A DNA stretch of 64,000 nt, from positions 1-64,000 of the forward strand of contig NZ_LQYA01000001.1 in the NCBI RefSeq assembly GCF_001531445.1. Reading direction: 5' to 3'. Source of the stretch: Sporosarcina koreensis (GTDB taxonomy: Bacteria; Bacillota; Bacilli; Bacillales_A; Planococcaceae). Under the pieces are notes generated by a model. The model had not been told where the DNA came from and did not search any database. It worked only from the letters and a program-made list of their open reading frames with translations. Shown piece by piece: positions 1-64,000 of this stretch; position 1 is the first letter of the stretch; each line of letters opens with the position of its first letter. The translations under genes and the position numbers were made by a program.

Positions 1-90
1 AGACCCTGGACTGAGCGCAGCGAAGGAAGCGGCTGAAGCCGTGCCCGCGGAACGCGTCCGATCGCAGTGGAAATCAACATTTCTAACTTT
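1..90. repeat. Possible dispersed intergenic element, left edge
   Basis: This G+C-rich stretch contains no plausible gene and holds the string GGCTGAAGCCGTGCCCGCGG (about positions 31-50) followed by GAACGCGTCCG and a CAGTGGAAATCAACA tail. I recall similar 'CTGAAGCCGTGCCC' strings between genes of many Bacillaceae, where they occur as dispersed noncoding elements. That memory is the only support; only one copy is seen in this window, so calling it a repeat is an inference. It is cut by the window edge. Confidence 0.3.
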
Positions 91-103
91 ATCTCTATTT
101 TAA

Positions 104-154
104 AAGGAAAAAGACTGCAGGCAACACCAAAATTCAAGGTGTTTGTCTACAGTC
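104..154 (-). terminator. Terminator of the ABC operon 2012-194
   Basis: On the minus strand a stem GACTG-AG-CAA-CACC closes around a short A/T loop and is followed by CTTTTTCCTTTT. It sits directly after the stop of the last gene of the minus-strand ABC exporter operon, as expected for an intrinsic terminator. Confidence 0.6.
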
Positions 155-156
155 TG

Positions 157-189
157 GATGCTGTTTTTCAAACAAACAGCATCTTTTTT
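157..189 (+). terminator. Plus-strand intrinsic terminator
   Basis: A perfect 10-bp stem, GATGCTGTTT with AAACAGCATC, is followed by six T residues on the plus strand. It would stop transcription arriving from a gene to the left of the window, back to back with the minus-strand terminator at 104-154. Confidence 0.7.
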
Positions 190-193
190 CATT

Positions 194-415
194 TCAATTT
201 ACAATACGCTCATTTTCATTCTTAGTATTCTTTGAAGTTAACAGCTTAATGAGATTTGCACTGAAAGTAATCACGACTAAGATTCGAATAACAAACCACA
301 AGTATTCTTTCCACTCTACTGATGTTTGAAATAGTGTTGGAATTTGATTGTATAGTAAATAACACATAAAAATAATCGCTATAAAATAGAAGAAAAAGCT
401 AAGAATTGATTTCAT
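194..415 (-). CDS. Small two-helix membrane protein of an ABC exporter operon
   Basis: This 73-residue protein has two hydrophobic segments (about residues 4-22 and 39-60) with an acidic/polar linker between them and a lysine- and asparagine-rich tail. It resembles no family I can name. Its start codon overlaps the stop of the upstream ABC ATPase by 4 bp (ATGA type), so it is translationally coupled and is the last gene of the operon permease-ATPase-small protein. The coupling suggests an accessory membrane subunit of the exporter, but this is an inference; it could equally be an immunity-like peptide. AAGGAG lies 10 bases before the ATG. A terminator follows at 154-104. Confidence 0.7.
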   Translation of the reverse strand: MKSILSFFFYFIAIIFMCYLLYNQIPTLFQTSVEWKEYLWFVIRILVVITFSANLIKLLTSKNTKNENERIVN

Positions 416-1323
416 TGTTCTCGTTCTCCTTTATGAGTTTTCAAAAATATATCTTCAAGTGACGGTTGGTTGATTGCAATGCGATAAACGGTTAATCCAT
501 TTCGGACTAAGAATCGAACGACATCCCCAATTCGTTGTTCATCATCCGTACGGAATGCTAATGTTTGTCCTTCGTGAACGACCGAACCTATTAGTTGTTG
601 AATTGCATTTAGTAAGGTCGTAGCATCGTCCGATACTTTCATCGTTACTTCCATTTGTGCTGAGTGTTTCTTTTGTAATGAATGAAGAGTTCCTTCATCC
701 GCAATAATTCCGCTTTGCATAATGGCGATCGATGAACAAATCTTTTCCACTTCAGCTAAGTTGTGAGATGTCATGAAAATGGTCATACCATTATTATTCA
801 GTCTTTGAAGTAATCGTTGAATATGAATGGAAGATTCAGCGTCTACGCCGGAAGTGGGTTCATCAAGGAATACTAGCTTCGGCTTATGCACAATGGCTTG
901 TGCAATTCCAAGCTTCTTTTTCATCCCAAATGAAAACTTACCCACTTTGCCATTCGCATGTTCAAGTAGTCCAACTTGTTCAAGAGCTACATCAACATCA
1001 TTTTTTGACAGTTTATATCCTTGAATCGATGAAAAATATGATAGATGCTGACGTGCAGTCAAATGATCATAGTACGATGAGTAATCAGGGAGTACACCAA
1101 TTTGAGATAAAATGTCATCCCGATTTGAAGCGTCAAGTAGCTTGACCTGACCTTCAGTAGGATGGATGATGCCTGTCATCATATTAATGAAGGTTGATTT
1201 TCCCGCTCCATTTCTCCCTAAAAATCCATAAAGTTCACCCTCGCCAACTGTTAAATCAATCCGTTTCACAACTGCCCTATTTCCATATTGTTTTGTTAAA
1301 TTGACGGTTTGAATGGCATTCAT
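412..1323 (-). CDS. ABC transporter ATP-binding protein (ABC-2/BcrA type)
   Basis: This is the 303-residue nucleotide-binding subunit of an ABC-2 type exporter. Visible motifs are Walker A GRNGAGKST (residues 36-44), the signature SFGMKKKLGIA (about 132-142), Walker B LVFLDEPTSG (about 153-162) and a switch histidine in MTSHN. The C-terminal 80 residues form the extension typical of the DrrA/BcrA/NatA group, so it probably powers export of a drug, peptide or ion rather than import. The ATG overlaps the TAA of the upstream permease gene (TAATG) and follows AGGAGG by 8 bases. The operon lies divergent from the two-component system at 2105-4495, which suggests that this system senses the substrate and induces the transporter. 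The substrate cannot be read from sequence. Confidence 0.9.
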   Translation of the reverse strand: MNAIQTVNLTKQYGNRAVVKRIDLTVGEGELYGFLGRNGAGKSTFINMMTGIIHPTEGQVKLLDASNRDDILSQIGVLPDYSSYYDHLTARQHLSYFSSIQGYKLSKNDVDVALEQVGLLEHANGKVGKFSFGMKKKLGIAQAIVHKPKLVFLDEPTSGVDAESSIHIQRLLQRLNNNGMTIFMTSHNLAEVEKICSSIAIMQSGIIADEGTLHSLQKKHSAQMEVTMKVSDDATTLLNAIQQLIGSVVHEGQTLAFRTDDEQRIGDVVRFLVRNGLTVYRIAINQPSLEDIFLKTHKGEREQ

Positions 1324-2012
1324 TACACATCCCTCCTTTTAAAAAGATCGGTTGAAACAAACACAATGAGAGCGGCTAATCCAAAGTTCACAAGGAAGAG
1401 ATACGATTCCTCGGAAATGTAGTAATAAGGAGATAAGAATCTGAACCATTTGATATACCACGAATCACTGAAGATTGACCAAACACTGATGGCTGGATAC
1501 ACGATACCGATGATGACCCCTAAAAACATCGAAAGCATCGGTTTTGCGACAAGTAGGGATAGCACGAACGCCATGCCGATGAAAACCGAAACAACAGATA
1601 CTGTTTCAAAGAACACTTTCACGTCAAACGACTGAGTAAAAATATAGATTACACCAAACGCACCTACAAGAATGCTTAACCAAAACATGGAGATCCCCAC
1701 GAACTTCCCAAGGACGATATTCGTTCTCTTCGTTTTCGTCACAAGGAACCGCATCATTCGCCCTGAAATCTCCCGATTAAACACATCATGGGATAGTGAA
1801 AAAACAAACAACGGACCGAATGATAGGACAGCAAAGGAAATTCCAACTGCATACATGGCATCCACATCAGTAGGCGACTCCGTAAGCAAACCTTGAAATT
1901 GTTCTGTTAACTGTATGCCTCCATACGTTACACCAAGTAAAAAAAGAATAACTAAGATTGATTTGATACTTTTCAGCAGCTGTAAATATTCATGTTTACT
2001 AATTGATAACAT
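1323..2012 (-). CDS. ABC-2 type permease subunit
   Basis: A 229-residue membrane protein with about six hydrophobic segments (roughly residues 17-34, 52-75, 105-125, 130-150, 155-177 and 203-220). The N-terminal cytoplasmic MLSISKHEYLQLLKSIK and the FNREISGRMMRFLVTKTKRT segment (which resembles the coupling region of ABC-2 permeases) support the assignment. It is the first gene of the minus-strand operon and is followed immediately by its ATPase. The ATG at 2012 is preceded by GAGAGGTGGAG. The divergent promoter region of only 92 bp is shared with the response regulator gene at 2105 and carries three phased TTAA repeats, so both sides may be controlled by that regulator (inference). Confidence 0.85.
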   Translation of the reverse strand: MLSISKHEYLQLLKSIKSILVILFLLGVTYGGIQLTEQFQGLLTESPTDVDAMYAVGISFAVLSFGPLFVFSLSHDVFNREISGRMMRFLVTKTKRTNIVLGKFVGISMFWLSILVGAFGVIYIFTQSFDVKVFFETVSVVSVFIGMAFVLSLLVAKPMLSMFLGVIIGIVYPAISVWSIFSDSWYIKWFRFLSPYYYISEESYLFLVNFGLAALIVFVSTDLFKRRDV

Positions 2013-2060
2013 GTGACTCCACCTCTCTATTTGGTAGTATAGTAAAGAGAACTTATTTCC

Positions 2061-2092
2061 AACTTAACCAAATCTTAAATGTATCTTAACTC
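2061..2092. promoter_or_regulatory. Candidate response-regulator site: three TTAA repeats at 11-bp spacing
   Basis: TTAA occurs at 2064, 2075 and 2086, exactly 11 bp apart, the last two copies each preceded by ATC. Direct repeats with one-helical-turn spacing are the usual binding pattern of OmpR/PhoP family regulators. The site lies between the ABC operon and the OmpR-type regulator gene at 2105, so autoregulation plus control of the divergent transporter is likely but untested. Confidence 0.5.
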
Positions 2093-2104
2093 TTGGAGGT
2101 TCAA

Positions 2105-2806
2105 ATGAAACAAGCACGTATTCTCGTTGTAGATGATGAACAATCGATTGCGGACATGGTTGAAATCATATTTAACAAAGAAGGGTTTAGCAATGTAGAT
2201 GTTTGCTATTCTGCAGCTGAAGCGGAAAGTTTACTTTTCAAGAATCGCTATGCTTTACATGTCGTCGATGTAATGCTGCCAGACAAAACAGGCTATGAAT
2301 TAGCCTCCATCATACGCCGCATATCCAAAGCACCGATCTTTTTCTTATCGGCGAAAACGTCTGACGCAGATAAGCTAAGAGGCTTCATACATGGTGCTGA
2401 CGATTACATAACAAAACCATTCAATCCTTTAGAATTAGTAGCACGAGCAAAAGTTCAACTTAACCGTTATTTAGACTCCCCTACTGATAAAAAAACTGTG
2501 TACGAATTTGGTAGATTTCAGTTAGATGCAAATGCCGCGGAATTAGTCGTAGAAGGTGAAGTTGTTCCATTAACGAATAAGCTATATCATTTGCTCCTAT
2601 TATTTTGCGAGCATCCTGGGCAGGTGTTTTCTAAAGACCAGCTTTACGAACGGGTCTGGGGAGATTCCAGTTTTATGGATGATAATACGATTATGGTGCA
2701 TATACGAAAAATACGAGAAAAAATCGAGAAGGATCCTAGCAAACCTGAGTATTTAAAAACGGTACGTGGTATTGGTTATAAACTAGTGACTGGAGAAAAG
2801 AAATAA
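2105..2806 (+). CDS. OmpR/PhoB-family response regulator
   Basis: A 233-residue transcription factor. The N-terminal receiver domain shows the acidic pair VDDEQ (about residues 8-12), the phospho-acceptor aspartate in VVDVMLPDKTGYE, the S/T switch in FFLSAK and the lysine in DDYITKPF. The C-terminal winged helix ends in KTVRGIGYKL, typical of OmpR-type DNA-binding domains. An in-frame TTG at 2093 exists, but GGAGG at 2095-2099 places the start at ATG 2105, six bases downstream. It is followed without a gap by the histidine kinase gene at 2807 and lies divergent from the ABC exporter operon, the likely target. The repeated TTAA boxes just upstream suggest autoregulation. Confidence 0.95.
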   Translation: MKQARILVVDDEQSIADMVEIIFNKEGFSNVDVCYSAAEAESLLFKNRYALHVVDVMLPDKTGYELASIIRRISKAPIFFLSAKTSDADKLRGFIHGADDYITKPFNPLELVARAKVQLNRYLDSPTDKKTVYEFGRFQLDANAAELVVEGEVVPLTNKLYHLLLLFCEHPGQVFSKDQLYERVWGDSSFMDDNTIMVHIRKIREKIEKDPSKPEYLKTVRGIGYKLVTGEKK

Positions 2807-4495
2807 ATGGCTCGTAAAATAACATTCCGTTTTATCTGCTATTTTTTCTTTTTCTATGCTCTGCTATTTTTGATGTCGATTGCAGTATTGGTGTATACGT
2901 TTTTTGAAATAGTTACCGCATTCCCTTATTCAGATATTCGAGAAACTGAATTGTCTACTATTCAATCCTCAGTCGACATGCAGAAAAATGGGGATTATTT
3001 CATTGAAGAGTCTTTAGTGAAGGCTGCCCATAAAAGTGGTGGCTATCTTCTTGTCATGAATCATGATGGTGAAGTACTCAGTTCCACTATACATCCATCT
3101 TTCGTTCAGGCATCCTATTCGTTTCAACAAATGATGAAATTAGTAGACGATAAGCATTATTATTTGTGGCCATTAGATTCAAATGCTTCATTACTATTCG
3201 TTGAACAATCTGTAAGTGATAATATTCTTCAACAGCTAATGGAGAACCCTTCCTTCCCTGTTATGAATGAAAATGGAAAAGAACTAGTAAAGTCCAATGA
3301 AGCGTGGTTCGTCCAATTTAATGAGTCTGGGGAAATTGTCGAACAAATAGGGACACCTTCAATAGAAACTAATCAACTTTCTTTATTTCATACTCAACAG
3401 CACCTAACAGAACAAAAGGTTGCCGTCTCAATCGAACCATTACCTGACGGAACGACTGTTGCAGTAGGTGTCAAGAATCCGAATTATTTCCCTGAATCAG
3501 AAGAATTCAATGCATTTTTCATAAGATTATTGGTCGGTTTCATTGTTTTCAATATCTCGATGCTTCTCCTTATTCTCGTCATTTCTCTTTGGATAGGCCG
3601 GCGATTTGGAAAACCACTTTTCTACATGTTGAAATGGATCGAGCAGTTAAGCAAAGGGAACTACGAACGTCCGACAGATTGGAAAGTCCAAGACAAAAAG
3701 TCAGGACAATTCAAACGAAAATACAGATTCTATCATGATGTTGAAAAGTCTCTTACTTCATTGACAACGACTTTGAAAGAAAATAAACGATTTGCTGAAC
3801 GAATGGAACAACTTCGTGAGGATTGGATAACGGGACTTTCTCATGACTTACGAACTCCGCTTAGTTCCATTTTCGGCTATGCCTCTATGCTAGATTCGAA
3901 ATACGAATGGAGCCTAGAGGAAGTAAGAAATTTCGGTCGAACGATTCAACAAAAAGCAGATTATATGGACAAATTAATTCAAGATTTAACACTCACCTAC
4001 CAATTAAAAAATAATGCAATTGAGTTGAACTTTGAGAATGTATATCTTAGTAAATATACGAAAAACTATTTAGAGGAAAATGATTGGCCTCTTGAATATG
4101 TTGACGATTTGTCAGGTTCAGCAACTGTTTTGCTCGACGTAGATCGATTCGGTCGAGTACTTGATAATATCATTGCAAATGCGATGAAATATAATCCAGA
4201 AGGAACACCAATTACAGTTAAACTCCATCAGGAAAAGGAAACTGTGGTTATTCAAGTTATTGATCAAGGTCAAGGAATTCCAAAAGAAGTCATGGAAAAT
4301 CTGTTTACACGTTACTACCGTGGAACGAACACTACTGATGGTGATTCAGGTACGGGGCTTGGGTTGAGTATCGCTAAACAGTTAGTTGAAGCGCATGAAG
4401 GAGAAATTGATGTTCATTCCTCTAGAACAGGCACTACAATTTTCATTAGACTGCCTTTAAATAGTATTGAATTTATTTCCAAATCAGAGGTTTAA
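2807..4495 (+). CDS. Sensor histidine kinase with large extracytoplasmic domain
   Basis: A 562-residue transmembrane kinase paired with the upstream regulator: its ATG directly follows the regulator TAA. It has one membrane helix near residues 8-33, an extracellular region of about 200 residues with no recognised fold, and a second helix near residues 240-263. The cytoplasmic part carries the H box in TGLSHDLRTPLSS (about residue 347), the N box in DNIIANAMKYNPEG, the G1 box DQGQGIP and the G2 box GTGLGLSIAKQL. The long sensor region differs from BceS-type intramembrane kinases, so it probably binds a ligand outside the membrane. It would phosphorylate the regulator at 2105 to control the adjacent ABC operon (inference). 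A bidirectional terminator follows. Confidence 0.93.
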   Translation: MARKITFRFICYFFFFYALLFLMSIAVLVYTFFEIVTAFPYSDIRETELSTIQSSVDMQKNGDYFIEESLVKAAHKSGGYLLVMNHDGEVLSSTIHPSFVQASYSFQQMMKLVDDKHYYLWPLDSNASLLFVEQSVSDNILQQLMENPSFPVMNENGKELVKSNEAWFVQFNESGEIVEQIGTPSIETNQLSLFHTQQHLTEQKVAVSIEPLPDGTTVAVGVKNPNYFPESEEFNAFFIRLLVGFIVFNISMLLLILVISLWIGRRFGKPLFYMLKWIEQLSKGNYERPTDWKVQDKKSGQFKRKYRFYHDVEKSLTSLTTTLKENKRFAERMEQLREDWITGLSHDLRTPLSSIFGYASMLDSKYEWSLEEVRNFGRTIQQKADYMDKLIQDLTLTYQLKNNAIELNFENVYLSKYTKNYLEENDWPLEYVDDLSGSATVLLDVDRFGRVLDNIIANAMKYNPEGTPITVKLHQEKETVVIQVIDQGQGIPKEVMENLFTRYYRGTNTTDGDSGTGLGLSIAKQLVEAHEGEIDVHSSRTGTTIFIRLPLNSIEFISKSEV

Positions 4496-4510
4496 GGAAA
4501 TCATAAAACA

Positions 4511-4553
4511 AAAAAGGAGACACTAGTTCATATGTGAATTGTGTCCCCTTTTT
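4511..4553. terminator. Bidirectional terminator between kinase and nrd operon
   Basis: AAAAAGG-GACAC pairs with GTGTC-CCTTTTT around a loop that itself can fold (TTCATATGTGAA). The A run on one side and the T run on the other allow termination of both the plus-strand kinase operon and the minus-strand nrd operon. Confidence 0.75.
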
Positions 4554-4600
4554 ATGTCTTTTTACATCCAACCGAATTCTTTCAGGTGAGTCAAGATTCC

Positions 4601-5638
4601 TTACAAATCATCAAACCCGTTCAAGTCACTCGTCTTCACGTATTGCCTCGATGTCTGCTCGAAGAAATCCGTTTTCGTATCATCGAAATTGTCGACATAC
4701 GCGCGAATCCATTTCATTGGATTGTCCGTAAATTCCGGATAGATCTCACTTAGTCCGAGCATGCGCAGCATTTTATTCGACCGATATTTGACGTAGCCTG
4801 CCATTTCATCGAGATCGATACCGTCAATATCTCCTAGCACATAGCGACTCCAAATGATTTCCTGTTCAACGGAGTGGCGGAATTGATCATAAATCCATTC
4901 CGTAAATGCTTCGGTATTATACGCAGGATTTTCAGCAAGCGCCGCGCGAAATATGTCGCTGATCGCTTTCCCGTGCTGCAATTCATCCCGATTGATGTAG
5001 GAAATCATTGTCGATGTGCCAACCATTTTTTGGTGGCGTGCGAGATTATAAAAGAATGCAAATCCGCTATAGAAAAATAAACCTTCCAATAAAGTCGTGT
5101 ACACCATCGCTTTCAACACCGTTTCTATCGTCGGATTTTCAGCGAATTCATTGTAAATGTCGACAATCCGTTCGTTCCTCTTCATGAGCACTTCATCAGT
5201 GCGGCCCATTTCAAATGAAGCCATCTGCTTGTCGAGTGTCGTGACTGAAGACAGAACGTATGCATAGCTGTGATTATGCTCGCTTTCCTGATCGGCGATA
5301 GTCGCCATGATTGATTTCACCGAAGGATCGGTTGCGAAGTCCGCGATTTTCATCGCGACGACGGTTTGTGGTCCGTCCAATGTCGCAAGCAATCCGATGA
5401 TCTTGAGGAAAGCCTCCTGCTCCGCTTTCGATAAGTTCGGAAATTGCTTTACGTCCTGCGTCATATCGACTTCATTCGCCGTCCAAAAAAGAGAACGAAT
5501 CCTTTGTCGCAATGTGTAGAAATGAGGGTGGGCAAGGTCATTCCAATTCAAAATTCCGCTCGCTTCCCCGCCGAAGATTGCTGTTGATTTATTGGGTTGT
5601 GCTGGATTCAATACTTTAACGCGTGTAAGTGTTGCCAA
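4601..5638 (-). CDS. nrdF: Class I ribonucleotide reductase beta subunit
   Basis: A 345-residue radical-generating subunit that, with the alpha subunit at 6042-8255, reduces ribonucleotides to deoxyribonucleotides. The carboxylate-bridged dimetal ligands are all present: D88 (LLATLDG), E118 and H121 in the ESEH motif, E185 (LLEGLFFYSG), and E219/H222 in INRDELQH. The motif E-x2-H-x3-Y places a tyrosine at 125, where the stable tyrosyl radical forms in tyrosine-type class I enzymes. An upstream in-frame ATG at 5662 exists, but AGGAG followed 10 bases later by TTG at 5638 fits better and lowers the overlap with the flavodoxin gene to 31 bp. It is the last gene of the operon alpha-flavodoxin-beta, unlike the Bacillus nrdI-nrdE-nrdF order. 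Assignment to NrdF rather than NrdB is inferred from the flavodoxin partner. Confidence 0.9.
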   Translation of the reverse strand: MATLTRVKVLNPAQPNKSTAIFGGEASGILNWNDLAHPHFYTLRQRIRSLFWTANEVDMTQDVKQFPNLSKAEQEAFLKIIGLLATLDGPQTVVAMKIADFATDPSVKSIMATIADQESEHNHSYAYVLSSVTTLDKQMASFEMGRTDEVLMKRNERIVDIYNEFAENPTIETVLKAMVYTTLLEGLFFYSGFAFFYNLARHQKMVGTSTMISYINRDELQHGKAISDIFRAALAENPAYNTEAFTEWIYDQFRHSVEQEIIWSRYVLGDIDGIDLDEMAGYVKYRSNKMLRMLGLSEIYPEFTDNPMKWIRAYVDNFDDTKTDFFEQTSRQYVKTSDLNGFDDL

Positions 5639-6057
5639 TGTTGAAAAACTCCTTTCGACCATTCGATGACTTTCTTCTCTTGGGTGCCGCGTGGGCTTTG
5701 TTCGATTTTCAGAGGGTCAATTGCAGATTCGTAAAACCGTGCCAGTTTAACAGCGGCATGGCAAAAGAGATCGTCCCCTCCAAACTGTGTATCCCCCGTT
5801 CCGAAGACATACACATTCCTCGGTTTGTAACCGACATCCGCAACGAAATCCTTCACTTCGTCAGGCGTGGAGCCCTTGTCCCATGTAAATGAACCGATGA
5901 TCATCGCATCGAACTGCCGCGGATTCGGCATCGGACCGATCCCGATTCGATGCACCGTCACGTCCATTCCTTCCGACAGCAGCGCCTCCTCCACGATTTG
6001 CGCCACTTCCTCCGTATTTCCGCTCCATGACGCATACGCAATCAGGAATGACACCAT
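5608..6057 (-). CDS. NrdI-like flavodoxin of the ribonucleotide reductase operon
   Basis: A 149-residue flavodoxin-fold protein. The FMN phosphate loop is visible near the N terminus (YASWSGNTEEVA), followed by the SFTWDKGSTP and FGTGDTQFGG loops that would contact the isoalloxazine ring. Placed between the alpha and beta genes and overlapping both, it probably plays the NrdI role, delivering an oxidant or electrons for assembly of the beta-subunit metal cofactor. It looks closer to ordinary flavodoxins than to the short B. subtilis NrdI, so I leave the symbol empty. GAGGAG inside the end of the alpha gene is 5 bases before ATG 6057; a GTG two codons upstream overlaps that ribosome site and is unlikely to be used. 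Confidence 0.8.
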   Translation of the reverse strand: MVSFLIAYASWSGNTEEVAQIVEEALLSEGMDVTVHRIGIGPMPNPRQFDAMIIGSFTWDKGSTPDEVKDFVADVGYKPRNVYVFGTGDTQFGGDDLFCHAAVKLARFYESAIDPLKIEQSPRGTQEKKVIEWSKGVFQHWQHLHALKY

Positions 6058-8255
6058 TCGCACTCCTCAATATCAGATGCTGTCGATCTCGTATAATACG
6101 TCGTTTTCATGCCTGATTTCCATGCCTGTACATGTAAATCGAGGAGAACGGATGCGCGGATGTTATTCGGCACGTATATATTGAACGAAATCGCTTGGTC
6201 AATATGGCGCTGCCTTGCCGCATTCTGTTTAATGGACCAGCGCTGGTCTACGATGTACGCAGAGCGTCGGTAGACATCGTAAGTATTATGATCAAGATCA
6301 GGCGCTATGACCGGCAACTTGTAGTCTTTCTTCTCCTCATGATAGAACGCTTTGAAAATGGGGTCGATGGAAGCCGTTGACCCCGCAATGACCGATGTCG
6401 AGCTATTCGGCGCGACTGCCATTAAATAGCCGTTTCGAATACCGTTTGTCGCCACATCGATACGCAGTTCATTCCATTCCTTCGATTCGTATCCACGTTT
6501 CTCGAAATAAGCCCCGTTTTGCCAATCTGATCCTTCGAATAAAGGATACGTACCTTTTTCAGTCGCCAATTCCATCGAAGCCTTGGTCGTCAAATAGGCA
6601 ATTCTTTCATACAGTTCATCTGCATAATTGACCGCTTCGTCCGATTCCCATTGGATGTTTTTCAAAGCAAGCAGATGGTGCCATCCGAATGTCCCGAGCC
6701 CGATACCTCGGTAGCGTGCATTCGTCCGTTGTGCCTGGACGACCGGTATTTTATTCAAATCAATGACGTTGTCGAGCATGCGCACTTGAATCGTGATAAG
6801 GCGATCCAATACATCTGCGGGAACGGCACGTCCAAGATTGACGGACGACAAGTTACAGACGACAAAATCACCTGGTTTCGAACGCGTCACGACGATATCG
6901 TCTTCGAGCGTGACAGATTCAAACTCTGTCGGACTCATATTTTGCATGATTTCTGTACAGAGATTACTCGAATACACCATACCTACATGCTTATTCGGGT
7001 TCGTCCGGTTCACTTCGTCACGGTAAAACATGAATGGCGTCCCCGTTTCGAGTTGGCTCCGCATGACGCGCTTCATAATTTCAATCGCCGGGACTGTTTC
7101 CTTCGTCAATTCAGGGTGATTGACACATTCCTCATACTTCTCACGGAACGAACCTGCCCCCTTCGTTTCATCGTAATAATCTTCTAGCGAATAACCCATA
7201 ACTGTGCGCACTTCATGCGGGTCGAATAAATGCCAGTCACCACGGGCCTCGACTTGCTCCATGAATAGATCCGGCAGGCAGACGCCTGTGAAAATATCAT
7301 GTGCACGCAAGCGATCATCGCCATTGTTCAGCTTAAGGTCAAGGAACGTGAAAATATCTTTATGCCATACATCGAGATAAACCGCGATCGCTCCTTGACG
7401 TTGGCCAAGCTGATCAACGCTGACGGCCGTGTTGTTAAGCTGCTTGATCCACGGAAGAACGCCGCTAGACGCTCCTTTGAAGCCTCGGATGGACGAGCCG
7501 CGAGAACGGACCTTGCCCATATAAACTCCGATGCCGCCACCATATTTAGATAGATTCGCAATATCGGTATTGCTGTCATAAATCCCTTGCAGCGAATCAT
7601 CGACTGTGTCAATGAAACAGCTGGACAACTGACCATGTGGTTTGCCCGCGTTCGAAAGCGTCGGCGTTGCTACGGTCATATACAAATTACTCATCGCCCA
7701 GTACGCTTCCGCCACTTTACCGAGACGATTTTCTGTTTCATTTTGCATAAGCGTCATCGCAATGATGAGCCAACGTTCCTGCGGCAATTCTACAGGATCT
7801 TTATTGAAATCAACCGCAACATACCGATCCACAAGCGTTTTCAATCCAATATACGTGAAAAGCTTGTCCCGCTCTGGCTCTATGAATGTTCCGAGCTCTT
7901 CCAAGTCTTCCCGCGCATATTTTTCAATCAAAACGGAAGTATACAAGCCTTTCTCGACAAGCCGCTCAACATTGTCGGCAAAATCCGTATATACTTTTGC
8001 GCCCCTCAACTGTTCCTGGTAGGAATAAACCTCCTGCAAATAAATCCGCGCAGCAACGAATGTCCAGTAGGCAGATGCTTCGTCAATATGACTGAGTGCC
8101 TCCAAAATCATCGCCTTCGACCAATCGGATGCATTCCCTTCAGGATGCCGCTCCTTCCAACGCACGCTCGCTTCTACGAGTGGATGGAGCTTGTCCGCAC
8201 CAAATTCAGCTTGCAGCTCGTCCATAATGTCTGTTCTTTCCGTAATGATTGTCAT
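6042..8255 (-). CDS. nrdE: Class I ribonucleoside-diphosphate reductase alpha subunit
   Basis: A 737-residue catalytic subunit. Visible are the redox cysteine in GQLSSCFIDTVDD, the N-x-C-x-E active-site triad in NLCTEIMQN, the second redox cysteine in VVCNLSSVNLG, the phosphate-binding APNSSTSVIAGSTAS stretch and a C-terminal CEWC pair that relays electrons from thioredoxin or glutaredoxin. No N-terminal ATP-cone motif is evident, as in NrdE-type enzymes. It is the first gene of the operon, its 3' end overlaps the flavodoxin gene, and AAAGGAGATGGG precedes the ATG. A cobalamin riboswitch with a terminator and an NrdR box lie upstream. The expected consequence is repression when adenosylcobalamin is plentiful, which usually accompanies a B12-dependent class II reductase elsewhere in the genome (not visible here). 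Confidence 0.95.
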   Translation of the reverse strand: MTIITERTDIMDELQAEFGADKLHPLVEASVRWKERHPEGNASDWSKAMILEALSHIDEASAYWTFVAARIYLQEVYSYQEQLRGAKVYTDFADNVERLVEKGLYTSVLIEKYAREDLEELGTFIEPERDKLFTYIGLKTLVDRYVAVDFNKDPVELPQERWLIIAMTLMQNETENRLGKVAEAYWAMSNLYMTVATPTLSNAGKPHGQLSSCFIDTVDDSLQGIYDSNTDIANLSKYGGGIGVYMGKVRSRGSSIRGFKGASSGVLPWIKQLNNTAVSVDQLGQRQGAIAVYLDVWHKDIFTFLDLKLNNGDDRLRAHDIFTGVCLPDLFMEQVEARGDWHLFDPHEVRTVMGYSLEDYYDETKGAGSFREKYEECVNHPELTKETVPAIEIMKRVMRSQLETGTPFMFYRDEVNRTNPNKHVGMVYSSNLCTEIMQNMSPTEFESVTLEDDIVVTRSKPGDFVVCNLSSVNLGRAVPADVLDRLITIQVRMLDNVIDLNKIPVVQAQRTNARYRGIGLGTFGWHHLLALKNIQWESDEAVNYADELYERIAYLTTKASMELATEKGTYPLFEGSDWQNGAYFEKRGYESKEWNELRIDVATNGIRNGYLMAVAPNSSTSVIAGSTASIDPIFKAFYHEEKKDYKLPVIAPDLDHNTYDVYRRSAYIVDQRWSIKQNAARQRHIDQAISFNIYVPNNIRASVLLDLHVQAWKSGMKTTYYTRSTASDIEECEWCHS

Positions 8256-8286
8256 TCAACCCATCTCCTTTAGTTAGCTTCGCAAT

Positions 8287-8329
8287 GAAAAAAGCGATGA
8301 TTCCACCTCTTCGGTAGAGTCATCGCTCA
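8287..8329 (-). terminator. Expression-platform terminator of the cobalamin riboswitch
   Basis: On the minus strand GAGCGATGA pairs with TCATCGCTT, followed by a U tract, 31 bases before the alpha-subunit start. It lies between the aptamer and the gene, so it is the probable regulated terminator: formed when cobalamin is bound, disrupted when it is absent. Confidence 0.75.
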
Positions 8330-8399
8330 TGGATTTTGATTTGGAAACAGATCGGGACCGCCTGAAAAATGAAAGCAAAATTACCCGTTCGCCTCCACC

Positions 8400-8590
8400 T
8401 CTCAACCCCCGAAGAAAGTGTCGCTTGACGATGGATGGCAGGTCTACTGGCTAACGCTTCCTCCTTCCATCTCCCCTTCCCGCGGCTTCGAGCTGCAGTG
8501 GATATTGAGACGGTCGTCTGCGTTTACAGTTGCGGGGACAGCTCCGATTTGCGGATTCCCTTTTAAACCGATAACGGCACCATTTCATCG
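8400..8590 (-). ncRNA. Adenosylcobalamin riboswitch upstream of nrd operon
   Basis: Read on the minus strand, the leader carries the conserved cobalamin-riboswitch blocks in order: GGTGCCG at its 5' end, AAAAGGGAA, then the B12 box GCTGTCCCCGCAACTGTAA, a CCACTG...GGGAAGG segment, and AGCCAGTAGACCTGCC closing the core (plus-strand 8437-8452). These match the family's signature closely, with one change in the usual GCTGCCCCCGC. It is followed by a terminator at 8329-8287 and then the reductase alpha gene. B12 control of B12-independent reductases is known from organisms that also hold a class II enzyme. The exact ends of the aptamer are estimates. Confidence 0.92.
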
Positions 8591-8594
8591 TTCG

Positions 8595-8610
8595 ATACTA
8601 TATATTGTGT
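8595..8610 (-). promoter_or_regulatory. NrdR box overlapping the nrd promoter
   Basis: The minus strand reads ACACAATATATAGTAT, which matches the NrdR-box consensus acaCwAtATaTwGtgt at 15 of 16 positions. A weaker second candidate, CCACAACATGTTAGGG on the minus strand (plus 8628-8643), lies 33 bp upstream; NrdR sites usually come in pairs about 31-32 bp apart. The good box covers a TATAGT that can serve as the -10 of the riboswitch transcript. The nrd operon thus appears to be under both NrdR (dATP-responsive) and B12 control. Confidence 0.75.
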
Positions 8611-8681
8611 GTTATGTACATTTACTACCCTAACATGTTGTGGTTTAATCGTAAATAGGAAAAAAGAAGCTCTTCTTTTAA

Positions 8682-8710
8682 TTGACAGTTTTTTCTGTAT
8701 GGCTGAAAAT
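8682..8710 (+). promoter_or_regulatory. Sigma-A type promoter for the second two-component system
   Basis: TTGACA at 8682-8687 and GAAAAT at 8705-8710 are separated by 17 bp, about 40 bp before the GTG start at 8751. The -35 is perfect and the -10 is weak. Confidence 0.45.
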
Positions 8711-8750
8711 TGATGAATAGAAAGGTTTGAGTAAGGGTGGAGGGCTTCTT

Positions 8751-9419
8751 GTGAAAAATATTTTATATGTTGAAGATGATGTAGAAATTGGACAGATCGT
8801 CAATGAGGATTTGGAGCAACGCGGATACAAAGTGCGATGGCTCACTTCCGGCAACCGTGTTGGTGAGGTGATCGGCGAAGCGGATATCGTGATTTTAGAT
8901 GTGATGCTTCCCGGCCTGGATGGATTTACAGTAGGCCAACGGATTAAGCGCAATCATCCTGACATACCAATTCTGATGTTATCTGCCCGTACATCCGTTG
9001 AAGACAAATTGGAGGGGTTGCAGTTTGCAGATGATTATGTAACAAAGCCTTTTCATCCCGAAGAACTAGCTGCACGAATTGAAGTATTGCTCAGAAGACA
9101 TCGACGCGCAGTGCATGATGCCATCCAAATAGGTCATCTGACAATTCATATGGTGGAAAATCGAATTGTTTCAAGTGATGGAAATGAGATACTATTAACC
9201 GCAAAACAGCATCAGATCTTTATGTATTTAGTACGCCACCCAAATCAGATTTTAACGAAAGAGCAGCTGTATGAAGGTGTCTGGGAAGAGCCCTATATGG
9301 ACGGAGATAAAACCTTGATGGTCCACATACGCCATTTACGGGAAAAAATCGAAATAGACCCGAGCACACCTACTATCATCGAAACAATTAGAGGAATCGG
9401 TTATCGGGTGAAGCAATGA
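8751..9419 (+). CDS. OmpR-family response regulator of the LanFEG module
   Basis: A 222-residue regulator with receiver motifs VEDD, phospho-acceptor aspartate in ILDVMLPGLDG, LSART and DDYVTKPF, and a winged-helix domain ending in ETIRGIGYRVKQ. GTG 8751 is chosen because GGTGGAGGG ends seven bases before it; the TTG at 8727 lies upstream of that site. One oddity: the receiver reads GLQFADDYVTKPF where the family has GLELGADDY, so one glycine is missing just before the DDY motif, which could alter the beta4-alpha4 side of the domain. It overlaps the following kinase gene by 4 bp, and a lantibiotic-protection type ABC operon lies downstream, the probable target. Confidence 0.93.
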   Translation: MKNILYVEDDVEIGQIVNEDLEQRGYKVRWLTSGNRVGEVIGEADIVILDVMLPGLDGFTVGQRIKRNHPDIPILMLSARTSVEDKLEGLQFADDYVTKPFHPEELAARIEVLLRRHRRAVHDAIQIGHLTIHMVENRIVSSDGNEILLTAKQHQIFMYLVRHPNQILTKEQLYEGVWEEPYMDGDKTLMVHIRHLREKIEIDPSTPTIIETIRGIGYRVKQ

Positions 9420-10759
9420 AAAAACTACGAAATTCTCTATTGGCACAGTATTTGTTATTACTCATCACCGCGACGATGATTATTCCGATTGCCATCCCTA
9501 CATTATCGATCATTTTCTATAACACACTATATTCCGTCGAAGAATCTCCACGGTATTATAACGGCACTGACTTGGAGACGATGTGGCACAAAACGGCAAA
9601 AGGGCTGACGGGGGCTTCGGATGATGAAATCCGGGCGAAACTAGTTGAACTCAAACAGCTATACACAGATGCTTCGTTATATTGGGTCGATGCATCCGGA
9701 AAAACACGTGATAGATTCCCTGAATCCCTATCAGTTCCGGACACATGGACAGCATCTTATGCGATCGATTTCGTAAAGAAAAACCGCGGATTTACAGTAG
9801 ATCCCTTCACTGTGATTGCTTTTATTGGCGATCATGACAATGAAGGCTTCATGGTGTTGCAACTTCCACGTTCAGATATGGAAAACCCGAGTGATAAATT
9901 AAGAGCAAAGTATAATTATTTATTTCCGATCACACTTTTGCTCGTCTTTGGCTTGTTCATTTTAATATGTACACTCTTTTTCTATCGAATCCGCAAAAGA
10001 CTGCTTCATTTACAGGAAGCAATGACTACCTCTGAAGCAAGCGGCATCCCCGCACCTGTCGAAGTGAGCCGGGAAGATGAAATCGGACGTCTTGAGCAAT
10101 CCTTCAACGGGATGGTGAAGGAATTGGAATCAGGAAGACTTCGTGAAATGGAAGAAGAAGAACTTCGAAAAGATCTTATTGCTAATCTATCGCATGATTT
10201 GCGGACGCCATTGACGACAATCCGGGCTCATGCGTATCGTTTACAAAAAGAACCACTCAGTACGAAGGGGAGAGATTCCCTAGATTTTATTGATGAAAAA
10301 ATAAATTACATGGGTGAACTAATCGATAACCTCTTATCGTATACGTTATTGACAACTGGGAAATATCCTTATAAAAAAGAAAAAACGGATATCGTCCGTC
10401 TCATTCGCACCTCTTTCGCGGCATGGTACCCATTGTTTGAAAACCATCAATTTGATATTGTATTGGATATTCCTGAGGGACAGGTCATATGGGATATTGA
10501 CCCGCAGTGGATGAATCGAATCCTCGATAATTTATTTCAAAATATTTATCGTCATGCGAAGAGCGGCAAGTTTGTAGCCGTCCGTTTTGAAGATGGCGCA
10601 ATCTATATTCAAGATCACGGACCGGGAATGGAAGCTCCTTCTCACCAAAAAGGTGTCGGCGTCGGTCTTTCAATCGTTTCGCTCATGCTGAATGAAATGC
10701 AGGTGAATTGGGAAATTCATACCGATGAACGCGGAACAAGGATTAAACTATTCCAATGA
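9416..10759 (+). CDS. Sensor histidine kinase of the LanFEG module
   Basis: A 447-residue kinase with a membrane helix at about residues 10-34, an extracellular loop of about 130 residues, a second helix near 167-190 and a HAMP-like linker (PAPVEVSREDEIGRLEQSF). The catalytic part shows the H box NLSHDLRTPLTT, the N-type box DNLFQNIYRH and the G boxes DHGPGM and GVGVGLSIVSL. It partners the regulator it overlaps. Kinases of this size next to LanFEG transporters (for example CprK in Clostridioides and SpaK-like systems) respond to lantibiotics or related peptides; the ligand here is unknown. A terminator separates it from the transporter genes, which therefore have their own promoter. Confidence 0.92.
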   Translation: MKKLRNSLLAQYLLLLITATMIIPIAIPTLSIIFYNTLYSVEESPRYYNGTDLETMWHKTAKGLTGASDDEIRAKLVELKQLYTDASLYWVDASGKTRDRFPESLSVPDTWTASYAIDFVKKNRGFTVDPFTVIAFIGDHDNEGFMVLQLPRSDMENPSDKLRAKYNYLFPITLLLVFGLFILICTLFFYRIRKRLLHLQEAMTTSEASGIPAPVEVSREDEIGRLEQSFNGMVKELESGRLREMEEEELRKDLIANLSHDLRTPLTTIRAHAYRLQKEPLSTKGRDSLDFIDEKINYMGELIDNLLSYTLLTTGKYPYKKEKTDIVRLIRTSFAAWYPLFENHQFDIVLDIPEGQVIWDIDPQWMNRILDNLFQNIYRHAKSGKFVAVRFEDGAIYIQDHGPGMEAPSHQKGVGVGLSIVSLMLNEMQVNWEIHTDERGTRIKLFQ

Positions 10760-10767
10760 TGAAGTTG

Positions 10768-10814
10768 AAGGCTGTTGTGCATCGATCTAGATGTTGCAAC
10801 AGCCTTTGTTTTTT
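10768..10814 (+). terminator. Terminator after the second two-component system
   Basis: AAGGCTGTTG pairs perfectly with CAACAGCCTT around a 19-base loop, followed by TGTTTTTT. It separates the kinase from the ABC operon that starts at 10887. Confidence 0.85.
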
Positions 10815-10886
10815 AAACGAATCTTAAACTTCATCACCCCTTCGTTTTAACCTTCTCTAGATAAGATGGGATTGAGGTGAAGGAAA

Positions 10887-11795
10887 ATGAGTGATTTGAT
10901 CATTAAAACAAATAAGCTGACGAAAAAGTTTGGTTCAAAGCGTGTTGTCAATCATGTAGATTTGCAAGTGAAGAGAGGAGAGATTTATGGTTTTTTGGGA
11001 CCAAATGGAGCAGGTAAAACGACGACGATCAGAATGCTATTGGGATTGGCTCGGCCAACAAAAGGATCCATCCAAATCTTCGGGGAAGATATTAAAAAGG
11101 ACAAGATCTCCATTCTAAAAAAAGTCGGTTCCCTTGTTGAATACCCGTCTTACTATGGGCATTTGACGGCCTATGAAAACTTAGAAGCAGTGCGAATCTT
11201 ATTGGATGCGCCAAAATCAAGGATTGACGAAGTATTATCAATCGTCCGTCTTACAAAGGATGCGAAAAGACCGGTAAAAGGGTTTTCACTTGGCATGAAA
11301 CAGCGGCTCGGTATCGCAACGGCCTTACTTGGCAATCCGGAATTGCTTATTTTGGATGAGCCGACAAATGGACTTGACCCTTCAGGCATTATTGAAATCC
11401 GCGAACTCATTAAAAGCATGCCAAAAGAGCATGGCATTACGATCGTCGTATCCAGCCATCTATTATCGGAAATTGACCAAATGGCGACGCAAGTGGGGAT
11501 TATTTCAAAGGTGATCTTTCAAGATTCCATTTCCAAGCTAAGAGAACGCGCTTCCAGCAAGATCAAGATAACGGTCAATGAAGGCGAATCCGCTTGGAAG
11601 ATGCTATTGTCACATGGCATTACTTCCGATTTAGCGCAACAATCGATTTATCTTGAAAACGGTTCCGACGAAAAAGTAGCGAAGGTTGTTAAGTCACTAG
11701 TTGACAATGAGTATTCCATCTATCGGGTTGAAGAAGAAAAGAAATCGCTGGAAGAAATCTTCTTAGAATTGACCGGTAAAGAAGGTGGGTTGTAA
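10887..11795 (+). CDS. Lantibiotic-protection type ABC transporter ATPase (LanF/BcrA-like)
   Basis: A 302-residue ATPase with Walker A GPNGAGKTTT, signature FSLGMKQRLGIA, Walker B LLILDEPTNGLDP and the switch histidine in VVSSHLLSEID. The full-length NBD with C-terminal extension plus two downstream 6-helix permeases of about 240 residues is the LanFEG arrangement, which expels lantibiotics or bacitracin-like peptides from the membrane. GAGGTG lies before ATG 10887, and the stop overlaps the next start by one base. The promoter region 10815-10886 contains TTAA boxes that the nearby OmpR-type regulator could bind, but their spacing is not regular. No lantibiotic biosynthesis gene is in the window, so this is probably resistance, not self-immunity. 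Confidence 0.92.
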   Translation: MSDLIIKTNKLTKKFGSKRVVNHVDLQVKRGEIYGFLGPNGAGKTTTIRMLLGLARPTKGSIQIFGEDIKKDKISILKKVGSLVEYPSYYGHLTAYENLEAVRILLDAPKSRIDEVLSIVRLTKDAKRPVKGFSLGMKQRLGIATALLGNPELLILDEPTNGLDPSGIIEIRELIKSMPKEHGITIVVSSHLLSEIDQMATQVGIISKVIFQDSISKLRERASSKIKITVNEGESAWKMLLSHGITSDLAQQSIYLENGSDEKVAKVVKSLVDNEYSIYRVEEEKKSLEEIFLELTGKEGGL

Positions 11796-12505
11796 TGGCG
11801 CGATTATTGGGCTCTGAATTGATAAAAATCAAACGAAAAATGATCCTTTTTCTTGTCTTTTTAGGTCCATTTGGCGTCATTGCATTGGAAGCAGTCAATT
11901 TCGGAGTGCGATATGACTGGCTGACAGGGGTCTACAAAGATGATTTGTGGAAGGGGCTCATTGGGGAAGTCTCGATGTTATCCGTACCTACAATACTCAT
12001 CGGGTTGACGATCCTCACTTCGATGATTGCGAACATTGAACACCAGACAAATGCGTGGAAGCAGTTATTGGCCTTGCCGATTTCAAAAACAAAGGTGTAT
12101 TCAGCAAAATTCCTGCTGACAGTGATCCTTCTGCTTATTTCCTGTTCCCTATTGATGGTTGGCACGATCATTCTCGGTCTCGCTTTGAAATTCGGCACTT
12201 CCATTCCACTGGTTCATCTCTTCAAAATGTGTTTCTACCCTTTTCTCGCCGCATTGCCTATATTGGCATTGCAAATATGGCTCGCAATTACATTGAAGAA
12301 CCAAGCCATCCCTTTAACAGTTGGGATTCTGGGAACAATCATTTCGATGTATGCCGTTGCATTTCCTGATTGGGTCCCTTGGAAATGGCCATTATTACTG
12401 AATGAATGGGGCAAACCGATCTTTTCAGTAATAGCCGGTATTTTACTAGGATTCATTATATATTTGGTAAGCATCCTAGATTTTTCACGAAGGGAAGTGA
12501 AATAA
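11795..12505 (+). CDS. Lantibiotic-protection ABC permease subunit (LanE-like)
   Basis: A 236-residue membrane protein with about six helices, beginning MARLLGSELIKIKRKMILFL and ending SILDFSRREVK. It contains the family feature EHQTNAWKQLLALPISKTKVYSAKF, split here as EHQTNAWKQL and LPISKTKVY, between helices 2 and 3, which is characteristic of the EpiE/MutG group of lantibiotic-immunity permeases. Its start overlaps the stop of the ATPase gene and its own stop is followed immediately by the second permease, so the three form one unit. It is paralogous to its neighbour (shared SGG/QTNAWKQLL and LPxSxxxVYxxKF pattern), consistent with a heterodimeric channel. Confidence 0.9.
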   Translation: MARLLGSELIKIKRKMILFLVFLGPFGVIALEAVNFGVRYDWLTGVYKDDLWKGLIGEVSMLSVPTILIGLTILTSMIANIEHQTNAWKQLLALPISKTKVYSAKFLLTVILLLISCSLLMVGTIILGLALKFGTSIPLVHLFKMCFYPFLAALPILALQIWLAITLKNQAIPLTVGILGTIISMYAVAFPDWVPWKWPLLLNEWGKPIFSVIAGILLGFIIYLVSILDFSRREVK

Positions 12506-13240
12506 ATGTGGAAATACTTACGATCCGAATTTTTGAAGCTACGAAAATCCACCATTTGGCTGCTCGTCTTTGTAAGTCCCCTTCTCTCGATGTTAATTGG
12601 ATTTGGGGAAGCCAACTTTACTTCTGATATTAAGGAATACCAATGGGTTTCAACACTAGGCGTTATGACAATCGGCCATTCCATTTTATTTCTGCCTTTG
12701 TTAACCGGCGTTTTTTCAAGCTTTATTTGCAGATATGAGCATAGCAGCGGAGGTTGGAAGCAATTGCTGTCACTGCCCGTTTCAAGAAGGAATGTGTATA
12801 TTGGTAAGTTCCTTATGGTTAGCCTGTTAATTGCGCTTACACAGATCCTATTTGTTGCGGGCTTGCTGTTTATCGGATGGATGAAAGGATTTTCAACAGG
12901 GATTCCTTGGGAGGTTATACTTCCGAGTGTCATTGGCGGTTGGCTTGCATGTCTGCCACTTATTGCACTTCAATTATTCGCTTCCGTTTCCTGGTCGAGC
13001 TTCGCCGCGCCTTTGGCCATCAATGTAATATTTACGATCCCTAATATTCTTATCGTAAATTCAGAACGTTTCGGTCCATACTATCCTTGGGCCCAGCCCT
13101 TTTTAATGATGATGCCAGATTCCACTGACAGTTTTGGCGCATTACATGTTTCGTTTGAGACGCTGTTCATCGTAGTTTTAGGAAGTCTATTGCTGTTTTT
13201 CTGCTCAGGATTTATGTATTTCATGAGAAAGGAGATTTGA
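12506..13240 (+). CDS. Lantibiotic-protection ABC permease subunit (LanG-like)
   Basis: A 244-residue membrane protein with about six helices. It opens with MWKYLRSEFLKLRKSTIWLL and carries YEHSSGGWKQLLSLPVSRR followed by NVYIGKF, the same interhelical motif as in the preceding subunit. It starts at the base after the LanE-like stop codon, preceded by AAGGGAAGTG. With the ATPase at 10887 it completes a LanFEG exporter. A perfect terminator stem follows 14 bp after the stop. Substrate specificity cannot be judged from sequence. Confidence 0.9.
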   Translation: MWKYLRSEFLKLRKSTIWLLVFVSPLLSMLIGFGEANFTSDIKEYQWVSTLGVMTIGHSILFLPLLTGVFSSFICRYEHSSGGWKQLLSLPVSRRNVYIGKFLMVSLLIALTQILFVAGLLFIGWMKGFSTGIPWEVILPSVIGGWLACLPLIALQLFASVSWSSFAAPLAINVIFTIPNILIVNSERFGPYYPWAQPFLMMMPDSTDSFGALHVSFETLFIVVLGSLLLFFCSGFMYFMRKEI

Positions 13241-13253
13241 CGGATAATGGCAT

Positions 13254-13288
13254 AGGCGCATGCAAACTACATCGCATGCGCCTGTTTT
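13254..13288 (+). terminator. Terminator of the LanFEG operon
   Basis: AGGCGCATGC pairs perfectly with GCATGCGCCT around a 10-base loop, followed by GTTTT. It ends at the stop codon of the convergent gene at 13287. Confidence 0.75.
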
Positions 13289-14537
13289 ACAACGGCATCA
13301 ATGCAGTCGTCCGATACACAAAAACAAATCCATCATACCGGCTACCGACTCTTGATGACACATAGTTCCCGTACGCTTCAAACTCCGGGTTATAGACGAC
13401 CCCGATGGCACGATGCCCGATCCATCCATTGAATAAATGACGGTTTTTTTCCGTGAATAAAATTACTTGATCCTCCGCTTTTGCCGCATGCATCTGCCCT
13501 TCCCATGAGTTGAATTTGGCTGGAGGGACAGCCATCCTTTCATAAGGCTCTCCCCAGCTTTCGCCGGCAATGACGGTTCCTTCATACGTGCCGAAGCCGA
13601 TGGCAAACGTATCCTCCCTGCCATATTTTTCGCGGATAAGCTGACCGACGTTGATCATTTTATGGTCTGCCATCGATGTTTCCGACGCATCGCCGACATG
13701 GGTGTTATGCTCCCAGATGATGATTTTTGCATCATCGCCATGGTAGTTCAAAATCTCTTCGATTGCCTCCACCATATGCAAATCGCGTATATTCCACGAA
13801 ATGGCATCGTCATGCATCATGGCGCGATAATACGATTCCGCGTTTTTCGCAACCAATGCATTCATCGTCATATTCAAGTCCTTCTCCTGCTCGTTTGAAT
13901 AAAGATCTTCGTGACTACGGATCGTCGTCAGCAAACTAGAGACCTCGCTTATGCATTCATCCGTGAAATGAGCGGTCGACAGCGCATAATGCTCCGGCAT
14001 CCGATTATACGGCTCGAAACAGGAAAATGCCTTTTTCGCCAACTCCAAATCGGCTTTAAACTGAGGATTTTCTCTAAGAAATCGCAGTAGTTCATCGATC
14101 GATTCATACAAGCTATACATATCGATGCCGTAAAATCCTGTTTTATCAGCTGCGTCCTTTCCGTCATTTTCACCTTTCAACCACTCGATGAGCTCTGCCA
14201 CTTCTTCATTCGCCCACATCCACGACGGCCAGCGATTAAAGGATTGTTTCAACAATTGCCGAGCGGATTTCCCTTCTTCGTCAAACCCTTTCACATAGCG
14301 ATTGATCGCCTGGGCGGATGGCCAATCGCCTTCTACCGCAATGTTGGTGAAACCTTTTTCCTGAATGAGGCGTTTGGATAATGCCGCGCGAGTTTTGTAA
14401 AATTCCGAAGTCCCATGTGTCGCTTCACCGAGCAGGACAATTCGGGCATCCCCAATTGCGTCTAGTACTGTATCAAGTGCTTGATCATCTAACGGGAAAG
14501 CATGCTCTTGTATAGCAGACATTAATCTTTTCGACAA
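13287..14537 (-). CDS. Erythromycin esterase family protein
   Basis: A 416-residue member of the Ere/succinoglycan-biosynthesis esterase family. Conserved elements include LLGEATHGTSEFY near the N terminus (the metal-independent catalytic histidine region), AVEGDWP, FYGIDMYSLYESIDELL, and IIWEHNTHVGD with its histidine pair. Ere enzymes hydrolyse the macrolide lactone, but most chromosomal Bacillales homologues have no shown macrolide activity, so the substrate is open. The frame stays open upstream to 14756, but that part merely translates the repeat array (SVVN/SVKN heptads). GAGGAGGGG eight bases before TTG 14537 marks the real start. No terminator is seen directly after its stop because it converges with the LanFEG terminator. 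Confidence 0.85.
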   Translation of the reverse strand: MSKRLMSAIQEHAFPLDDQALDTVLDAIGDARIVLLGEATHGTSEFYKTRAALSKRLIQEKGFTNIAVEGDWPSAQAINRYVKGFDEEGKSARQLLKQSFNRWPSWMWANEEVAELIEWLKGENDGKDAADKTGFYGIDMYSLYESIDELLRFLRENPQFKADLELAKKAFSCFEPYNRMPEHYALSTAHFTDECISEVSSLLTTIRSHEDLYSNEQEKDLNMTMNALVAKNAESYYRAMMHDDAISWNIRDLHMVEAIEEILNYHGDDAKIIIWEHNTHVGDASETSMADHKMINVGQLIREKYGREDTFAIGFGTYEGTVIAGESWGEPYERMAVPPAKFNSWEGQMHAAKAEDQVILFTEKNRHLFNGWIGHRAIGVVYNPEFEAYGNYVSSRVGSRYDGFVFVYRTTALMPL

Positions 14538-14617
14538 ATCAATCCCCTCCTCTGTTGATAGCATACCCATGGCGGCCGGATGGAAACCGGGGGAGTTTTC
14601 ATTGCAGTGCAAAATGG

Positions 14618-14928
14618 TTTTCACCGACTTGCCCGGGTTTTTCACCGACTTGTGAGTGTTTACCACCGACTCTCGCGAATTTACCACCGATTCACAACAA
14701 TTTGAGGTATTTCGCAATGAACCATCGCACTTTTCAAGGCGATTTTTAGTCCCCAAAGTGTTTATGACCGTTCAGAAAAAGTTTATCACCACTCAGACGC
14801 AATTTATCACCACTTAGAAGGAGTTTATCACCACTTAGAAGGAGTTTATCACCACTTAGAAGGAGTTTATCACCACTTAACGGACTGTTATCACCACTCG
14901 AATAGTGTTTATCACCACTCGACCAACA
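14618..14928 (+). repeat. 21-bp phased repeat array A (two tracts, 12 units)
   Basis: Tract 1 (14618-14696) holds four units of TTTMCACCGAYT whose CACC cores start at 14622, 14643, 14664 and 14685, exactly 21 bp apart. After a gap, tract 2 (14761-14928) holds eight units of TTTATCACCACTYRG starting at 14761, 14782, 14803, 14824, 14845, 14866, 14887 and 14908, again exactly 21 bp apart; the first is a TTTATGACCGTTC variant. Three consecutive tract 2 units are identical. About 13 bases per unit are conserved and about 8 vary. Because 21 is a multiple of 3, the minus strand is open and would encode SGDKLLL heptads, but there is no credible start site. The array fills the space between two minus-strand genes. 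Function unknown. Confidence 0.9.
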
Positions 14929-15032
14929 TTCTTCACAAAAAACAACTATCCACAAAAGACGGTTGCCTAAAACTTCTATTGATCCACAACTTCAAATGTC
15001 ACTTCTTCATTACCTTGCAAAATCTTAAATAC

Positions 15033-16121
15033 TCACACCTTCTTTTCCACATCATATGAGATGTCTTTAATCACCATTAGAGCGTCAAGAGACTTCCCTC
15101 CGAACTCATCCAACGCTTTCACAACAGCTTGCGACTCCGACAGCACAGCGCCGATCGGCTTATAATCCGGCAATACTTCCACAAACTTCGCACTTCCTTG
15201 CGCAGGATACGATTCTAAAATCCCTCCGGACGCCTCCACATTCACACGCTGCCCGACTTTCAACTCGCCCGCCTCAGGGAAACTGTAATAGGTAGCATCC
15301 TCACTTCCTCCCACGACAAGAATCCTCTTTTCCTCGATGGACAGGATGAAGCCACCTTCCTCAACTGGAGAATCTGTGAATGTTTCTTCCGGCCAGATAA
15401 TGCTCGATTCTTCTGGCTTCGCAACCATTTTTCCCTCTTGTGTGAAATGGAAAGTATGGTCCGGAAATTGCTTCTTCAACTCTTCTTGCTGCTCGGGTTT
15501 CAGAAAATCATGGGTGATTTCAATATCGCTTGTCACTGTGTTAGCAGATAACCCAAACGATGCTCGCCCGTGTTCCATCCCTTTCAAAACTTCCAAGACG
15601 TCCTCCTGCAAGTCATACAATTCCTGTTGTGTATGCGGACTGCGGAAAATATAGATTGGTTCCGCTACAATTTCACCGGCATCCACTCTAGGCTGCAGCA
15701 TATCAAGCAACTTTTGAACGCGCTCATCGGGTTCTTTTACGCCGATCCATATGCCTGATTGCTCCGCGCCATCCCGTTGATTTTCAAAGAAAAGAATGCC
15801 CTCCTCTTCAAAATTCCCATAAACCTCTTCCACCGACTCGATTGCAGCCGGCCCTTCAATCGCTTGTACCGCCAGATCCTCCTTCAATTCCGTTGTTGGC
15901 TCTCCAAATTCAGGGTAATCTTCTAGCGCCTCGATCGCCTTCTCCCGTTCAGGAGACGGATCCACTGTTTGCTTCAACTCCGCAATAATTTCGCGCCCAC
16001 TTACCTTTTTCAACGTCTTCCATCCACTATCTTCAACCGCACCATTTTGCGTGGATTCACCTGTTCCGCATCCGCCTAACAATAAAGCAGCAACTAACAA
16101 ATTTAATAATTTATATTTCAT
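15033..16121 (-). CDS. Lipoprotein with C-terminal DUF3221-like domain
   Basis: A 362-residue secreted lipoprotein: a lysine-containing N terminus, hydrophobic core and lipobox LLGGC (cysteine at about residue 18) predict lipid anchoring outside the membrane. The C-terminal 90 residues (FILSIEEKRILVVGG ... LKVGQRVNVE ... ILESYPAQGSAKF) resemble DUF3221, a small beta domain of Bacillus lipoproteins. The middle region (about 90-230) contains pairs of aspartate/glutamate-rich helices and a repeated 'LLDMLQPRVDAGEI' style motif that I do not recognise. GGGAGG seven bases before ATG 16121 fixes the start; an in-frame codon five residues upstream lies ahead of that site. It stands alone, between array A and the divergent argS leader. 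Function unknown. Confidence 0.8.
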   Translation of the reverse strand: MKYKLLNLLVAALLLGGCGTGESTQNGAVEDSGWKTLKKVSGREIIAELKQTVDPSPEREKAIEALEDYPEFGEPTTELKEDLAVQAIEGPAAIESVEEVYGNFEEEGILFFENQRDGAEQSGIWIGVKEPDERVQKLLDMLQPRVDAGEIVAEPIYIFRSPHTQQELYDLQEDVLEVLKGMEHGRASFGLSANTVTSDIEITHDFLKPEQQEELKKQFPDHTFHFTQEGKMVAKPEESSIIWPEETFTDSPVEEGGFILSIEEKRILVVGGSEDATYYSFPEAGELKVGQRVNVEASGGILESYPAQGSAKFVEVLPDYKPIGAVLSESQAVVKALDEFGGKSLDALMVIKDISYDVEKKV

Positions 16122-16184
16122 TCCAAAACCTCCCACTTATGAAGTTAGACGGATGAATCGTGTTAAAGTTACGACAATTACCCA

Positions 16185-16213
16185 TTGACACCCTTCCTCC
16201 GATTTGATACATT
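16185..16213 (+). promoter_or_regulatory. Sigma-A promoter of the argS T-box leader
   Basis: TTGACA (16185-16190) and TACATT (16208-16213) are 17 bp apart and lie directly upstream of the T-box leader, giving a predicted transcript start near 16220. Confidence 0.7.
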
Positions 16214-16220
16214 CAACTAC

Positions 16221-16456
16221 AATATCGATGACGAAGAGAGTAATGGGTCATCACTTCTGTAGCGAGCCGGGGTTGGTGTGAGCCTGGCGGAGTGGATTCG
16301 TGAAGCGCACTTCGGAGATGCTTTTCTGAATGAAGTAGGAGAAGCCGGTGTCTCGCCGTTAGGAGAAAGGGGCCTCTATCCATACATGACAGAGGCAATT
16401 TGAGTGGTACCGCGGAACAAGCTTTCGTCTCATTTATTGAGATTGAAGGCTTTTTA
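16221..16456 (+). ncRNA. T-box leader of argS (arginine, specifier CGC)
   Basis: The leader contains the T-box sequence TGGTACCGCGG at 16405-16415, which pairs with the uncharged tRNA acceptor end, followed by a terminator stem (about 16421-16452) with a T tract. Stem I begins near 16230 with the GAGAGTAATGGG AG-bulge type sequence, and the returning strand reads GAAGCGCACTTCG. The codon CGC at 16306-16308, followed by A, is the likely arginine specifier, agreeing with argS downstream. Low tRNA-Arg charging would favour antitermination. Confidence 0.9.
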
Positions 16457-16482
16457 TTTTACGTAAAAAGGGGTTCGTGCAC

Positions 16483-18147
16483 ATGAAAAAGGACATTTTG
16501 CAAGCTCTACAAACAGTCAGCCCAATCCAATTGGAAGAGCATATGTTGGAACGGCCGGCAAATTCAAAGTTAGGCGATTTTGCTTTGCCTTGTTTTCCGT
16601 TCGCAAAAGTTTTACGAAAATCGCCCGTCACTATCGCGGAAGAAATCGCGGGGTCATTAACACATCCTTCCATCCGTAAAGCGAAAGCCGTCAATGGGTA
16701 TGTGAATATTTTCCTAAATCGCGGTGAAATTACCGACAATCTCTTGCATAAAATTTTGAATCAATCCGCCGCTTACGGTTCGTCAAATGAAGGCAATAGC
16801 GGTGTCGTGACGATTGATTTATCATCTCCAAACATTGCAAAGCCGTTTTCCATGGGCCATCTTCGCTCAACGGTCATCGGGAATTCCATCTCTTTATTGC
16901 TTGAAAAAAATGGCTACCAGCCCGTGAAAATCAATTACATCGGTGATTGGGGCACACAATTCGGGAAGTTGCTTACCGCGTACCGGAAATGGGGCATCGA
17001 GAAGGATGTCCGTCAAGCACCAATTGAAACTTTGCTGAAACTTTACATCCGTTTCCACGAAGAAGCGGAGGTCGATCCTTCTTTAAACGATGAAGGTCGC
17101 GCTGCATTCAAGGCCCTTGAAGACGGAGATGTCGATGCACTTGCCCTTTGGGAATGGTTCAAAACCGAGTCGTTGAAGGAGTTCCAACGGATTTATGATC
17201 TACTCGGGGTTACCTTCGACTCGTATAACGGCGAAGCCTATTACAACGACAAAATGGAACCTGTCGTCCAGGAACTCGAAGACAAAGGCCTATTGGTCGA
17301 ATCGGAGGGCGCCATGGTTGTAGAGTTGGAAGAAAGCATACCTCCATGTCTTATCAAGAAATCAGATGGCGCGACATTGTACGCAACACGCGATTTGGCA
17401 GCTGCCCTCGACCGGAAACGAACATACGATTTCGTCAAATCCATTTATGTCGTCGGAAATGAACAAAGCCTCCACTTTACGCAAGTGAAGCAAGTGCTTG
17501 GCAAAATGGGGCATGACTGGGCAAATGACATCGTACATGTGCCATTCGGGCTCATCTTGCAAGGCGGCAAGAAGATGTCGACGCGGAAAGGCAAGATTGT
17601 CTTGCTTGAGGAAGTATTGAAAGATGCAATTGAACTTGCACAAAAAAACATCAAGGAGAAGAACCCGACACTTGCCAATCAATCCGAAGTCGCTGAAGCC
17701 GTCGGTGTCGGCGCCATCCTCTTCAGTGACTTGAAGCAGCACCGGAAGCATGATATCGAATTCAACTTAGAGACAATGCTGCAAGTCGAAGGCGAAACCG
17801 GTCCGTATGTGCAATACGCCAATGCGCGGGCACACTCGATTTTGCGCAAAGCGCAGGTCTCCAAAACGTTCGCGATTAACGAAGTGAACGATTACGAATG
17901 GGAAACGGTCAAGCTGCTCGAACAATTTCCGCAGACTGTCAAACGGGCTGCCGACGAATTGGACCCTTCCCTTATTGCGAAGTATGCGGTCGACCTCTCC
18001 CAAGCGTTCAACTCGTTTTACGGGAATGTGCAAGTGTTGACCGATCATGCTAGCTTACCTTATCGCTCGGCACTCATCGAAAGCGTTACAATCGTCTTGA
18101 CGGAATCGATGAGACTGTTGGGTATGAAAGCTCCACAAGAAATGTGA
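16483..18147 (+). CDS. argS: Arginyl-tRNA synthetase
   Basis: A 554-residue class I synthetase that charges tRNA-Arg. The HIGH-type motif occurs in SPNIAKPFSMGHLRSTVIG (about residue 125), the KMSKS-like loop in GGKKMSTRKGK, and the C-terminal anticodon-binding DALR domain includes QYANARAHSIL and ends RLLGMKAPQEM. N-terminal residues 1-90 form the Arg-tRNA-synthetase additional domain that contacts the tRNA D loop. The length matches B. subtilis ArgS. The start is ATG 16483, nine bases after AAGGGG; a GTG two codons upstream is less well spaced. Expression is controlled by the T-box at 16221-16456. This may be one of two argS genes in the genome, which would need checking. Confidence 0.97.
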   Translation: MKKDILQALQTVSPIQLEEHMLERPANSKLGDFALPCFPFAKVLRKSPVTIAEEIAGSLTHPSIRKAKAVNGYVNIFLNRGEITDNLLHKILNQSAAYGSSNEGNSGVVTIDLSSPNIAKPFSMGHLRSTVIGNSISLLLEKNGYQPVKINYIGDWGTQFGKLLTAYRKWGIEKDVRQAPIETLLKLYIRFHEEAEVDPSLNDEGRAAFKALEDGDVDALALWEWFKTESLKEFQRIYDLLGVTFDSYNGEAYYNDKMEPVVQELEDKGLLVESEGAMVVELEESIPPCLIKKSDGATLYATRDLAAALDRKRTYDFVKSIYVVGNEQSLHFTQVKQVLGKMGHDWANDIVHVPFGLILQGGKKMSTRKGKIVLLEEVLKDAIELAQKNIKEKNPTLANQSEVAEAVGVGAILFSDLKQHRKHDIEFNLETMLQVEGETGPYVQYANARAHSILRKAQVSKTFAINEVNDYEWETVKLLEQFPQTVKRAADELDPSLIAKYAVDLSQAFNSFYGNVQVLTDHASLPYRSALIESVTIVLTESMRLLGMKAPQEM

Positions 18148-18193
18148 AATTGGAGGGCGGCAGCGAAAAATCGGCTCCTAAAAAAACAAACGT

Positions 18194-18235
18194 AAAAAAG
18201 CAATCGTCCACCAAAATGGCGGGACGATTGCTTCA
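18194..18235. terminator. Terminator between argS and chemoreceptor
   Basis: AGCAATCGTCC pairs with GGACGATTGCT. On the minus strand it is followed by TTTTTT, making a strong terminator for the chemoreceptor gene; the plus-strand tail TTCACTTTA is weaker but could serve argS. Confidence 0.8.
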
Positions 18236-18237
18236 CT

Positions 18238-20343
18238 TTACAGTAATTTAAATCTCTCAACGATCAATTGCAATTCATTTGCGATATTTTTCATTCGTGT
18301 CGTCGAATCGGCCACCCGTTCCAATTCGCTTTGCTGGGTAATAGACGAAGCGCTCACTTGTTCAGCAGATGCGGCTGTCTCCTCTGAAACGGCCGACACA
18401 CTTTGAATGGATGTCATCACTTGATCTTTGTGTTCCAGCATTTCGGATAATTCAGCCGTCAACTCTTTGATTGACTCGCTCATCCGCTCTGTCAGTTCCG
18501 CGTTTTCCATAAAGGAAGACTCGGTGCCTGTGACAGATTTGTTTTGTCCATCCATCAATTGAAGATTGGATTCAATCACTGCGGACGTCTGTTTGGATTC
18601 CGTGATGATCTCTTGGACAGTCTGTTGAATCACTTCCGTTTCAACTCTTGACTGTTCCGCAAGCTTCCGCACTTCCTCCGCGACAACGGCAAACCCTTTG
18701 CCATGTTCACCGGCACGTGCCGCTTCAATGCTCGCATTCAAAGCAAGAAGATTCGTCTGTCCAGTAATGCTTTGAATGGATGCGATTACTTGATCGATTG
18801 CTGCAATTTTCGTCGAGAGCGCATCCATTTGCTGTTGGACTCTCGTATTCATCTCATTTGCTGTTTCATTATGTTCCCGCAAGCTTTGAACTTCCATTAT
18901 TCCTTTTTCCGTAGAGGCAACTGTTTGTTTAGATAACGCGTCCATGCTATTAGCCAGATTGGAAAGCGTAGTAATTTGCTCCGCTAATTCAGTCATCCGG
19001 CTACTCGTTTCTTCCGTGTCTTCCGATTGAGTGGAAGCTCCCTGCGCGATTTCATTTGTCGCCAATGCCACTTCCTCGCTGGATGCCACAATTTCTTCAA
19101 AGGCGTGGTGGACATGCGCAGTAGACTCACTTAATTCATTTGTAGAAGAGCGCACTGCACTCATCGCTTCGTTCGTTTGGCGCAGCATATGATTATAAGC
19201 GTTCGTGACGGCGCCGATTTCATCGTTGCGGATATATTTCTCGTCAACGTATTGCGTTATGTCGCCAGTCGCTGCTGTTTCAATGGAACGCTGTAAATAA
19301 GAAAGTGGTTTCAGCTGTTTGAAGATAAATCCTGATGTCGCCCCTGCCATGAGCACAACAATTATAATCGCTGAAATCACTGTTACCAATAAAATCTTAT
19401 TGAAAGTGGCAAGAATTGTAGACCGTGGCAATACGGTTTGCACAGTCCATACATCATCTATATTATCCAGCATGATTGGCGCGAAAGTATTGAAGGTCTT
19501 CTCATTCAAAGTTTGGGAGTCCTCGTAAAATGTGCCGACCTCTCCACGATGCAATTGCACTTTCATACTTTCCCAATCCATCGAATCTCTCATATCTATC
19601 CCGATCATTTCCTGTTTCAAACTATTCGCCGTCAAAATTCCGGCCTCCGTTATAATCGAGGAATATCCGCCTTCCGGTTGAATGGATGTCACCAAATCAT
19701 TGAGGAAGTCGATAGATAGATCTGCTGCTAACACACCAAAAATCTCGCCCGACTCAGTCATGAGCGGAACAGCCATCGTTGTCATTAATATTGAATTTCC
19801 GCCACCTGCATCATATACGTGAGGTTCAGTCAGATGAGCCCGCTTTTCGCTTTTCGGAATCGCATACCAATCCCCATCTCCCTGGACATCGTAACCCACA
19901 AGCCCTCTTAGATCGATACTGTCGCCTTCTTTGTAAAAATAAGGGATAAATCGATTGGATGAATCCACTAACTCTTTATTCGCCTGCTCATCCAGTGGAA
20001 TAAAACCATCCTCGAAGATGGCGGCCATACCTATTGCATCGGGGTTCTTTTTTAGAATATTAGTAACGACACTGATAATCTCATCAGTTGTTAGCTTCCC
20101 CTGCGCCTGAAGTGTTTCGAACATATATTTCGTAGTATGCAGCATTTCGTTCGTTTTCCCGAATCGATTACTTATTTTCACGGCATTCAACTGTGTATCT
20201 TCTATCGCATACTTTTCAGCATCCGACACGGTTTGTCCATATAAAATCGTACTTGTCGTTGCCGTATAGGCAATGAACAGCAATAAAAACAGCCCGATAA
20301 TCAACGCAGACAGCTTCCAAGTGATACTCCTATGTTTCTTCAC
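18238..20343 (-). CDS. Methyl-accepting chemotaxis protein
   Basis: A chemoreceptor of about 701 residues. A membrane helix near residues 10-33 is followed by a periplasmic dCache-like sensor (about 35-300, with [22 protein letters not shown] and [11 protein letters not shown]), a second helix (about 305-330), a HAMP domain and a long coiled-coil signalling domain. The conserved hairpin tip reads [14 protein letters not shown] in the Bacillus-type signalling domain. dCache receptors usually bind amino acids or other small metabolites; the ligand here is unknown. The frame opens with TTG-TTG-GTG; AGGAGG is eight bases before the GTG at 20343, so that codon is preferred. It is a single-gene unit ended by a strong terminator. 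Confidence 0.93.
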
Positions 20344-20497
20344 CAACAATACCTCCTGCAGTACTATAATGATAGAATTATAGCAAACTTACCTATAATT
20401 AAATATACCTACTTAATACTAAACTAAAGTTTCATATTTCAAAAAACGAACATAAAAACGACGGCTTGCCAACACGGACAATGCCATCGCCTTTACA

Positions 20498-21886
20498 TTA
20501 TTTTTCATCCTTCCAACAGTCAGCACCCTTCAATCCTGGTTCTGCTTTGTAAACCGGATTCTTCCCTTCCTTCCGCTGTCTCGTAAAATCATCCAGCACA
20601 CGGAAAGCGATGTTCCCAAGAAGAAGGATGACGAGGAGGTTAATGATTGCCATAAGACCCATGAACAGGTCCGCCATACTCCAAACAACCTCGACTTTCG
20701 CGAGAGCACCGAACATGACCATGCCCAAAACTACAATTCGGTAAAGTGTCATCCACGTCTTATGCGCGTTGATGAATTCGATATTCGTTTCTCCGTAATA
20801 GTAATTCCCGACAATCGAGCTGAAGGCGAAGAACATGATTGCCACCGCCACGAAGTAAGGCGCCCAAGAACCAACATGAACGGCCATCGAAGCTTGCGTT
20901 AGCAATATGCCGCTCTCTTCCCCTTTGTCGTATAGACCTGCAAGAATGATAATGAAAGCGGTCGCCGAACAAATGATAATCGTATCGAAAAATACGCCAA
21001 GACTTTGGACAAGCCCTTGCTTCGCAGGATGCGAGACATTCGCCGTCGCCGCCGCGTTCGGCACACTTCCCATCCCTGCCTCATTCGAGAATAAGCCACG
21101 CCGGATCCCTTGCATCATAGCAGCTCCGACTCCGCCGCCGGCCATTTCTTTAATGCCGAAAGCATGCTCGAAAATCAATGCAATCATCGCAGGAACTTCC
21201 GAAATATTAATGAAAACGACAAACAATGCAATTAGAATATAAAAGGTTGCCATGATCGGAACAATCGCCTGCGTCACTTTTACAATCCGTTGCACTCCGC
21301 CGAAGATGATAATCGCCGTCAAAATGACAAGCAGCAAGCCGACAGCCCAATACGGAATATTGAACACGTCATTGAACGATTGACTGATCGTGTTCGATTG
21401 CACCGAGTTGAAAATGAAACCAAAACACATCGTTAGGAGAATCGCGAAAACGATACCTAGCTTCCGAAGGCCTAGCGCCTTCTCCATGTAATACGCCGGC
21501 CCTCCGCGGAATGCATCCCCGTCGCGCACTTTATACACTTGCGCAAGCGTGCTTTCCACGAACGCCGTCGCCATCCCGATGACGGCAATCACCCACATCC
21601 AGAAAACGGCACCCGGTCCGCCGATTCCGATCGCCAATGCAACACCAGTTACGTTCCCAGTTCCAACCCTGGAAGCCGCACTGATCGTAAACGCCTGGAA
21701 CGCCGAAATGCCATGGTCGCTTCCCTTCTTCTCAACGATGAGACGGAACATCTCCCCGAAAAGACGGATTTGGACAAATTTCGTGCGAAAGGTAAAATAA
21801 AGGCCAATAACAAGCAAAAGACCAATTAATATGTACGTCCAAATAAAATCATTCGCCGGTCCGACGAGCCATTCCAATGCGGCCAA
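20498..21886 (-). CDS. Alanine/glycine:cation symporter (AGCS family)
   Basis: A 462-residue sodium-coupled amino-acid importer with about 11 membrane helices. The family signatures are clear: FTISAASRVGTGNVTGVALAIG is reduced here to SRVGTGNVTGVA, followed by GPGAVFWMW, FRGGPAYYME and RRGLFSNEAGMGS. Homologues such as AlsT and GlyP take up alanine, glycine or glutamine. The frame is open from a GTG at 21895, but AAGGAG places the start at TTG 21886, eight bases downstream. The gene is monocistronic. Its roughly 160-base leader contains two consecutive hairpins, the second with a U tract, and a promoter further upstream, so attenuation by an amino acid signal is plausible. Confidence 0.93.
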   Translation of the reverse strand: MAALEWLVGPANDFIWTYILIGLLLVIGLYFTFRTKFVQIRLFGEMFRLIVEKKGSDHGISAFQAFTISAASRVGTGNVTGVALAIGIGGPGAVFWMWVIAVIGMATAFVESTLAQVYKVRDGDAFRGGPAYYMEKALGLRKLGIVFAILLTMCFGFIFNSVQSNTISQSFNDVFNIPYWAVGLLLVILTAIIIFGGVQRIVKVTQAIVPIMATFYILIALFVVFINISEVPAMIALIFEHAFGIKEMAGGGVGAAMMQGIRRGLFSNEAGMGSVPNAAATANVSHPAKQGLVQSLGVFFDTIIICSATAFIIILAGLYDKGEESGILLTQASMAVHVGSWAPYFVAVAIMFFAFSSIVGNYYYGETNIEFINAHKTWMTLYRIVVLGMVMFGALAKVEVVWSMADLFMGLMAIINLLVILLLGNIAFRVLDDFTRQRKEGKNPVYKAEPGLKGADCWKDEK

Positions 21887-21964
21887 CCCTACCACTCCTT
21901 CTCAATCATAGTAACTTACTTACTATCCATACCCTGCCACGCAAAAAACTCACATTTCAAATAG

Positions 21965-22034
21965 AAAAAACCGCTGAGCCAACATGGACTCAAACGGTCT
22001 AGAAGCTGGCGACCAATTTTAGTGCCGCCGCTTC
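21965..22034 (-). promoter_or_regulatory. Structured leader with terminator upstream of the AGCS gene
   Basis: Minus-strand reading: hairpin 1 (22034-22002) pairs GAAGC-GGCG with CGCC-GCTTC around an A/U-rich loop; hairpin 2 (21997-21971) pairs CCG-TTGAGTCC with GGCTCAGCGG and is followed by six U residues (21970-21965), 78 bases before the TTG start. The arrangement is that of a riboswitch or attenuator. It does not match the glycine, lysine, T-box or guanidine motifs that I know. It could alternatively be the terminator of the upstream bceAB operon. Confidence 0.5.
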
Positions 22035-22056
22035 AGGAGTTTTTTTCGATTTGACT

Positions 22057-22084
22057 ATTCTATCATCAACACGCCATTTTGCAA
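22057..22084 (-). promoter_or_regulatory. Candidate promoter for the AGCS leader
   Basis: On the minus strand TTGCAA (22084-22079) and TAGAAT (22062-22057) are separated by 16 bp. The predicted start would place both leader hairpins inside the transcript, supporting a regulatory role for them. Confidence 0.4.
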
Positions 22085-22127
22085 CCCATTTTTTTAAAAA
22101 ACCGCCGAAACTCGTCGGAGAATGTTG

Positions 22128-22340
22128 GTTATCACCGATTCGGATGAGTTTACCACCGCTGCTCGGGACATTACCACCGATTCGGACCGGGTGACTGTCG
22201 TTTGTCTATAATTTGTTCCATTGCCCTACGGTTTCCCTTAAATTACATTACGTAAGGTGGTTATCACCGCTTGTTGGCTGGTTATCACCGTTCAAGGGTT
22301 CTTTATCACCGCTTGGACAAGCGTTATCACCGTTCGATCA
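22128..22340 (+). repeat. 21-bp phased repeat array B (two tracts, 7 units)
   Basis: Three units of the TTAYCACCGMTT type have CACC cores at 22133, 22154 and 22175; after a gap four more TTATCACCGYT units have cores at 22265, 22286, 22307 and 22328. Spacing inside each tract is exactly 21 bp. Orientation is the same as in array A. The array lies between the AGCS symporter gene and the end of the bceB-like gene. It mixes the ACCACCG and ATCACCG versions of the motif. No gene is visible in this stretch. Confidence 0.88.
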
Positions 22341-22361
22341 GAATTTCCCACAAAAATGCCA

Positions 22362-24296
22362 TTATAGCGCAGCCTTCACCGTTTTACGATAATACCCGAC
22401 CGTCAGGAATGCGAACACAAGATAAATGAGCGCGTAGATGCCCATAGCGATGGATGCAGGCAACGTAATATCAGACATGAACAAGAATGAGGCTGCTTTT
22501 ATCGCAAAAATCGAGTGCAGCAAACCAATCAACAACGGTAAGCCGAAGACGAACACTTGCTTACGAACGATCCCTCGCATAATATCTTGCACGGTAAAGC
22601 CCAATTGGCGCAATGTTGCGTAGGTGCTTCTCTCCTGCTCTGCCTCCGTCATTTGCTTGAAGTATAGAATGCTGCCCGTTGAAATGAGGAATACAAGTCC
22701 AAGGAAGCCAGAGATGAAGATTAACAAACCGCTATCCTCCATCGCTGAGACATATTGAGAATAGTAAGCATATCCAAATTTATTATTTTCCTTATTGATG
22801 CGCTTAAAGATGGCGGTTGCCTCGGCTAGCTGATCTCGATCTTGTACATTTATTGCATAGGCATTTGCAATGCGCGAACTGCTTTCATCATTAAGAAATT
22901 GCGCTTTTAATTCTTTATAAAACTCACCATTTACAACGATTTGTGTACCTAAAAGTGGATTCAACACATTCCCTTCGCCCACCTTCGTAATCCGCATGTT
23001 CAACTCGGTATTAGCATCTGACATCTTTACGTTGAAAGGGACTGCCACTGTTTTCATCTGCCAATAGAGTGTCGCGTCATAATAGTAAGCCGTACCGGAA
23101 TCCGGAACTTCGAAGTCCATTCCCGCCCGCTGCAATTGTTCTCCATTCACGATATTTGCCGGAAACGTTTCAGGAATTAATTTTGTCAAAGTTCCCTCTT
23201 CAAAAAAGCGTCCGTCCAATCGCAGAACTTCTATCGGCGTGTACGTATAAGAAATGTTTTGATTATCCAGTTCGCCGACGAATCTCTCGAGCGTCGCCTC
23301 CCCATCTTCATTCCGAAAATCATGTAACATGAAGTCGAACGGTAAAATAAGCCGTGTTTCCTTATCCGTCGAATAGTAAAGGGAATACATACCCGCCAAC
23401 ATCGTCAATGTCATCGCGGATAATACGGTAATGATCGTCAATGAGTTCGCATTGCCTTTCATCCGATGCATAAGCGGCGCCAGCGACAAACTGTTGTATA
23501 GCCCAAGATGGCCTTGCTTCCTTTTGCGGATTTGATAAAGCAGCCAGCTGATTGCCACCCGGAACAATAAATAGGTGCCCAGAATTGTCGTAGCCAAAAC
23601 GACAATCATATTAATGAAAAGCAAAGCATTCATCATATGACCGGACAGCCAGTATCCGAAGGCGATGAGTGCTATCCCTAAAATTGAAAGAAAGGCTGAT
23701 CTGAATGCTTTCGGCTTTTTCGGATGCTCACCCTTCTTATCAGCATTGAATAACCCAAGCAAAGTGTTACGGTAAACTGCCACGATCATTTGAATCGATG
23801 TGAGAATAATGATTCCAAGGAAAACAATCACTGTCTGGATGACTGCAACCGTCGAAAACTCCACTTCGATAAATCCATCAAATCCGACAAGCTTCATTAA
23901 CAACAATAAAAATACACGTGACACAAGAATTCCTATGCCAATCCCAATGGCTAATGCTCCAGCGCTCAGCAAAGAGTTTTCGATAATCAACAGACGTGAT
24001 ACAGAGCCTTTCGTCAATCCAATTAATTGATACAGTCCAATTTCACGGCTTCTTCTTTTTAGGAAAATCGCGTTCGCATAGACAATAAATATTCCTGCAA
24101 TGAATAGCAACAGTATTCCCGCTGCTTTGAATCCCGCACCCATGCTGCCGCCAGATCTCTCAACAACTGACGGATCATGCTGCAATGTCGCAAAGACGAA
24201 GTACAGGACGACACTTAAAATGAGCGCGAAAAAGTATAAGTAGTAATGCTTAATGTTTTTCCGCATGCTGCGGATGACGAGGTCAAAGAGCGTCAA
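22362..24296 (-). CDS. bceB: BceB-type FtsX-like permease
   Basis: A 644-residue permease of the peptide-antibiotic detoxification (Pep7E/BceAB) family. The architecture is typical: about ten helices, with the N-terminal [16 protein letters not shown] helix, two FtsX-like segments, and a large extracellular domain of about 200 residues (about 330-520) between helices 7 and 8, which senses target-bound peptides. The C-terminal [18 protein letters not shown] matches the coupling helix of the family. The frame overlaps the ATPase gene; TTG 24296, six bases after GGGGGTG, gives the family-like N terminus [14 protein letters not shown]. It works with bceA and signals to the BceS-like kinase. Likely inducers are bacitracin-like or lantibiotic peptides; the specific one is unknown. 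Confidence 0.9.
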
Positions 24297-25062
24297 CGCT
24301 GTCACCCCCGAGGACACCTTGCACCTTCAGGATTTCCTGGAAGAAGGCCTGTCTCGTTTTATCGCCGCGGTACAGCTCCGAGTAAATATTACCGTCTTTC
24401 AGGAATACAACTCGGCTGCAGTAGCTCGATGCGACGGGGTCATGCGTCACCATCATGATCGTAACGCCGCGTTCTTTATTGACATCTTCCAAAGTCCCTA
24501 ATAAGGATGACGCCGATTTCGAGTCAAGCGCGCCGGTCGGTTCATCCGCAAACACCATGGACGGCTTATTGATGAGCGCTCGTGCTGCGGAAGTCCGCTG
24601 TTTCTGCCCACCTGAAATTTCATGCGGATATTTATCCGCCAACTCTTTGATGCCCAATATATCGGCGATCGTTTTGAATTGGTCCTCTGCGACACGCTTT
24701 TTCATTTTTCCAAGAGAAACCGGCAAGAGAATATTTTCTTTCACTGTCAATGTGTCGAGAAGATTATAATCTTGGAAGATGAAGCCTAATTTGTCTCGCC
24801 TGAATGCAGATAGCTCACGGTCTTTCATCTTCGAAATATCAGCATCTCCAATGAGGATTGAGCCTTCCGTCGTGCGGTCAATCGTCGCAAGGACATTCAA
24901 CAACGTCGTTTTTCCGGCACCCGAAGCACCCATGATTCCGACGAACTCCCCTTCCATCACACGCAGGTCGATCCCCTTCAATACTTGCTGCACATTGCCC
25001 CGCGTGCCGTACGATTTCCGGATATTTTGAGCATGCAAAACTGTTTTATGTTGGTCCATCAT
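24283..25062 (-). CDS. bceA: BceA-type ABC ATPase
   Basis: A 259-residue ATPase with Walker [11 protein letters not shown] loop in [10 protein letters not shown], signature [15 protein letters not shown], Walker [13 protein letters not shown] and switch histidine in MMVTHDPV. The TSAARAL variant after the signature and the [12 protein letters not shown] terminus are typical of BceA/VraF-type ATPases that power target protection against cell-wall peptide antibiotics. ATG 25062 follows GGGAGG. It overlaps the permease gene. An inverted repeat, TGACATTATTGTCA, lies about 90 bp upstream and matches the BceR operator pattern, so the transporter pair has its own regulated promoter downstream of the regulatory genes. 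Confidence 0.93.
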
Positions 25063-25149
25063 TGTACCCTCCCTGTTTGCTATACCCTTATCTTACTGTG
25101 TGAACTTCTTCCGGTCGTTTGATTTAGATGACAAACAGGTCGGTTAATG

Positions 25150-25163
25150 TGACATTATTGTCA
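25150..25163. promoter_or_regulatory. BceR-type operator upstream of bceAB
   Basis: TGACATTATTGTCA is a perfect dyad of the TGACA-N4-TGTCA form (GTGACA...TGTCAC if extended by one base each side, 25149-25164). BceR-like regulators are known to bind TNACA-N4-TGTAA-like sites before their transporter genes. The dyad overlaps the end of the kinase gene and lies about 90 bp before bceA. Confidence 0.7.
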
Positions 25164-26183
25164 CGTTCGTGTGGCGTCAAACTCATTTTCCGTGGAAAAC
25201 GTCATGTTCATCGTCGTTCCTTTGTTTATTTCGGAGTGTGCAGATAGGGTAATCCCAATTTTCAAAGCAACTTGCTGGGCAAGATACAACCCGAGTCCTG
25301 TCGCCGCGTTATGCAGCCTTCCCGTGCCCCCGGTGAACCCTTTATCGAAAACACGGGGAAGATCGTGAGCCGGGATTCCCGGACCTTCGTCTTTTATGGA
25401 TAAAACCGGATGTCCTCCAGGTGTCTGGTGTACCGTCATACAGATGGTGCCCCCGTCTGGACTATATTTCACCGCATTCGTCAACAATTGGCGGATGATG
25501 AAGCGGCACCATTTGCTGTCCGTTATCACTTTCATGGCCTCGCCTTCGATTTCCACGGCGATATTTTTCTCGATGCACCATGAACGTAGCTCGCGGATTT
25601 CGGGAGTCATTAGCTGATGGGCATCGGTTTGTTCCAATACATAATCCGTTCCAAGCGACGGCAAACGTGATATATAAAGCTGCCGGTCAATCAGCAAATG
25701 GACACGCAGCCAATCGGACTCGATTTTCCGGATGGCCTCGTCTTGTCGATTCGCATCAATCATCATTTTCATCGAGGTGAGCGGCGCTTTCACCTCATGC
25801 ACCCACGCCGCCGTATAATCACTTTCCATAAGGTTTACGGCTTTCATTTCCGACAGCTTTTTCAAATGATCATTTGCCACTTGCCGCAACAGATCATTCG
25901 TCGTCTCGTCCCTCGTGAAGAGTGGCTCCGGCAACCCCTCCTGCCAATCCCTAGAAGGATCTTCAGAAATACGAAGAAGCTCTTTCGTGAATTGCACCTC
26001 TTTTTTATAACGCCAGATAAGGAATAAAATGAAAATGGCGATCAAAAGCATATTGAGGTAAAGTAAAGAGCTCAACCTCATCGACAGACCTTTATCAATC
26101 CAAATCAGGGCGTCTGTCAACACGAGTGATACAGCGAATATCAGTATCCAGCTTTTCATATCCTTTACATACGCAATGAACAT
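25161..26183 (-). CDS. bceS: BceS-type intramembrane-sensing histidine kinase
   Basis: A 340-residue kinase with two N-terminal helices (about residues 12-30 and 38-60) separated by only a short loop, the hallmark of intramembrane-sensing kinases that take their signal from a BceAB transporter. The H box is VHEVKAPLTSMKM, the N box IRQLLTNAVKYSPDG, and the G boxes DEGPGIP and ATGLGLYLAQQ. The frame extends upstream to 26264, but GGGGGG five bases before ATG 26183 and family length favour this start. Its gene lies 10 bp after the regulator stop. The BceR-like operator overlaps its 3' end. Confidence 0.93.
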   Translation of the reverse strand: MFIAYVKDMKSWILIFAVSLVLTDALIWIDKGLSMRLSSLLYLNMLLIAIFILFLIWRYKKEVQFTKELLRISEDPSRDWQEGLPEPLFTRDETTNDLLRQVANDHLKKLSEMKAVNLMESDYTAAWVHEVKAPLTSMKMMIDANRQDEAIRKIESDWLRVHLLIDRQLYISRLPSLGTDYVLEQTDAHQLMTPEIRELRSWCIEKNIAVEIEGEAMKVITDSKWCRFIIRQLLTNAVKYSPDGGTICMTVHQTPGGHPVLSIKDEGPGIPAHDLPRVFDKGFTGGTGRLHNAATGLGLYLAQQVALKIGITLSAHSEINKGTTMNMTFSTENEFDATRT

Positions 26184-26193
26184 CGAATCCCCC

Positions 26194-26880
26194 CTACAGG
26201 CTGACCGCCATATACCCCATGCCTTTTTTTGTGAGAATCGCGTCACCAAGTCCGATGTCCGCAAGCTTTTGGCGCAGCCGCGTCACATTGACCGTCAACG
26301 TATTGTCGTTGACGAACCGCTCATCATCCCACAATTTGCGAATCAACTCGTCACGCGACACGATTTCATCCTTCGCTTGAACGAGCACCACCAAGATGAA
26401 AAACTCATTTTTCGTCAACTCCACTTCATTGCCATCGAGCCGAATGACTCCTCGCTTCATATCGATCATTGCACCATTCCATTCAAGAACGTCCGCCGCC
26501 TCATCCGCCGTATACGCATACGTTCGCCGCAGCGTCGCCTGGATCTTCGCAAGAAGGACATCCGTATGGAACGGCTTCTGCACATAATCATCCGCCCCCA
26601 TATTCATCGCCATCACCATATCCATCGGATGATCCCGCGACGACAAAAAGATGATTGGCACCTTCGAAACCGCGCGGATCTCCCGGCACCAATGGAACCC
26701 GTCATACGCAGGAAGCTGGATATCGAGTATGACAAGATGCGGTTTTGTGTCAATAAAAGACTTCATCACATCATGAAAATCCTCCGGCCCCGACACATGA
26801 AGCGACCACTGGCCAAGCCGCTCTTTAAGTGAATTGAAAATCGCTGAATCATCCTCGACGATAAAAATATTCATCTCCAT
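26194..26880 (-). CDS. bceR: BceR-type OmpR-family response regulator
   Basis: A 228-residue regulator: receiver with VEDD, the phospho-acceptor aspartate in VILDIQLPAYDGFHWC, LSSRD and DDYVQKPF, then a winged helix containing LTKNEFFIL, NDNTLTVNVTRLRQKL and the KKGMGYMAV terminus. The QLPAYDGFHWC and TVNVTRLR forms are typical of the BceR/VraR2-like branch. The frame is open up to 26988 through repeat array C; the chosen start is ATG 26880 (MEMNIFIVEDD), with AAAGGA 12 bases upstream. It is first in the order bceR-bceS-bceA-bceB, which differs only in promoter layout from B. subtilis. It would activate bceAB through the dyad at 25150-25163. Confidence 0.92.
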   Translation of the reverse strand: MEMNIFIVEDDSAIFNSLKERLGQWSLHVSGPEDFHDVMKSFIDTKPHLVILDIQLPAYDGFHWCREIRAVSKVPIIFLSSRDHPMDMVMAMNMGADDYVQKPFHTDVLLAKIQATLRRTYAYTADEAADVLEWNGAMIDMKRGVIRLDGNEVELTKNEFFILVVLVQAKDEIVSRDELIRKLWDDERFVNDNTLTVNVTRLRQKLADIGLGDAILTKKGMGYMAVSL

Positions 26881-26938
26881 ATCCGCTGCACGTCCTTTCT
26901 TACGCTTATTATAATGGTGCGAGGCTGGGATGGAAAAG

Positions 26939-27062
26939 ATTATCACTGGGTGGCAGTGGTTTACCACCGATGCGCGGGAGTTTACCACCGTTGCTCAGGC
27001 CGTTACCACCGACTTTGGCGGGTTTACCACCGACTCTTGGGGCATTACCACCGACTCGCCAG
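26939..27062 (+). repeat. 21-bp phased repeat array C (6 units)
   Basis: Cores lie at 26944 (degenerate TATCACT), 26965, 26986, 27007, 27028 and 27049, each exactly 21 bp from the next. The consensus is TTTACCACCGACT, as in tract 1 of array A and in array E. It lies about 60 bp upstream of the bceR start, in the shared region with the rightward opu operon, and would therefore be part of or next to the bceR promoter region. Confidence 0.88.
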
Positions 27063-27178
27063 TTTTCAGCAATTCACCTACAGATGAGACCTATATACCA
27101 CCCTCCACTTCTACTAATAACCTACTGAAAAGTCGAAATTTCAAAACTTTCACCTCCGATGTATGTTATACTTATTAC

Positions 27179-27228
27179 TGAGACATCGCTCCTGGCCAAC
27201 CAGGCAGTATAAATGTCTTCTTTTTTTT
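27179..27228 (+). promoter_or_regulatory. Hairpin with T tract upstream of the opu operon
   Basis: GACAT-CCTGG pairs with CCAGG-ATGTC around CCAA, with an internal unpaired part, followed by CTTCTTTTTTTT. It lies 70 bp before the opu ATPase gene and just after a TATACT sequence that could be a -10 box, so it is either an attenuator in the opu leader or a terminator facing transcription from array C. Confidence 0.5.
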
Positions 27229-27298
27229 AGCCGTTGTTTTATATTTTCATCCCAAATTCAACGAAATACAGTTTTGTAAAAAAACATAGGAGGATTTT

Positions 27299-28432
27299 AT
27301 GCTTAAGTTTGAAAACGTAAGTAAAGTGTATGATGACGGGTTCAAGGCTGTTGATTCTATCAGCTTCGAGATTCCGAAAGGTGAGCTGCTTGTTCTCATC
27401 GGTCCGAGTGGCTCAGGTAAGTCAACAACGATGAAAATGATCAATCGGATGGAACCGCATACAAGCGGGAAGATTTCGATTAACGGCAAAGATAATAATT
27501 CGTATGTCGCTTCTGAGTTGCGGAGAGGAATTGGCTATGTGATCCAGCAGATCGGTTTATTCCCCCACTATACGATCGAAAAAAACATCGCCATTGTTCC
27601 CCAATTGAACGGGTGGAGCCCGGATAAAATTAAACCTCGAGTTACCGAATTGTTGGAATTGGTCGGGCTGGATCCCAAAATCTATGCAAACCGCTATCCG
27701 AAAGAACTTTCCGGAGGCCAACAGCAACGCGTCGGAATCGCCCGCGCACTTGCATCCGATCCCGAAGTCATTTTAATGGATGAGCCGTTCAGTGCGTTGG
27801 ACCCGCTTACCAGAGAGCAGTTGCAAGGTGAGCTCATTTCATTGCAGAAAAAACTGAATAAGACAATCATTTTCGTTACTCACGACATGGACGAGGCACT
27901 CAAAATGGGTGACCGAATTGCAATTATGAAAGACGGCAAGCTCCTTCAGTTGGACACTCCAGAGAATTTACTTCATGAACCTGCCCACGGTTTTGTCGAG
28001 GAGTTCATTGGCAAGCATCGAATTATCCAAAATCCTGAGCTGATGCCGGTCATTGACATTATGTCCGAATCGGTCATCACATCACTTCCTCAAAGTTCTC
28101 CCGAAAAGGCAATCTCACTTATCCGCCAGAGGAAAATCACTGATCTCATCATCGTGGATGAATCAAAAGCCTTGCTAGGCATCGTGTCCGCTTATGATGT
28201 CATCAAGAAAGTGAACAACATCCGAACGATTGAAGAAATCATGCAGCCGATCGGACACTTCTTGCAAGACACCGCTTCCGCAAGAGACGCCATCATCATG
28301 ATGGATGAATCTCCATTTGGCCTGATTCCTATCGTGGATGAAAAGCAAAAGGTTATCGGTCTCGTAACACGCGGTTCATTGCTATCCGCATTGTCCAGCC
28401 AATGGACGGAAACGGAGGAGGTCGTCATATGA
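27299..28432 (+). CDS. Osmoprotectant ABC transporter ATPase with CBS domains (OpuCA-like)
   Basis: A 377-residue ATPase of the Opu/quaternary-amine transporter family. Walker A is GPSGSGKST, the signature LSGGQQQRVGIARAL, Walker B VILMDEPFSALDP, and the switch histidine lies in VTHDMDEAL. Residues about 250-370 form two CBS domains (VITSLPQSSPEKAISLI, TASARDAIIMMDESPFG), which sense ionic strength or a nucleotide in OpuA/OpuC. The operon imports glycine betaine, carnitine, choline or a related compound to counter osmotic stress; which one cannot be read. AGGAGG precedes ATG 27299. The next gene overlaps it by 4 bp. Confidence 0.92.
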   Translation: MLKFENVSKVYDDGFKAVDSISFEIPKGELLVLIGPSGSGKSTTMKMINRMEPHTSGKISINGKDNNSYVASELRRGIGYVIQQIGLFPHYTIEKNIAIVPQLNGWSPDKIKPRVTELLELVGLDPKIYANRYPKELSGGQQQRVGIARALASDPEVILMDEPFSALDPLTREQLQGELISLQKKLNKTIIFVTHDMDEALKMGDRIAIMKDGKLLQLDTPENLLHEPAHGFVEEFIGKHRIIQNPELMPVIDIMSESVITSLPQSSPEKAISLIRQRKITDLIIVDESKALLGIVSAYDVIKKVNNIRTIEEIMQPIGHFLQDTASARDAIIMMDESPFGLIPIVDEKQKVIGLVTRGSLLSALSSQWTETEEVVI

Positions 28433-29085
28433 ACAATTTATCCATCTGGCAACAATTGACCGAACAATCGCAAATGCGCTGGAGAGAAGTTCTTGAAGCG
28501 ACATCCGTCCATATCCAACTCGTATTTTTCTCAATGTTGATCGCCATCATTCTAGGCGTTTCACTCGGCATCCTTGTCACCCGGGTTCCCCAACTGACGA
28601 CACTCGTACTTGGGGGCGCAGGCGTCATGCAGACCATTCCAAGCCTCGCCTTGCTTGGATTCATGATTCCCATCTTTGGCATCGGCGTGAAAACAGCGAT
28701 CGCTGCTCTTTTCCTTTATTCACTGCTGCCAATTGCCCGGAATACGTATGCGGGAATCAATGACGTTGACCCGGCTACGCGGGAAGCTGCCAAGGGAATG
28801 GGAATGACGAGCATGCAAATCCTTTTCAAAGTGGAGCTGCCACTCGCGATTCCCGTCATCATGGCTGGAATCCGGACAGCCGCAGTCATAAACGTCGGAA
28901 ATGCTACCCTCGCCGCATTCATCGGTGCAGGCGGACTCGGGGATTTCATTTTCCTCGGAATCACACGAGGCATTGACGGACTAATCCTGCTTGGCGCAAT
29001 CCCTGCCGCACTGCTAGCCATCATTCTGGAAGTGTTCTTCAGCTCGGTTGAGCGCTGGACAACGCCGAAAGGATTGAAAGCATAA
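28429..29085 (+). CDS. Osmoprotectant ABC transporter permease (OpuCB-like)
   Basis: A 218-residue permease with about five or six helices and the binding-protein-dependent transport motif EAAKGMGMTSMQILFKVELPLAIP, of which EAAKGMGM and LPLAIP are the core. GGAGG seven bases before ATG 28429 and the ATGA overlap with the ATPase fix the start; the frame itself extends upstream to 28402. Four-gene Opu operons carry two different permeases, but only this one is present, so the channel would be a homodimer. It is followed directly by the binding-protein gene. Confidence 0.92.
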   Translation: MNNLSIWQQLTEQSQMRWREVLEATSVHIQLVFFSMLIAIILGVSLGILVTRVPQLTTLVLGGAGVMQTIPSLALLGFMIPIFGIGVKTAIAALFLYSLLPIARNTYAGINDVDPATREAAKGMGMTSMQILFKVELPLAIPVIMAGIRTAAVINVGNATLAAFIGAGGLGDFIFLGITRGIDGLILLGAIPAALLAIILEVFFSSVERWTTPKGLKA

Positions 29086-29975
29086 TGAAAAAAACATTTA
29101 TTTCATTGCTGCTTATCGCAGTTGTCGCAAGCATGCTCACTGGCTGCATATTCATTGAAAAAGACTCATTGACGCTCGGTTCACGGAACAATACAGAAAG
29201 CATCATTTTATCCCACGTCATGGGACAGTTAATTGAGAATAAAACAGATATTAAGGTCATTTATAAAGAAAACCTCGGCGGCTCAAACGTCGTATGGAAC
29301 GCAATGCTGAACGGCAATATTGACGTCGTTCCCGATTATACGGGAACAATCGTCGTCAACTATTACCACGAAGAGCCAGGCAACGCCGAGGAGACACTGG
29401 AATTGACAAGACGCCTCGTCGCCGAAGACGGCATCATCGCCTTCAACACGTTCGGCTTCAATAACACATACACCCTCGCGTTGGACGAATCAAAAGCGGA
29501 AGAACTCGGCGTCGTCACATTCAGCGACTTCGCTGCTTATTCCGAAGACTTCACACTAGGCGCGGTCTTCGAATTCATCGACCGGCCCGACGGACTGCCC
29601 GGCTTCCAGAAGGAATATGGGTTGAAATTCAAAAATGTCAAAGGCATGGATCACGGCATCATGTACCGCTCGATCAATGCTGGCGAAGTCGACGTCATCA
29701 ACTCCTACACGACGGACGGCCAGCTGCAGGAATTCGACTTGCGCGTATTGGAAGACGACAAATCCTACTTCCCTCCGTACCACGCGCTACCGCTTGTGCG
29801 GAATGAAACGTTGCAGGAGTACCCTGAAATTGAAGAGGTGCTGAAGCAGTTAGAAGGCATGATCGACGAAGAAGCGATGCAAAAAATGAACGCCAAAGTC
29901 GACAACGACGGCATGATGGTCGAAAGAGTTGCGGAGGAATTTTTGATGGAAGTTGGGTTGATTAAGGTGGAGTGA
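29085..29975 (+). CDS. Osmoprotectant substrate-binding lipoprotein (OpuCC-like)
   Basis: A 296-residue extracellular lipoprotein: signal sequence MKKTFISLLLIAVVASMLTGC, lipobox LTGC with cysteine at 21. The mature part has the family pattern LGSRNNTESIILSHVMG, GNIDVVPDYTGT and the second-lobe GEVDVINSYTTDGQL. The aspartate/tyrosine cluster DYTGT and tyrosine/glutamine residues of the lower lobe correspond to the quaternary-ammonium aromatic cage of OpuCC/OpuBC, though cage residues cannot be certified without a structure. It completes the three-gene operon. No terminator directly follows; repeat array D begins about 25 bp later. Confidence 0.9.
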   Translation: MKKTFISLLLIAVVASMLTGCIFIEKDSLTLGSRNNTESIILSHVMGQLIENKTDIKVIYKENLGGSNVVWNAMLNGNIDVVPDYTGTIVVNYYHEEPGNAEETLELTRRLVAEDGIIAFNTFGFNNTYTLALDESKAEELGVVTFSDFAAYSEDFTLGAVFEFIDRPDGLPGFQKEYGLKFKNVKGMDHGIMYRSINAGEVDVINSYTTDGQLQEFDLRVLEDDKSYFPPYHALPLVRNETLQEYPEIEEVLKQLEGMIDEEAMQKMNAKVDNDGMMVERVAEEFLMEVGLIKVE

Positions 29976-30002
29976 GTTGTTAGCGCCTCCGCTAAACAAC
30001 TG

Positions 30003-30105
30003 GTTATCACCACTCGGCACGTAGTTATCACCACTTGTAGCAGCTTTATCACCACTTAGACGGGTGTTATCACCACTCAGACTACCTTTATCACCACTTA
30101 GCAAA
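30003..30105 (+). repeat. 21-bp phased repeat array D (5 units)
   Basis: TTATCACCACTYRG units have cores at 30008, 30029, 30050, 30071 and 30092, exactly 21 bp apart. It lies between the end of the opu operon and the end of the convergent NERD gene, i.e. in a tail-to-tail interval where promoter function is unlikely. The minus frame reads SGDK/SGDN heptads, as in array A tract 2, without a start site. Confidence 0.9.
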
Positions 30106-30113
30106 TTTCCAAC

Positions 30114-30142
30114 AAAAAAGCGCACGATTATGTGCGCTTTTT
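30114..30142. terminator. Bidirectional terminator overlapping the NERD gene end
   Basis: AAAAAAGCGCAC pairs with GTGCGCTTTTT around a 6-base loop. The right half is inside the last codons of the convergent NERD gene, whose stop is at 30128. The A and T runs make it usable by both strands. Confidence 0.8.
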
Positions 30143-31069
30143 CTGATATGACGGTAACCACATCATATAAGTTCGATTGCGATTGGCCCCTTCTGTATGT
30201 AAATTCATCTCCCGAAGCAGCCGATTTGCATTTTGCTGTCTTTCGAGATGAAGAAATGCCCTGCAATCTTTATTCATCATTTTTCCGCCAAACAGTAAAA
30301 ACCAGTCTCTGATTGCTTGTTTGTGCGCTTTCTCGGATCGGGATCCACAATTCATGCATTCCCATTTCCGTTTATGCCAAGTCATCCCTAAGATGCCACA
30401 CTCCGGACAAATCACACCTGTCCGAATGTCACTTCGTCGAATAGAATAAGCTTCACAAATAGGAGAAGGAATGAAAGGGCGATGGCCGCTGTTGAGCTGC
30501 GTTAAAAGGGAAGCAAACGTTTCATCATCCAACAATGGGGAGGTTGTTGGGAGTTTGCGGATAAATGTGGGGACCGCACTTGGGAATAACATAGGGGTAT
30601 TCGTGTCGAATACTTTGATGCGCTGCTTTGCATACGCCAGCACAACAGCGCCGTACACTGGCAACGATAGATTTCGGCTATACAGCCAGTCTTGAAACAG
30701 TTCACAATTACTTTCCAATTGGGCGATCGGGCTTTTGAACCCGCTCACCTGTCCGGTTTCCAACGTGCGGATCAACTGCGGCGGGTTTTCTGTCACCGTC
30801 AATTCGCCGGCGATGTTCTTCACTTCAAACAAAACCGCATACCATGGAGTGATGATCAGAGAGTCAATTTGGAAATGGGTGCTGGACAGTAACGATAGAT
30901 CGTGAAAAATCCCATGCTTCATTGAAAAAGCATAGTTCTCAAACATCTTGTCCAATTCCTGCTCGCCGCCAAATCCGGCCTTGACCGCCGCATGCTTCGA
31001 ACGCAAAGCAGGAATCGCTTCATGATGGCTTGGCAATCGCCTAATCGCCGCCTCCAGTCCTTCCAACAA
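30128..31069 (-). CDS. NERD (nuclease-related) domain protein with C-terminal zinc ribbon
   Basis: At least 313 residues. Residues about 37-150 form a NERD domain: GGEQELDKMF, then FQIDSLIITPWYAVLFEVKN, whose D-x(n)-E-V-K core (IDSLII and FEVKN) is the restriction-endonuclease-like active site. Residues about 218-240 carry C-x2-C and C-x2-C pairs (VICPECG, WECMNCG) of a zinc ribbon, followed by a helical tail. NERD proteins are probably nucleases of DNA processing or defence; no role is established for this one. The TTG at 31069 is provisional: the frame stays open upstream with a family-like N terminus (ELILFIHKERQAPLLLEGL) and a GAGGAG, but no ordinary start codon fits, so the true start may be an unusual codon near 31108. 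Confidence 0.75.
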   Translation of the reverse strand: MLEGLEAAIRRLPSHHEAIPALRSKHAAVKAGFGGEQELDKMFENYAFSMKHGIFHDLSLLSSTHFQIDSLIITPWYAVLFEVKNIAGELTVTENPPQLIRTLETGQVSGFKSPIAQLESNCELFQDWLYSRNLSLPVYGAVVLAYAKQRIKVFDTNTPMLFPSAVPTFIRKLPTTSPLLDDETFASLLTQLNSGHRPFIPSPICEAYSIRRSDIRTGVICPECGILGMTWHKRKWECMNCGSRSEKAHKQAIRDWFLLFGGKMMNKDCRAFLHLERQQNANRLLREMNLHTEGANRNRTYMMWLPSYQKKRT

Positions 31070-31160
31070 GAGTGGTGCTTGCCTTTCTTTATGAATAAAT
31101 AGTATCAGCTCCTCTTCTTTTATTCCGCTATTTACTAGTTTAGCATATTAGTCTCACTGT

Positions 31161-31514
31161 TCAATTAAACTGTAAATACTCCCACACATTTCCGAACGGA
31201 TCTCGGAAACTAATATATTTGCCTGGCGGGCAGTCGGTCGGTTCCCCGATGATCAATTCCACATCATGTTCTTTGAGCGTTGCAAGGGATCGATGGATAT
31301 CATCACTTTTCAACGTCAGCACAACTCCTGAAGACGCTTTATCATATTCCGTATTCTCCATTTCCTCCAAAACGATTGGCAACTCCCCGTGGACAAGCGT
31401 TACAATTTTCGAGCCATACTCTTTATTCACCTCAAAGCCCAAAACCCCCGTGTAAAATTCAACCGCCTCTTTCATATCCGGTACATAAATGCTAATTACA
31501 CAAACTTGCGTCAT
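31161..31514 (-). CDS. VOC (glyoxalase/bleomycin-resistance) superfamily protein
   Basis: A 117-residue single-module VOC protein: beta-alpha-beta-beta-beta pattern with VISIYVPDMKEAVEFYTGVLGF, of which DMKEAVEFYTGVLGF is typical, and the second half ending ISFRDPFGNVWEYLQF, with a metal-ligand-like glutamate. Families of this fold include glyoxalase I, fosfomycin and bleomycin resistance proteins and dioxygenases; this sequence is not specific enough to choose. GGAAGGAGGAAGT precedes the ATG. Its start overlaps the stop of the upstream nucleotidyltransferase gene by 4 bp, so the two are cotranslated. Confidence 0.85.
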   Translation of the reverse strand: MTQVCVISIYVPDMKEAVEFYTGVLGFEVNKEYGSKIVTLVHGELPIVLEEMENTEYDKASSGVVLTLKSDDIHRSLATLKEHDVELIIGEPTDCPPGKYISFRDPFGNVWEYLQFN

Positions 31515-32302
31515 ACTTCTTCCTCCTTCCTTTCCCCTATGTACATATCAATCATTCTCCGTAAAAACCTCATCGATTGATCTTCCACATCAATCTGCAA
31601 TCGAATCCACTCATACTCCCGTTCAAGCAATCGGCTTATCTGCACAACCGCCTGCGCATGCTTGTCAGGAGTGATGAACTCCACTATAACCGTCAACTCC
31701 TCTACAACGGAATCCGGCAATGATCCCTCGATCGCCTTCAACCCCAACTTCGCGCGTTCCGGTACATATCGATAAAGCAGCACCCTTCCTAAATGATGCA
31801 TGACATTCGTCAGCATCTTAACCGCCCAAATGTCATTTCCTCGTGCAGCAGTTTTCGAGTATTGGAATAAAAACCAGCCAACATCCATGACATCATCCCG
31901 ATACTCCGCCTCCGTCAGCGCCAGCCCTTGCATCTTCATAAATTCATCCATTAACCTCTCCGGATCATACAGCACCTTGAAATGGTCGCCGCCAACAAAC
32001 GTTTCCTTCGTCACCGTGAATAAATCGATATGTAACAAATCGTCAAACACAGCTATAATCTGAGGAGCTACAATGAAAATATCATCCATTAATATGATGT
32101 CGCGATACGCCTGCAAATGTTCCACCCGGCTCTCCAGGAATTCTTTCTTATCCTCCTCGTTCACCAAGCAATACAAATCGACGTCCGAATGCGCATCATG
32201 CTCTCCTCTCCCCATTGATCCTTTCAGAAAGATTGCTTGTACATGCGGATCCTCCTTCAAACTAGCAACAATCTTTTCAACAGCCAACTCCTGCGGTAAC
32301 AT
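31511..32302 (-). CDS. Nucleotidyltransferase-domain protein (aminoglycoside nucleotidyltransferase-like)
   Basis: A protein of about 263 residues with a DNA polymerase beta-type nucleotidyltransferase core: FLKGSMGRGEHDAHSDVDLY supplies the GS motif and the two metal-binding aspartates (DVD), and HIDLF the third. A helical C-terminal domain of about 150 residues resembles those of streptomycin and spectinomycin adenylyltransferases and of the Bacillus YxbB-like proteins. The substrate is unknown. The start is ATG 32302, six bases after AAGGGGG; an ATG two codons upstream lies too close. It sits between an isochorismatase-fold gene and the VOC gene in a three-gene unit. Confidence 0.8.
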   Translation of the reverse strand: MLPQELAVEKIVASLKEDPHVQAIFLKGSMGRGEHDAHSDVDLYCLVNEEDKKEFLESRVEHLQAYRDIILMDDIFIVAPQIIAVFDDLLHIDLFTVTKETFVGGDHFKVLYDPERLMDEFMKMQGLALTEAEYRDDVMDVGWFLFQYSKTAARGNDIWAVKMLTNVMHHLGRVLLYRYVPERAKLGLKAIEGSLPDSVVEELTVIVEFITPDKHAQAVVQISRLLEREYEWIRLQIDVEDQSMRFLRRMIDMYIGERKEEEV

Positions 32303-32313
32303 ATTCATCCCCC

Positions 32314-32841
32314 TTACTTGTACACAACTACGTACTCCTCATAATCCAGCACTTCAATTACTTCAGACCAATGCAGCACCGTCCCGACAAAATCCCGAAT
32401 ATCAAGGCCCGGCATCTCGTACGTTTCATCTGTATTTGCAGTCCCTGTAGCGTCCTCAATGAATGTCACTTTATAACCGCGGTCGAAAGCAGAAATCGCC
32501 GTAAACATACAGCAAAACTCAGTATTGAAGCCAGTAATGAATACATGATCCACTTCCAATTTCTCTAACAAACCCGCCAATTCAGTTTTGAAAAATGAAC
32601 TCGGCGTCTGCTTTTCCACTACAACTTCCGCGAACCCTTTAATGGATGAATGTAATTCAGAACCTACTGAGCCCCTATAAAGCGGACTTTCCTTTTCATC
32701 ATCGAAATGTCTAATGAAAATAACCGGCTTCCCTGCCCCTTTAAAGTCCTCGATTATATTTGTAATCAAGCCTAATTCAGCACCAAAATCACCGGATTCA
32801 ACAATCCCATTTTGTACGTCAATTACTAACAAAACTTCCAT
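32314..32841 (-). CDS. Isochorismatase-family cysteine hydrolase
   Basis: About 175 residues with the Rossmann-like fold of the isochorismatase family. The Asp-Lys-Cys triad can be seen: D in LLVIDVQNG, K in VVEKQTPSSFF and C in TGFNTEFCCMF (two adjacent cysteines; the second aligns with the usual nucleophile). Members include nicotinamidase, N-carbamoylsarcosine amidase and true isochorismatase; this one lacks a clear metal-binding D-x-H, so it is not a nicotinamidase on this evidence. ATG 32841, seven bases after AAGGGG, is favoured over the GTG two codons upstream. It is first in the unit with the nucleotidyltransferase (11 bp gap) and VOC genes. A second, diverged family member lies at 53602. 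Confidence 0.85.
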   Translation of the reverse strand: MEVLLVIDVQNGIVESGDFGAELGLITNIIEDFKGAGKPVIFIRHFDDEKESPLYRGSVGSELHSSIKGFAEVVVEKQTPSSFFKTELAGLLEKLEVDHVFITGFNTEFCCMFTAISAFDRGYKVTFIEDATGTANTDETYEMPGLDIRDFVGTVLHWSEVIEVLDYEEYVVVYK

Positions 32842-33028
32842 ACTCACACCCCTTATTAAAGATAGTTTCTATACCCACGAGCAATTTTCCTTTATTTCAG
32901 TTAAATAAATTCAACCACCCCGGATAATCGAATTGTTCATCGGATATCTTAATGAAATTGCCGAATGCGCTGTTTCCGCATGATTCATCCAACAAAGGGT
33001 ATTCTAATCCGTTAGGAGGGTGATGAAA

Positions 33029-33613
33029 ATGACATCATTTTGCCCAGAAAGTTGGCCGGAGGACCCGACACCGGAGAGCCAGTTGAACTGCGAGGAATGT
33101 GGACTTTATCGACAAGGAACGCGGATGATCTGGGGAGAAGGGAATCCGAACGCACCCATTATGGTGATTCTCGATAATCCAGGCGCCCGTGAAGACGGTG
33201 AAGGAAACCCGTTTGTTTGCGGTACGCGGCAGACTTTGCAGCAAGCTGTTCATGAGGTCGGATTGGATAAAGAACTGATCTATGTAACGTACATTTTAAA
33301 AAGAAGGCCCATCCGAAAATACGATAAAGAAAGGACCCGTGAAATCTGCATGCACCGCCATCTGGATGAACAGCTTAAACGGCAGAAACCCGAACTCATT
33401 ATCTGTATGGGCAATGTGGCCGTACAATCCTTTTTCGATAATGCGGAAGTCGATGTAAAAGGATTGCGGGGCAGCTGGCATGATGTGAAGGGCTATCGGT
33501 CCACTGTCGCTTACCATCCGCTAGCCGTCAGACGCCGCCCAAATTTGTATAAGTTATTTTTAGAGGATTTCATGCTAGTGAAGTCTGAAATTGAAAATAA
33601 ATCCAATGCTTAA
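33029..33613 (+). CDS. Uracil-DNA glycosylase superfamily protein
   Basis: About 194 residues of the uracil-DNA glycosylase superfamily. The first half carries LNCEECGLYRQG with a C-x2-C pair like the Fe-S cysteines of family 4 enzymes, and ILDNPGAREDGEGNPFVCG, corresponding to the G-E-A-P-G-xx-E-D-x-x-G-x-P-F active-site loop of families 4 and 5. LIICMGNVA and YHPLAVRRRPN correspond to the middle strand and the HP-containing DNA-intercalation loop. Differences at the catalytic loop (DNPG instead of EAPG) mean that uracil excision itself is not assured. ATG 33029, nine bases after GGAGG, is preferred to the GTG and ATG that crowd the ribosome site. It is a single gene ending near an inverted repeat. 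Confidence 0.8.
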   Translation: MTSFCPESWPEDPTPESQLNCEECGLYRQGTRMIWGEGNPNAPIMVILDNPGAREDGEGNPFVCGTRQTLQQAVHEVGLDKELIYVTYILKRRPIRKYDKERTREICMHRHLDEQLKRQKPELIICMGNVAVQSFFDNAEVDVKGLRGSWHDVKGYRSTVAYHPLAVRRRPNLYKLFLEDFMLVKSEIENKSNA

Positions 33614-33647
33614 CCCTGTTTTGTCCCGAAAGTTGGACAGAATGGAT

Positions 33648-33685
33648 GAAGACTCTATTCTTATACGTACCAAAATAGAGTCTTC
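33648..33685. terminator. Inverted repeat between two convergent genes
   Basis: GAAGACTCTATT pairs perfectly with AATAGAGTCTTC around a 14-base loop, between the ends of the plus-strand glycosylase-family gene and the minus-strand gene at 33718. There is no T tract on either side, so it is at best a weak terminator; it may be a transcript-end hairpin. Confidence 0.5.
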
Positions 33686-33717
33686 ACCACTTCCTATTAA
33701 ATTGTCATATCTTCTTG

Positions 33718-33921
33718 CTACTGCGTTTGTTCCAAAAGCTTTGCCGCTAAATATTTTCGCGCTTCGGCAGTCAAGATCTGCAGACAAACATCTTCTTCCT
33801 GCCGTTTAAACTCGACAAACATACCACTTAAGTTTTCATGTACAGAATGGATCTTAAAGCCACTGGCTAAATAGCCATCGACTTGTTTCATTTCATCCAA
33901 ACTTAACAAGTGATCCGACAT
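33718..33921 (-). CDS. Small hypothetical protein (67 aa)
   Basis: A 67-residue soluble, slightly acidic protein (MSDHLLSLDEMKQVDGYL at the N terminus, LLEQTQ at the C terminus) with a predicted alpha-beta-beta-alpha layout. The middle (SGMFVEFKRQEEDVCLQIL) could form two strands. I do not recognise the family. GCGGGGTG, a usable ribosome site, lies before the ATG. It stands 20 bp downstream of the last gene of the pyrimidine operon and may be cotranscribed with it, but its link to pyrimidine catabolism is unproven. Confidence 0.6.
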   Translation of the reverse strand: MSDHLLSLDEMKQVDGYLASGFKIHSVHENLSGMFVEFKRQEEDVCLQILTAEARKYLAAKLLEQTQ

Positions 33922-33941
33922 ACAAACACCCCGCTTTTCTA

Positions 33942-35396
33942 TTAAGCACCTTTTTCTTCTATCTCCTGCATGACGATATCGTCCCAGTCATGACCAACTG
34001 TAATCCCTAAATACTCTGCATCACTCGGATTATCCAGTTCAGCTTGCGGATACTTCTTAAACCACCAATATTTTGCCAGCACATAGTAGACAATCGCCCC
34101 AACGAAAAAGCCAACCAATGAAGAATACGTCGGGAACATATTCGCCAATGCTCCGCCAATCACCCAAGCAAATAACCCCGCTAAGTTAAAACCGCTCATA
34201 TACTTGTATTGGCCGTCTAACTCGTACAGATCTTTTACGTTCACACGACGTTTACGGATTAAATAATAATCGGCGAACAAAATCCCCACAATTGCCGTTA
34301 AAATACCTCCAATGATTAATAGCGCATCGACCAACACGCCAAACAGGCTCCAAGGCTGTGCTAAAACCCCGATGATCCCCGCGATGATGACAGCAGCCCA
34401 GAATGGCACTTTCGGTCCGCCGACGTTCGAGAAAATCGTTGCTGCAGGAATAACATTTGCGGATGTGTTTGTTGACCATTGCGCCAACACGATCATCAGC
34501 AATAAAACCCCCAGCACAATTCCACTTGCACTTTGCTGCAAGGCATTTATCGGATCAGCGGAGGCAACTGCCATATAAGCTACTGCCCCTATCGTTACGA
34601 TAAATGTATTCGTAATCGGCATCACAATCAAAGAGCCGACTAACTGTGTTTTATTACGCTTGAGCCAATTGCGTTCATTTTTTGGTGCTTTAAAGAAACG
34701 TGACAATGTCGGCATATCAGCTGCCAATGTCGCCCAGAATCCCATGTTCGCCATCATCACAACCATGAAAGCTGTAAAAGCCGCTATCCCTGTTGTCGGG
34801 GATTCTACCCAAGTCCATACTTCTTTCCCTTGAGCCGTTGCTTGGTCGGCAAGCGTGATGTACATCCAGCACGATATTAAAATAATGACCGGCGCCGCAA
34901 AATCCGCAAAGCGCTCAATTGATTTAATGCCAAGCGATGTGTTGAATAACTGGAATGCCGCAAACACTAGGAAACATAAAAACCAATTATTGAAGTCGAA
35001 TAGTAAATTTAAAATCCCGTTGATGGCCATCGCGCCAAAATAGGTGTTAAGCCCAAACCAACAAGCTGCTGTCACCCCGCGGACGAGCGAAGGTATATGC
35101 GTGCCGATTGTGCCGAACGGGGCACGCATATACACCGGGAAGGACAAGCCGTGCTCGACGCCAATATCACCGATTAACGTCATGAATACGCCGATTAATA
35201 CGGAACCAACTAAAGTCGCTACAATCACCATCGGCAATGACAAACTCATAATAGCTGAGCCGCCAATTGCAAAGGCGGCTAAAACGATCGCCATTCCTAT
35301 CCAGATCACCGCAAAACCAAATGTGCCGACGCTTCTTTTTTGATGTGTCACTGGAAGTAAATCTGGGGATTTTAAATAATCTCCGCCATTCGCCAA
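33942..35396 (-). CDS. NCS1-family nucleobase/hydantoin/allantoin permease
   Basis: A 484-residue secondary transporter with about 12 helices. NCS1 features are the N-terminal LLPVTHQKRSVGTFGFAVIWIGMAI (of which KRSVGTFGFAVIW is the core), the VRGVTAACWFGLNTYFG segment, and the DALLIIGGILTAIVGIL and DYYLIRKRRVN stretch near the end. NCS1 members carry uracil, cytosine, hydantoins, allantoin or thiamine precursors. As it is the last gene of a dihydropyrimidine-degradation operon, uracil, thymine or dihydropyrimidine/hydantoin import is most likely (inference). The start is TTG 35396, nine bases after GGGAG. An 87-bp gap separates it from preA. Confidence 0.92.
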   Translation of the reverse strand: MANGGDYLKSPDLLPVTHQKRSVGTFGFAVIWIGMAIVLAAFAIGGSAIMSLSLPMVIVATLVGSVLIGVFMTLIGDIGVEHGLSFPVYMRAPFGTIGTHIPSLVRGVTAACWFGLNTYFGAMAINGILNLLFDFNNWFLCFLVFAAFQLFNTSLGIKSIERFADFAAPVIILISCWMYITLADQATAQGKEVWTWVESPTTGIAAFTAFMVVMMANMGFWATLAADMPTLSRFFKAPKNERNWLKRNKTQLVGSLIVMPITNTFIVTIGAVAYMAVASADPINALQQSASGIVLGVLLLMIVLAQWSTNTSANVIPAATIFSNVGGPKVPFWAAVIIAGIIGVLAQPWSLFGVLVDALLIIGGILTAIVGILFADYYLIRKRRVNVKDLYELDGQYKYMSGFNLAGLFAWVIGGALANMFPTYSSLVGFFVGAIVYYVLAKYWWFKKYPQAELDNPSDAEYLGITVGHDWDDIVMQEIEEKGA

Positions 35397-35483
35397 TACA
35401 TGTCTCTCCCTTTACATGGATTTCCAGTTTACGCACAACCAATTCTTTTCTTTTCACTTTGCATTAAAATTGTGGCCGCTTTT

Positions 35484-36746
35484 TTATCGGGTAAAATTGC
35501 TAATAAGAGATTGACGTTCGTTCCAAGTCATCGGCGGAATCGTAGACTTTTTTTCGATCATCGAAATCGCGCCGTCTACCGGGCATACAATCGCGCATAA
35601 ATTACAGCCAACACAATCCTGTTCACGCACTTTCAGCATCGGACGACCACTTTCTGTGTATAGGTCAATGCATTGATGCGATGTATCTTCACACGCGATA
35701 TGGCATTTATTGCAGTTAATGCACACATCATTATTGATTTGAGCAACAATATTGTAGTTCAGGTCCAAGTCACCCCAATTTGAATAGCGCTGCACGGACT
35801 GACCGACCAAATCCATCACCGAGGCAATGCCCTTGTCATCCAAATAATTATTCAGTCCATCTATCATATCTTCGACAATACTGAATCCGTGGTGCATCGC
35901 TGCTGTACAAACTTGTACGCCTGTTGCACCCATCAGCATGAATTCTGCAGCATCCTGCCAGTTTGAAATCCCGCCAATCCCTGATATAGGGACATTGACG
36001 AGCGGATTTCGCGCACATTCAGCGACCATATTTAGGGCAATCGGCTTGACGGCCGGCCCGCAATATCCGCCATGCGCCCCTTTCCCGCCAACATGCGGCA
36101 CGGTATTCCATGTATCCAGATCGACACCCGCTAAGCTGTTGATCGTATTGATCATACTGACAGCATCTGCCCCGCCGCGCACTGCCGCTTCTGCCGTCAT
36201 CGTAATATCCGTTATGTTCGGCGTCAGCTTGACGATGACAGGTGTGCGTGCAACTTCCTTCACCCAATATGTCTGCTTTTCAACCAATTCAGGGACTTGA
36301 CCAGAGGCAGATCCCATTCCCCGTTCCGCCATACCATGCGGACAACCGAAATTCAGCTCTAGTCCATCGACTCCAACAGCTTCTACTTTTTTGACAATCT
36401 CATGCCACTTTTCCTGCTGTGGCTCTACCATTAAGGAAGCGATAATGGCATGATTGGGAAATCTTTTTTTCGTTTCAAGAATTTCATTCAGATTAATCTC
36501 TAATGGACGGTCTGTAATCAGCTCAATATTATTGAAGCCCGCTACTCTTTGTCCGTTAAAGCTGACAGCCGCAAAGCGCGATGAAACATTCAAAATCGGC
36601 TCGCCAAGCGTTTTCCATACTGCGCCGCCCCACCCCGCTTCAAATGCCCGTTGCACTTGGTAACCCGAATTAGTCGGTGGTGCTGATGCTAACCAAAATG
36701 GATTCGGTGATTTAATCCCTGCTAAATCAATTCGTAAGTCTGCCAT
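35484..36746 (-). CDS. preA: NAD-dependent dihydropyrimidine dehydrogenase subunit PreA
   Basis: A 420-residue FMN/Fe-S enzyme subunit that reduces uracil and thymine to the 5,6-dihydro forms (first step of reductive catabolism). The dihydroorotate-dehydrogenase-like barrel shows FWLASAPPTNSGYQV, LELNFGCPHGM and ISGIGGISNWQDAAEFM. The C terminus holds two 4Fe-4S binding motifs, CINCNKCHIAC and CVGCNLCAIVC, that pass electrons from PreT. AGGGGGG lies before ATG 36746, 12 bp after the preT stop. Length and domain order match PreA of E. coli (411 aa). The pair PreT-PreA equals the animal dihydropyrimidine dehydrogenase. Confidence 0.95.
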   Translation of the reverse strand: MADLRIDLAGIKSPNPFWLASAPPTNSGYQVQRAFEAGWGGAVWKTLGEPILNVSSRFAAVSFNGQRVAGFNNIELITDRPLEINLNEILETKKRFPNHAIIASLMVEPQQEKWHEIVKKVEAVGVDGLELNFGCPHGMAERGMGSASGQVPELVEKQTYWVKEVARTPVIVKLTPNITDITMTAEAAVRGGADAVSMINTINSLAGVDLDTWNTVPHVGGKGAHGGYCGPAVKPIALNMVAECARNPLVNVPISGIGGISNWQDAAEFMLMGATGVQVCTAAMHHGFSIVEDMIDGLNNYLDDKGIASVMDLVGQSVQRYSNWGDLDLNYNIVAQINNDVCINCNKCHIACEDTSHQCIDLYTESGRPMLKVREQDCVGCNLCAIVCPVDGAISMIEKKSTIPPMTWNERQSLISNFTR

Positions 36747-36758
36747 GTATGATCCCCC

Positions 36759-38102
36759 CTATGCGTTTCCGCTCTGTTTTTTGAAACGCTCATGAATGAT
36801 GTTCGCGGCATTTTTTCCTTGCTGTGCAGCTGTTACGACCATCGCTTCACCTTGGCCGTTGCCGAACACGACATCCCCGCAGGCAAACACTTTGGCATTC
36901 GACGTTTGCATTGTCGTTTCATCAATGTCTACAACTCCGTTCGTATGCTGCAATCCAAACGCTTCAATAAGCGGGACAAAACGCGTTTGTCCAATCGCTT
37001 TAATGACTGCGTCAACCTCTATGATGAACTCAGATCCCTCGATCGCTTCAGGTCGTTGCCTGCCGTCTGCTCCTGCTTCTCCAAGCTTCATCTTGACGCA
37101 TTCAAGGCCCGTCACTTTCCCTGCCTCATCCCCAATAATTCTCTTCGGCGCTGTCAGCCACTTGAACCCAACGCCATCCTGCTTGGCAAATTCATATTCA
37201 TATTGGTAGGCAGTCATCTCTTTTTCCGTTCTTCTATAAAGAATATCCACTTGCTCCGCACCTAGCCGCACAGCACAAGTCGCCCCATCTATGGCTGTGT
37301 TGCCAGCACCGATGACCGCAACACGTTTTCCGATTAAGTCTTCTGTCAATACACCCATTTTCGTGCGCTTTACAAACTCAATGGCATCATGGACGCCTTC
37401 CAGTTCCTCGCCTTCAATGCCAAGGTTAGGTACGGACCCCATCCCAACCGCTACAATAACACTGTCATATTGCGTTAAAATGTCCTCAGCAGAAATATCC
37501 ACGCCTACTCTTGTGTTTGTTTTGATTTCCACGCCAAGCTTTTCAACTTGAGCCACTTCCCAATCCGCTACTTCATTCGGCAATCTGAAGGACACGATGC
37601 CATAAGTGTTCAAGCCACCCGCCTTTGCCTCCGCTTCGAAAATTGTGACACTATACCCGAATCGACTAAGCTCTCGCGCCGCCGACAAGCCCGCCGGACC
37701 AGAGCCCACAATCGCTACCTTATATCCATTTGGTTCACCTTTTTTAAATAGCTCTACGTCTGTTTCCATCGCCCAGTCTGTTGCATAACGTTGCAGTTGT
37801 CCTATTTTGATAGGCTTGGTCGAAGAATTTAGCACACAAGCCCCTTCACATAATATCTCGGTCGGGCATACCCGCGCACAGCTTGCACCTATCGGATTGG
37901 CGTCCATAATCGTCAAGGCCGATCCTTTCATATTGCTGGAGGCAATTTTTTTGATGAAATTCGGAATTTGAATACTCGTTGGACAAGCTGTAATGCAAGG
38001 TGCATCATAACAGTACAGACAGCGATTAGCTTCTTCCATTGCTTCGTTTTTCGTCATCCTGCCAGTCATTTCCACAAAATTACGTTCAAGTTGAGAACTC
38101 AT
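36759..38102 (-). CDS. preT: Dihydropyrimidine dehydrogenase subunit PreT
   Basis: A 447-residue flavoprotein partner of PreA. The N-terminal Fe-S part has CLYCYDAPCITACPTSIQI, the FAD-binding GxGxxG reads GSGPAGLSAARELSRFG, and the NAD(P)H-binding site reads GAGNTAIDGATCAVRLG; the C terminus has FACGDVVFGNGQGEAMV typical of glutamate-synthase small-subunit-like oxidoreductases. It oxidises NAD(P)H and feeds electrons to PreA. The frame extends upstream to 38171, but AGGGGG 8-9 bases before ATG 38102 (MSSQLERNF) marks the start. It lies 28 bp after hydA and 12 bp before preA. Confidence 0.94.
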   Translation of the reverse strand: MSSQLERNFVEMTGRMTKNEAMEEANRCLYCYDAPCITACPTSIQIPNFIKKIASSNMKGSALTIMDANPIGASCARVCPTEILCEGACVLNSSTKPIKIGQLQRYATDWAMETDVELFKKGEPNGYKVAIVGSGPAGLSAARELSRFGYSVTIFEAEAKAGGLNTYGIVSFRLPNEVADWEVAQVEKLGVEIKTNTRVGVDISAEDILTQYDSVIVAVGMGSVPNLGIEGEELEGVHDAIEFVKRTKMGVLTEDLIGKRVAVIGAGNTAIDGATCAVRLGAEQVDILYRRTEKEMTAYQYEYEFAKQDGVGFKWLTAPKRIIGDEAGKVTGLECVKMKLGEAGADGRQRPEAIEGSEFIIEVDAVIKAIGQTRFVPLIEAFGLQHTNGVVDIDETTMQTSNAKVFACGDVVFGNGQGEAMVVTAAQQGKNAANIIHERFKKQSGNA

Positions 38103-38130
38103 TAAACCATTCCCCCTAATGGATTGATGA

Positions 38131-39534
38131 TCAGACATTGATCCGTTCTGCAGTCGCCGGCTGTAGTGCACGCTTGATATAACGGCCGCTACCTAATGCT
38201 CCTACAAATTGTCTGTTTTTAATGACGTATTCACCACGCACAAGTACACTGACGGGCTCCCCTGTCACTTCCCATCCCTCATACGCGTTATAGTCGACAT
38301 TCATATGGTGGGTGTTCGCTGAAATTTCACGTTTTACTGTAGGATCAAAAATCACGATATCTGCATCAGAATCAATCGCTATCGTTCCTTTTTTCGGATA
38401 TAAGCCGAAAATTTTCGCAGCACTTGTCGAAATCATATCGACGAAGTCATGGATGGAAATCCGCCCTTTCGCCACGCCTTCAGAATATAAAATGCTGAAG
38501 CGGTCTTCGATAAAAGGTCCACCATTCGGAATTTTGGAAAAGTCATTCAGCCCTAATCTCTTTTTTCCGTTAAAGCTGAATGAACATTGGTCCGAGCCGA
38601 TTGTTTGCAGCTGCTTAGCTTTTAGCGCATTCCATAAATGCTCCTGATGGTATTTCGGGCGAAGCGGCGGTGACCATACATATTTTGCCCCTTCAAAGCC
38701 CGGCTGTGCTAACGCTGACTGATCGAGCGTCAAATAAGGTGGACATGTTTCCCCATACACGTCATAGCCTTTTTCACGCGCTGTGATGATTTCATCTAAC
38801 GCCTCTTTACACGTCACATGGACAACGTAAAGCTTGGCGCCTGCGATATGCGCCAGTTCAATGGCCCGTTTCGTCGCCTCACCTTCTACTTCCGCGGGAC
38901 GCGTCAATGCGTGGTAAATTGGTGCAGTCTTGCCAGCTTGTCTCGCCTCCTCTACTAATTCGTCAATGACTGAGCCATTTTCACAGTGCACCATCACAAC
39001 AGCACCTACGTCTTTTGCAATTTTAAAAGCTTTGAACAGCGTACGATCCGACGCCTGGAATTCTTTCGCATACGCCATAAACACTTTGACAGACGTAATC
39101 CCTTCGCGTTCTAACAACAAAGGTAACTCTGCCTCTGTTTCAGGCGTTAAATCACTGATCATTAAATGGAAGCCGTAGTCAATGGCTGAATTTCCTTTTG
39201 CTTTTTCATGCCACTTTTCCACGGCCGTCGCAAGTTTTTCTTCACCCGCTGACAAGCAGAAATCTAAAATGGTCGTCGTCCCACCGAAGGCAGCGGCAAT
39301 TGTACCCGACTTCCAATCATCATCTGTTACCGTGTTGTTGAACGGCATATCCAAATGCGTATGCGGATCAATTCCGCCCGGCATGACGTATTTGCCCGTT
39401 GCATCTACAATTTCCGCTCCGTCCGTTGATAAGTTATTGCCAATCTGTATAATCTTGCCGTTTTCAATTAAGATATCTGCCTCATACAAATCTGAAGCTG
39501 TCGCGATGAGTCCGCCTGCAATTATTTTTTTCAT
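38131..39534 (-). CDS. hydA: Dihydropyrimidinase / D-hydantoinase
   Basis: A 467-residue binuclear-zinc amidohydrolase that opens dihydrouracil or dihydrothymine to N-carbamoyl-beta-alanine or its methyl derivative. Metal ligands are all present: H-x-H in GGIDPHTHLDMPF, the carbamylated lysine in TSVKVFMAY, histidines in VMVHCEN and VVHVTCKEA, and the aspartate in IGSDQCSFSF. The YVMPGGIDPHTHL start and GKYVMPGG context are typical. GAAAGGTGAGAGGA precedes ATG 39534. Some enzymes of this family act on hydantoins; the adjacency of preTA argues for dihydropyrimidines as natural substrate. Confidence 0.95.
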   Translation of the reverse strand: MKKIIAGGLIATASDLYEADILIENGKIIQIGNNLSTDGAEIVDATGKYVMPGGIDPHTHLDMPFNNTVTDDDWKSGTIAAAFGGTTTILDFCLSAGEEKLATAVEKWHEKAKGNSAIDYGFHLMISDLTPETEAELPLLLEREGITSVKVFMAYAKEFQASDRTLFKAFKIAKDVGAVVMVHCENGSVIDELVEEARQAGKTAPIYHALTRPAEVEGEATKRAIELAHIAGAKLYVVHVTCKEALDEIITAREKGYDVYGETCPPYLTLDQSALAQPGFEGAKYVWSPPLRPKYHQEHLWNALKAKQLQTIGSDQCSFSFNGKKRLGLNDFSKIPNGGPFIEDRFSILYSEGVAKGRISIHDFVDMISTSAAKIFGLYPKKGTIAIDSDADIVIFDPTVKREISANTHHMNVDYNAYEGWEVTGEPVSVLVRGEYVIKNRQFVGALGSGRYIKRALQPATAERINV

Positions 39535-39619
39535 ACTATCCTCTCACCTTTCGATTAATGATTGTAGGTTTTATATATTTTCCGATTTCGGAGTTTATTA
39601 CTATGGCGAGTCACGTTCA

Positions 39620-40858
39620 TCATTGGGTTAATGTGCTTCTACTGAACTTCGTTTGCAGTGCCAACACGGTTTCCAATAACACGTCTGCTCCCTTTGCACA
39701 GTCTTCAAATGTCGTTTCTTCTTCCTCGCAATGACTTTTCCCGCCGATGCTTGGCACAAAAATCATTGCAGAAGGGATCAAGCTCGCAATATACTGAGCA
39801 TCGTGACCCGCCCCGCTGAACATCCTATGAGAGGAATAACCGAAGTCAGCGCACGATTTTTCCACTTCATCGCAAATAGCTTCATCAAAGAACACTGTCT
39901 CCCGCCCCCATAGCTTGACCGGTTGAACGCGGCAACCGTTTTCCTCGGAGGATACTCCTGCCAATACTTCCTCCACTTGACGCATCACCTCTGGATTTTG
40001 ATGGCGCGAATCAATCGTAAATACCACTTCGTTCGGAATAACTGTATGGATATTAGGCGTCACATGCATACGTCCAAAAGTGAATACAAGCTTTTCATCG
40101 ATTTTGCCCAACTGCTCATGCAAAGACGCTATTAAACGGGATGCCACAATCATCGGGTCTTTGCGCATCGACATTGGTGTTGTGCCTGCATGATTTGATT
40201 CACCCGTTACGGTAATCTCATAGCACACCATGCCTAAAACGCCTTCAACGACTCCAATATCACACTGCTTAGCAGCTAACACCGGTCCTTGTTCAATATG
40301 CAGCTCAATATAAGCGAGGGCTTCCGTCAAACGATTTCCTTGTTCCCCCTCATAGCCACTCGCCTGTAAAGCCTCTTGAAAAGTAATGCCATTTTTATCG
40401 GAAGAGCTGAGCATTTTTTCTCTACTGAACTTGGAGGCAATGACACCGGAACTCATCATCGCCGGATCGAAGCGAGCACCTTCTTCATTCGTAAAATTCA
40501 CAAGCATTAATGGAATTTCAGTCTCAATGTCGTTATCCTTTAGCGTCCGGATCGCCTCTATTCCTGTTAAAATACCTAGCACACCATCAAACCTGCCGCC
40601 TTTTTCAACAGAATCCAAATGCGATCCGATTACGATTGGCGGACAATCTTTTTTCCCCGGCAGCGTCGCATAGATATTGCCCATATCATCTGTTTTGATA
40701 TCCATGCCTAGCTCTTTGCATATTTCAATAAAACAGTCTCTTGCCAAAATATCCTCTTTTGACAGGGACAGACGGGTTACGCCCCCATTAGCCGTGCCAC
40801 CAAACTGACTGAACCGTTCAACTAATGCCTGCAAACGATTCCTATTACATGCATACAT
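39620..40858 (-). CDS. Beta-ureidopropionase / N-carbamoyl-amino-acid hydrolase (M20 family)
   Basis: About 412 residues of the M20 metallohydrolase family. Metal-binding motifs include IGSHLDSVEKGGRFDG (H, D), NFTNEEGARF (E-E pair), IELHIEQGPVL (H) and the late GAGHDAQY (H). These are diagnostic for N-carbamoyl amino-acid amidohydrolases (AmaB, beta-ureidopropionase, allantoate amidohydrolase). Next to hydA it should remove the carbamoyl group from N-carbamoyl-beta-alanine, giving beta-alanine, CO2 and ammonia. ATG 40858 lies seven bases after GAGAGGA; the TTG two codons upstream is rejected. It is the first gene of the minus-strand operon, facing the aminotransferase promoter region. Confidence 0.92.
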   Translation of the reverse strand: MYACNRNRLQALVERFSQFGGTANGGVTRLSLSKEDILARDCFIEICKELGMDIKTDDMGNIYATLPGKKDCPPIVIGSHLDSVEKGGRFDGVLGILTGIEAIRTLKDNDIETEIPLMLVNFTNEEGARFDPAMMSSGVIASKFSREKMLSSSDKNGITFQEALQASGYEGEQGNRLTEALAYIELHIEQGPVLAAKQCDIGVVEGVLGMVCYEITVTGESNHAGTTPMSMRKDPMIVASRLIASLHEQLGKIDEKLVFTFGRMHVTPNIHTVIPNEVVFTIDSRHQNPEVMRQVEEVLAGVSSEENGCRVQPVKLWGRETVFFDEAICDEVEKSCADFGYSSHRMFSGAGHDAQYIASLIPSAMIFVPSIGGKSHCEEEETTFEDCAKGADVLLETVLALQTKFSRSTLTQ

Positions 40859-40951
40859 ATGCAAGTCCTCTCTTTCATAGTTATTGAACTATCTACCAAT
40901 TAAAAAACTATAGAGTAAGTGTATTCGGAGTAAGCGGATATAAGACTAACA

Positions 40952-40971
40952 AATATGGGCAAGCGCATATT
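40952..40971. promoter_or_regulatory. Palindrome in the divergent pyrimidine-catabolism promoter region
   Basis: AATATGGGCAAGCGCATATT forms a dyad (AATATG-n-GC-nn-GC-n-CATATT) midway between the two diverging gene sets. A good -10-like TATAAT lies at about 40986-40991 on the plus strand. It is a candidate operator for a shared regulator, but no regulator gene is in the window. Confidence 0.5.
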
Positions 40972-41080
40972 TTGAGGATGGTGTTTATATAATAAGGGGC
41001 CGTGTGTATAACGCAGTTTTTCTAAGGAAGTTGAATAGTGGTTTTATTGGCATAAGATAAATGAAGGAGTGATGATTTCC

Positions 41081-42451
41081 ATGACGAACTTAACAAGTCA
41101 GAATTGGCAAGTAAAAGATGAGCAATATGTATGGCATGCCATGAAGCCGTACAACCCGAATGCTACGTCAATTATTCAGAAATCGGAAGGCGCTTGGATA
41201 ACGGACATTGACGGGAAACGGTACTTGGATGCCATGTCCGGTTTGTGGTGTGTGAACGTCGGATACGGGCGGGAGGAACTCGCTAAAGCCGCTTACGATC
41301 AGTTACTGGAAAATGCTTATACACCCCTATCTATCGGGCACGTCCCTGCCATCCAACTAAGCGAAAAGATTAGCGAATTATTAGGTGATGATTATGTTGT
41401 GTTTTACTCCAACAGCGGTTCAGAGGCGAATGAAGCCGCCTTCAAGATCGCACGTCAGTATCATCAACAGAAAGGGCATACCAATCGCACGAAATTCATC
41501 TCCCGCTACAGGGCCTACCACGGCAGTACAATGGGGGCATTAGCGGCGACAGGGCAAGCCCAGCGCAAATATAAATACGAACCGTTAGCACCCAACTTTA
41601 TTCATGTTGCTCCGCCAGATGCCTACCGCGCAAACGAAGATCATATTACAGAGCCGACTGCTTTGCCGTCTGTTCAGACGATTGATGATGTCATGACGTG
41701 GGAAATGTCCGATACGATTGCCGGCGTTATTCTCGAGCCCATCATTACGGGCGGCGGCGTCATTATGCCGCATGAGGACTATTTGCGCGGGGTAAAGGCC
41801 GTTTGCGAAAAGCATGGAGCATTGCTTATTGCCGATGAAGTTATTTGCGGCTTCGGACGTACAGGCAAAGCATTCGGTTTCCAGAACTATGGCATTCAGC
41901 CGGATATTGTCACCATGGCAAAAGGCTTAACAAGCGCATATATGCCGTTATCTGCTACGGCAGTGCGCCGGGAAATCTATGAGGCCTTTATTGGAAGTGA
42001 GGAGTACGACTTTTTCCGACACGTCAACACATTCGGCGGTTCTCCAGCGGCTTGTGCGGTTGCCCTCAAAAATATCGAAATCATGGAAAGTGAAAATTTA
42101 TTCTCCCGCTCAGAAGAAATGGGCGCAATTCTCCATGCAGAACTGCAAGAACGCTTACAGGATCATGCAAATGTCGGCAACATTCGCGGGAAAGGCTTAC
42201 TGATCGGCATTGAGCTTGTAAGTGACAAAAACAGCAAAGCGCCGCTTGATGTAACTGCTGTCAATAAAGTCATTGCCTTATGTAAAGAAAACGGGCTAAT
42301 CATCGGGAAAAATGGTGTCACGGTTGCAGGTTTCAACAATGTGTTAACAATCGCACCACCACTAATTATTTCGATGGCAGAAAAAGATTTTATCGTTGAA
42401 AAACTCACTCGCGCATTGCAAGAACTACTGCCACAAAGGGGAAATGAATGA
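41081..42451 (+). CDS. Beta-alanine:pyruvate-type class III aminotransferase
   Basis: A 456-residue PLP enzyme of aminotransferase class III. The signature LLIADEVICGFGRTG and the PLP lysine in TMAKGLTSAYMPL are clear, as are the N-terminal VWHAMKPY, SGLWCVNVGYG and YSNSGSEANEAAFKIA. This subgroup (omega-amino acid:pyruvate transaminases) acts on beta-alanine and similar amines. Following dihydropyrimidine breakdown it would convert beta-alanine, or 3-aminoisobutyrate from thymine, to malonate semialdehyde or methylmalonate semialdehyde. ATG 41081 is 11 bases after AAGGAG; two earlier in-frame candidates overlap that site. The dehydrogenase gene follows directly. Confidence 0.92.
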   Translation: MTNLTSQNWQVKDEQYVWHAMKPYNPNATSIIQKSEGAWITDIDGKRYLDAMSGLWCVNVGYGREELAKAAYDQLLENAYTPLSIGHVPAIQLSEKISELLGDDYVVFYSNSGSEANEAAFKIARQYHQQKGHTNRTKFISRYRAYHGSTMGALAATGQAQRKYKYEPLAPNFIHVAPPDAYRANEDHITEPTALPSVQTIDDVMTWEMSDTIAGVILEPIITGGGVIMPHEDYLRGVKAVCEKHGALLIADEVICGFGRTGKAFGFQNYGIQPDIVTMAKGLTSAYMPLSATAVRREIYEAFIGSEEYDFFRHVNTFGGSPAACAVALKNIEIMESENLFSRSEEMGAILHAELQERLQDHANVGNIRGKGLLIGIELVSDKNSKAPLDVTAVNKVIALCKENGLIIGKNGVTVAGFNNVLTIAPPLIISMAEKDFIVEKLTRALQELLPQRGNE

Positions 42452-43972
42452 ATGGTGACGAATACAGAGGTAATAGAACTGGGGCACTTTATTAATGGTG
42501 AAATCGTAGCTGGCACAAGTGGTCAGTTCTCAAATGTCTTCAATCCAAGTACAGGTGCAGTGATTGCACATGTCCCTATTGCAACGAAAGAGGAAGTGCA
42601 AGGCGCCATTGCAACTGCCCAAGCAGCCTTTCCAGCATGGCGCGCTCTGTCAGTCAGCAAACGCGTTGACATTGTCATGAAGTTCCGTCAATTGATGACC
42701 GCACGTATGGATGAGCTCATCGAAATCATTTGTACTGAAAGCGGGAAAACAGTCGAGGATGCAAGGGGTGAAATTACACGCGGATTGGAATCTGTAGATT
42801 TAGCTATCAACGCCCCTCACTTATTAAAAGGCGAGTACTCCGTCAATGTAGGCGGGAATATTAATGCTTATTCGGCAAAAGTGCCACTCGGTGTCGTTGC
42901 AGCGATTGCCCCGTTCAACTTTCCAGTGATGGTGCCGCTTGCCATGACAAGTATGGCAGTCGCAGTCGGCAATTCCATCATTTTAAAGCCTTCCGAGCGT
43001 GTACCCTGCTCTGCATTGTTTCTTTCGGAGCTGTGGAAAGAAGCGGGATTGCCCGATGGTGTTTGGACAGTCATCAATGGCGACAAGGATGCGGTCAACG
43101 AACTATTAGAAAATCCCGCCATTGAGGCCATTTCGTTTGTCGGATCCACGCCAGTCGCCGAGTATATTTACAAAACCGGCTCAAAATACGGCAAGCGTGT
43201 TACGGCTTTAGGCGGCGGTAAAAACAATATGATTGTCATGCCCGATGCAGATCTGGAACAAGCAGCAAACGCATTTTTAGGCGCGGCTTATGGGGCCGCT
43301 TCCCAACGCTGTATGGCCATTTCGACAATCATTCCTGTTGGCGACGAAACTGCAAATAAGCTTGTAGACGTACTGGCTGAAAAAATCGCAAAGTTAAAAG
43401 TGGGACCTTACACAGATGCAGGGGTTGACTTCGGACCTGTAATTACAAAGCAGTCAAAGGAAGTAATCATCGGCTTTATCGACCGCAGCCTGGAGGAAGG
43501 CGCTACACTTGTATGCGATGGCCGCAAGCCGGACATCGCTGAAAACTCCAACGGTTTCTATCTGGGCCCTACTCTGCTGGACAATGTCAAACCCGGCATG
43601 GAAGTTTATGAGCAAGAAGTATTTGGTCCTGCCCGCAATGTCGTCCGGGTCAATTCTTTAGAGGAAGCAATCGAACTAATCAATGCGCATGAGCTAGGAA
43701 ACGGCGTGACAATTTTCACAAATAACGGGGCGGCCGCACGCAAATTCACAACGGAAATTGATGTCGGCATGGTCGGGGTAAATGTGCCCATTCCCATTCC
43801 TGTCGGTTACCATAACTTTGCCGGCTGGAAACGGTCCAGATTCGGCGAGGGACATATGTTCGGGCCTGACCATGTCCGCTTCTTCACCAAAACCAAAATC
43901 ATTTCGGAAAAGTGGTTTGAAGAAAACAGCGAATCTGCGTCAACCTTTGCTTTTCCGAGTAATGACGACTGA
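42452..43972 (+). CDS. mmsA: CoA-acylating methylmalonate/malonate-semialdehyde dehydrogenase
   Basis: A 506-residue aldehyde dehydrogenase of the MmsA/IolA group. The catalytic cysteine lies in ASQRCMAIST, the phosphate-binding segment in IAPFNFPVMVP and the position normally holding the general-base glutamate reads ALGGGKNNMIV, with no glutamate, as is typical of CoA-acylating members. It would turn malonate semialdehyde or methylmalonate semialdehyde into acetyl-CoA or propionyl-CoA, completing uracil or thymine breakdown. The gene starts at the base after the aminotransferase stop; AAAGGGG lies about 11 bases before. A strong terminator follows. Confidence 0.94.
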   Translation: MVTNTEVIELGHFINGEIVAGTSGQFSNVFNPSTGAVIAHVPIATKEEVQGAIATAQAAFPAWRALSVSKRVDIVMKFRQLMTARMDELIEIICTESGKTVEDARGEITRGLESVDLAINAPHLLKGEYSVNVGGNINAYSAKVPLGVVAAIAPFNFPVMVPLAMTSMAVAVGNSIILKPSERVPCSALFLSELWKEAGLPDGVWTVINGDKDAVNELLENPAIEAISFVGSTPVAEYIYKTGSKYGKRVTALGGGKNNMIVMPDADLEQAANAFLGAAYGAASQRCMAISTIIPVGDETANKLVDVLAEKIAKLKVGPYTDAGVDFGPVITKQSKEVIIGFIDRSLEEGATLVCDGRKPDIAENSNGFYLGPTLLDNVKPGMEVYEQEVFGPARNVVRVNSLEEAIELINAHELGNGVTIFTNNGAAARKFTTEIDVGMVGVNVPIPIPVGYHNFAGWKRSRFGEGHMFGPDHVRFFTKTKIISEKWFEENSESASTFAFPSNDD

Positions 43973-43983
43973 GGATACAATAT

Positions 43984-44022
43984 AAACAGACCCATTTGGC
44001 CAGATGCCTAGGGTCTGTTTTA
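43984..44022. terminator. Terminator between mmsA and resC
   Basis: AAACAGACCC pairs perfectly with GGGTCTGTTT around a 17-base loop. The flanking A and T runs let it end both mmsA and the convergent cytochrome-biogenesis gene. Confidence 0.85.
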
Positions 44023-44052
44023 TTACTATCAAATCCTTTGCCATACACAGCT

Positions 44053-45225
44053 CTACGCATATGAATGCAATCCCGCGATCACAAGGTTTACAAATACTTG
44101 ATTGAACACGATGAGACCGAAGCCAATAATGGACATCCATGCCGTCCGCTTCCCTTCCCAGCCTTTGGATGTCCTCAAATGCAGCATACCCGCATAGAAT
44201 AACCACGTTATCAACGCCCAAACTTCCTTTGGATCCCAGCCCCAAAAGCGGCCCCATGCAAGATGTGCCCAAATCATCGCAAACAGCAGTCCACCTAACG
44301 AGAACAAAGGAAAGCCGATGATGACAATTCGGTATGACATTTCATCCATTAACGTCGGGTTTACTTTATTCGTAAATGGCTTTAGCAATTGAATCACTTT
44401 TTTACGTGTAAACAACCGAAGTAGCGCATAAAGGATTGACCCAACAATAAACGACCATAGCAAAGTATTGATCTTCCGGGCATCCAATGAATTTGTTATT
44501 TCAACGAATCCGATAGATTGCTCATTTTCTACACTTTGCGCTCCATCATTTACGATGATAGGCGGCATTTTATACGTGACTTGCTCTATTTTTTGTACCT
44601 TGTTTTCAAACTGAACATGATTCTCCTCCGTGAAAGCGGAAAATGCCATGGAACTAATCGTGAATCCGACAACTAGGAGTAGGCAATACATGACAAATTC
44701 CAACGATATTGTATGTTTCGTCCTCTCCTCCACATCCAGTACACGGAGCAAATAAATGATCCCTGTTGCGAACGCGATGGAAAAGATAGCGCTCGAAAAT
44801 GCTACCGTAATTACGTGAATGGCGAGCCAATGACTTTGAAGAGCAGGAATCAACGGAGATGCCTCTCTTGTAAAAACGCCTCCAAACCCAATAATGATCA
44901 GTGAAACAGGAATTGAAAATAGGACGACTACAATTTGTCTGTAGATTTGGTACAGTAGAAGAGTACTTGCAAGTAGCATGATGCCGAAAAACGTCATGAA
45001 TTCATACATATTGCTGACAGGTGCATGTCCAATTGCCATCCATCTAAGAATAAAGTATAGGAACAATAGGGATAAGGAGAGATAGGATAATCCGATACCG
45101 ATCCGTCCGGCCCAACTATGTTTTGATTTCACAGCAATGCCTACTGGTATAATAGCAATCAATAATAGAATAAATGCACAAAATAAAGATTGGTTACTCA
45201 GTTCTAAGAGACTGTCTGCTTTCAT
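44053..45225 (-). CDS. resC: Cytochrome c biogenesis protein ResC/CcsA
   Basis: A 390-residue membrane protein with about eight to nine helices and the haem-handling WWD-type motif WAHLAWGRFWGWDPKEVW. Conserved histidines in SHWLAIHVITV and GMLHLRTSKGWEG are consistent with external haem ligation. ResC (CcsA) works with ResB in System II to pass haem to apocytochrome c outside the membrane; the length matches B. subtilis ResC (391 aa). GGAGG precedes ATG 45225. Neither resA nor resB is next to it, unlike the B. subtilis resABC operon, so it may be a second, isolated copy or belong to a split set. Confidence 0.9.
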   Translation of the reverse strand: MKADSLLELSNQSLFCAFILLLIAIIPVGIAVKSKHSWAGRIGIGLSYLSLSLLFLYFILRWMAIGHAPVSNMYEFMTFFGIMLLASTLLLYQIYRQIVVVLFSIPVSLIIIGFGGVFTREASPLIPALQSHWLAIHVITVAFSSAIFSIAFATGIIYLLRVLDVEERTKHTISLEFVMYCLLLVVGFTISSMAFSAFTEENHVQFENKVQKIEQVTYKMPPIIVNDGAQSVENEQSIGFVEITNSLDARKINTLLWSFIVGSILYALLRLFTRKKVIQLLKPFTNKVNPTLMDEMSYRIVIIGFPLFSLGGLLFAMIWAHLAWGRFWGWDPKEVWALITWLFYAGMLHLRTSKGWEGKRTAWMSIIGFGLIVFNQVFVNLVIAGLHSYA

Positions 45226-45362
45226 TCAAAAAACCTCCAACTTCTACACCGATTCAATTGCTACAATCATGCCCATTATAGTGCTGATTAAATGGTTTGA
45301 GGTTTTTTTATCTTCAACGTCCTGAAAAACATCTTTATCGTATCAATAAAATACGAGGTGAC

Positions 45363-46637
45363 ATGATGACAACCCCGTTTTTCATTTTTAGTCTTTTGAA
45401 TTTCCTTATTATCTATGGATCGATTTTTTATATCATGTACCTCAAAGTGACAATAAAACGGATCCTTGCATGTTTACTCGTCAATGCGCTTGTCTCTTTA
45501 TTGGCGGTTCAATTCCCAGAATCCCTTTGGATACCAATGAGTTGCAGCATACTTTTCAGCAGCGGAGTATTTTATTTACTAACGAGACAGCAAATTGTAG
45601 TTGTTCACCTTGTCGTCATCCATATCATAAGCATTCTAGCTGAATATACAGCGTTGCTTTTTGTCGAGACGTTGAATTTATCGCTTTTTATTCATGGAAG
45701 TCTGATCATTATGCAGGTCACATTTGTCGTTGTGTTATATAAAAGACTTTTACTTCACTATAAGGAAAGTATCCGATTGTCCATCCAATCCCGTATCGTC
45801 CTCATCTTAATTGTAAGCATCACTTTTTTCGTTTTTTATGCAATGGTTTTCGTACCTATCGGAAACGGGTTGGAAGTTTCGGTGATGACACTGCTACTCT
45901 TGTTTTTTTATTTTTTAATTATGGTGGGCCTCGTCAATATTCTTTTACATACAATCGGCAAGGAAAACCGTTTGCATGAAAAAATGGTCGAACAGCAACA
46001 ATTCACGGATTATATGCAAGCTTTAGAACAAGTTAATCGTGACATGCAGACGTTTCGCCATGACTATGCAAATATCCTTTTATCCTTGCGTGGTTATATT
46101 GAACACGAAGATATGGAAGGACTTCGTCACTATTTTCATGAAGAAATCGTAAAGGTCGAACAGCGCACCCTTTTTAAAAACCAGGTATTCAGCCAACTTG
46201 ATCGATTAAAGCTACTTGAAATAAAAGGGGTCATCGCAACGAAGATTTTATTCGCCGACAAATTTGGAATACCTGTCAATGTCGAAGTACCTGAGACGAT
46301 TGAGGAAATCCCTATGGATAAGATCCATTTATCACGTGTTTTAGGGATATTGATAGATAATGCAATTGAAGCATCTGTTTCCATGGAAGATCCTTGTATC
46401 AACTTGGCTTTCCTTACTGTCTCCAACAAACTTGTGATTGTGATTGAAAATCGCTTAGCCTGCGATATAGAATTCGAGCGATTATTTGAGGAAGGGTATT
46501 CGACGAAAGGGAATGATAGAGGGAGAGGCTTGCCTACCGTTAGGGATATCTTATCAAGCTACCCGTCAATCATGTTCAACTCACGGACTGAAAATCGATG
46601 GATGATTCATGAAATCGTTATTGAGGGGGCAAACTAA
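45363..46637 (+). CDS. AgrC/GHKL-type sensor histidine kinase
   Basis: A 424-residue kinase with about six N-terminal membrane helices (residues 1-195), a short coiled coil, then the H box FRHDYANILLSLRGYI of the HPK10/AgrC group, GILIDNAIEAS as N box and NDRGRGLPTVRDI as G box. Such kinases often respond to peptide pheromones or citrate-like ligands; no AgrB or AgrD-type gene is seen nearby. The frame is open upstream to 45297; GAGGTGAC before ATG 45363 (an ATG follows immediately) marks the start. It is directly upstream of its LytTR regulator, which is frameshifted, so the pathway may be silent. Confidence 0.85.
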   Translation: MMTTPFFIFSLLNFLIIYGSIFYIMYLKVTIKRILACLLVNALVSLLAVQFPESLWIPMSCSILFSSGVFYLLTRQQIVVVHLVVIHIISILAEYTALLFVETLNLSLFIHGSLIIMQVTFVVVLYKRLLLHYKESIRLSIQSRIVLILIVSITFFVFYAMVFVPIGNGLEVSVMTLLLLFFYFLIMVGLVNILLHTIGKENRLHEKMVEQQQFTDYMQALEQVNRDMQTFRHDYANILLSLRGYIEHEDMEGLRHYFHEEIVKVEQRTLFKNQVFSQLDRLKLLEIKGVIATKILFADKFGIPVNVEVPETIEEIPMDKIHLSRVLGILIDNAIEASVSMEDPCINLAFLTVSNKLVIVIENRLACDIEFERLFEEGYSTKGNDRGRGLPTVRDILSSYPSIMFNSRTENRWMIHEIVIEGAN

Positions 46638-46638
46638 C

Positions 46639-47389
46639 ATGCGAGTCATCATATGTGAAGATGATATACGTCAGCAACAATTTTTGCACAAAGAAATTAT
46701 GAACTATGCCAGCTTTCATGAACCGAGCATAGAAGTTGTTTTATGTACAAGAACACCCGATGAGGTATTCACCTACTTGGCAAGCGAAGAAGTGGATTGT
46801 TATTTCTTAGATATCGAGCTCAATCATCCAGTAACCGGAATGGAGATGGCTATGGAAATCCGCAGAATGGATCCTTTGGCCACAATCATCTTTTATAACC
46901 TCACACGCAGATCAATTGAAGCTGACATTTACATATAAACTTGCAGCGCTCGATTTCATCGTGAAGGAAACACCCGAGCAAATCGCTTCACAAGTGCGGG
47001 AGGCATTGCAAGCTGCATTTAAAAAATACAAACAGCTAGGTGAGATCGAGCAACCCGCATTGGTTCAAATTGCAATTGGCGAGCGCATTAAAAACATCGC
47101 TATGCAAGACATTTTTTTTATTGAAAGCTCGTCAATCCCACATAAGCTCGCACTTCACGAAAGAAATGGGTACTATGAATTCTATGGCAAACTCATAGAT
47201 TTTGAAGATGTAGACCCGTCATTTTTCCGTTGCCATAAAAGTTATTTGATCAACCTCCGGCATGTAAAAGAGGTCAATAAGAAAGAACGGTTAGCAAAAA
47301 TGGCAAACGGGGCTGAGTGCATTATTTCATTCCGCCAGCTACGGGAGTTGCAACGGAGATTAATGGATTTGCAGTCAATAAAACAGTAA
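46639..47389 (+). pseudogene. LytTR-family response regulator with a +1 frameshift
   Basis: Two frames together encode one AgrA/LytR-type regulator. The first part (46639-46938) has the receiver motifs CEDD and the phospho-acceptor aspartate in YFLDIEL; the second (from about 46895 to 47389) contains the end of the receiver (LTFTYKLAALDFIVKE) and a LytTR DNA-binding domain (IFFIESSSIPHKLALHE, FFRCHKSYLINLRHV). They join at the T4 run 46891-46894: dropping one T gives IIF-ITSHADQLKLTF, a normal receiver sequence. As written the product ends early after the receiver. Options are a real null mutation, a sequencing or assembly error, or phase variation by slippage. GAGGGGG lies before ATG 46639. 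Confidence 0.85.
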
Positions 47390-47414
47390 ATCAGGAGTGC
47401 CGAGGGAGGAAACT

Positions 47415-47900
47415 ATGCCAATAATTGAATATGAAATTACGATAAATGCACCGATCCATATTTGCTTTGACCTTACCAGAGATGTAGACGTCCACACGGA
47501 AACAACGGCAAAGACGAAGGAAAGAGCCATCGCCGGAGTGACGACTGGACTCATGGAAAACGGTGATACGGTCACTTGGGAAGCCATTCATTTGGGAATT
47601 AAACAGAAATTGACTGCGAAGATTATCGAGATGAATCGACCTTATCATTTCACTGATGTCATGGTGAAAGGCGCATTCCACTCATTTACGCACACACATG
47701 AATTCATTGAAAGCGATGCGGGAACGGTTATGAAAGATACCTTTTCGTATCAATCCCCTTTTGGAGTCATAGGTAAAATAGCTGATCGGCTGTTTTTAGA
47801 AAGGTATATGCGGAATTTCATTGTCGATCGGGCGAATGAATTGAAGAAGATTGCTGAAAGAAATCAGGCACATCAAAACGAGCAAACTAGACCATATTAA
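47415..47900 (+). CDS. SRPBCC-family ligand-binding protein
   Basis: A 161-residue protein of the START/Bet v1-like SRPBCC superfamily: MPIIEYEITINAPIHICFDL followed by KTKERAIAGVTTGLMENGDTVTW and the C-terminal helix RLFLERYMRNFIVDRANELKKIAE. Bacterial relatives (often called 'cell division inhibitor SulA-like' or polyketide cyclase-like) bind hydrophobic ligands in a deep pocket; none has an agreed role. GGAGG five bases before ATG 47415 fixes the start; an in-frame ATG-like codon six residues upstream is before the ribosome site. It is the first gene after the frameshifted regulator and may be cotranscribed with it. Confidence 0.8.
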   Translation: MPIIEYEITINAPIHICFDLTRDVDVHTETTAKTKERAIAGVTTGLMENGDTVTWEAIHLGIKQKLTAKIIEMNRPYHFTDVMVKGAFHSFTHTHEFIESDAGTVMKDTFSYQSPFGVIGKIADRLFLERYMRNFIVDRANELKKIAERNQAHQNEQTRPY

Positions 47901-47936
47901 GAGCGCAAATGCAAAATGATATGGGAGGTTTTCGTA

Positions 47937-48113
47937 ATGAAACAAGGCGCGCACAGCAATCTATATTCCAATCCGAAACCGCCGGGAAATCGACAAGAAG
48001 TAAAAGAGGAGATTTCGATGGAATTGGCTGAGCTTGGCAATCTCCAGCCGAAACAGGAGCCGATGACGCCGAACCATCGGGAGACGGCCGAGAGGGATAA
48101 ATACAAAGGCTGA
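47937..48113 (+). CDS. Small hydrophilic protein of unknown function (58 aa)
   Basis: A 58-residue, charged, glutamate-, proline- and asparagine-rich protein, MKQGAHSNLYSNPKPPGNR at the start, then MELAELGNLQPKQEPM and ending ERDKYKG. It has no hydrophobic segment. I do not recognise the family. GGGAGG eight bases before ATG 47937 gives a strong start; the frame is open seven codons further upstream. A strong terminator follows. A truncated copy of its 3' half and terminator lies at 52588-52755, on the far side of the gerA operon. Confidence 0.75.
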   Translation: MKQGAHSNLYSNPKPPGNRQEVKEEISMELAELGNLQPKQEPMTPNHRETAERDKYKG

Positions 48114-48119
48114 GTATAG

Positions 48120-48163
48120 AAAGCCATGTCTGTGTGTGAATTCAGACATGGCTTTTGTTTTTT
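48120..48163 (+). terminator. Terminator of the small protein gene
   Basis: AAAGCCATGTCTG pairs with CAGACATGGCTTT around a short loop, followed by TGTTTTTT. A decayed copy of this hairpin lies at 52723-52755. Confidence 0.85.
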
Positions 48164-48195
48164 AGGGGGCATTCAAACCACCAGGAACCAATTGC

Positions 48196-49329
48196 CTATG
48201 TTTGCACCGGTTTACCAACTTTTTTCTTTTTATATTTATTCCTCATGAGGGCAATGACCAAAAGGAACAGCGGGAGTGATAGTTGAATGAAGAATGAATA
48301 CAGCGGGAAATCAGTAGCGTCGGAGCGGCCAAGTGCCATCTCACTCGGCACTCCCCAATAAGTAAATTGAACCAACAATATTCCAATCGGCCAAACGACG
48401 GGACGGTAATCAGAGAGGTTCAACCATTGGGCCGTTCCTAGGGTGAGTACGTAATACAAAACGGATATTTTGACAAAAGCACCGACAATCCAAACCGCCA
48501 TGATGACTGCCTCTATGTTCTCGAAAAACGAACCGAGACTAGCGTATCGGATCACATTCATGAGCGGATAGGTTTTGTTGGATATTGCCATGCCTAACAC
48601 AAAAAGGGCAGCTAGATTAACGATCATAAGCGTCAACATCGCGCCCAAGACGGAAAGTATGCCAAATTTCATGCCTTTCTTCCCATCTGCCAAATAAGGA
48701 AGCAGAAATGCAATTACAAAAATCTCCCCGAACCATCCCGAAGGTGGGATTGCCGCTTTTAGGGGGGGCATGATTCCGTTTTCCAGTACCGGAAGTATGT
48801 TGCCAAATTGAAAGTCTCTTGCCAGGAAAGCGATAGAAAAAAACAAAGGGAGTATAAATACTGGAAAAAGAAATTGAGCGCATCTTGCCAGTACTTCCAG
48901 ACGCCCGTATATACAGAATGCACAAAGAATTAGCATAGAGGCAATGACGAAAATTAGCGGTGTACGGAATAAAAAAGATGTAAGAATGAACTCACTATAA
49001 GACCTGATTACGTTTCCTGTAATCTCCATATAGAAAAATAGGACAAAAAAACCAATCACTTTTCCGGGTATCCGGCCTATGATATCTTCACTGTATTGCA
49101 TGACCGTTTTCCTGGGGTAGAGATTGTGAAGCTTCACAGCAATAAAAACAATCAAAAAACCTGCTAAAGAAGCAATGATAGGTGATATCCAAAGATCATT
49201 TCCCGCATATTTAGCCGTGATGGCAGGCAACGTAATGATGCCAGTGGCAATAATGGTAAGATACAGTAGCATCGACATTTGCAAAGCTGAAATTTTCCCC
49301 TTCTCTATTATTACCACTTCCTTTCGCAA
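48196..49329 (-). CDS. GerAB-type spore germination permease subunit
   Basis: A 377-residue integral membrane protein with about ten helices, of the GerAB family (amino acid/polyamine transporter-like fold). ISALQMSMLLYLTIIATGIITLPAITAK is the typical N-terminal helix (MSMLLYLTI ... ITLPAI), with conserved WISPIIASLAGF and SYSEFIL. It is the ligand-sensing B subunit of a germinant receptor in the spore inner membrane, detecting amino acids, sugars or nucleosides. It is last in the operon A-C-D-B. The start codon is uncertain: TTG 49329 lacks a good ribosome site, and GTG 49317 directly follows AAAGGAA. Confidence 0.9.
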   Translation of the reverse strand: MRKEVVIIEKGKISALQMSMLLYLTIIATGIITLPAITAKYAGNDLWISPIIASLAGFLIVFIAVKLHNLYPRKTVMQYSEDIIGRIPGKVIGFFVLFFYMEITGNVIRSYSEFILTSFLFRTPLIFVIASMLILCAFCIYGRLEVLARCAQFLFPVFILPLFFSIAFLARDFQFGNILPVLENGIMPPLKAAIPPSGWFGEIFVIAFLLPYLADGKKGMKFGILSVLGAMLTLMIVNLAALFVLGMAISNKTYPLMNVIRYASLGSFFENIEAVIMAVWIVGAFVKISVLYYVLTLGTAQWLNLSDYRPVVWPIGILLVQFTYWGVPSEMALGRSDATDFPLYSFFIQLSLPLFLLVIALMRNKYKKKKVGKPVQT

Positions 49330-49331
49330 GA

Positions 49332-49562
49332 TTAAAAAAGGTATTTCTGCATATACTCTACGAATGGTTTAAATAGAAACTGTCTTACTGAAGTTGGCCC
49401 TTTCATATACTGAAGGTCAAGCATGGATAATAGAAGGCCAATGACAAGGAGTACAATAAAAGCTGTTTTATCTTTTTTAGGATTTGTTTTCATTTTCGGC
49501 CACTGTAAAAAAACAATGGTCATCACAATGAGCATGGTAGCAAAGAAGGTACCCCACATCAC
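49332..49562 (-). CDS. Small two-helix subunit of the germinant receptor (GerXD-like)
   Basis: A 76-residue protein with two membrane helices (about residues 3-20 and 34-51) and a C-terminal amphipathic tail. Small two-helix proteins of this size, called D subunits, are encoded in many gerA-type operons of Bacillus and modulate germination; position and topology match. It overlaps gerAC by 4 bp and is followed by gerAB after 2 bp. I recognise it by context and topology, not by a conserved motif. Confidence 0.75.
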   Translation of the reverse strand: MMWGTFFATMLIVMTIVFLQWPKMKTNPKKDKTAFIVLLVIGLLLSMLDLQYMKGPTSVRQFLFKPFVEYMQKYLF

Positions 49563-50770
49563 TTTCCACTCCCCCTTTCCCTTATTGACTTATCGACAAA
49601 TCCCCGACTGCGAATATGGGCATCAATGACAAATTCCACTTTCACTTCCGGGAATACTTCCTCTTCCCAGTGATTCTTGACTTTCTTCCATTGCTTTGGA
49701 TATTTCCGATGAAACTCTTTCCCAAAGTGAGCGGCATCTACTTTCATGCCCTGTGATTCTTCAATCGCTTTTCTCATACGATTCTCGATTTGTTTCCCAA
49801 AGGCTTTCTCGATTAACTTTACTTGTTTGGGATCATCCAAATTCAAAACCGTGCTATTCTGCACAACAACCCCTTCCGTTTTTACCTTGATCATCATAAT
49901 CCATTCTCCGCCGGAAATCTTCGGTGTCAAATTCACCTTAGATTTTATCTGGGTCATGGATATGTCACCTGTTACATTTTCGGGGGTCATATTTATCGTA
50001 GCTTCCTTAATCCTGTCTTTTAACCAAAGCAATCCTCTTGTTGTCGATTCGGTCAGAACACCAACCATTTTATCTTTTCTGAACATCGCGGTTCCATTAA
50101 TGTTTGGCAGTTCAGATAGTGTGCCATCACTTGTCTCTTCCTCTTTTATCGTTAGGTATGGAAGATTGGCACTGTAGTCTTCATTTGCCATCATTTCATC
50201 CAGTTCCATCAAGGTGACGCCAATCACTGAACCCCTCACAGTTATTTCACGAATCATTTCCGCCGGATTTCGTTCTATTGGAACCTCATGTCTTATGAAC
50301 GGTTTTGCCTCGCCTTCACTTACGAAAACATAGGCACGTTCTCTCGGCAGCGGGTCGCGGACAAGAAAGTCCAAATGATCTTGAATCCCATCCTTTGCAA
50401 TCCCCTCACCGAATATAAACACTTTGCAAGATCCCCAGAAGACCTTTCGGGGCAAGTCGGCTTGTAGCTTGGATAGGGCATCGGACAGATTATCACCTTT
50501 TTTGGACCTGACCGTGGTCGCTTGCCCCCCATCGCCGCCCCTTGCTCCCTGACTACTGCCAATCGATTTTGGAACGACGATTTCAATTGCCAATTCCACT
50601 TGGCCATTATCACTTTTATCGATTGCGGCTGCCGTGACAATGGCTAAATCATTAATTTCTATCCTGTCTCCACAACCGCTCACAAACAGGAACGGTACGA
50701 AAATGGCCGAGAATAGGAGCACGTTTTTTAACAGCGTGTGTTTTGTTCTATGAATGACTTTAATCATCAT
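49559..50770 (-). CDS. GerAC-type germinant receptor lipoprotein
   Basis: A 403-residue lipoprotein: hydrophobic signal VLLFSAIFVPFLFVSGCG with lipobox FVSGC, then the first GerAC domain with DRIEINDLAIVTAAAIDK and IEIVVPKSIG. The middle region RKVFWGSCKVFIFGEGIAKDG contains the typical FxGxxxVxxxGE block (split here as FWGSCKVFIFGEGIA). The C-terminal domain ends in EVFPEVKVEFVIDAHIR. It is the C subunit of the GerA-family receptor, anchored to the outer face of the spore inner membrane. It overlaps the D gene, starts 3 bases after gerAA, and AAGG lies before ATG 50770. Confidence 0.9.
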   Translation of the reverse strand: MMIKVIHRTKHTLLKNVLLFSAIFVPFLFVSGCGDRIEINDLAIVTAAAIDKSDNGQVELAIEIVVPKSIGSSQGARGGDGGQATTVRSKKGDNLSDALSKLQADLPRKVFWGSCKVFIFGEGIAKDGIQDHLDFLVRDPLPRERAYVFVSEGEAKPFIRHEVPIERNPAEMIREITVRGSVIGVTLMELDEMMANEDYSANLPYLTIKEEETSDGTLSELPNINGTAMFRKDKMVGVLTESTTRGLLWLKDRIKEATINMTPENVTGDISMTQIKSKVNLTPKISGGEWIMMIKVKTEGVVVQNSTVLNLDDPKQVKLIEKAFGKQIENRMRKAIEESQGMKVDAAHFGKEFHRKYPKQWKKVKNHWEEEVFPEVKVEFVIDAHIRSRGFVDKSIRERGSGK

Positions 50771-50773
50771 CCT

Positions 50774-52345
50774 TCAGTCCCTTCCCCCTCGTTCCGGACC
50801 CGGCTCCTGGTGAGGAGCTTGTCGATTTATATTGGTTTCTTTGTTGAAATGGGGACGCGTATCCATCTTCCACATAGGCGCTCTCCACAGGACATCCTTC
50901 AAATCGCTCGTTTTCAGTGGCGCGAGCGGCCCCAAATAAGGCGCTCCAAATGATCTTAATCCACTTAAATGAATCACAATAGCTAAAATACCAAGCATAA
51001 TACCTAGCAATCCAGACACGCTTGCCAGTATGATCAATGGAAAACGAAGCATTCGAATTGAATAACCAAACATATAGCGCGGAATCATGAAAGACGCAAT
51101 TCCCGTTGTCGCCACTACAATTACCATTGGGGCTGAAACCAATCCCGCCTGAACTGATGCTTGGCCAATGACGAGGGCACCGACAATACTAACTGCGGAA
51201 CCCACTTGATTCGGTAGCCTTACACCTGCTTCGCGCAGCGCCTCCAACATCAATTCCATAAGTAACACTTCTACGAAAGCGGGAAAAGGAACGTTTTCCC
51301 TTGCGGCTGCAATGCTAATCAGCAAGGCGTCCGGTATCATCTCTTGATGGAAAGTCGTTATGGCTACGTATAGTGCCGGAAACACAAGAGCGGCGAAAAG
51401 GAAAACAAATCGCAACCAACGGATCAATGTGCGAATAATATAGCGGTCATAATAATCATCAGGTGCTTGAAGCATAGTAAAAAAAGAAACAGGGGCAATC
51501 AAGGCAAAGGGTGTCCCATCTGTCAAAATAGCTGCCCGGCCTTCCAGTAAACTCGCACTGACGACATCCGGCCGCTCCGTTGACAAAAATTGAGGGAAAG
51601 GTGAATACGGATTATCCTCGATCATTTCCTCAATGTATTCACTTTCTAACACACCATCAATTTTTATTCGTTTCAAACGACTTTCCATTTCCTCTATAAG
51701 TGGTGGAGAAACAATTCCTTCGATATAGATAAGGGATACACTCGTCTTTGAATATTCACCAATCGTCATCGTTTTGATTTTCATGGCAGGACTTTTAATA
51801 ATGCGTCGCAACAACGACGTATTCACCTGAAGGGATTCAATAAATCCTCCGCGAGGTCCCCGGATCACTTTTTCAGCTTCAGGCTCATCTATGCTTCTTT
51901 TTTCAAACTTCGTCAAACCGAAAGAAAGGGCATAGAGTTCCCCTTCCAACAACAGAATTGGACGGCCCGCAGAAATGGATTCAATGCAATCCGCCACTAG
52001 ATTCACTTTCTTTGTATCGGATATGGATAAATGGTTTTTGATCCAATCAATCCCCGGCGGCTCAGCCTCATCTGCCTCCATTTTCATCAAAGGGGATAAA
52101 ACATTCCAGTCAAGCAGATCTGTATCAGTAAGTCCCTCAATGTATATAATCATTGCGTCCATCTGTCCAAAAATGCGGAATGACCTAAAAATAACGTCTG
52201 AACAATCCAGATAAATGGAGCGAAACATATTGACGTTTTGCTGAAAATCTTTTTGTAGGGTTTCCTGCGACTTGGTATTTTGGTCTGTAACTGACTGCTG
52301 TTTTGGACCTTTATTCTTCAATAGCTTCTTACTATTCCGAATCAA
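50774..52345 (-). CDS. GerAA-type germinant receptor subunit
   Basis: A 523-residue A subunit of a GerA-family receptor: N-terminal soluble domain (about residues 30-295) and a C-terminal membrane domain of five to six helices. Signature stretches are VIRGPRGGFIESLQVN, GEYSKTSVSLIYIEG, FPQFLSTERPDVVSASLLEGRAAILTDGTPFAL (shown here as TERPDVVSASLLEGR) and REAGVRLPNQVGSAVSIVGAL. It forms the ion-channel-like core of the receptor that triggers germination. TTG 52345 follows GGGGAG by eight bases. The first gene of the operon, it is likely transcribed in the forespore by sigma-G; I did not identify the promoter. Confidence 0.93.
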   Translation of the reverse strand: MIRNSKKLLKNKGPKQQSVTDQNTKSQETLQKDFQQNVNMFRSIYLDCSDVIFRSFRIFGQMDAMIIYIEGLTDTDLLDWNVLSPLMKMEADEAEPPGIDWIKNHLSISDTKKVNLVADCIESISAGRPILLLEGELYALSFGLTKFEKRSIDEPEAEKVIRGPRGGFIESLQVNTSLLRRIIKSPAMKIKTMTIGEYSKTSVSLIYIEGIVSPPLIEEMESRLKRIKIDGVLESEYIEEMIEDNPYSPFPQFLSTERPDVVSASLLEGRAAILTDGTPFALIAPVSFFTMLQAPDDYYDRYIIRTLIRWLRFVFLFAALVFPALYVAITTFHQEMIPDALLISIAAARENVPFPAFVEVLLMELMLEALREAGVRLPNQVGSAVSIVGALVIGQASVQAGLVSAPMVIVVATTGIASFMIPRYMFGYSIRMLRFPLIILASVSGLLGIMLGILAIVIHLSGLRSFGAPYLGPLAPLKTSDLKDVLWRAPMWKMDTRPHFNKETNINRQAPHQEPGPERGGRD

Positions 52346-52448
52346 GCCAGCATCTCCCCCCTTTTTTATATTCCACTGTTGCTACTTTTCACTTACTTGT
52401 GAGTTTCTATACTTCAGATTGCAAAAGGTACCAGGTACCGATGCGAGA

Positions 52449-52528
52449 GTTTACCACCGGCTTGGGCGGCTTTACCACCGACTCTCGGCACTTTACGACC
52501 GACTTGGACGGCATAACCACCGACTCGG
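52449..52528 (+). repeat. 21-bp phased repeat array E (4 units)
   Basis: TTTACCACCGACT-like cores start at 52455, 52476, 52497 (a TTTACGACC variant) and 52518, exactly 21 bp apart. It has the same orientation as arrays A-D and lies about 100 bp upstream of the gerAA start, before a terminator-like hairpin. Just before it is a doubled GGTACC (GGTACCAGGTACC, 52427-52439). Confidence 0.88.
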
Positions 52529-52540
52529 CATTTAACCATC

Positions 52541-52573
52541 AAAAAAAGCGCACAGTTCATGCGCGCTTTTTGC
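52541..52573. terminator. Terminator-like hairpin upstream of gerAA region
   Basis: AAAAAAAGCGC pairs with GCGCTTTTT around a loop containing a GTTCAT step. The A and T runs allow use by either strand. The stem resembles that at 30114-30142. Confidence 0.65.
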
Positions 52574-52587
52574 ATTCAGTATGGACG

Positions 52588-52716
52588 ATGGGAGCTACCT
52601 ACATAATAGTAATAGAATTATTAGAGTTGGCTGAGCTGGGTAATCTTCAACCCAAGAATGAATCGATGACGACCAATCATCGGGAAACGGACAAGAAGGA
52701 TAAATACAAAGGCTAA
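52588..52716 (+). pseudogene. Truncated copy of the 58-aa small protein gene
   Basis: The last 31 codons (ELAELGNLQPKNES ... DKYKG) match the 3' half of the gene at 47937-48113, including the region just after the stop (AAAGCCATGTCTG hairpin, 52723-52755). The 5' half is missing and replaced by unrelated sequence; a short in-frame ORF from ATG 52588 exists but has no ribosome site. The copy is in the same orientation as the full gene, 4.6 kb away, so the gerA operon lies between direct repeats of about 130 bp. Confidence 0.75.
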
Positions 52717-52765
52717 GTTTAGAAAGCCATGTCTGATCGAATTCAGAAATGGCTTCTCTTTAGCT

Positions 52766-53536
52766 TTATTCCGTTTTCACCCTGCATACATACACCATCG
52801 AAACGCTCTCCGTGTGCAATTCATTCTCTTCCCAATCGCCATACACTTTCACTATTTCGAAGCCACTTGCGGCTACTAAACGTTCCATTTCTTTTGGAAA
52901 TGAATAACGGAGAGAAATTCCATCCTGCTCCTCCGCGATTAACGTATCGTCCCGATAAATTCTGCGATGCGTCCGGCAATCCAAGATCTGCGTCAAATGA
53001 TCATACATATCACGATGGCTTTCTATCACCTGATTGCCATTTTTATCGACGTACTTTTCCTCGTACTCATCGACAGTAGAAAGCTCCTGCAACACCGGAT
53101 TTCGCGTATCGAAAATGAAAATTCCACCATCCACCAAGTGCTTTCGGACAGACTGGAATAAAGCGTCCTGCGCTTCATTCGTTAGAAAATGTTGAAAGGA
53201 ATTTCCCGTCATGAAAGCGAGCGAACTTTTTATCGGCAAGTTCAATTTTGTACAATCTTGCTGCACAAATTCAATACTCACTTCCGCTTTTTCGGCTTTC
53301 TGTTTTGCTCTTTCCAACATGCCTTCATGCAAGTCCACTCCAACTATTTGGAATCCGCGTTTCGCCATTGGAATCGTCAATCTGCCTGTACCGCAAGCTA
53401 ACTCAAGTATCGTTTTACTCTGGCTCGCCCATTTTAAAATGATGTTCAGATCCTTTTGATACCCTTCATACAAATAATCGTACATTTCGGGATCAGCATA
53501 TTTCTCTAAGTTTTGTTCAAAGATGTTTTGGTTCAT
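52766..53536 (-). CDS. Class I SAM-dependent methyltransferase
   Basis: A 256-residue methyltransferase. Motif I is ILELACGTGRLTIPMAKRGF, motif II the acidic IVGVDLHEGMLE, and IEFVQQDCTKLNL and GGIFIFDTRNP correspond to later motifs. No substrate-binding part is recognisable; homologues are generic 'class I SAM methyltransferase' proteins of Bacillales. GAAGG lies before ATG 53536. It lies 65 bp from the isochorismatase-family gene. Its orientation matches the minus-strand run of small enzymes up to 61.2 kb. Confidence 0.85.
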   Translation of the reverse strand: MNQNIFEQNLEKYADPEMYDYLYEGYQKDLNIILKWASQSKTILELACGTGRLTIPMAKRGFQIVGVDLHEGMLERAKQKAEKAEVSIEFVQQDCTKLNLPIKSSLAFMTGNSFQHFLTNEAQDALFQSVRKHLVDGGIFIFDTRNPVLQELSTVDEYEEKYVDKNGNQVIESHRDMYDHLTQILDCRTHRRIYRDDTLIAEEQDGISLRYSFPKEMERLVAASGFEIVKVYGDWEENELHTESVSMVYVCRVKTE

Positions 53537-53601
53537 AAAACCTTCTCATTCCCTTTTTTATTCTTACAATTTATTGCTGTCATACGATATAATTCTTCTT
53601 T

Positions 53602-54123
53602 TTATCTGAATTCTACTTCTTTAGATGGATAAACATCCGCAAACCACCTTAATACGCCATTATGATGGTTAATAATTTGTTGAGCTGAAATTTCACTGGA
53701 GCTCCAAGTGCTGTGAGAGTCTGATAACAAAGTTACCTTATAACCCATACTAAACGCCCTGCGACAAGTCGTATCAACACATGCTTCCGTTTGAATGCCC
53801 GCAATATAAATATGTTTTATCCCTTTCTTATGCAGTTCTTCTTCCAATGTTGTATTCAAGAATGAGTCAGGAGTTGCTTTTTGGATGATCACGTCGCCTA
53901 GATGAGGCGCTATTTCAGCGTGTATTTCCCAGCCTTCGCTACCATATTCCAAAGGTTTTCCCACTGGAGCATTATGTTGTATGTATAATATAGGCGTGCT
54001 GGATGCACGTGCCTTCTTTATTACTCCTTGTAAAGTGGAAATCAGCTTATCTCCCTTAAACACAGTATCTCCTTCTTGAAACATCCCTTTTTGCACATCA
54101 ATGATTAGTAAACCATTACTCAT
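53602..54123 (-). CDS. Isochorismatase-family cysteine hydrolase (second copy)
   Basis: A 173-residue hydrolase of the isochorismatase family. The catalytic triad is D9 (LLIIDVQKG), the lysine in VIIQKATPDSF and the cysteine in GIQTEACVDTTCRRA. GIQTEACVDTT is the common signature of the YcaC/YwoC-like group. Substrate unknown; a related but different protein is at 32314-32841. The ATG at 54123 has only a weak GGTG before it. Confidence 0.85.
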   Translation of the reverse strand: MSNGLLIIDVQKGMFQEGDTVFKGDKLISTLQGVIKKARASSTPILYIQHNAPVGKPLEYGSEGWEIHAEIAPHLGDVIIQKATPDSFLNTTLEEELHKKGIKHIYIAGIQTEACVDTTCRRAFSMGYKVTLLSDSHSTWSSSEISAQQIINHHNGVLRWFADVYPSKEVEFR

Positions 54124-54170
54124 AATACACCCATATTTCGTAATATTATCGGTACTATATTTTAAATCTA

Positions 54171-54683
54171 TTAGTAAATAATCTTCGAAAGTGCTCGATT
54201 ATTGGCCGGATCATCCCGAACAATTATTAACTTATCCAAATAAGGATGAAAAATCCCATTCAACTCTTCCCGTTGCCCTTCAAAGTGCTTTGTCCATTTA
54301 TACATATTCCGAAGCATTTGAAAATCCGGTTTATACGCACATTCTTCCACTCCAATTACTTGCTTCACATGCCTGCTCAAAATCCGGATTTTCCGCTTCC
54401 ATAAAGGCGGATCTAGCCAAATGATGACGTCGGCCATACCCAAAAGGAGGTGATAGGACGGGCGGTATACACCTTCTGCAATCCAGTTCCCCTTTGCATC
54501 CATTTCATGAATGATTTGCACTTGCTCTTCAGGAGTCCGCTTGATCCGCACGCCATCCACGTTATAGTAAACGACCGAATCCAATTCAACAAAAAGCAAA
54601 CTCATTTGCTTCGATAATTCCTTTGCGTATGTCGTTTTCCCACTTGCCACGATGCCCATGATGAAGATTTTCATTTTCCACAT
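54171..54683 (-). CDS. P-loop nucleoside/shikimate-kinase-like ATPase (DNA-topology-protein family)
   Basis: A 170-residue P-loop protein with Walker A GIVASGKTTYA (residues about 10-20), an aspartate/glutamate after strand 2 (FVELDSVVYY) and a LID-like basic segment (LWKRKIRILSRHVK). It resembles the small kinase-like proteins annotated as 'DNA topology modulation protein' (FlaR) or adenylate-kinase-like in Firmicutes. The substrate is unknown. AGGA five bases before ATG 54683 supports that start; ATG 54674 is an alternative. It lies 21 bp downstream of the HAD gene. Confidence 0.75.
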   Translation of the reverse strand: MWKMKIFIMGIVASGKTTYAKELSKQMSLLFVELDSVVYYNVDGVRIKRTPEEQVQIIHEMDAKGNWIAEGVYRPSYHLLLGMADVIIWLDPPLWKRKIRILSRHVKQVIGVEECAYKPDFQMLRNMYKWTKHFEGQREELNGIFHPYLDKLIIVRDDPANNRALSKIIY

Positions 54684-54704
54684 TCCGTTCCTAGGTTTAA
54701 TAAA

Positions 54705-55217
54705 CTATACAAACTGTAGTACTTCAATAGTTTCTTTAATGCTGTAAATGTTAGTAGCCTCATCCGGTACTGCCACGTTGATACCAAAACCAACCATATT
54801 CATTTGTATAGCTAGTTCCATATCAACAATCGAGTCGCCTATGATAAAGGATTCATCCAATTCTATCGTTGGGTACTTTTCAATTGCATTCTGAACCATC
54901 CCCGTTTGTGGCTTGCAGCAATTGCAGCCTTCCTGCCGACCATGCGGACAGTAGAAAACATCTAAAATAGCTGCATCATATCTGGTCAATTCATCCAACA
55001 TTCTTCTATTAAACTCTTCATATTGCTGCAATGAAATATAACCTTCGCTAATCAAATATTGATTCGTAATGATAATAATTTTGAACCCACGTTCCAGAAG
55101 CTGCTGTAACGCTTCAATCGAACCTGGAAGAAATTCGGGATGCGTAATAGTGGACCATTCCTCATCAAGATAGTCTTTTATAATTGTCCCATCCCTATCA
55201 AAAAATGCGATCTTCAA
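54705..55217 (-). CDS. HAD-superfamily phosphatase, GmhB/histidinol-phosphatase-like
   Basis: A 170-residue HAD-IIIA phosphatase. HAD motif I is FFDRDGTIIKDY (nucleophile and acid/base aspartates), motif II the threonine in IIITNQYLIS, motif III the lysine in CKPQTGM and motif IV FIIGDSIVDM. The CPHGRQEGCNCCKPQ segment with its cysteines and histidine is the zinc-binding loop of GmhB-type heptose-bisphosphate phosphatases. Heptose synthesis is unlikely here, so the substrate is open (a sugar phosphate is probable). The frame runs on upstream to 55442, but GGGGG seven bases before TTG 55217 marks the start, within the end of the upstream gene. Confidence 0.8.
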   Translation of the reverse strand: MKIAFFDRDGTIIKDYLDEEWSTITHPEFLPGSIEALQQLLERGFKIIIITNQYLISEGYISLQQYEEFNRRMLDELTRYDAAILDVFYCPHGRQEGCNCCKPQTGMVQNAIEKYPTIELDESFIIGDSIVDMELAIQMNMVGFGINVAVPDEATNIYSIKETIEVLQFV

Positions 55218-56502
55218 CTTCAAACCCCCGTTCACATTTGACACTTCTCCAAAAGAATTCAATCGTCTTTTGCCACGAATCCCTGCTCGCTTGGGCGATA
55301 TCATATTTATTCCCGCCGGTGAATAGACTGGCCGATACAGGAATGAAAGGAATTCCAACCTCATGCCCCGCCCCTTCGTATACGAGATGATTGTATTCAT
55401 TATTAAAATTATACTGGCGAAGCCTTTCCATTGCCCTTTCATTCAACCGCACGGAATCGAAACAAGCATCGTCCGTTCCGGAAATCAATAATATCGATCC
55501 ATTGATCTTTTCAACGGGAATGGTCGCCTGCTCCGTTATTTGAGGATCTGAAGTTAGATACTCGTACCAGATGCGAAGCGGATTCTCCCCCGCTTGCCGC
55601 ATAGCACGACAGGCATTCGAAACTTCAACCGAATTGTCTGGTCGTGCATACGGAATTGCTTTGCCTCGAAAGGTCCATGCTGGAGGCAATTCTTTTTGCT
55701 CCGTCCATGGAACAATGCCGCAGCACACGACAGGTGGGCCGCTTAATGAAACAACTGCCGTTATGTCTTCAAAATAGGTTGCTGCTAGTAAAGCAAGTTC
55801 TCCACCTTTAGACGTTCCATGCATTCCTAGCCACCCCTTGGCGACATCAGGACGAGCCTTCAGCCACTGAATTGCGCCTTCTATATACTCAAGTGGTATT
55901 TCAACAAGTTGTTTAGGAAGGGGCTCTTGTCCCCAATATCCTAAAGCAAGTACATTGAATCCATGGGAGGCTAGCAAAGAGGCGGGAAATTCATAAATCC
56001 CACCTTCCGATCCACCGACGACAATGATCGTAGGTCTCGGCAAGGAATTGCCCATATGAAAAAATGTGCCCACCACCCCTTTTTCATTCACAGGGGTTCT
56101 TATCACGTCATCATCGATCCACTTGCGTGTGATGATTTTCGTGTCGATCACCTTTCCATCACTTTCGAGCAAAATCGTTAGGGATTGGGGTTGTAGTTTA
56201 GTAAAGACTTCCTCGGAGTTTTCTTCTGTACGTTTTACCTGCAAAGACCAGAACAGACCCATCCCATCGACGCCTTCATATGTACCTTCAATTAGACAAG
56301 CTTTCTGTAGGTCGACGACACCATCTTCATCCGCTATAAATGTCCCATGGGATTCCATCAAATAAATTGTAGTCCCCCAATATGACTTTCGTTGAAATCT
56401 CACAGTCACCTTCTGCCCGCCACTAAGCCCTGTCACCCGGATGCCAACTGCCCGGTCAATCAATGGTGAGTCCATGTGAATTTGTAATTGAGGCTTTTCC
56501 AT
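55198..56502 (-). CDS. BAAT-type acyl-CoA thioesterase/acyltransferase
   Basis: A 434-residue alpha/beta hydrolase of the BAAT (bile acid-CoA:amino acid N-acyltransferase/acyl-CoA thioesterase) family. The N-terminal beta domain (about residues 1-125, with GLSGGQKVTVRFQRKSYW) precedes the hydrolase domain: VVGGSEGGIYEF, the nucleophile elbow MHGTSKGGELAL (serine as nucleophile), then D in ISGTDDACFDS and H in EGAGHEVGIP. Serine rather than cysteine in the elbow suggests thioesterase rather than transferase activity. The frame extends upstream to 56571; ATG 56502 is chosen, with TTG 56505 as close alternative. It lies directly after the GrpB gene and overlaps the HAD gene. Confidence 0.85.
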   Translation of the reverse strand: MEKPQLQIHMDSPLIDRAVGIRVTGLSGGQKVTVRFQRKSYWGTTIYLMESHGTFIADEDGVVDLQKACLIEGTYEGVDGMGLFWSLQVKRTEENSEEVFTKLQPQSLTILLESDGKVIDTKIITRKWIDDDVIRTPVNEKGVVGTFFHMGNSLPRPTIIVVGGSEGGIYEFPASLLASHGFNVLALGYWGQEPLPKQLVEIPLEYIEGAIQWLKARPDVAKGWLGMHGTSKGGELALLAATYFEDITAVVSLSGPPVVCCGIVPWTEQKELPPAWTFRGKAIPYARPDNSVEVSNACRAMRQAGENPLRIWYEYLTSDPQITEQATIPVEKINGSILLISGTDDACFDSVRLNERAMERLRQYNFNNEYNHLVYEGAGHEVGIPFIPVSASLFTGGNKYDIAQASRDSWQKTIEFFWRSVKCERGFEVEDRIF

Positions 56503-56509
56503 CAACGTT

Positions 56510-57037
56510 TCATCCCTTCCCCGTCGTTTCCCGATACCAGACGATTGCTTCCCTTTCAATCTCTGATGCAAGCTGCTCTTTCCCTTTTATGTACGATTCA
56601 ATATCATAAGGAAATTGCTGCGCTAGCTTCTCTTTCAAATCCCCATATGCCTTCGCCTTCTCGGGATGCGCACGCAGGAAGTCGCGAAATGCAAGATGTC
56701 GATCAATTTCCGGAGAGCCATTCTCGTAAATATGAACATGATGCGTCCGGTCGTCCCCGCCTTTTTGAAAATAGCGGCGACCTGGAATGCCATTCTCCCC
56801 CTTCGCTTCATACCCAATTACGGACATACTTGCGTTATACTGATCGATTTGCGAAATATCTTTCACGACAGGCATGATATCGATGATCGGTTTTGCCGAC
56901 AACCCGTGTACGGATGTGCTGCCGATATGGTGGATTTCGATTATTTCCACACCAAAAGTCTCGCCCAATACTTCCGCTTCCTTTTCAAAATCAAGTCTCC
57001 ATCTCTCGGAAAAAGGTACAACATCTACTCTGCGCAC
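56510..57037 (-). CDS. GrpB family protein (UPF0157)
   Basis: A 175-residue GrpB-like protein. It has the nucleotidyltransferase-like core EIHHIGSTSVHGLSAKPIIDIM (GS...D-x-D type), RRYFQKGGDDRTHHVHIY and a C-terminal helical tail ending YRETTGKG. GrpB proteins are widespread small nucleotidyltransferase-fold proteins; in Firmicutes often fused or adjacent to CoA-biosynthesis or unknown genes, without an agreed function. GTG 57037 is the predicted start, preceded by a weak GGTGA. It lies between the cytidine-deaminase-like gene and the BAAT gene with short gaps. Confidence 0.85.
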   Translation of the reverse strand: MRRVDVVPFSERWRLDFEKEAEVLGETFGVEIIEIHHIGSTSVHGLSAKPIIDIMPVVKDISQIDQYNASMSVIGYEAKGENGIPGRRYFQKGGDDRTHHVHIYENGSPEIDRHLAFRDFLRAHPEKAKAYGDLKEKLAQQFPYDIESYIKGKEQLASEIEREAIVWYRETTGKG

Positions 57038-57043
57038 AGCGCG

Positions 57044-57484
57044 TCACCAATTTTTACTACTCTTTTCATTCCACATCTCCTCGTATTCCTTGTAAGCAGC
57101 AGTCCAATGATACGGCTGGACATCGGACAGCTTTTTGAACGTCAATTCCGGCCCAGGCAAAGTGACTGCCACTTTTACATTCGGACCCCAATAGAATAGA
57201 CGCTCTTGACATACACCGCATGGAGACAGCACTTTAAATTCGGACATTTCATCGTCCCGGACTACGCATATGGAATGCGTAATCCTTTTATTCAATTTAT
57301 GCGCCTCCAAAATCGAACCCGTTTCCATGCACAATTCCGTCGATGCGTTTATAACTTCCGGAGCAACACTTGTTAAAATCGTTCCATCCTCCAAGCCCAT
57401 AGCCGCTGCTCCGCCCCAGCCTGTAGGATATCGTTTCTTAATCAATTCAACAGCCGCATCATATAATGCTTTTTCAAAACTCAT
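57044..57484 (-). CDS. Cytidine deaminase-like (blasticidin-S deaminase type) protein
   Basis: A 146-residue zinc-dependent deaminase. Zinc-binding motifs are TELCMETGSILEA (C-x-E in place of the usual H/C-A-E) and LSPCGVCQERLFYWG (P-C-x2-C). Homologues are called blasticidin-S deaminase or cytidine deaminase; the true substrate in this group is uncertain, and the CME form is unusual because most enzymes have alanine before the catalytic glutamate. The frame extends upstream to 57523; GGTGGAG before ATG 57484 fixes the start. It heads a transcription unit that begins after a terminator at 57532-57557. Confidence 0.8.
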   Translation of the reverse strand: MSFEKALYDAAVELIKKRYPTGWGGAAAMGLEDGTILTSVAPEVINASTELCMETGSILEAHKLNKRITHSICVVRDDEMSEFKVLSPCGVCQERLFYWGPNVKVAVTLPGPELTFKKLSDVQPYHWTAAYKEYEEMWNEKSSKNW

Positions 57485-57531
57485 ATAAACTCCACCTATC
57501 CATTCAATATAAACCTCACACAAAAAGGGCT

Positions 57532-57557
57532 AACAGATTGTGTGATTGTTAGCCCTT
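57532..57557 (-). terminator. Terminator after the DinB-family gene
   Basis: AAGGGCTAACA pairs with TGTTAGCCCTT; on the minus strand the stem is followed by TTTTTG. It ends the APH-DinB transcription unit, so the deaminase gene needs its own promoter. Confidence 0.8.
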
Positions 57558-57571
57558 CCATTGTCCCGTAC

Positions 57572-58105
57572 TTATTTTTCCGAAGCACGCATCAATTTCT
57601 TAATCAACCGAATTTGCCCCCGGTGATTCAATTCATCCTCAAACACATGGAACCATTTGAAATACTTATTCATAGGCTCTCCTCCCCAATACGGGGCTAC
57701 TTCGAATAGCCATGAATCAGGCAATGTCCCGAATGTGTCGATTGTCTTTTTCCTCGTTTGTTCCAGTTCTTCCAGGTAGTATTCAATTGGATTCCCATTA
57801 ATTTGTTCCCGTGCTGGATCGCCAAGTTCCAGTGCCGGATTCAGTAGTTGGATATCCTCATCCGTAAAATCCCGGTTTTCAAATGTATCGATTTGATATG
57901 CTTTTTCTACTGACACCATATGGGCGAGCAGCATGCCGATGGAGTTGGCCTCGTCGTTAATGAGGAAATCCAATTGGTCCACAGTTAGATCTTTCACTTC
58001 CGCCAATGTTGTCACCCTTGTATATTCCATCATGGTTGCCAATTTGCTAAACTCCAAGCTTAAGCCATCTTTCTGATCAATTACGTATAATCCTTGATTG
58101 CCCAT
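57572..58105 (-). CDS. DinB-family protein
   Basis: A 177-residue four-helix-bundle protein of the DinB/YfiT-like group: ANSIGMLLAHMVSVEKAYQI provides the first metal-type histidine (LLAHMVSVE), and the last helix HVFEDELNHRGQIRLIKKL supplies the histidines of the typical H...H-x3-H metal site. These proteins include bacillithiol-dependent S-transferases, but most members lack a known activity. ATG 58105 follows GGGAG by eight bases. It directly follows the phosphotransferase gene. Confidence 0.85.
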   Translation of the reverse strand: MGNQGLYVIDQKDGLSLEFSKLATMMEYTRVTTLAEVKDLTVDQLDFLINDEANSIGMLLAHMVSVEKAYQIDTFENRDFTDEDIQLLNPALELGDPAREQINGNPIEYYLEELEQTRKKTIDTFGTLPDSWLFEVAPYWGGEPMNKYFKWFHVFEDELNHRGQIRLIKKLMRASEK

Positions 58106-58107
58106 GA

Positions 58108-59073
58108 TCATTTCTCCCTCCGTTTAAACCCATCTCTATAGTCATCTATTTTAGATTCTAGCTTGTTGCACAACGCAATAGTCCATTGAGGATTATTCAA
58201 ATCGTTCTCAACATCTACTGTTCGAAGCAAATCAGCAAAAGTAATCAAGTCATGGAACCTTAAAAACATGGGAATCGCATTGATTTCCTTATCTGTCACG
58301 TGCATTTTACTTCTATAACCTTCAAGAAACAGTTGAAAAGAGTTGTTGGAGAAATCAACATCTCCATTGAATAAATCTCGCAAGGCAAATGCGATATCCG
58401 CCGTGTACCAATGTTCCATACTGCTTTCAAAATCAATCATTTGGACGTTGTCGCCATCCCAAATCAGATTATCCAGTTCAAAGTCAAAGTGAATGATTCC
58501 ATAATTGGCATCATTGATGTCAAAAGTCATGAACCACGTCTTTAGTGTTTCAAGTTCCCTGCGCGCCGAACTTTCACTCTCAGGCAAAAAGTTCTCCAAA
58601 TCGGTAAGTTGATTCCGCGTACTGCTCTTTTTTATAAACTGCTTTGAGTAACTATGAAGATTCCCTAAAGCTTCTCCCCATAAGTACAATTGCCTTTCGG
58701 ATAGTTCTTCAACTTCATATTGCGCTCCGGTTAGAAAGCGGAAAACAACAGCTTGGAAAACACCCAAGTCATTCTTCGTTTCCTCAACCATATTGCCCTT
58801 CTTCGATCGTTCAGGTCTGTTCACACTAACCTCGTTCATCGACAGAAAAGATAAGAACGCAACTTCCTCCATCAGCTTATTTCGATCACCGTTAGGAGTT
58901 ATCCTTAAAATGTACTTCTCACCGTTTCTTTCAAATACAAACACGAAATTACTGCTCGCCCTCAAAAACTGGACCGAATCCTGTTCAAATCCCCAGTTTT
59001 CCAACAGACTATGAACGAGGAACTCGCTTTCATTCGACTCAAGAAAATCTCTCATAATGGACAACTTCATCAT
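58108..59073 (-). CDS. Aminoglycoside phosphotransferase-family kinase
   Basis: A 321-residue APH/choline-kinase-fold enzyme. The catalytic loop reads IIHFDFELDNLIW (H-x-D-x4-N) and the magnesium-binding motif MIDFESS; the N-terminal lobe holds FLRASSNFVFVFERNGEKYILRI with the ATP-binding lysine equivalent. Members phosphorylate aminoglycosides, macrolides, homoserine, choline or hydroxyurea-type small molecules; this sequence does not identify which. AGGAGG lies ten bases before ATG 59073. It overlaps no neighbour but is followed by the DinB gene two bases later. Confidence 0.85.
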   Translation of the reverse strand: MMKLSIMRDFLESNESEFLVHSLLENWGFEQDSVQFLRASSNFVFVFERNGEKYILRITPNGDRNKLMEEVAFLSFLSMNEVSVNRPERSKKGNMVEETKNDLGVFQAVVFRFLTGAQYEVEELSERQLYLWGEALGNLHSYSKQFIKKSSTRNQLTDLENFLPESESSARRELETLKTWFMTFDINDANYGIIHFDFELDNLIWDGDNVQMIDFESSMEHWYTADIAFALRDLFNGDVDFSNNSFQLFLEGYRSKMHVTDKEINAIPMFLRFHDLITFADLLRTVDVENDLNNPQWTIALCNKLESKIDDYRDGFKRREK

Positions 59074-59148
59074 CTTTTCTCTTCCTCCTAGGATTGTGAG
59101 AACAAAGATGTCAGGATAACGAGTCCATTCTTCAGCCTTCCGCGGATG

Positions 59149-59178
59149 AAAAAAAGACTATCGATTTACGATAGTCTT
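59149..59178 (-). terminator. Terminator of the 26-codon gene
   Basis: AAGACTATCG pairs perfectly with CGATAGTCTT; the minus-strand product ends in a U tract. It lies 14 bp after the stop of the small ORF at 59192-59272. Confidence 0.8.
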
Positions 59179-59191
59179 CGATGAAGTAAAG

Positions 59192-59272
59192 TCATATCTC
59201 ATCGCCAAAGGAAGGTACTTGATTGGACATCGTGAATCTTTTTGCTCTCGTATGAATGTTAAACCGACTCAT
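59192..59272 (-). CDS. Very small peptide gene (26 aa), unrecognised
   Basis: A 26-codon ORF, MSRFNIHTRAKRF then TMSNQVPSFGDEI, between a promoter and a terminator. AAGGAAGGTG lies five bases before ATG 59272, and a promoter TTTACT-N17-TAGAAT lies upstream. The N-terminal half is basic (R, H, K) and the C-terminal half acidic/neutral. It has no hydrophobic segment, so it is not a membrane toxin or an obvious exported pheromone. The combination of three signals argues that it is translated. The function is not inferable; no homologue family is known to me. Confidence 0.65.
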   Translation of the reverse strand: MSRFNIHTRAKRFTMSNQVPSFGDEI

Positions 59273-59313
59273 GATATCACCTTCCTTTTTATAAGAATTT
59301 CCCAACTACTTAA

Positions 59314-59342
59314 ATTCTACTAGACATTCAGATAATAGTAAA
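59314..59342 (-). promoter_or_regulatory. Promoter of the 26-codon gene
   Basis: On the minus strand TTTACT (59342-59337) and TAGAAT (59319-59314) are separated by 17 bp, giving a start about 40 bases before the small ORF. Confidence 0.5.
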
Positions 59343-59362
59343 CGGATTTTTTGAAATTAATT

Positions 59363-59869
59363 TCATGTCTTCTTACAAATCTTCTTCAAATATCTAATCT
59401 TGTCAAAGTCCTTGAAGTTATTATTCTCTGCCCTATAGCTATCTTGAGATGACGCTTGATAAACCGACAAGTATTGTACAGGTGAAAGTAAATAATACTT
59501 TATGCCCTCAGTAGAATGTACTTCAAGCTCGCTTAATTGAATACCTGCGAAATCCGGGAGCGTATCAATAATGCCAAACTCAACTGAAAGATTATCCTTC
59601 ATAAATTCATGTTCATGTAGATCCATCAATTTATAGCCTAGTTGCTTCATGATCGACATAATGCCTTGCCAATTATGCAACGCGGTCTCTGCGGGAGCTT
59701 CCCATCCCCTGCTATCTCCAGGGACATGAATATCGAGATCACTTGCGTCCCACTCTCTTCGAGTTACAATTTCTAATCCAACCGATCCCATTAGTAACGG
59801 AATAATATTGAGAGCGTTCAAGTCCTTTGCAATTTGCAGAAATGTAGTAAACTTTTCAGTAGAACCCAT
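59363..59869 (-). CDS. Nucleotidyltransferase-like protein
   Basis: About 168 residues with a minimal nucleotidyltransferase core: LMGSVGLEIVTRREWDASDLDIHV supplies GS and the D-x-D pair (SDLDIHV), and VEFGIIDTLP a third acidic position. It resembles the small NTase domain proteins often found beside phosphotransferases in Bacillales. No substrate is suggested. ATG 59869, seven bases after AAGGAG, is the likely start; ATG two codons upstream is too close. It overlaps the end of the upstream phosphotransferase gene. Confidence 0.7.
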   Translation of the reverse strand: MGSTEKFTTFLQIAKDLNALNIIPLLMGSVGLEIVTRREWDASDLDIHVPGDSRGWEAPAETALHNWQGIMSIMKQLGYKLMDLHEHEFMKDNLSVEFGIIDTLPDFAGIQLSELEVHSTEGIKYYLLSPVQYLSVYQASSQDSYRAENNNFKDFDKIRYLKKICKKT

Positions 59870-60728
59870 TCTCATACTCCTTCAATTTCTGTTTCCAATA
59901 CTCCCACGCCTTCAAATACTCCCCCAAATCATGCGGATGCACTTTCTTGCAAATGCTGATCCGCATATATAACTGGAAAACAACTTCTTCGACTAAACGC
60001 GACGTATCCATCTCCACATTTTTCAATAAAGCAAACGATTCAAGCAATGCCTCCATATCCAAATCATCCGGCGAAGAACAAAACGCGTATGTAAAGTCAT
60101 AGATCACAGGACCTGCCATTGGATCGGGGTCAATTACACCGACAAGTTGATTCTGATGAAACACAAAGTTATGCACGCCTGTATCGCCATGGAGTAAATA
60201 TTTATCGGTTTGTCGCTCATATTCCGCAAGCCGTTCGGCACTCTCTATCATTCGAAGATAATCCTCATGCGGCAACAGATCTCCAACGTTTTCATAAGCA
60301 TAGGCCAAGCTTATTCTGTTAAACTCAACCCAGTTTTGCCGAGGTGTTCCCCCTAATCGTCCCCACGACGTTTGCGAATCATATTTTTCATAATGATTGA
60401 ACAGCCCTTCAACGAGGAATTTCATCCAATCCGCTTTAATACCACGATTGACGTGAGTTGTTCCTTCAAAATATTCATAGAGAAAAAATTTCTTTTCGGG
60501 ATCAACATAATAAACATCAGGCAACAGCTCAATATCTTCGTATTTTTTTAAAAATTGCTCAACGACGCCAATATCTGCTGGGTGATCGTATTTTAGAATG
60601 CAAGAAGGGACACCGTTTTCTAAAACCTCATACACCTGTCCATCCGTTGTTCCACTCGTCAGTTGCTTAATTTCTGCTTGTCTTTCGATAAGTCCTTTGT
60701 TTTGCAAGTCAATAATTGTTTGATTCAT
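59856..60728 (-). CDS. Phosphotransferase-family (APH-like) kinase
   Basis: A 290-residue APH-fold kinase. The catalytic loop is LLHGDTGVHNFVF (H-G-D-x4-N) and the Mg-binding motif GVIDPDPM (D-P-D-P). Residues in GTTDGQVYEVLENGVPSCILKYD form the ATP lobe with the lysine in ILKYD. The substrate is unknown; close homologues in Bacillus are annotated simply as phosphotransferase or aminoglycoside phosphotransferase. ATG 60728 is placed 7-8 bases after AGGAAGGAAAG; an upstream in-frame ATG at 60746 is less well supported. The gene overlaps both neighbours, in the order GNAT-APH-NTase. Confidence 0.85.
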   Translation of the reverse strand: MNQTIIDLQNKGLIERQAEIKQLTSGTTDGQVYEVLENGVPSCILKYDHPADIGVVEQFLKKYEDIELLPDVYYVDPEKKFFLYEYFEGTTHVNRGIKADWMKFLVEGLFNHYEKYDSQTSWGRLGGTPRQNWVEFNRISLAYAYENVGDLLPHEDYLRMIESAERLAEYERQTDKYLLHGDTGVHNFVFHQNQLVGVIDPDPMAGPVIYDFTYAFCSSPDDLDMEALLESFALLKNVEMDTSRLVEEVVFQLYMRISICKKVHPHDLGEYLKAWEYWKQKLKEYENGFY

Positions 60729-61230
60729 GATACTTTCCTTCCTCATGATCCTTTTGAAATTTACAATGCCCGTCCGCTGTCGTTCCGATCAATGAGAAAC
60801 CATTCTTTTCGTAGTACGCACATAACTTCGGGTTATGCGCGACGCAATCAAGCCTGATTGTGTTATGTAAGTTTTCATCTACCCAATTTAATATTTCTTT
60901 TCCAATCCCATTTTTCATATGTTGAGGCCGGACAGTCAACCGATGGAGATAGAGGACTTCAGGATTTTCTTCAATTCCCCAAACATGCTGGTCCCACTCG
61001 CTTTGCTGTGAGTAGAGCGTAACAGTAGCAATGATTTCATCGTCCTGCCAGGCTACATAAGTTGCGCTATCTTTTATTGCTTGCTGGATCTCCTCATCCT
61101 CTCCTCCCTCTAGTAAAAATCCCCATTGGTTGATGTCGTTCTTTTGCAGCCAACCAGCGACTTCTTTTAGCAATGCAATAACGGTTGAAGCATCCTCTTC
61201 GGTCGCCTTACGAATTTCATATGTATTCAT
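60709..61230 (-). CDS. GNAT-family N-acetyltransferase
   Basis: A 173-residue acetyltransferase of the GNAT superfamily. Motif A is LYLHRLTVRPQHMKNGIGKEIL (the R/Q-x-x-G-x-G/A acetyl-CoA loop is MKNGIGKEI), motif B LDCVAHNPKLCAYYEKNGF. Length and motif order are typical of small-molecule or antibiotic acetyltransferases; the acceptor cannot be predicted. AAAGGGGGAG lies before ATG 61230. It is divergent from the methyltransferase gene at 61312, in an 81-bp region that holds an inverted repeat overlapping that gene's ribosome site. Confidence 0.85.
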   Translation of the reverse strand: MNTYEIRKATEEDASTVIALLKEVAGWLQKNDINQWGFLLEGGEDEEIQQAIKDSATYVAWQDDEIIATVTLYSQQSEWDQHVWGIEENPEVLYLHRLTVRPQHMKNGIGKEILNWVDENLHNTIRLDCVAHNPKLCAYYEKNGFSLIGTTADGHCKFQKDHEEGKYHESNNY

Positions 61231-61311
61231 CGTATCTCCCCCTTTCTATTTATGAATTCTCTTTCCGAAGGGCAAATTCCTTTATTTTAAATAAAGGAGA
61301 AGGAGATTCCA

Positions 61312-62097
61312 ATGTCGAATGTATATTCCCATGGAGGGATGAATATGAGAAATGATTCACTAGTATTGAACAAAAAAAGCTGGGATGAAGTGGCGCCGCG
61401 GTTTTTCGGGCGGAATCCACTGCCTGAATATGGGCCGCTTGCGCCTCGAGAAGAACAATTGAATTTACTTGGCGATGTGACTGGCATGAAATTATTGGAT
61501 ATTGGCTGCGGGAGCGGACATTCTTTGCAATATATGGATTCTCGGGGTGCTGCGGAACTATGGGGAGTGGACCTTTCAAAGACTCAGATTGAAACGGCGA
61601 AGGAGTTGCTGATGGACACCAAAGCGCATGTTCATTTATTCGAATCCCCGATGGAGGACAACCCCGGGCTGCCTCATGCTTACTTTGATATTGTCTATTC
61701 CATCTATGCACTAGGTTGGACGAGCGATTTGCACCAAACGCTCACAAATGTGCACAGCTATTTGAAGCCGGGTGGCATTTTCGTTTTCAGTTGGGAGCAT
61801 CCTTTGCATAGTCGAGCAAGCTTGGAAGGCGAAGAAATTCATTTCAATAAATCGTATCACGAAGAAGGAGCGTATGATCACGAAGCTTGGCACGCGCCTG
61901 CGATCATGCAGCAGTATAAAGTGAGTACATATATCAATACATTAGTTGAGTGTGGATTTGAAATCGAAAAAGTTGTCGAGGATGTTTCATTGACGGAAGA
62001 GGATCGGGAAAGACATGCGAATCGATGGTATTCGTATGAGAAAGCAAAGATGATGCCGACTACGTTGATTATTAAGAGCCGAAAGAAAGACAGATAA
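61312..62097 (+). CDS. Class I SAM-dependent methyltransferase
   Basis: A 261-residue methyltransferase with motif I LLDIGCGSGHSLQYM, an acidic end of strand 2 (LWGVDLSKTQIETAKELL), and YSIYALGWTSDL and GGIFVFSWEHPL as later motifs, a pattern of Tam/UbiE-like enzymes. AAGGAG lies six bases before ATG 61312; a second methionine at 61336 is in frame. The ribosome site is inside an inverted repeat (CCTTTATTTTAAATAAAGG, about 61284-61302), which could lower translation. It heads a plus-strand set that continues to 63620, with short intergenic spacing. Confidence 0.85.
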   Translation: MSNVYSHGGMNMRNDSLVLNKKSWDEVAPRFFGRNPLPEYGPLAPREEQLNLLGDVTGMKLLDIGCGSGHSLQYMDSRGAAELWGVDLSKTQIETAKELLMDTKAHVHLFESPMEDNPGLPHAYFDIVYSIYALGWTSDLHQTLTNVHSYLKPGGIFVFSWEHPLHSRASLEGEEIHFNKSYHEEGAYDHEAWHAPAIMQQYKVSTYINTLVECGFEIEKVVEDVSLTEEDRERHANRWYSYEKAKMMPTTLIIKSRKKDR

Positions 62098-62120
62098 GGT
62101 CTGATAAAGGAGGAAATTCA

Positions 62121-62636
62121 TTGGATATAACACTCGAAGCGCTACATATCAATGATACGAAAAGTTTGTTTGAGTTTGAACTTGAAAACAGAACTTTTTT
62201 TGAAGAAATGGTTCCTTCACGAGGAGATGATTATTATAACTTTGAGGTTTTCAAGAGCAGGCATCAGGCTTTATTAGATGAACAAGCTCAAGCCAGTTCG
62301 TATTTCTATCTAATCAAAAATAACAATGGTTCTATCCTCGGAAGAATGAATGTAATAGATATTGATGAAACACGAAAAACGGGTCATGTTGGGTATAGGG
62401 TGGGTCAAAGATTTATCGGGAAAGGTATTGCTAGTAAAGCATTAAAATTGTTGCTTGATGCCGCAAGCGAAATGGGCCTAAAGACAATTCAAGCGAAGAC
62501 GACAACTAATAACAAAGCGTCCCAAATCGTTTTAGAGAAAAACGGATTTACTCTTATAGCTACTCGTAATGAAGAATTTGAATTCGCTGGGCAAAGGGTG
62601 CAATTCTTACATTATGTTTGGAGTGACCTAAAATGA
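62121..62636 (+). CDS. GNAT-family N-acetyltransferase (RimJ-like)
   Basis: A 171-residue GNAT enzyme of the RimJ/RimL-like group: GHVGYRVGQRFIGKGIASKALKLLL (R-x-x-G-K-G-I-A acetyl-CoA loop), then IQAKTTTNNKASQIVLEKNGF and the C-terminal aromatic end YVWSDLK. Members acetylate protein N termini or antibiotics. TTG 62121 is seven bases after GGAGG; no ATG is near. It overlaps the next small gene by 4 bp (62633), so the two are coupled. Confidence 0.85.
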   Translation: MDITLEALHINDTKSLFEFELENRTFFEEMVPSRGDDYYNFEVFKSRHQALLDEQAQASSYFYLIKNNNGSILGRMNVIDIDETRKTGHVGYRVGQRFIGKGIASKALKLLLDAASEMGLKTIQAKTTTNNKASQIVLEKNGFTLIATRNEEFEFAGQRVQFLHYVWSDLK

Positions 62637-62848
62637 GAGAATTTATGGGTATATTTTTGGCCTGTCTTGCTATTTGTTGTGCAACATTGCTTTTCTTCGG
62701 CGGCCTTATTATAGATAACATTTTGGGCATTGTTATTGTCATCGCATTGTTATTGTCAGTGTTTATTACAGTTTTAATAAAACAAGAATTTAGGATTGAA
62801 GAGTTGGAAAAGAAAGTGGATACGTTACTACATAGCAAACAGGAATGA
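62633..62848 (+). CDS. Small two-helix membrane protein
   Basis: A 71-residue protein with two hydrophobic helices (about residues 5-24 and 27-49) followed by a short charged amphipathic helix (FRIEELEKKVDTLLHSK) that looks like a coiled coil. I do not recognise the family. It starts within the acetyltransferase gene (ATGA overlap) and is followed by a lipoprotein gene after 64 bp. Its link to the acetyltransferase is positional only. Confidence 0.7.
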   Translation: MREFMGIFLACLAICCATLLFFGGLIIDNILGIVIVIALLLSVFITVLIKQEFRIEELEKKVDTLLHSKQE

Positions 62849-62912
62849 TGTGCAAATTTGGATGTAACGAAATACCCGATTTTCTGTCTTATGGATAAAG
62901 GGAGCGATGTCA

Positions 62913-63620
62913 ATGAAGAAATGGAGTATACTCATTTTCATTTCGATTTTGCTATTGTTATCGGGTTGCCGGCTATCAGCTTTTGGTGGTCAGGTTGTAA
63001 TTGATTGGATTGACTTTATTCATATTGACGGAAAAGAATACTATGGAATCCATTCCGGAGTTTTAGCTGACATAAGTTTTATTGGAGAAAAGATTGGCAC
63101 GGTGAAATTCAAAGTGACGGACAATGTAAAAAATCCAAGTTATAAGATCAAAGACGGGGATGCTGCCTTCCATGAGAAGGGAACTGAGATTTTTCAGATT
63201 AAGGATCATCCGCATTTAATAGCCGTCAAGGATGCTCAATCCGTAAATGGATACAGGGTTTACTTTTCAAGCGATGATATTGAATACCAATGGCATTTTA
63301 AAGATATGTCATTGGAAAAAGTCGAGAGGATCGAGGTTTACAAAACTGATTCCCCAGCAGGTGATCAATTGATTTCTGAATTGACTAAGAGCGAAGAAAT
63401 TAATAGCTTCCTTCAACTATTAGTGCATAGTGAAGAAAATCCTAATTTCCAGCCAAACAATGCAAGCGCAGATCCTCTTTTTTATGAAATGATTTTTTAT
63501 ACTAATGAGCCAATTGCCTATAAATATTATATGCAGTTCGATGGTGAAACTTATTTTTGGAATCCATGGGATACTTCAATCATATCTGATGAGATCCAAA
63601 TGTTTATTGGCAGTAACTGA
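62913..63620 (+). CDS. Putative lipoprotein of unknown function
   Basis: A 235-residue lipoprotein: MKKWSILIFISILLLLSGC is a signal with lipobox LLSGC, cysteine at 19. The mature region is rich in beta-type patterns with acidic residues and tryptophans (YQWHFKDM, YFWNPWDTS) and shows no known motif. A probable two-domain beta protein. ATG 62913, eight bases after GGGAG, is preferred over the ATG two codons upstream. A terminator follows. Confidence 0.75.
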   Translation: MKKWSILIFISILLLLSGCRLSAFGGQVVIDWIDFIHIDGKEYYGIHSGVLADISFIGEKIGTVKFKVTDNVKNPSYKIKDGDAAFHEKGTEIFQIKDHPHLIAVKDAQSVNGYRVYFSSDDIEYQWHFKDMSLEKVERIEVYKTDSPAGDQLISELTKSEEINSFLQLLVHSEENPNFQPNNASADPLFYEMIFYTNEPIAYKYYMQFDGETYFWNPWDTSIISDEIQMFIGSN

Positions 63621-63637
63621 ATATGACTTTAAATAAC

Positions 63638-63673
63638 AGGCGCATATCCATACCATGGATTCGCGCCTTTTTT
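63638..63673 (+). terminator. Terminator after the lipoprotein gene
   Basis: AGGCGC-ATCCAT pairs with ATGGAT-GCGCCT around a short loop, followed by TTTTTT. Confidence 0.8.
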
Positions 63674-63738
63674 GAATGGGGATAGCTGTTACCAATGTGG
63701 GCAAAATAAGACTTAAATCTTTTAAGGAGGGATTGACG

Positions 63739-64000
63739 ATGAAAATACGTATTTTATTACTACTCTCTCTCATCTGTTTTCATTTTTCTTCAATCGCAAG
63801 TGCAGAAGCCCCATTAACAGCTGCATTTATCCGTGATCATCAATTATGGATTAAAAAGGATGGTCAAGAAATACAACTTACAAAGGACCGTTATGTGTAT
63901 GGTCTTAAGTGGTCATATGACGGTCGCTTCATCGGATATATTGATGGCGATGCAAAGGGAGAGAAGTCAGATTTATTCATTTACGACACAAAGGAAAAGG
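63739..64000 (+). CDS. Secreted TolB-like beta-propeller protein, truncated by the window
   Basis: The gene continues beyond position 64000; 87 codons are visible. The N terminus is a signal peptide (MKIRILLLLSLICFHF ... SSIASAEA, cleavage near residue 24) followed by TAAFIRDHQLWIKKDGQEIQL and LKWSYDGRFIGYIDGD, the pattern of a WD40/TolB-like beta-propeller blade (LxWSxDGxxIxY). Bacillales homologues are exported proteins of unknown role. AAGGAGG lies eight bases before ATG 63739. Confidence 0.8.
   Translation, partial: MKIRILLLLSLICFHFSSIASAEAPLTAAFIRDHQLWIKKDGQEIQLTKDRYVYGLKWSYDGRFIGYIDGDAKGEKSDLFIYDTKEK

Follow-up and report, generated by a model that had tools for sequence, protein, structure and literature searches.

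The window analysed here, a stretch of 64,000 nucleotides from Sporosarcina koreensis, carries on its minus strand the operon of a class I ribonucleotide reductase (RNR) together with an elaborate leader. From 8655 to 4601 the order is predicted promoter, two NrdR boxes, riboswitch, post-aptamer hairpin, terminator, ribosome-binding site (RBS), alpha, flavodoxin and beta:

8655 to 8627, minus strand: predicted promoter, assigned from conservation, with -35 TTTACG (8655-8650), a 17-bp spacer and extended -10 TGT-TAGGGT (8635-8627)
8643 to 8628, minus strand: NrdR box 1, CCACAACATGTTAGGG, core CAACATGTT, overlapping the spacer and the -10 and kept among relatives
8610 to 8595, minus strand: NrdR box 2, ACACAATATATAGTAT, just downstream of the predicted start, from a genome-wide motif scan
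8600 to 8420, minus strand: cobalamin riboswitch aptamer
8420 to 8396, minus strand: post-aptamer hairpin, arms CACTTT and GAGGTG, loop with CTTCGGGGG, conserved among relatives
8328 to 8288, minus strand: intrinsic terminator, GAGCGATGACTCTACC / GGTGGAATCATCGCTT and a T run, -22.4 kcal/mol
8270 to 8263, minus strand: RBS AAGGAGAT, by sequence reading
8255 to 6042, minus strand: class I RNR alpha, 737 aa
6063 to 5608, minus strand: RNR-associated flavodoxin, 151 aa
5662 to 4601, minus strand: class I RNR beta, 353 aa

The three genes overlap, and curated models identified them as alpha, flavodoxin and beta of a class I RNR, the class that a sequence-only reading of the window had proposed. The alpha subunit scored 1286 bits against NF006665 (cut-off 1057) and 588 bits against the class I model TIGR02506 (cut-off 341), and its nearest solved chain is 7agj. 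The adjoining R2 protein, beta, scored 409 bits against NF007184 (cut-off 310); its nearest solved chain is 2rcc, and an E-x2-H-x3-Y motif was found by reading. The flavodoxin passed NF006747 (146.7 bits, cut-off 104) and fell slightly below the cut-off of TIGR01754 (155.5 against 163.8 bits). Assignment to class Ib (NrdE/NrdF) was rejected, with 400 bits against a cut-off of 750 for TIGR04170 and 135 against 355 for TIGR04171; nrdE is used below only as a label for the alpha gene of the operon. Among the matches listed, the nearest NrdE proteins in named genomes are those of S. luteola (91-93% identical).

Transcription is predicted to start near 8620 from the extended -10 promoter. Exact TGTTAGGGT recurs in 58 of 60 Sporosarcina leaders, and in all 58 the hexamer 17 bp upstream of TAGGGT begins with TT (TTTACG in 35, TTGCAT in 8, TTTACT in 7). 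By reading, Lysinibacillus and Psychrobacillus have TTGCAA or TTGCTC with TGTTAGATT at the same position, and several Bacillaceae loci (L083-L099) are without a clear match to the promoter and box pattern.

The presumed NrdR consensus, which we take to be ACACWATATATWGTGT, is matched at 15 of 16 positions by box 2, in agreement with the sequence-only reading. This is the best match in the 4.34-Mb genome and the sole site there with at most one mismatch. With up to three mismatches 50 sites per strand were found, compared with 45 in a backward-read control, and weaker matches alone therefore mean nothing. Box 1 matches at only 10 of 16 positions, and its conservation is not separable from that of the overlapping -10. 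When 140 leaders (80 from named genomes, 60 from the genus) were lined up on box 2, a second conserved block appeared upstream at 32-33 bp, start to start. Sporosarcina shows this block as CACAACATGTTAGGGT and several other Planococcaceae as ACACAATATGTTAGATT, and it reads as box 1 fused to the extended -10. Box 2 follows the -10 motif by 20, 25 or 26 nt in all 60 Sporosarcina leaders, a count that includes G008 and G022, whose motif variants were added to the pattern after reading. The leader thus holds a weak, conserved box (8643-8628) and a strong one (8610-8595) with a 17-bp spacer, within the 14-17 bp that NrdR proteins accept according to an excerpt of PMC12051234. The tandem boxes would flank the start, and together with the nrdR gene of the genome they suggest repression at high dNTPs.

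Box 2 had been placed over the probable -10 in the sequence-only reading. That placement was rejected: the conserved upstream motif fits better, and by hand reading, transcription driven by a -10 inside box 2 would begin within P1 of the aptamer and truncate it. Where box 2 adjoins the aptamer, its palindrome is imperfect in most cases. As a separate observation, uncorrected for relatedness, its right half is GTG in 16 of 18 leaders without a riboswitch vs 8 of 42 with one. The idea that the right half avoids mispairing with the post-aptamer hairpin was examined by hand and dropped as a misfit in some lineages.

The covariance model RF00174 accepted the aptamer with 100.5 bits (E = 6.1e-24, gathering threshold 31.5) over its full length, 1-189 of 189, bearing out the earlier call of a complete adenosylcobalamin (AdoCbl) aptamer. 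A B12 box, AGCCAGTAGACCTGC, was found in the leader by its pattern. The aptamer is predicted to bind AdoCbl. Three further cobalamin riboswitches are present in the genome: one upstream of a btuF/btuC-like importer (named by eye), another upstream of a surface protein, presumably of the DUF4430 type, and the remaining one close to a contig end. Elsewhere in the window, a T-box leader (16219-16435, plus strand, 123 bits) lies upstream of an arginyl-tRNA synthetase-like gene (16477-18147), and a second argS-like gene adjoins a cobalamin riboswitch on contig C49; both genes were named by eye.

These elements suggest, with high probability, an AdoCbl OFF-riboswitch with a transcription terminator that would silence the class I operon when coenzyme B12 is plentiful, leaving the AdoCbl-dependent class II enzyme NrdJ to take over. 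The leader RNA would fold the aptamer, and bound ligand would hold P1 and the post-aptamer hairpin, so that the terminator (8328-8288) is free to form. In the absence of ligand, the 3' strand of P1 and/or the CUUCGG loop of the post-aptamer hairpin would, somewhat more probably than not, pair with the 5' arm and loop of the terminator, and RNA polymerase would read through into alpha-flavodoxin-beta. In 18 rows, P1-3' is pairable with the terminator 5' arm in 94 of 108 cells, and CUUCGG with CCGAAG of the terminator loop in 95 of 108. Neither pairing shows covariation, for which reason we only infer the antiterminator.

The sequence-only reading had expected a class II nrdJ in this genome, and a search located it on contig C225, split into two parts (9270-7828 and 7573-6455) that flank an intron-like insert. 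Against TIGR02504 the pieces scored 315.6 and 256.5 bits, each alone below the cut-off of 399.95. The C-terminal part is 97-98% identical to the uninterrupted genes of three other genomes (G036, G039 and G052). The search for nrdR that the same reading called for was also successful (TIGR00244, 212.9 bits, cut-off 124.65). It lies on contig C172 and hence does not adjoin nrdJ in the draft. A search of the same genome for nrdD found none.

The association between riboswitch and NrdJ was assessed in two sets of relatives. The genus set comprised 61 Sporosarcina genomes, our own included, with NrdJ found in 47 and not in 14; in two of the latter, 75% and 78% complete (G026 and G034), the missing nrdJ may be a gap. 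This nrdE is present in 60, and G054 was left out of the two-by-two comparison. All 40 regex-positive leaders passed RF00174 (81-123 bits), as did two of the 20 regex-negative ones, G035 (NrdJ present, 107.9 bits) and G031 (NrdJ absent, 59.3 bits). An aptamer thus precedes nrdE in 41 of 46 genomes with NrdJ vs 1 of 14 without (Fisher p = 2e-8). In G031, the single exception among the latter, the aptamer is degraded and the T run interrupted; the NrdJ-containing genomes without an aptamer are G002, G015, G029, G051 and G053. Separately, G054, the sole Sporosarcina genome of the 61 without this class I nrdE, has NrdJ and may live on class II RNR alone.

The second set consisted of named genomes, the best 80 of at least 585 relatives. 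NrdJ was found in 66 and not in 14, weak matches near 75 bits being the class I protein. A riboswitch lies upstream of nrdE in 62 of the 66 named Bacillales with NrdJ vs none of the 14 without (Fisher p = 2e-12). The four lacking it are S. quadrami (L023), a Candidatus Kurthia equi MAG (L073) and two Oceanobacillus (L094 and L098). Regex alone supplied 48 of the 62 calls and the covariance model 14, and all 18 negatives were put through the model. The B12-box regex is insufficient by itself, as the 14 riboswitches were found by the covariance model among 32 named loci that did not pass (one loosely).

The two sets overlap and are not independent (110 tree rows, 104 of them different). An NrdE tree was built from these 110 rows, which cover the named set in full (80 loci) and 30 of the 60 loci from the genus, and on it riboswitch and NrdJ each change nine times. 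Seven independent pairs could be drawn (starred branches), of which 2-4 agree (mean 3.6), none oppose and the rest tie, giving a median sign-test p of 0.125. The corrected test is non-significant because the independent pairs are too few. The rule is thus strong in counts, uncontradicted on the tree and non-significant after correction. B12 repression had been held to make sense only where NrdJ is present: as a strong tendency this stands, and as a law it does not, with one NrdJ-less genome keeping a degraded aptamer and five Sporosarcina with NrdJ lacking one. Leaders in which the aptamer is degraded or missing (G031, G051, G029 and G002/G027/G042) look like natural stages of riboswitch loss.

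The same data bear on a different explanation, in which the riboswitch is intact and serves the general B12 economy, not the choice of RNR class, its association with NrdJ being due to shared ancestry. The scarcity of independent pairs leaves room for it, as do G031, which keeps an aptamer at 59.3 bits without NrdJ, and the nine genomes of the two sets that have NrdJ and no aptamer. Those nine, together with an interrupted T run in G009, count against the OFF-switch. Nevertheless, NrdJ-less genomes with an aptamer number only 0 of 14 in the named and 1 of 14 in the genus set, spread across several branches of the NrdE tree, and no independent pair opposes the rule. Moreover, a cell that has neither NrdJ nor NrdD would depend on the class I enzyme as its sole RNR, and silencing it would be harmful. 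We therefore consider a role in general B12 economy quite improbable and retain the OFF-switch for class choice.

The sequence-only reading was right about the presence of the terminator and inexact about its position, 31 bases before the alpha gene: counted by hand, 32 bases separate the end of the T run from the ATG at 8255. In an alignment of 25 hand-chosen rows (7 end before the terminator and were counted as gaps), 94.4% of 267 stem cells are paired and 5 of 15 pairs changed on both sides. Cells with changes on both sides number 22, vs a mean of 6.7 in shuffled alignments and 0-4 in slid structures; the count of further pair types in this alignment was not above shuffles. The terminator stem is kept by compensatory changes in relatives. 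The post-aptamer hairpin, which we take to be P13/L13-like, is paired in 106 of 107 cells in 18 Sporosarcina rows with no compensatory change. With its CUUCGGGG loop it is almost invariant, and near-identical across many genera.

For most of the 42 riboswitch leaders of the genus, a strict script detected a hairpin immediately followed by a T run, about 100-130 nt past the aptamer. It found none in G009, G016, G057 and G060, hairpins elsewhere only in G031, G040 and G045, and weak ones in G050 and G056. By reading, hairpin and T run are present in G016, G040, G045, G057 and G060, and the T run is interrupted in G009 and G031. Loss of the T run was considered as a mark of NrdJ loss and rejected, since G009, which has NrdJ, shares it with its sister G031. 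In a separate observation by reading, four leaders without an aptamer, G051 (L119) and G027/G042/G002 (L112/L113/L114), have a terminator-like hairpin and T run before nrdE.

Some cobalamin riboswitches act on the RBS, and control at translation start, with the ligand hiding this site and no termination involved, is therefore conceivable. Here, however, neither the aptamer nor the post-aptamer hairpin nor the terminator includes the RBS (8270-8263), and the compensated stem in relatives argues for termination, so that control at translation start is very unlikely. Least probable of all is a decayed or constitutive leader, whose aptamer no longer binds and whose terminator merely attenuates: G051 has lost its aptamer and kept a terminator-like hairpin and the T run is interrupted in G009 and G031, yet the copy studied here is full length at 100.5 bits with terminator and T run intact, and with a terminator that is never relieved an important operon would be starved.

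Alongside the predicted AdoCbl OFF-switch, the role of NrdR can be considered from the second RNR locus. The nrdJ promoter architecture matches that of the class I operon, with TTGCGG and TAGATT separated by 17 bp and two boxes whose starts are 33 bp apart; of these, the one downstream is a perfect palindrome, ACACAACATGTTGTGT, with two mismatches to consensus. All ten Sporosarcina nrdJ loci compared (L008-L010 and L013-L019) have a box with at most three mismatches and a second one 32-33 bp upstream. This second box has 2-6 mismatches, the best of seven offsets having been taken, so that 6 is weak. In other families a box of at most three mismatches with such a partner lies upstream of two of three nrdJ loci, L012 being without. 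No cobalamin riboswitch was found at the five Sporosarcina nrdJ loci scanned (L015-L019). Since nrdJ has the same tandem-box promoter without the riboswitch, and since the literature presents NrdR as a repressor of RNR genes that senses nucleotides (PMC9110341, in extract), NrdR probably sets total RNR expression and the riboswitch would choose the class. The proposal that NrdR forms one half of a two-layer switch between oxygen and B12 is unsupported on the same two grounds.

The nrdJ gene itself is interrupted. In the genome studied here (L015, contig C225, minus strand, 7827-7574) a 254-nt insert breaks the active-site codon region at NPCG|EQP. Among 21 Sporosarcina nrdJ regions, chosen because earlier searches showed a break at the NPCG site, 20 carry, precisely at the NPCG|EQP junction, an insert of 246-1216 nt that follows a T and has G as its last base; two of those read have an HNH-like or other endonuclease-like ORF in a loop (by eye). 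The insert resembles a group-I-type intron. Helices derived by hand are similar to those of a group IA intron and comprise P1 with a U.G at the splice site, P10, P3 (UUGCGG/CCGCAA), a P7.1/P7.2-like insert and P7 (GCAUAC/GUAUGC). In nine aligned short copies 95.7% of 441 cells are paired, and 9 of 49 pairs changed on both sides vs 3.7 in shuffled and 0-4 in slid alignments. Further pair types in these copies were not above shuffles, P3 and P9 never vary, and P7 is without compensated change. A search of Rfam with the 501-base stretch holding the insert returned no family at E up to 1, so that the evidence for group I consists of the hand-derived helices and their covariation.

The possibility that a split intein breaks the nrdJ frame of G000 was set aside in view of the 254-nt length, early stops, the U/G splice-site signature and the group-I-type helices. 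Judged by open-frame length, 33 of 47 Sporosarcina nrdJ genes look interrupted: in 17 the frame over the C-terminal query is 373-380 aa long, in 9 it is 589-619 aa, and 7 are split again near query residue 173. The other 14 have frames of at least 853 aa. In G045, group II intron pieces (RF02004, RF00029) lie between the nrdJ parts instead (L017 2451-2633, 5006-5090 and 7682-7774). The class I nrdE of the NrdJ-less G022 (L162, contig C4 67531-70828) is split into two matches about 1.07 kb apart, possibly by another intron or an intein. Excerpts of two papers state that group I introns are known in bacterial nrdE genes (PMC3984707) and that phages commonly have split RNR genes (PMC3653736). It is conceivable, though unlikely, that two RNA devices gate RNR class in Sporosarcina, an AdoCbl riboswitch on class I and a mobile self-splicing group-I-type intron on nrdJ, splicing being maybe growth-responsive. 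If so, cells with unspliced nrdJ would be trapped when B12 shuts class I, and this could help explain the repeated loss of nrdJ and riboswitch.

The Sporosarcina leader is a further case of an arrangement known from Streptomyces nrdABS, Bacillus methanolicus nrdAB and Priestia megaterium nrdEF. In Streptomyces coelicolor a B12 riboswitch precedes the class Ia operon nrdABS, and nrdRJ encodes the alternative class II enzyme (Borovok et al. 2006, as cited in PMC3293853 and PMC4342826). As there, the genome studied here combines a class II NrdJ with a class I operon predicted to be silenced by B12. Joint control by NrdR and riboswitch also has a precedent, as the excerpt of PMC12051234 names S. 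coelicolor among the bacteria whose RNR operons are preceded by NrdR boxes at a spacing of 15-16 bp. In contrast, Streptomyces is an actinomycete with the regulator nrdS in the operon, whereas Sporosarcina has a flavodoxin between alpha and beta and its nrdR is not beside nrdJ. Closer relatives show the same layout: an (AdoCbl)-nrdAB riboswitch, before a class I operon, is listed from RNA-seq 5' UTRs of Bacillus methanolicus MGA3 with reference to Streptomyces nrdABS (PMC4342826, in part), and a passage of a Priestia megaterium review places a riboswitch before the B12-independent nrdEF and names NrdJ as the class II enzyme in the genome (PMC8390425). The logic of isozyme replacement was stated in 2004, with earlier work cited, for delta-proteobacteria with NrdJ, which have B12 elements before nrdDG; there the silenced enzyme is class III (PMC545781, in extract). 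Among the matches listed in the open-access literature, none on the Sporosarcina nrdE leader was found.

What began as a guess about a single genome, that silencing of a class I enzyme by B12 implies the presence of a class II enzyme, has become a rule checked in 60 Sporosarcina and 80 named genomes (overlapping sets). The two layers of control can also be told apart, with NrdR boxes at both operons and the riboswitch at one.
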